DNA from: Lysobacteraceae bacterium
GTDB lineage: Bacteria; Patescibacteriota; Patescibacteriia; JAACEG01
Assembly: GCA_011682665.1 (NCBI GenBank)
Contig: JAACEG010000006.1
Coordinates: forward strand, 1 to 11,891
DNA: 11,891 bases
Reading direction: 5' to 3'
Positions 1-11,891 of this stretch are shown piece by piece (position 1 is the stretch's first letter; each line of letters opens with the position of its first letter). The position numbers and the translations under genes are program-made. The notes below the pieces were generated by a model. It saw only the letters and a program-made list of their open reading frames with translations. It was not told the origin of the DNA and did not search any database.

Positions 1-221
1 CCTCCCCTTTTAGGGGAGGCTAGGTGGGGTAAAAAATTGATAATTGAAAATTAAAATACCCCCTCTAACTTCCCCTATAAGGGGGAGAATAAAAAAAGAT
101 GTCCCCTAAAATAGGGGGAGAACTATAAAATAAAAATTCCCTTTATCAGAGGGACTATAAAATAAAAACTCCCTTTATCAGGGGGGGATTATAAAATAAA
201 AACTCCCCTTACAAGGGGAAG
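1..221. repeat. Array of short C-rich/G-rich hairpins upstream of parB
   Basis: Six short inverted repeats follow one another: CCTCCCC/GGGGAGG (1-7/13-19, loop TTTTA), CTTCCCC/GGGGGAG (69-75/81-87), CCCCT/AGGGG (103-107/113-117), TCCCT/AGGGA (138-142/150-154), a CCC/GGG pair around 171-187, and CCCCTT/AAGGGG (205-210/213-218). The last three are separated by nearly identical spacers built on ATAAAATAAAAA, at periods of about 32, 34 and 35 bases, so the right half is an imperfect tandem repeat. The first unit, with its CTAGGTGGGGT tail, looks like a dispersed intergenic palindrome and may continue left of the window. There is no coding signal. The spacing and sequence do not fit CRISPR or parS. 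Confidence 0.7.
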
Positions 222-238
222 AATAATAAAATAAAAAT

Positions 239-1108
239 ATGAAAAAAATAGGATTAGGAAGAGGGCTTAGTTCTCTTATTCCCAAAAAACAAAATATTGA
301 AGATTTAGAGGATAAAAATAATAAAGCAAAGGAAGGAGGAATTTTGTATATTAATATTAATTTAATAGACGCAAATCCCTATCAACCAAGAGAATATTTT
401 ACTGAAGAATCTTTGTCTGATTTAAGCGCTTCAATTAAAAAACACGGAATTTTACAACCATTATTAGTGAATGAACCAGAGCAGGGGAGATATGAATTAA
501 TCGCCGGAGAAAGAAGATTAAGAGCTTCTAAAAAGGCGGGATTAGAAAAAGTTCCTGTAATTATAAAGAATGTTGATAATTATCATAAATTGCAAATCGC
601 TTTATTAGAAAATATTCAACGGTCAGATTTAAATTCTTTAGAAGAGGCGAAAGCTTTTGAAAAGTTGTCTAAGGAATTTAAGATGACGCATAAGCAAATT
701 TCAAAACAGGTGAATAAAAGCCGTTCTTTTATTACAAATAGTTTGCGACTTTTAAATTTGCCGAATGAAATTCAAAAAGCGATTATCGCTGGAAAAATTG
801 GTTCCAGCCAGTCAAGATCTTTAGTTTCTCTTCCTGAAAAAGATCAAAAAAGATTATTTAAAAAAATAATTAGCCAAGGATTGACAGCTCATAATATTGA
901 AGATGAATCAAGAAAAATTTTAGTAAAAAGCCATTCCAGAGTTATAAAAAAAGATCCAATTATTCTAGATAAAGAAGAAAGAATAGAGCAGGCACTTGGC
1001 ACTAAAGTATCTATTAAAAAAAGAAATAAAACAGGACAAATTATTATTGATTTTTATTCATTAGAAGAACTTGATAATATTGTTAAAAGAATAATACATG
1101 CAAATTAA
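239..1108 (+). CDS. parB: ParB/Spo0J-type chromosome partitioning protein
   Basis: ParB binds parS sites near the origin, spreads as a CTP-dependent clamp and works with the ATPase ParA in chromosome segregation. The 289-residue length is normal for the family. It opens with the family signature GLGRGLSSLIP (residues 5-15). The N-terminal ParB/Srx domain shows box I NPYQPR (46-51), the nucleotide-binding box II GERRLRA (90-96) and the ENIQRSDLN block (124-132). A helix-turn-helix follows at about 148-171 (KQISKQVNKSRSFITNSLRL), and residues 240-289 would be the dimerisation domain. The ATG at 239 puts GLGRG near the N-terminus as expected. No Shine-Dalgarno sequence precedes it. A ParA gene would be expected nearby but is not in the window, and no parS-like TGTTTCACGTGAAACA was seen. 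Confidence 0.96.
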   Translation: MKKIGLGRGLSSLIPKKQNIEDLEDKNNKAKEGGILYININLIDANPYQPREYFTEESLSDLSASIKKHGILQPLLVNEPEQGRYELIAGERRLRASKKAGLEKVPVIIKNVDNYHKLQIALLENIQRSDLNSLEEAKAFEKLSKEFKMTHKQISKQVNKSRSFITNSLRLLNLPNEIQKAIIAGKIGSSQSRSLVSLPEKDQKRLFKKIISQGLTAHNIEDESRKILVKSHSRVIKKDPIILDKEERIEQALGTKVSIKKRNKTGQIIIDFYSLEELDNIVKRIIHAN

Positions 1109-1429
1109 TCTGGTTTATACATAATTTAGTTTTGAATTTCAATAATATTTTTAAAAAGCGCTAAATTCCTGTCTCTCCGGTCGGCCGGCAAAATTACAAA
1201 TTCTAAATAAATTCAAAATTTTAATTTTTTCCGAAGGAAAATAAATTCCCTATGGAGCAGGAAAAATTCAAAATTTTTAAATTATATTGTTTTGGATTTT
1301 GGATTTTAAACATTGGTGCTTATTTGTGATTTGTGATTTTGAAATTGTAATTTATTAATTAAAAAATTATAATTCAAAATATTTAACTGAGATTATTAAA
1401 GTTATTGCCAAATTGACTGGTAATTATGA
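1109..1429. other. Intergenic region between convergent parB and relA
   Basis: This 321-base gap contains no supportable gene. It holds a CCGG/CCGG hairpin near 1177-1189, an imperfect palindrome of about 70 bp centred near 1245 (GGAA/TTCC inner arms and AT-rich outer arms), one copy of a repeat found again upstream of the 167-residue gene, a TTTGTGATTTGTGATTT stretch near 1324-1340, and a second repeat copy touching the relA stop codon. No convincing hairpin-plus-T-run terminator was found for either convergent gene, although the palindrome near 1245 could act as one. Confidence 0.6.
1211..1268 (-). repeat. 58-bp dispersed repeat, copy 1 (minus orientation)
   Basis: Read on the minus strand, this segment aligns without gaps to 3085-3142 on the plus strand with about 11 mismatches (about 80% identity by eye). 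The best block runs from TAGGGAA to TTATTTT, and both copies end in AATTTTGAAT. The two copies bracket relA in inverted orientation. Confidence 0.7.
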
Positions 1430-1437
1430 CTAATGTT
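1361..1437 (+). repeat. 54-bp dispersed repeat, copy 1, running into the relA stop
   Basis: Bases 1361-1414 match 7956-8009 at 45 of 54 positions with no gap, and all nine differences are transitions. Weaker similarity continues to about 1437 and covers the last codons and the stop of relA on the opposite strand. In one frame both copies stay open for about 18 codons, but substitutions are not biased to third positions, so a coding remnant is unlikely. Confidence 0.65.
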
Positions 1438-2881
1438 TAATTTTACTGATAAGCGTAGAAAATATACCTTGGTTTTTCGCATATTTTTTAATATTATTTT
1501 TTGCTATTGATGTTTTAACAAATTTTAACCAATCTATATTTGGTCCTTTGCGATTTTTTTCAGTGATGATTTCCACTAAATCCCCATTTTTTAATTTTGT
1601 ATCTAATCTCTCAATTTTTTCATTAACAATGGCGTTAACACATTTATTGCCTATCTCCGTATGTACCTGATAAGCAAAATCAACAGGAGTTGCACCAATC
1701 GGCAAATCAACCACATCTCCCTTAGGAGTAAAAACAAAGATTCTATCATTAAAAATATCAAATTTTAATTTTTTCATATAATCTTTACTGTTTTTTGCGT
1801 TTCTTTGGATTCTAAGGACGTCATCCATCCATTTTGAATAAGGTTGAGTGGGATTTTTGTATCGCCAATGAGAAGCTATCCCGAAAATTGCTTCTTCATG
1901 CATTTGTTTTGTTCTAATTTGAAATTCTATTAATTTTTTTTCTGGACCAAAAACAGTAGTATGTAGAGCTCTATAGCCATTGGGTTTTGGAGTAGAAATA
2001 AAATCTTTAAACCGTCCCTTTTTAGGTTTCCAAAGCGTATGAATTACACCTAACATTTTATAACAATCTGAGATAGAATTGACCAAAATTCTCATAGCAA
2101 AAACATCATAGATTTCATTAAATTTTTTTTGCTTATTTTGCATTTTTTGCCAAATACTGTAGAGATGCTTAAAACGGCCGTTTATCTCATATTCTATATT
2201 ATCTTTTTTAGTTTCTTTAGAAATTATTTTTTTAACTTTATTAATTAATCTAGTTCTTTCTTTTTGTTGCTTTATCTCATATTTTTCTTTTAATTTTTTA
2301 TAATTTTTATTATCTAAATATTTAAAACATAAATCTTCAAGTTGCCATCTTAATCGCCATACTCCAAGCAGACCGGCAATGGGCGCGTAAATTTTTAAAG
2401 TTTCCTCAACAATCCTTTTTTGTTTATGTTCCGGAAGATAATTTAGAGTTTTAAGATTATGCAAACGATCAGCAAATTTTATAACCATTACTCTTGGATC
2501 TTGCGCTGCGGCAATGAACATTTTTTTTAAGTTTTCAACATATCTATCAATTCCGCGATATTTGACTTTACCTAATTTTGTTATTCCTTCCACTAACTTT
2601 TCTATTTCTCCCCCAAAATTTTTTTTAATTTCTTCAAGTTTGACATCAGTATCTTCTGGTACATCATGCAAAATTCCGGCGATTATAGTGGCTATATCTG
2701 TTTTAATCTCGGCTAAGGTTTGCGCTGTTGCCAAAGAATGGTAAATATATGGTTCGCCTGACATTCGTTTCTGTCCCTGATGCGCTTTTTTAGCAAAATC
2801 ATAAGCTAATCTAACCATATCTAAATCACTATTAGGATTATTTTTTTTAATTGTTTTTAAAAGTTTGTCAAATCGCGTCAT
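1430..2881 (-). CDS. relA: Bifunctional RelA/SpoT (RSH) (p)ppGpp synthetase/hydrolase, short form
   Basis: RSH enzymes make (p)ppGpp from ATP and GDP/GTP and hydrolyse it, setting the stringent response in the cytoplasm. The 483-residue product shows an HD hydrolase domain with H48, H72-D73, E76-D77 and D138-xxx-N142, the complete metal and catalytic set at the spacing of known Rel enzymes. The synthetase domain has GRFKHLYS (235-242), IYD (257-259), GRFKDF (289-294), NGYRALHT (301-308) and IEFQIRT (318-324). RFKD is the RxKD motif of bifunctional Rel/SpoT, not the ExDD of hydrolase-dead RelA. A TGS domain spans about 377-440. The protein ends roughly 40 residues later, so the helical, zinc-finger and ACT regulatory domains of 700+ residue RSH proteins are absent. 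I chose ATG 2881 because the longer reading frame (TTG at 2932) would use promoter bases as codons. The stop is TAG at 1430-1432. Confidence 0.95.
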   Translation of the reverse strand: MTRFDKLLKTIKKNNPNSDLDMVRLAYDFAKKAHQGQKRMSGEPYIYHSLATAQTLAEIKTDIATIIAGILHDVPEDTDVKLEEIKKNFGGEIEKLVEGITKLGKVKYRGIDRYVENLKKMFIAAAQDPRVMVIKFADRLHNLKTLNYLPEHKQKRIVEETLKIYAPIAGLLGVWRLRWQLEDLCFKYLDNKNYKKLKEKYEIKQQKERTRLINKVKKIISKETKKDNIEYEINGRFKHLYSIWQKMQNKQKKFNEIYDVFAMRILVNSISDCYKMLGVIHTLWKPKKGRFKDFISTPKPNGYRALHTTVFGPEKKLIEFQIRTKQMHEEAIFGIASHWRYKNPTQPYSKWMDDVLRIQRNAKNSKDYMKKLKFDIFNDRIFVFTPKGDVVDLPIGATPVDFAYQVHTEIGNKCVNAIVNEKIERLDTKLKNGDLVEIITEKNRKGPNIDWLKFVKTSIAKNNIKKYAKNQGIFSTLISKIKH

Positions 2882-2903
2882 ATAAAATAGATTAATTATT
2901 GTT

Positions 2904-2932
2904 ATTATATATAAAATAAATTTATTTTGCAA
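2904..2932 (-). promoter_or_regulatory. relA promoter (TTGCAA, 17-bp spacer, TATAAT)
   Basis: On the minus strand TTGCAA (2932-2927) is followed by exactly 17 bases and a perfect TATAAT (2909-2904). The ATG at 2881 lies 22 bases past the -10 box, giving a predicted leader of about 15 nt. The TTG of the -35 box is the same TTG that would start the longer 500-residue reading frame, so the promoter argues for the downstream ATG. Confidence 0.75.
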
Positions 2933-2993
2933 TATAATATAATTTTTTAATTTTAGGATTATAAATTTGTTTTTTCAAAGTGAAAGAATATTA

Positions 2994-3022
2994 TTCATTT
3001 TTTTTAAAAAAAGTGTTATAAT
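2994..3022 (+). promoter_or_regulatory. Extended -10 promoter upstream of the 167-residue gene
   Basis: TATAAT at 3017-3022 is preceded by TGT (3014-3016), forming an extended -10 element. The -35 position at a 17-bp spacer is TTCATT, a poor match, which extended -10 promoters tolerate. It would start transcription near 3029 and give a leader of about 260 nt that includes the repeat and hairpins before the ATG at 3290. Confidence 0.5.
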
Positions 3023-3084
3023 AAAATTATACAAACATATAAACATTTAAACATAATTTAAAATAATATAATTCAGAAACTTTA

Positions 3085-3142
3085 AATTTTACTTGCCCCG
3101 TAGGGAACTTATTTTACTTTGGGGAAAATTGAAATTTTGAAT
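3085..3142 (+). repeat. 58-bp dispersed repeat, copy 2 (plus orientation)
   Basis: This is the plus-strand counterpart of 1211-1268 (about 80% identical in reverse complement). It contains GCCCCGTAGGGAACTTATTT, and its CCCC/GGGG ends (3095-3098 and 3121-3124) could pair as a hairpin. It lies in the predicted leader of the 167-residue gene. Confidence 0.7.
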
Positions 3143-3154
3143 CCCAATCAGAGA

Positions 3155-3220
3155 CTAAGCAGCCTTTAGCTTAGCTGATATTTGTGATTTGTAACTTTGC
3201 CTACTTGCCGGCGAGGTAGG
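3155..3220. repeat. Two hairpins in the leader region
   Basis: CTAAGC (3155-3160) pairs perfectly with GCTTAG (3169-3174) across an 8-base loop. CCTAC (3200-3204) pairs with GTAGG (3216-3220), and the stem can extend two more pairs through a G-T wobble around a GCCGGC centre. They are GC-rich islands in otherwise AT-rich DNA, like the other intergenic palindromes here. A regulatory role is possible but not shown. Confidence 0.5.
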
Positions 3221-3289
3221 AACTTGGCGCTTTAAAAATTTTGTATCTTACATTATTGTTTTACATTTTAAGTTTCAAATTTGTATTTT

Positions 3290-3793
3290 ATGCCAGAAGA
3301 ACCAAAAAAAATATTTTATAAAAAAGTAGAAGATAGGGAAAAGATATCAGATGAAGATAAGATTAGGTATGAAAGAGAAAAAAAAGAACAGAAGTTTGAA
3401 AAAGATATAGATAATAAATTAACTAAAGAAGAGGTTTCCGAGGAAGGTTCTTTGCAAAATGTTTTAGCAAAAGTCCCAATAAATCAGCATCCTTTGCAAA
3501 AGACAACCAATCTTATTGAGATAGAAAATATTTTAAGCCAAGGTTTAGAAAATATTTATAATGGATTGCCTTCTAAAAAACAATTAGAGGTTAAAAAGAA
3601 AGGGGAAGAAACCGCTTTGAAAATATCTCTATTATTACAAAGAACAAAAGTTAAAGTCAAAAATATTATAAAATTGATTAAAAATTGGCTAAAAGCTATT
3701 CCTGGAATCAATAAATTTTTTCTTGAACAAGAAGCAAAAATTAAAACAGATAGATTGCTTAATTTGAAAAAAAAGATTAAAATTTGTAAATAA
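3290..3793 (+). CDS. Unrecognised charged, probably helical protein (167 aa)
   Basis: I do not recognise this family. The 167-residue product has no signal peptide or clear membrane helix. Residues 1-50 are very rich in Lys/Glu/Asp and look disordered or coiled. Residues 74-150 are better ordered, with amphipathic helix character (IEIENILSQGLENIY at 76-90, KKKGEETALKISLLLQ at 102-117) and a short hydrophobic turn (WLKAIPGINKFFLEQEAKIK at 133-152), which looks like a real folded segment. ATG 3290 is preferred over an in-frame TTG at 3281, because most genes here start at an ATG right after a short T run, as this one does. The gene lies 111 bp before pilM on the same strand, but pilM appears to have its own promoter overlapping this gene's 3' end. 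A pilus role is only a guess from position. Confidence 0.75.
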   Translation: MPEEPKKIFYKKVEDREKISDEDKIRYEREKKEQKFEKDIDNKLTKEEVSEEGSLQNVLAKVPINQHPLQKTTNLIEIENILSQGLENIYNGLPSKKQLEVKKKGEETALKISLLLQRTKVKVKNIIKLIKNWLKAIPGINKFFLEQEAKIKTDRLLNLKKKIKICK

Positions 3794-3812
3794 TTTAAGA
3801 GTTTGCTATAAT
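3784..3812 (+). promoter_or_regulatory. pilM promoter (TTGTAA, 17-bp spacer, TGC-TATAAT)
   Basis: TTGTAA (3784-3789) overlaps the last codons of the preceding gene. It is followed by a 17-bp spacer and a perfect TATAAT (3807-3812) with an extended -10 TG at 3804-3805. It is the best-formed promoter in the window. Transcription would start near 3819, giving an AT-rich leader of about 86 nt before pilM and probably serving the downstream pil genes. Confidence 0.7.
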
Positions 3813-3904
3813 AAACAAAAATAAATATTTTAATAATATTTTAAAAGTTTTTAATTTAAGATTGGTTTATTTTTAGAAAATAAGTATTTTAATAAAAATA
3901 ATTT

Positions 3905-5077
3905 ATGAGTTTATTTAGTTCAGATTATAGTTATTTAGGAATCAATCTAGGAACTTCCAGCGTTAAATTAGTGGAATTAGCAAATAATAATGGAGTTCCT
4001 CATTTGCTTACTTATGGTTTTACAGAGCAATCAATTGATATTATTAAAGATGATTCTGAAGCGGCTAGAAGAGAAATTGTAAGGATTTTAAAACAGTTAT
4101 GCAATGAAGCGCAAGTGAGTAGCAATAAAGTAATTACGGCTTTACCTACCTTTTCTGTTTTTTCTTCTGTTATTAGTATGCCAAGAATGAGTAAAAAAGA
4201 CTTATCTTCCGCTGTCCTTTGGGAGGCAAAAAAGATTATCCCAATGCCTTTTGAGGATATTATTTTGGATTGGTATGTGCTCAATGAAGATTCAAATACG
4301 CAATCTTCCAAGTTTAAAGGTTTTTTTAAAAGAATCAAAAAAGAAGCAAATGAAGAAAAAAAAGATAATAATAAAAAAGATATAAAAAATTCATTGTCTA
4401 ATAATCAAAAAAAAAATGAGGATATTAAAATTCTTTTAACAGGAGCGCCTAAAAATTTAGTTACAAAATATATTGATATTTTTCAAAGAGCTAATTTGAA
4501 TTTGTTAAGTTTGGAAACTGAAATTTTCGCTTTAATTAGAGCATTGGTCGGGAATGATAAGTCAACTTTAATTATTGTTGATATGGGAGCAGCTTCAACA
4601 AATATTTCCTTAGTAAAGAATGGTTCAGTTATTATAAATAGGAGTATTGAATTGGGCGGAAAAAATGTTACCAGCGAAATTAGCCAAAATTTGAATGTCG
4701 CGTTTGAAAGAGCGGAACAATTCAAATTTGATATTGGGATTAATGCGGAAGGACAAGCAGATAGTTCAATCTTTAAATCAATAGAAAGCACTATGGTTCC
4801 TATTGTGGATGAAATAAAATATACAATTGATTTTTTTAAAAATCAATTGAATTTTAATGAATCAGGAAATAATAATATAGAAAAAATAATTTTAACTGGT
4901 GGATCATCTTCTCTTACTTATTTGCCCGAGTATTTATCTAAGAAATTAAATAAAAAAGTTTATATCGGAGATCCTATGGCTAGAGTAATCTATCCTGATG
5001 ATTTGAAATCTATTATTGAGGAGATTGGATCTAAATTGTCAGTTTCCGTAGGTTTGGCAATGAGAGAGATAGTATAA
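3905..5077 (+). CDS. pilM: Type IV pilus inner-platform ATPase-like protein PilM
   Basis: PilM is an actin/FtsA-fold cytoplasmic protein that binds the N-terminal tail of PilN and anchors the pilus alignment complex. The 390-residue product has the phosphate-1 motif GINLGTSSVKLVEL (12-25), phosphate-2 IVDMGAASTNISLV (224-237) and the adenosine motif ILTGGSSSLTYLPEYLSKKL (329-348), in the expected order. LWEAKKIIPMPFEDIILDW (105-123) matches the conserved PilM segment that follows the first motif. Unusual is a Lys/Asn-rich insertion at about 131-173 between subdomains, which accounts for length beyond the usual 350 or so residues. The ATG at 3905 puts the phosphate-1 motif at the normal distance from the N-terminus. 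No Shine-Dalgarno is visible. pilN follows after a 352-bp gap filled by palindromic repeats. Confidence 0.95.
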   Translation: MSLFSSDYSYLGINLGTSSVKLVELANNNGVPHLLTYGFTEQSIDIIKDDSEAARREIVRILKQLCNEAQVSSNKVITALPTFSVFSSVISMPRMSKKDLSSAVLWEAKKIIPMPFEDIILDWYVLNEDSNTQSSKFKGFFKRIKKEANEEKKDNNKKDIKNSLSNNQKKNEDIKILLTGAPKNLVTKYIDIFQRANLNLLSLETEIFALIRALVGNDKSTLIIVDMGAASTNISLVKNGSVIINRSIELGGKNVTSEISQNLNVAFERAEQFKFDIGINAEGQADSSIFKSIESTMVPIVDEIKYTIDFFKNQLNFNESGNNNIEKIILTGGSSSLTYLPEYLSKKLNKKVYIGDPMARVIYPDDLKSIIEEIGSKLSVSVGLAMREIV

Positions 5078-5101
5078 AAATTACAACAAATTTTCAATTT
5101 T

Positions 5102-5401
5102 CAATTTTCAATCAATGATTTAATTTTCAATTTTGAAATTATTATTTTTTATGTAGGAGCTGGTGACGAGAGCCGTTTCTACTGCGATTTTCATCTTTTG
5201 GTCAAATTTTCTTCAAATTTTTTTACCTTACCTTAGGGTAGGCTAAAAAAAATATTTAAAAAATTTGTCTCAAAACCTAAAAATTTTTACCCCGTTGCCG
5301 GCTGGCTAACTGGGGTCGTTACGAAAACGCTCTCGTCACCAGCCCCTATTTAAAAAAATTAACAATTTTTTATTGTTTGAAAATTGAATCATTGAAAATT
5401 G
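5102..5401. repeat. Nested 300-bp imperfect palindrome between pilM and pilN
   Basis: Outer AT-rich arms at 5102-5130 and 5377-5401 are reverse complements except for a 4-base insertion and one mismatch (core TGATTyAATTTTCAA). They lie at nearly equal distance (23 and 28 bases) from a GC-richer palindromic element at 5154-5348. Further TTTTCAATTTTCAATTTTC-type repeats extend the arms outward to about 5091 and 5420. The rest of the 352-base gap holds no gene. Confidence 0.7.
5154..5348. mobile_element. MITE-like palindromic element E1 (no transposase)
   Basis: The 20-bp terminal inverted repeats (5154-5173 and 5329-5348) begin TAGGRGCTGGTGACGAGAGC and match at 19 of 20 positions. The ends can be read as a TA dinucleotide flanking GG(A/G)GCTGGTG..., which would fit TA target duplication. 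The core 5176-5286 is about 91% identical to 6905-7015 in element E2, with 52 identical bases at 5200-5251 centred on CCTTACCTTAGGGTAGG. The right arm has an extra 30-bp GC-rich hairpin (5287-5316). At 195 bp it codes for nothing, so any movement would need a transposase from elsewhere. Confidence 0.65.
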
Positions 5402-5429
5402 GTTGAAAATTAAAAATTAAAAATTATTT

Positions 5430-6863
5430 ATGCCAATAAATTTACTGCCTAAAAATTTTCAAGAAAAAGAAAAAGAAGAAATACAAAAAAGAAAAAAAAT
5501 GATTAAAAATATTGAATTGCGTGTTCCAAAAAATAAATTAAAAGTAAAACATACTGAAAAAAGTAAAGGTAATTTTTTTTCTAACTTTTTTTATCCCCTT
5601 TTTTTTAATAAAAAAAAAGAAAAAAATAGTAAACTTATCAATGAAGAAAAAGAAAAATTTTTAGAAGAAAAAAAAAGAAAAGAAATAACTGATTTTTTAA
5701 AAAATAAAAAAGATATTAAATCAGACGCAAAAAAAGAAATATTTAATTCAGCAACGGCAGCGACTAAAACTAATAGTAAAAAAAATGATTTAGCAACAAA
5801 GCCTGCTATTAAAAAACAATCTTTTTGGCAATGGTTTTTAGGCAAAAAAACAACAGAGAATTTTCAAACAAACAATCTAAAAACACAGTTTAATGATTTT
5901 GATAAAAATCGTAAAAAATTTGACAGAAATGGCACTGAAAAAACATCAGAAGAAAAATCTTTTTGGCAAAAAGGAAAAATTAAAGAAAAAAAGATCTTTT
6001 CAAACGAAGATAATAAGGCGTTTCAAGAATCAAAAAAGAAAACAAAAAAGAAAATTATTGAAAAAAAAAAGAATAATTATAAGAAAGAATCTTTTTGGCA
6101 AAAACTGTTTGGAGAAAAAAAAGAAAAAAATAATAAAAAAGATAGTTCTAAAATTAATAAAATTCAAGTAAAGAATAAAGAGAAAAATAATAATAAAACA
6201 AAAGAGAAAAAGTTAAATATTTTAGCTAAAAGTAAAAAGAAACACAGAATTAGAAATTTTTTTCATAAAAAGACTGAAATAGATTTCATAGATGGAGAAT
6301 TAATTGCTTCGGCTAAATTAAAAATTAAAGAAATGTCTTTGTCTATTATTTTTGTTTTATTTTTTTCTTTAATTATTATTTTCTCTATATATATGTTGGT
6401 TAATTGGTATCAGTATTTAGTTATAGAAAAATCCGTTAGGGCAGAAAAAAAATTACAAAGTTTAAAAAAAGACATAGATTTTTATGAAATAAAAAAGAAA
6501 GAGGCTTTGAATTTTCAAAAAAAATTAAAAGCGATTAGTTATTTATTAAGCAAACACATTTCTTGGAATAATTTTTTTGATACTCTTGAAAAAATTACAT
6601 TGCCGGATGTTTATTATAAAAATATAAGCGTTGATTATAATGGTAATGTTTTTATTTCAGCGGAAACAAACAGTTTTAAAAAAATTTCAGAACAATTATT
6701 GGTTTTTCAAAATAATAAAGATTTGATTAAATCAGTAAAAATAGATACAGCTGAATTAAATAGTGAGGGAGAAGATAATAACAAAATGAAAATAGTTAAA
6801 TTTAACATAGTATTAAAAATAAATAAAAACGCTTTTTTTTATAAAGATTATGATGAAGGATAA
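5430..6863 (+). CDS. pilN: PilN-like pilus alignment protein with long Lys-rich cytoplasmic region
   Basis: PilN is a one-pass membrane protein whose N-terminal INLLP motif docks into PilM and whose external domain pairs with PilO. The protein starts MPINLLPKNF, an excellent PilM-binding motif, which also fixes ATG 5430 as the start. One transmembrane helix lies at about 303-325 (SLSIIFVLFFSLIIIFSIYM), followed by a short coiled coil (334-370) and a PilN-type globular domain (about 371-470, with DVYYKNISVDYNGNVFISAE). Typical PilN has about 20 residues between the motif and the helix; here there are nearly 300, of which I count 84 lysines in the first 300 residues. This linker carries three SFWQ motifs (131-134, 177-180, 221-224), two followed by a WF/LF-G-K-type tail, plus FF-rich patches at 49-59. 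Total length is 477, against about 180-220 usual. The DNA has long A runs, including ten at 6061-6070. Confidence 0.85.
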   Translation: MPINLLPKNFQEKEKEEIQKRKKMIKNIELRVPKNKLKVKHTEKSKGNFFSNFFYPLFFNKKKEKNSKLINEEKEKFLEEKKRKEITDFLKNKKDIKSDAKKEIFNSATAATKTNSKKNDLATKPAIKKQSFWQWFLGKKTTENFQTNNLKTQFNDFDKNRKKFDRNGTEKTSEEKSFWQKGKIKEKKIFSNEDNKAFQESKKKTKKKIIEKKKNNYKKESFWQKLFGEKKEKNNKKDSSKINKIQVKNKEKNNNKTKEKKLNILAKSKKKHRIRNFFHKKTEIDFIDGELIASAKLKIKEMSLSIIFVLFFSLIIIFSIYMLVNWYQYLVIEKSVRAEKKLQSLKKDIDFYEIKKKEALNFQKKLKAISYLLSKHISWNNFFDTLEKITLPDVYYKNISVDYNGNVFISAETNSFKKISEQLLVFQNNKDLIKSVKIDTAELNSEGEDNNKMKIVKFNIVLKINKNAFFYKDYDEG

Positions 6864-6884
6864 ATCCAACGCTCTTCTACTTAT

Positions 6885-7045
6885 TAGACCTGTTGCGTAA
6901 TTAATTTCTACTGCAATTTCCATATTTCGGTCAAATTTTCTTCAAATTTTTTTACCTTACCTTAGGGTAGGCTAAAAAAATTATTTGAAAAATTTGCCTC
7001 AAAATCTGAAAATTTCGTTACAAAACTAATTACGCAACAAGTCTA
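6885..7045. mobile_element. MITE-like palindromic element E2 (no transposase)
   Basis: The terminal inverted repeats TAGACYTGTTGCGTAATTA (6885-6903 and 7027-7045) match at 18 of 19 positions, again with TA at both extreme ends. The whole 161 bp folds as an imperfect palindrome around CCTTAGGG (6960-6967). The core 6905-7015 is about 91% identical to element E1, including 52 identical bases (6929-6980), but the termini are unrelated to those of E1. It sits 21 bp after the pilN stop and ends 99 bp before the pilO ATG. There is no open reading frame. Confidence 0.65.
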
Positions 7046-7144
7046 TTATTTGAAATATACAGGAAGATTATTTAAAACTATTCATCGCAATAGCAAAGCT
7101 GTTGAATATTGAAAGCGCTAGATAAAATTAGTTTAATTTTTTTT

Positions 7145-7774
7145 ATGCTCTTAGAAGATTCCAATATAAAAAGTAAATTATTAAAATTTTTTATTAAATA
7201 TTTTAATTATTTTTTATTTTTAATAGTTATTATTTTTTTTATAGGTTTTTATTTTATTTTTTTAAAACCAAAACAGAACAAGATAAACAGGATTGAAAAT
7301 AGCGGTGTTTCTCAAAGAACAGAAACTTATGAGCAAAATATAGAATATTTTAATAAAATTAAAAGTTTCATAGAGGAATATGAAAGTATAAGCGACGAAG
7401 ATAAAAAAACTGTAAATTTAATGTTTCCTGATAAGTTAGATTATCCGCAATTATTTGCCCAAATGGAAAGTTTGATAAAAAAAAATGGATTTATATTAGA
7501 CAAAATCAGCTTATCTCCAGAAAATAAAAAAAATGAAATAAATAATTTAGATAAGAATAAAGAGAAAATGCCTGATTTTATAAATAAGGTTAATGTAAGT
7601 ATAGTCATTGAAGGTGTAGAAAATTTTGCTGATTATAGAAGAATGTTAAATATGTTTTATAATAATCTTTTGTTAATGGATGTTGATTCAATTAACTATT
7701 CGGCTTCTACTGGCGGTTCTTATTCAATTAATTTAATAAGTTATTTTTTTAAGACAGAAAATTCAGATAGCTGA
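7145..7774 (+). CDS. pilO: Type IV pilus alignment protein PilO
   Basis: PilO pairs with PilN in the inner-membrane alignment complex linking PilM to the pilus. The 209-residue product has a short cytoplasmic head, one membrane helix (about 20-40, very Phe/Ile-rich), a coiled-coil stretch (41-85) and a ferredoxin-like C-terminal domain. The block VSIVIEGVENFADYRRMLNM (151-170) followed by NNLLLMDVDSINYS (173-186) is typical of PilO. ATG 7145 is preferred. A TTG 36 bases upstream in frame would add 12 residues, but it has no better context and lengthens the tail before the helix. The gene ends in TGA, the only TGA stop seen here. It lies directly after pilN in order, separated by element E2. 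Confidence 0.88.
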   Translation: MLLEDSNIKSKLLKFFIKYFNYFLFLIVIIFFIGFYFIFLKPKQNKINRIENSGVSQRTETYEQNIEYFNKIKSFIEEYESISDEDKKTVNLMFPDKLDYPQLFAQMESLIKKNGFILDKISLSPENKKNEINNLDKNKEKMPDFINKVNVSIVIEGVENFADYRRMLNMFYNNLLLMDVDSINYSASTGGSYSINLISYFFKTENSDS

Positions 7775-7877
7775 CATATATTATCTAATCAATTTGGTAG
7801 TAAAACAAGAGAATCAGGATATTATAAAATTAAAAATTAAATCACAAATTCAAAATTACAAATAACAAATAAATTAC

Positions 7878-7952
7878 AAATTCAAAATCTAAAATACAAA
7901 ACGATTTTTTAGATTAAATATTTTGAATTTGGAATATTTAGATTTTGAATTT
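7878..7952. repeat. AT-rich inverted repeat downstream of pilO
   Basis: AAATTCAAAATCTAAA (7878-7893) and its exact 16-bp reverse complement (7937-7952) flank 43 bases that contain CGATTTTTTAGA. The preceding 7840-7877 is built of CACAAATTC/TACAAATAACAAAT units, the reverse complement of the TTTGTGATTTGTGATTT type at 1324-1340. It could form a weak hairpin after pilO, but no T-run-terminated GC stem is present. Confidence 0.6.
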
Positions 7953-7955
7953 TTA

Positions 7956-8009
7956 AAAAAATTATAGCTCAAGATATTTAACTAAAATTATTAAAGCTGT
8001 TGTTAAATT
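7956..8009 (+). repeat. 54-bp dispersed repeat, copy 2, upstream of the 98-residue gene
   Basis: It matches 1361-1414 at 45 of 54 positions with no gap and only transitions. It ends 21 bases before the ATG at 8031, so it would lie in any leader of that gene. Confidence 0.65.
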
Positions 8010-8030
8010 AGTTATCAATCACGTTTATTT

Positions 8031-8327
8031 ATGTCTAATTATATTAGTAAAAAAGGGACTGTTTTTTCAACTATTATTTTTTTAACAGCCGTTTTAGCTG
8101 TGCTTGTTTTTGCTTTTTATTATACTCAGCTTAAAAAAAGATTTATTGATCCGACAAGCAATGTTTTTAAAAAGATTTTATTTAAAAAAGAAGGTTTTAA
8201 TACAACATTTAATAAAGAAATTTTATCAAATTCCGTGTTTTTAAAATTAAATAATAATAATGTTAATTTTATTAAGAGAAAAGACATAGGAAATAGTAAT
8301 GCTTTTAGAAATAATAATAATTTATAA
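8031..8327 (+). CDS. Small one-helix membrane protein between pilO and pilB (98 aa)
   Basis: I do not recognise this as a named family. The 98-residue product has one N-terminal hydrophobic helix (about 11-31, VFSTIIFLTAVLAVLVFAFYY) after a short positive N-terminus, then a Lys/Asn/Phe-rich tail of about 65 residues of low complexity. It occupies the position pilP has in diderm pil operons but lacks a lipobox and any PilP-like domain. The KKG just before the helix (residues 7-9) recalls a prepilin-peptidase site, but the Glu expected at position +5 is Thr. The gene ends 23 bp before pilB, the tightest spacing among the pil genes upstream of the receiver, so co-expression with pilB is likely. 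The ATG at 8031 follows TTTATTT. A role as pilus accessory protein is inference from position. Confidence 0.75.
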   Translation: MSNYISKKGTVFSTIIFLTAVLAVLVFAFYYTQLKKRFIDPTSNVFKKILFKKEGFNTTFNKEILSNSVFLKLNNNNVNFIKRKDIGNSNAFRNNNNL

Positions 8328-8350
8328 ATTAATCATTAAAAACAACAAAA

Positions 8351-10105
8351 ATGCCTTTTAATGAAGTTTTATATAATAAATTAATAAAAGACGGCTTGAT
8401 TTCAACTGATAATTTAGATAAAGCAAAAATTGAAAGTCAGAAAAGGGGAATTTCAATTGAAGATTTTTTAATTAACGAAAAAATTATTGAATCTGAAAAA
8501 TTTGCGCGCATAAAATCAGAAATTTTTAACATTCCTTATATTAATTTAACGGAAAAAGCGATAAATCCGGAAGTGCTTAATTTTTTACCGCCCAATGTAA
8601 TAAAAAATTATAAAATTATTCCTTTTGACAAAAATGATGAAGTAATATCAGTAGGGATAATTGATCCTCAAAATCTCCAAGCTATTGAATCAATAGAATT
8701 TTTAGCTAAAAAAAATAGGCTTAAAATAAAATATTTTATTATATCAAAGGATTGTTTTGATAATATAATTAAAAAATATGAGAATATAGGAATTGAGGTG
8801 AGAGAAGCGCTTGGCAGGGCAAAAAATGTTAATAAGGATAGAGTCATAGAAGAAGACGAAGAAGGGAATGCTCAGGAGGTTATTAGAGGGGCTCCAATTT
8901 CTAAGATAGTTTCTGTGATTATTAGACACGCGGTTGAAGGTAAGGCTTCTGATATTCATATTGAACCTTGGAAAAAAAGTACACGAATTCGTTATCGAGT
9001 TGATGGAATTCTTCACACTTCTTTAATTTTACCTATTTATGTTCATGATTCAATAGTTTCTAGAATAAAGGTTATATCAGGATTGAAAATTGATGAAACA
9101 AGAATACCTCAAGATGGAAGGATACATCTTAATATTAATGGTAGAGGGATTGATTTTAGAGTTTCAGTTCTTCCTTTAATGGGAAGAGAAAAAGTTGTTA
9201 TGAGAATTTTAGATACTTCTGGCGGAGTGTTAAGTTTACAGGATTTAGGATTTAATAAAGAACATATTTCAATTTTGGAAAATAGTATTAAAATTTCTCA
9301 TGGAATGATTTTAGTCACAGGACCCACTGGTTCTGGAAAGTCGACTACTTTATGTTCTCTTCTTAATATGCTTAATAAAGAAGGCGTTAATATTGTTACT
9401 TTAGAAGATCCTGTCGAATATCATTTAGACGGTATCAATCAATCGCAAATCAGAGAGGAGGTTGGTTTTACTTTTTCAACTGGCTTGCGTTCTATCTTAA
9501 GGCAAGATCCTGACATTATTATGGTAGGAGAGATCAGGGATAATGAAACAGCTGAATTAGCAATTCATGCCGGGTTAACTGGGCATATTGTTTTATCAAC
9601 TTTACATACTAATGGCGCTTATGGAGCAATCACTCGCCTTAAAGATATGAAAATAGAGCCATTTTTACTTAGTTCTACCCTTAATATAGTTATTGCGCAA
9701 AGATTAGTGAGAAAATTATGTCCTTTTTGTAAAAAGAAAATTAGTTTGCCATTTAATTTGGAGCAGGAAACTTTAGAGACTTTTAAGCAAACTCCTGATA
9801 TTTATATTAAATCTTACGGTTTGAAAATTGATAAAAATAAAGTTTTAGCTAAGGATTTGACTTTTTATGGAGCAAAAGGTTGCCCAAAATGCAATAATAC
9901 TGGTTATCGTTCGCGCGTTGTTATATCTGAAATTTTAGTAATGACTGATAATTTAAAAAATCTGATTGCTAATAATGGCAGTGATGATAAAATTAAAGAG
10001 GATTTGAAAAATCAGAAAATGATTACAATGAAACAGGATGGTGTTTTAAAAGCGTTAAGTGGAATAACAACATTAGAAGAAGTAATGAAGGTTTCAAAAA
10101 ATTAG
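8351..10105 (+). CDS. pilB: Type IV pilus assembly ATPase PilB (GspE/PulE family)
   Basis: PilB is the cytoplasmic hexameric ATPase that drives pilin polymerisation through PilC. The 584-residue product is of normal length. The N-terminal MshEN/GspE-N domain (about 1-145) contains IPYINLTEKAINPEVLNFLP (61-80). The second domain has ASDIHIEPW (199-207), VDGI (217-220) and RIPQDGRI (251-258). The ATPase domain shows Walker A GPTGSGKSTT (324-333), Asp box LEDPVEY (351-357), Walker B DIIMVGE (388-394, Glu394 catalytic) and His box TGHIVLSTLHTN (410-421). A four-cysteine zinc site is present as CPFC (457-460) and CPKC (511-514), which marks PilB/GspE rather than PilT. All key residues are intact. 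The ATG at 8351 follows ACAACAAAA with no Shine-Dalgarno. Confidence 0.97.
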   Translation: MPFNEVLYNKLIKDGLISTDNLDKAKIESQKRGISIEDFLINEKIIESEKFARIKSEIFNIPYINLTEKAINPEVLNFLPPNVIKNYKIIPFDKNDEVISVGIIDPQNLQAIESIEFLAKKNRLKIKYFIISKDCFDNIIKKYENIGIEVREALGRAKNVNKDRVIEEDEEGNAQEVIRGAPISKIVSVIIRHAVEGKASDIHIEPWKKSTRIRYRVDGILHTSLILPIYVHDSIVSRIKVISGLKIDETRIPQDGRIHLNINGRGIDFRVSVLPLMGREKVVMRILDTSGGVLSLQDLGFNKEHISILENSIKISHGMILVTGPTGSGKSTTLCSLLNMLNKEGVNIVTLEDPVEYHLDGINQSQIREEVGFTFSTGLRSILRQDPDIIMVGEIRDNETAELAIHAGLTGHIVLSTLHTNGAYGAITRLKDMKIEPFLLSSTLNIVIAQRLVRKLCPFCKKKISLPFNLEQETLETFKQTPDIYIKSYGLKIDKNKVLAKDLTFYGAKGCPKCNNTGYRSRVVISEILVMTDNLKNLIANNGSDDKIKEDLKNQKMITMKQDGVLKALSGITTLEEVMKVSKN

Positions 10106-10131
10106 TTATTTTGAATTTAAAATATATTCGA

Positions 10132-10239
10132 TTGTCATTCCCGCGAAGGCGGGAATCCCAAATTTTGAATAAACAGGAGATTCCCGCCTTCGCGGGAATG
10201 ACAAATAGATGCGGGAATGACAAAAAAGCGGGAATGGCA
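10132..10239. repeat. REP-like palindrome of the GTCATTCCCGCG type with partial copies
   Basis: A perfect 26-bp inverted repeat (10132-10157 and 10179-10204), starting TTGTCATTCCCGCGAAGG, surrounds a 21-bp loop. Each arm is itself a hairpin (CCCGC/GCGGG). Two decaying partial units, GCGGGAATGACA (10211-10222) and GCGGGAATGGCA (10229-10239 plus flank), follow in tandem. The sequence closely resembles the dispersed ATTCCCGCG...CGCGGGAAT repeats known in many bacteria (for example the dRS3 repeats of Neisseria) and is strikingly GC-rich against its surroundings. It sits between pilB and the receiver gene and could act as a bidirectional attenuator. Confidence 0.85.
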
Positions 10240-10288
10240 AGAGAGAGTTTTGCGATTAAAGATAATTAATTTAACTTAAATATTTTTT

Positions 10289-10675
10289 ATGGCTTTTAAT
10301 AAGCAAGTAAAAATTTTAATTATTGAAGACGATGTCTTTTTAAATGGTCTTTATGTTAAAAAATTTTCTGATGAGAATTATAAGGTATTTTCAGCCTTTG
10401 ATGGCGAGAAAGGAATTAAAATAGCTAAAGAAAAAAAACCAGATTTGATTTTATTAGATTTAGTTTTACCTAAGATGAGTGGTTTTGATGTTATAAAAAA
10501 ATTAAAGTCAGGAGATTGCAAAAATATACTAATTATATTGCTTACTAATTTAAGCGAAAAGGAAAACATAGAAAAGGCTTTAAGCTTAGGAGTAGAAGAC
10601 TATTTGATAAAAGTTTATTTTACTCCGTCAGAAATAGTTGAAAAAATAAAAAAGGTTTTATCTAAAAAACATTAA
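10289..10675 (+). CDS. Stand-alone response-regulator receiver (CheY/PilG-like)
   Basis: A single receiver domain of 128 residues has no output domain. The acidic pocket is EDD (13-15), the phospho-accepting Asp is D57 in DLILLDLVLPKMSG (52-65), the switch Thr is T86 (ILLTNLSE, 83-90) and the conserved Lys is K108 in EDYLIKVY (103-110). The usual Pro after this Lys is Val. It likely passes a phosphorylation signal by protein contact. Its place between pilB and pilC suggests control of pilus extension, as PilG/PilH do in other bacteria, but no histidine kinase is in the window. It starts at ATG 10289 after a T run and ends 17 bp before pilC, so the two are probably co-transcribed. Confidence 0.92.
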   Translation: MAFNKQVKILIIEDDVFLNGLYVKKFSDENYKVFSAFDGEKGIKIAKEKKPDLILLDLVLPKMSGFDVIKKLKSGDCKNILIILLTNLSEKENIEKALSLGVEDYLIKVYFTPSEIVEKIKKVLSKKH

Positions 10676-10692
10676 AATTAAAATATAATTTT

Positions 10693-11891
10693 GTGCCAAT
10701 TTTTAATTATAAAGCTAAAAATAAAGACGGAGCTAACATTAATGGAAAAATTGAGGCAATGAATATTGATATTGCTTCAAAAATTTTGGGCGAGAGAGAG
10801 TTAATAATTATTAACATAAAGAAAGAAAGAAAAATCAAAATTATTGATAAATATTTTTTAAAGTTTTTTAATAAAATACCATTAAAAGATCTTTTGTTTT
10901 TTTTACGCGAACTTTCTGTGTTGATTTCTGCAAATATTTCTTTAACCCAGTCTTTGCATATCATTGAGAAGCAAGTAGAGAATAAAATATTAAAAGGGAT
11001 TATTTTAGAAATTGCCGACGATGTTGAAGGTGGAAGTAAATTATCAGATAGTTTAGGCAGACATCCGGATATTTTTAATAATTTTTATGTTAATATAATA
11101 AGATCTGGGGAAACAAGTGGAAAATTAGACGAAGTTTTGAATTATTTAACAGAAGAAGAAGAAAAAAGTTATGATATGGCAAAAAAAGTTAAGGGAGCTA
11201 TGATTTATCCAGCTTTTATTTTTACTGCTTTAATAATTGTTGGCGTAGTAATGATGGTTTTTGTTGTTCCAAAGTTAGCCGGCGTTTTAAAAGAGAGTGG
11301 GGCAGAATTACCCATGTCAACTAAAATTTTAATGGGAACAAGTGATTTTTTTATACATTTTTGGTGGACCCTTTTAATCGGTGCGCTGTTTATATTTTTT
11401 ATTTTTAATGTTATAATTAAAACAAAGAAAGGAAAGTTGTATTGGGATATTTTTAAACTTAATTTGCCAATTGCTGGAAATTTATTGCAAAAAATTTATT
11501 TGGTCCGTTTTTCCCGCAGTTTTATTACTTTAATGATTGGTGGAGTTTCTATTTCCAAATCTCTTAATATTGTTTTAAATATTGTTAATAATTCGCATTA
11601 TCAAAATTTAATAGCGCGGACTATTAAGGAAGTTAAAGACGGGCGCGCCATAGCCGGAGAATTTTCTAATGATAAATATGTTCCGCCAATGTTTTCTCAG
11701 ATGTTATCAATTGGAGAAGAAACAGGAAAAATTCCATTTGTTATGAAAAAGATAGCGGATTTTTATTCTTTGGAAATTGACAATACAATGCATAATATTA
11801 TGACAATTATGGAACCGTTTATTATGATTATTATGGGGATAGCGGTGGGAATTATGGTAGCAGCCATAATTTTGCCAATGTATAGTTTGTC
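10693..11891 (+). CDS. pilC: Type IV pilus inner-membrane platform protein PilC (GspF family), 3' end cut
   Basis: PilC is the polytopic platform protein on which PilB acts to add pilins. The reading frame opens with GTG at 10693 (MPIFNYKAKNKDG, the standard PilC opening) and stays open for 399 codons to the window edge. It ends at ILPMYSL, so only a few residues plus the stop are missing. Two T2SSF repeats are visible: about 67-190 (FFLRELSVLISANISLTQSL and SGETSGKLDEVL) and 272-394 (FSRSFITLMIGGVSISKSL and IGEETGKIPFVMKKIADFY). Membrane helices lie at about 170-193, 222-243 and 375-396, followed by LPMYSL. The GTG is the only start that keeps the N-terminal motif. It is 17 bp after the receiver gene, without a Shine-Dalgarno. 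Confidence 0.95.
   Translation, partial: MPIFNYKAKNKDGANINGKIEAMNIDIASKILGERELIIINIKKERKIKIIDKYFLKFFNKIPLKDLLFFLRELSVLISANISLTQSLHIIEKQVENKILKGIILEIADDVEGGSKLSDSLGRHPDIFNNFYVNIIRSGETSGKLDEVLNYLTEEEEKSYDMAKKVKGAMIYPAFIFTALIIVGVVMMVFVVPKLAGVLKESGAELPMSTKILMGTSDFFIHFWWTLLIGALFIFFIFNVIIKTKKGKLYWDIFKLNLPIAGNLLQKIYLVRFSRSFITLMIGGVSISKSLNIVLNIVNNSHYQNLIARTIKEVKDGRAIAGEFSNDKYVPPMFSQMLSIGEETGKIPFVMKKIADFYSLEIDNTMHNIMTIMEPFIMIIMGIAVGIMVAAIILPMYSL

Follow-up and report, generated by a model that had tools for sequence, protein, structure and literature searches.

Introduction

In the available descriptions, bacterial MITEs such as Correia/NEMIS, ERIC and RUP are elements of about 100-200 bp that carry terminal inverted repeats, lack a transposase gene, are flanked by a target duplication, often end in TA and give rise to transcripts forming long stem-loops (PMC2229807, PMC10969869). 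The elements E1 and E2 are located within the pil gene cluster of the window (the whole stretch of 11,891 nucleotides that was analysed) and belong to a family that is like these MITEs, as so described, in its size, inverted repeats, duplication and lack of a transposase gene. It is unlike them in its class-wide occurrence, in the combination of one conserved core with at least three tip classes, in the tips of one class (T2) that change in pairs copy by copy, in a strand-specific constraint and in that no partner transposon was found in the genomes scanned. Tn3-derived TIMEs resemble the family in being non-autonomous and in their AT-rich targets, 5- or 6-bp duplications and mosaic forms; however, TIMEs share 38-bp ends, whereas the present family has variable ends and a conserved core. 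Palindromes with conserved mismatches, a strand-specific structure, many intergenic copies and no internal enzyme are common to the family and, in the account cited, to REP/REPIN elements with RAYT (TnpA-REP) (PMC8266576), although the latter are described as tens of bases long, whereas the present elements measure about 157 bp, have target duplications and show no association with Y1. Rickettsia palindromic elements are likewise described as long stem-loops and have been reported in RNase P RNA and tmRNA genes (PMC2229807); the comparison, which was made by description only, extends to one copy of the present family that sits inside an RNase P RNA gene.

A narrow search of the open-licence literature returned little on small mobile elements of Patescibacteria/Parcubacteria and nothing on MITEs. 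The evidence set out below is best explained if E1 and E2 are both copies of a single old, non-autonomous, MITE-like transposon family in Patescibacteria, a reading to which a probability of roughly 0.6 was assigned.

Results

Architecture of E1 and E2

The coordinates of the two elements, their parts and the neighbouring genes are collected in Table 1. A shared core with different matched ends had been proposed in the original prediction and was confirmed: the core copies are identical at 102 of 111 positions, including one run of 52 identical bases, and the ends of E1 (left GGAGCTGGTGACGAGAGC, right GGGGCTGGTGACGAGAGC) match each other, as do those of E2 (left GACCTGTTGCGTAATTA, right GACTTGTTGCGTAATTA), the second pair differing from the first. 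TA was also found, as predicted, at the outer edge on both sides of both elements; since the flanks are repeats of 6 bp (E1) and 5 bp (E2), these TA edges are the termini of longer repeats and not a 2-bp TA duplication alone. Besides the terminal inverted repeats, the elements have in common with MITEs that no transposase gene lies within them, no ORF of at least 60 aa overlapping E1 or E2. When folded as 5154-5348, E1 had a stability z of -7.68 relative to shuffles, and E2, folded as 6885-7045, a z of -8.17, none of 200 shuffles being as stable in either case. The side hairpin of E1 is missing from E2, and hairpins at the same junction were seen by eye in some copies in other genera. The element ends start with GGG, as read from the sequence only.

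Table 1. Coordinates of E1, E2, their component parts and the adjacent genes in the window.
Feature	Position	Strand	Remarks
E1, hairpin element, tip class T1, 191 bp	5156..5346	(-)	Strand with the conserved fold
E1 left target duplication, TATGTA	5150..5155	none	Sequence and T1 class statistic
E1 right target duplication, TATTTA	5347..5352	none	5/6 identical to left; sequence and T1 class statistic
E1 left tip, T1 class	5156..5173	(+)	
E1 right tip, T1 class	5329..5346	(-)	
E1 copy of the shared 111-bp core	5176..5286	none	
E1 side hairpin, optional, ACCCCGTT...AACTGGGGT	5289..5316	none	Read by eye
E2, hairpin element, tip class T2, 157 bp	6887..7043	(-)	Strand with the conserved fold; family model match 6887-7043 minus
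E2 left target duplication, TATTA	6882..6886	none	
E2 right target duplication, TATTA	7044..7048	none	Exact
E2 left tip, T2 class	6887..6903	(+)	
E2 right tip, T2 class	7027..7043	(-)	
E2 copy of the shared 111-bp core	6905..7015	none	
pilM-like gene, upstream of E1	3905..5077	(+)	
pilN-position gene, between E1 and E2	5430..6863	(+)	Name rests on gene order; Pfam gave no pilN match
pilO-position gene, downstream of E2	7109..7774	(+)	Named by gene order; no Pfam match; start placed later in G001

Distribution of the family and its tip classes

Of 380 genomes sampled from the host's class, 55, representing 33 families, carry hairpins of about 157 bp that belong to this group of elements. The core, far from being limited to the two places in the window, occurs in dozens of places; a scan of viral contigs with the core pattern gave 0 matches. 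Across the family the tips are less conserved than the core. The T1 tip carried by E1 gave 77 tip matches in E1's own genome, the T2 tip carried by E2 is commoner in relatives, and a third class, T3, was found elsewhere. Among the 89 rows extracted, 25 were assigned to a class 'other', in which many boundaries were misplaced and a few matches probably arose by chance; these 25 were excluded from the T1 and T2 statistics. Copies are mostly intergenic, and many lie only tens of bases from the end of an ORF; some also occur in gene clusters or at the ends of contigs.

The conserved fold, the class-wide spread, the proximity of many copies to ORF ends and the position of E1 and E2 in the pil cluster could all be expected of a host-functional structured RNA or mRNA hairpin (a terminator or stabiliser) that is kept for regulation and disperses only secondarily. 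However, copies between tandem ORFs face both ways, 33 lying in the same and 22 in the opposite direction to their neighbours (n=55, a count that includes class 'other' rows; p=0.18, no significant dependence), and the strand-specific constraint described below is therefore not easily explained by host transcripts, although a weak preference would still be compatible with these numbers. Furthermore, a scan of the window with the Rfam 15 covariance models gave no match to the element that reached the gathering score, and in four loci RNase P RNA alone reached that score, representing the gene around one copy. The sub-threshold hits over a copy in these four loci were confined to two miRNA families, in L076. 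A host-functional origin is accordingly regarded as improbable.

Target duplications and empty sites

Flanking repeats were compared with shuffled pairings separately for each tip class. At 6 bp, 17 of 22 T1 elements matched within one mismatch (shuffled 7.1; 0/2000 shuffles as high), and at 5 bp 11 of 24 T3 end pairs were exact (shuffled 0.66; 0/2000 as high), two of these 24 pairs sharing one end and four carrying the other core. For T2 (41 elements, L082 being counted once), the 5-bp flanks of 19/41 differed at no more than one position (shuffled 12.8; 3/2000 as high), but exact 5-bp matches were not above chance (3/41 versus 2.4 expected) and position matches were also raised at 8 bp (7/2000 shuffles as high), so that the length of the T2 duplication is uncertain. 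The elements inserted with a fixed short duplication, of 6 bp for T1 and 5 bp for T3, where the signal is clear, and probably of 5 bp for T2, where it is weak.

The original prediction had taken the TA edges as a sign of IS630/Tc1-type transposition, in which a TA-targeting transposase of the IS630/Tc1-mariner group duplicates TA and E1 and E2 derive from two related TA-type insertion sequences. The duplication made by IS630/Tc1 elements is the 2-bp TA. Apart from the TA at the outer edges of E1 and E2, this origin is favoured by the T2 copies, in which the two edge bases match in 35/36 cases; it is not supported by the lengths of the duplications, which are 6 bp and variable in sequence from copy to copy in T1 (the T1 set of 34 behind this comparison including some spurious 36-bp pairs) and 5 bp without a fixed TA in T3. 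An IS630/Tc1 origin was consequently rated very improbable. The comparison of filled and empty sites that had been proposed at the outset did not refute the prediction: a same-genus genome lacks both E1 and E2 at the corresponding positions. Its alignment at the E1 empty site is, however, no more than loose, and the E2 position does not form a clean empty site.

Re-association of tips and cores

Tips and cores re-associate. T1 tips are found on two core lineages and a T1-like tip on a third, and on a tree of 78 cores the T1 class requires five changes, two of which are forced by well-supported branches. In G004, a T1-like tip is joined to that genome's own core (read by eye) and flanked by an exact TAACTA duplication, while in G049 T3 tips occur in four end pairs on an unrelated core to which the family model gives no match at E 1, core-A copies at the same loci scoring about 1e-25 with that model. 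A nested insertion with a chimaeric element was identified in G000:C3, and this one chimaera suggests recombination between the cores of neighbouring or nested copies as a likely route of re-association. The modular MITE-like family originally envisaged is thus borne out by the occurrence of the same core with different paired tips, of the same tip with different cores and of class-specific duplication lengths. Recognition of the tips by different transposases, as also suggested there, would fit the differing duplication lengths.

Paired tips, fold and strand constraint

Folding and covariation show that a single hairpin spans each element from end to end. Paired cells amounted to 95.8%, as against 82.9% in shuffled and 35-55% in slid comparisons, with compensatory change in 38/60 pairs, although the copies share ancestry and such cell counts overstate the number of independent events. 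In 40 T2 elements compared over the first 16 bp, left and right tips co-vary per copy, with an identity of 0.917 between a copy's own tips and 0.835 in within-genome shuffles (0/1000 as high). T1 tips were no better matched than shuffles when the first 10 bp were compared (own tips 0.885, shuffles 0.896), while the excess at 16 bp was not significant (66/1000) and that at 20 bp was slight (25/1000). No G·U bias was seen in T1 tips (3 versus 3 A·C), and the tips of G016 gave 2 G·U versus 4 A·C. Paired change is therefore established for the T2 tips as a set, and the strand bias mainly for the inner pairs.

Statistically, one strand of the element is under structural constraint. One particular strand folds better in 62/63 elements, the sole exception being L020, and the same preference was found in 26/26 further places, for which the orientation was taken from the model and one weak match (L223:1913-2131) was omitted. 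The conserved strand tolerates G·U far above A·C (238 versus 42 cells, a count that, like those for the tips, includes L082 in reverse orientation), and among within-genome one-step changes, with L082 left out, A>G was seen 18 times and T>C once. This combination of strand-biased folding and preferential tolerance of G·U indicates that a single-strand fold seems to be selected.

Paired tip changes could also arise through template-switch correction of quasi-palindromes or end-to-end gene conversion, with no selection on the fold. T2 tips within a copy match better than tips of sister copies, as such processes would lead one to expect, and internal deletions leaving short palindromes, which were seen in several genomes, are in line with them. 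However, they offer no obvious reason for G·U to be favoured over A·C on one strand, and the core arms retain mismatches across families; this explanation of the pairing is considered doubtful.

Search for a mobilising enzyme

No autonomous relative with the same ends was found in the genomes scanned. Tip scans for an autonomous parent, which covered 9 genomes for the T1 and T2 patterns and 12 genomes for T3, returned no transposon; reading inward over 60-260 bp from solo tips turned up no autonomous element with tips of any of the three classes, and ORF listing in 2/20 T3 stretches revealed no autonomous parent. For 38 of 78 solo tips, no 100-aa ORF lay within 600 bp, and a Pfam search of 41 ORFs lying inward of solo tips identified host genes, with no transposase among the families listed (25/32 and 25/31). 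The single match to DDE_Tnp_1 (PF01609) in 9 genomes was an IS1634-family gene in G001, which was rejected as the source because its likely ends (GGGTCACCCA, by eye) differ from T1 and T2. Although the 5-6 bp duplications in AT-rich targets are those of a TIME, the Tn3 transposase (PF01526) was found in 0/20 genomes.

The strand-specific imperfect hairpin, supported by the computed fold and by covariation, and the conserved arm mismatches resemble what is reported for REP recognition in the source cited (PMC8266576), and would suit a REPIN/RAYT-like system in which an HUH (Y1) transposase acting in trans recognises a folded single strand, as TnpA-REP does with REP hairpins. Such a system is thought unlikely to apply here: target duplications exist, Y1 genes (PF01797) are not associated with the elements (31/55 element-bearing versus 171/325 other genomes, p=0.66) and no Y1 match was obtained in G000, G004, G005, G037 or G049.

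Alternatively, the folded strand might exist as RNA that a reverse transcriptase copies, the elements then being a SINE-like bacterial retroelement. RNA-style covariation and the tolerance of G·U on one strand are consistent with this, and reverse transcriptases (PF00078, RVT_1) are common in the class (186/380 genomes). Their association with the elements is, however, not significant (32/55 element-bearing versus 154/325 other genomes, p=0.15), no match was found in G000, G001 or G005, and fixed 5-6 bp duplications are better explained by a DDE-type cut, so that an RNA-mediated route appears very unlikely.

Discussion

If E1 and E2 are copies of one old MITE-like family, a trans-acting DDE-type enzyme, for which the searches above gave no candidate gene, would make a staggered cut and read the outer tip bases. 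In the hairpin that folding and covariation reveal, the tips form a base stem that is variable but paired, followed by core arms that are conserved and imperfectly paired and by an apical stem that is again variable but paired, the side hairpin being optional. Propagation may require the folded strand, whether in the form of RNA or of single-stranded DNA, in which case a one-sided tip change would survive mainly if the other side changed to match. Such a dependence on the fold would account for paired tip changes around a core that remains the same. However, the low conservation of the tips is unusual for ends that are read by a sequence-specific transposase, and this speaks against the MITE-like reading.

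A bolder proposal, which we put forward tentatively and hold to be possible rather than probable, is that the heritable unit is the strand-specific fold and not the end sequence. The elements would then be class-wide mobile hairpins of Patescibacteria whose tips drift in pairs and switch class around a retained, imperfectly paired core, and a hitherto unknown enzyme acting on the element in its folded, single-stranded form, as RNA or DNA, would nevertheless produce the fixed 5-6 bp duplications.

Its presence in 55/380 genomes makes the family a genuine component of these reduced genomes. MITEs are usually pictured as deletion products with fixed ends; if it is true that the ends of this family evolve by a folding rule and not by a sequence rule, it would be a direct and testable exception to that picture.

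Elements in the window and their distribution

The source genome, G000, is Patescibacteria-like (678,970 bases in 109 contigs). Within the window are parB, a relA/spoT gene and a type IV pilus region. In the last of these, E1 separates pilM from the gene in the pilN position, and E2 separates that gene from the one in the pilO position; the pilN and pilO names are given by gene order. The two cores are identical at 102 of 111 positions, including a 52-base identical run, and shuffled sequences fold far less well than either element. Side hairpins of differing sequence were seen by eye at the same element junction in the window and, in different genera, in the fetched stretches L081, L144 and L173. 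The window also holds further hairpin repeats, of which the ccccttttagggg type additionally adjoins an element copy at L096, and an inverted repeat pair flanking the relA/spoT gene.

Coordinates of the elements and associated features (L numbers, fetched stretches; Gxxx:Cn, contig of a genome)
Feature	Location	Details
E1	window 5156-5346	exact boundaries; outer flanks TATGTA/TATTTA
E2	window 6887-7043	exact boundaries; outer flanks TATTA/TATTA
Side hairpin	window 5289-5316	
Further hairpin repeats	window 10135-10201 and 1-230	cattcccgcgaaggcgggaat type and ccccttttagggg type
Inverted repeat pair	window 1211-1301 / 3052-3142	91 bp, 80% complementary
T1 tip within T2 tip	L087, G000:C3:3976-4012	directly after TAATTA
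T1-like tip on G004 core	G004:C4:7715-7879	exact TAACTA duplication
Second T3-flanked core, G049	L233 779-961	
Second T3-flanked core, G049	L235 627-809	
Second T3-flanked core, G049	L235 1815-1986	
Second T3-flanked core, G049	L239 1371-1593	
T1 palindrome	L092 236-275 (G000:C50)	40 bp
T2 element in RNase P RNA gene	L076 1505-1660 (G004:C19:17136-17291)	RF00010, E 1.7e-46 with insert
IS1634-family transposase gene	L202 1312-2841 (G001:C46)	open, 509 aa; likely ends GGGTCACCCA

An E1 query against G000 returned 91 matching pieces, several being parts of one copy. T1 tips, the class carried by E1, were matched (three mismatches or fewer) 77 times in G000, 3 times in G001 and once in G004, the other six of nine genomes having none, and T2 tips, carried by E2, 10 times in G000, 22 in G001, 19 in G002, 20 in G004, 26 in G005, 8 in G016 and once in G037, with none in the other two; the E1 form was therefore amplified in G000 and the E2 form is commoner in its relatives. 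The E2 query matched 7 of 57 genomes, counting G000. The core pattern was found in 29 stretches of named genomes, all with record titles of Parcubacteria, Paceibacterota, Patescibacteria or unassigned bacterium, and had no matches in viral contigs. A family covariance model built from 33 elements matched (E 1e-5 or better) 55 of the 380 genomes sampled from the class, in 50 of 291 genera and 33 families; up to seven candidates were scored per genome, so that copy numbers per genome are lower bounds. Because several contigs start or stop inside copies (C3, C12, C97, C100 and C107 of G000, and contigs of G001, G002 and G005), the element probably breaks the assemblies of these four genomes.

Insertion and target duplications

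The element family moved by insertion. T1 copies are flanked by 6-bp duplications, exact in 9 of 22 (3.4 when shuffled) and with at most one mismatch in 17 of 22 (7.1 when shuffled; none of 2000 shuffles as high), and T3 copies, found in other genomes, by 5-bp duplications exact in 11 of 24 end pairs (0.66 when shuffled; none of 2000 as high). T2 copies gave a weaker signal: 19 of 41 matched at 5 bp with at most one mismatch (12.8 when shuffled; 3 of 2000 as high), exact matches numbered 3 against 2.4 expected, and position matches were also raised at 8 bp (7 of 2000 as high). Both E1 and E2 are absent from the pil region of G001, of the same genus, where the spacer at the E1 site contains TATTTA in a loose alignment and just 16 bp separate pilN from pilO. 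The original prediction had read the TA edges as suggesting an IS630/Tc1-type origin, which the 6-bp and 5-bp duplications of T1 and T3 do not bear out.

Modularity and paired change of the tips

Tips and cores are modular. In a tree of 78 cores, with few columns and many unresolved forks, the T1 label needs five changes, two of them forced by well-supported branches. T1 tips occur on the genus core and on that of another lineage (G000:C101, L096), and a T1-like tip stands on G004's own core, read by eye outside the tree. In G049, T3 tips with unchanged inner sequence are also found, in four end pairs, around a second palindromic core (172-223 bp). This second core had no family-model match at E 1, with copies of the main core at the same loci scoring about 1e-25. 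One G000 copy reads as a T1 tip within a T2 tip, then core, then a T2-type right end, an apparent T1 insertion followed by core-core recombination. The core comparison, the duplications and this re-association of tips and cores uphold the earlier view of E1 and E2 as real, modular, MITE-like elements. Among shorter forms, seen also in G001, G004 and G005, the T1 palindrome at L092 can be read by eye as what a deletion between direct repeats of TCGTCAC would leave.

Within genomes the tips were less conserved than the core arms in all five groups with at least three aligned copies (0.843 and 0.938 for the 15 CAIMIV copies). Left and right T2 tips agreed at 0.917 over their first 16 positions, compared with 0.835 when right ends were shuffled within genomes (n=40; 0 of 1000 as high). 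Copy-by-copy paired change thus holds for T2 and is not shown within the recent T1 burst, because among the T1 tips (n=20) an excess was absent at 10 bp (0.885 versus 0.896 shuffled), not significant at 16 bp (66 of 1000) and slight at 20 bp (25 of 1000). The T1 pair of E1 is the visible case of a change of tip class.

Strand-specific fold and genomic setting

The predicted fold is carried by one strand. The strand reading ...CGTAACGAAATTTTCAG...GCAGTAG... folded better in 62 of 63 elements oriented from core sequence alone, and at 26 of 26 places in other genomes of the class, where the model set the orientation. Paired cells of 46 aligned elements comprised 2214 Watson-Crick, 238 G·U, 42 A·C and 80 other combinations, a G·U:A·C ratio of 5.7 in register, which ran from 3.4 (-3) to 0.5 (+3) when partners were slid by one to three columns. 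Counted as distinct genome-column-pair states, G·U exceeded A·C both in the tips (28 versus 11, p=0.0095; T2 25 versus 8, T1 3 versus 3, G016 2 versus 4) and in the inner pairs (89 versus 24). Within genomes, one-step changes making G·U rather than A·C predominated (A>G 18 versus T>C 1; C>T 14 versus G>A 8; tips alone, 10 versus 3), and the excess of A>G is not one that deamination of cytosine would account for. Cells that pair make up 95.8% of a 33-row alignment, against 82.9% after shuffling and 34.7-54.8% after sliding, and compensatory change is seen at 38 of 60 pairs, 15 of the 16 tip-stem pairs among them.

When 88 rows were placed relative to ORFs, 55 had tandem ORFs on their two sides (33 in the direction of those ORFs and 22 in the opposite one, p=0.18), 13 had divergent and 9 had convergent neighbours, 10 lacked a flank on one side, and one was located within an ORF, a row whose ends are poor and which may be a chance match. 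Host transcripts would meet both strands, so that the strand-specific constraint most simply acts on propagation of the element, whose folded form may be RNA or single-stranded DNA. One T2 copy lies within an RNase P RNA gene, in the stretch shortly upstream of ACA.A..CCGGCUUA, a host gene shared with the Rickettsia palindromic elements reported in section 9 of PMC2229807.

Search for a mobilising enzyme

No mobilising enzyme was found among the families searched (PF01609, PF01526, Y1 and RVT_1) or among the Pfam families listed for ORFs at solo tips. The sole PF01609 match in nine genomes was an IS1634-family gene whose likely ends differ from the element tips; it seems to interrupt a gene that we take to be radical-SAM-like from its CxxxCxxC motif. 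PF01526 (Tn3) had no match in 20 genomes. Y1 genes were present in 31 of the 55 genomes with the element and in 171 of the 325 others (p=0.66), and RVT_1 in 32 and 154 of them respectively (p=0.15), neither being a significant association. The fetched stretches contain 78 solo tips, 38 of them lacking a 100-aa ORF in the 600 bp on their inner side; the 41 ORFs beside the remainder gave host genes among the Pfam families listed (25 of 32; 25 of 31). In G049, whose completeness is rated 100%, T3 tips matched 50 times, and some of these matches were fetched. The simplest reading is an enzyme acting in trans, with the tips not flanking its gene.

Comparison with known systems

Passages of PMC2229807 and PMC10969869 describe the familiar kind of MITE, which has inverted ends, target duplications and transcripts that form stem-loops, and the present family shares the first two traits. 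TIMEs, in the relevant part of PMC4133298, make 5-6 bp duplications in AT-rich DNA, a length in common with the element, but no Tn3 gene was found in the 20 genomes searched; REP hairpins, in the account given in PMC8266576, are recognised strand-specifically via mismatches, whereas Y1 genes do not track the Patescibacteria element. The family is therefore MITE-like, and unusual in its strand-specific fold and covarying ends. The stronger finding, beyond the TA-edge reading, is that one hairpin family occurs across the class, with ends that seem to follow a pairing rule in their evolution.
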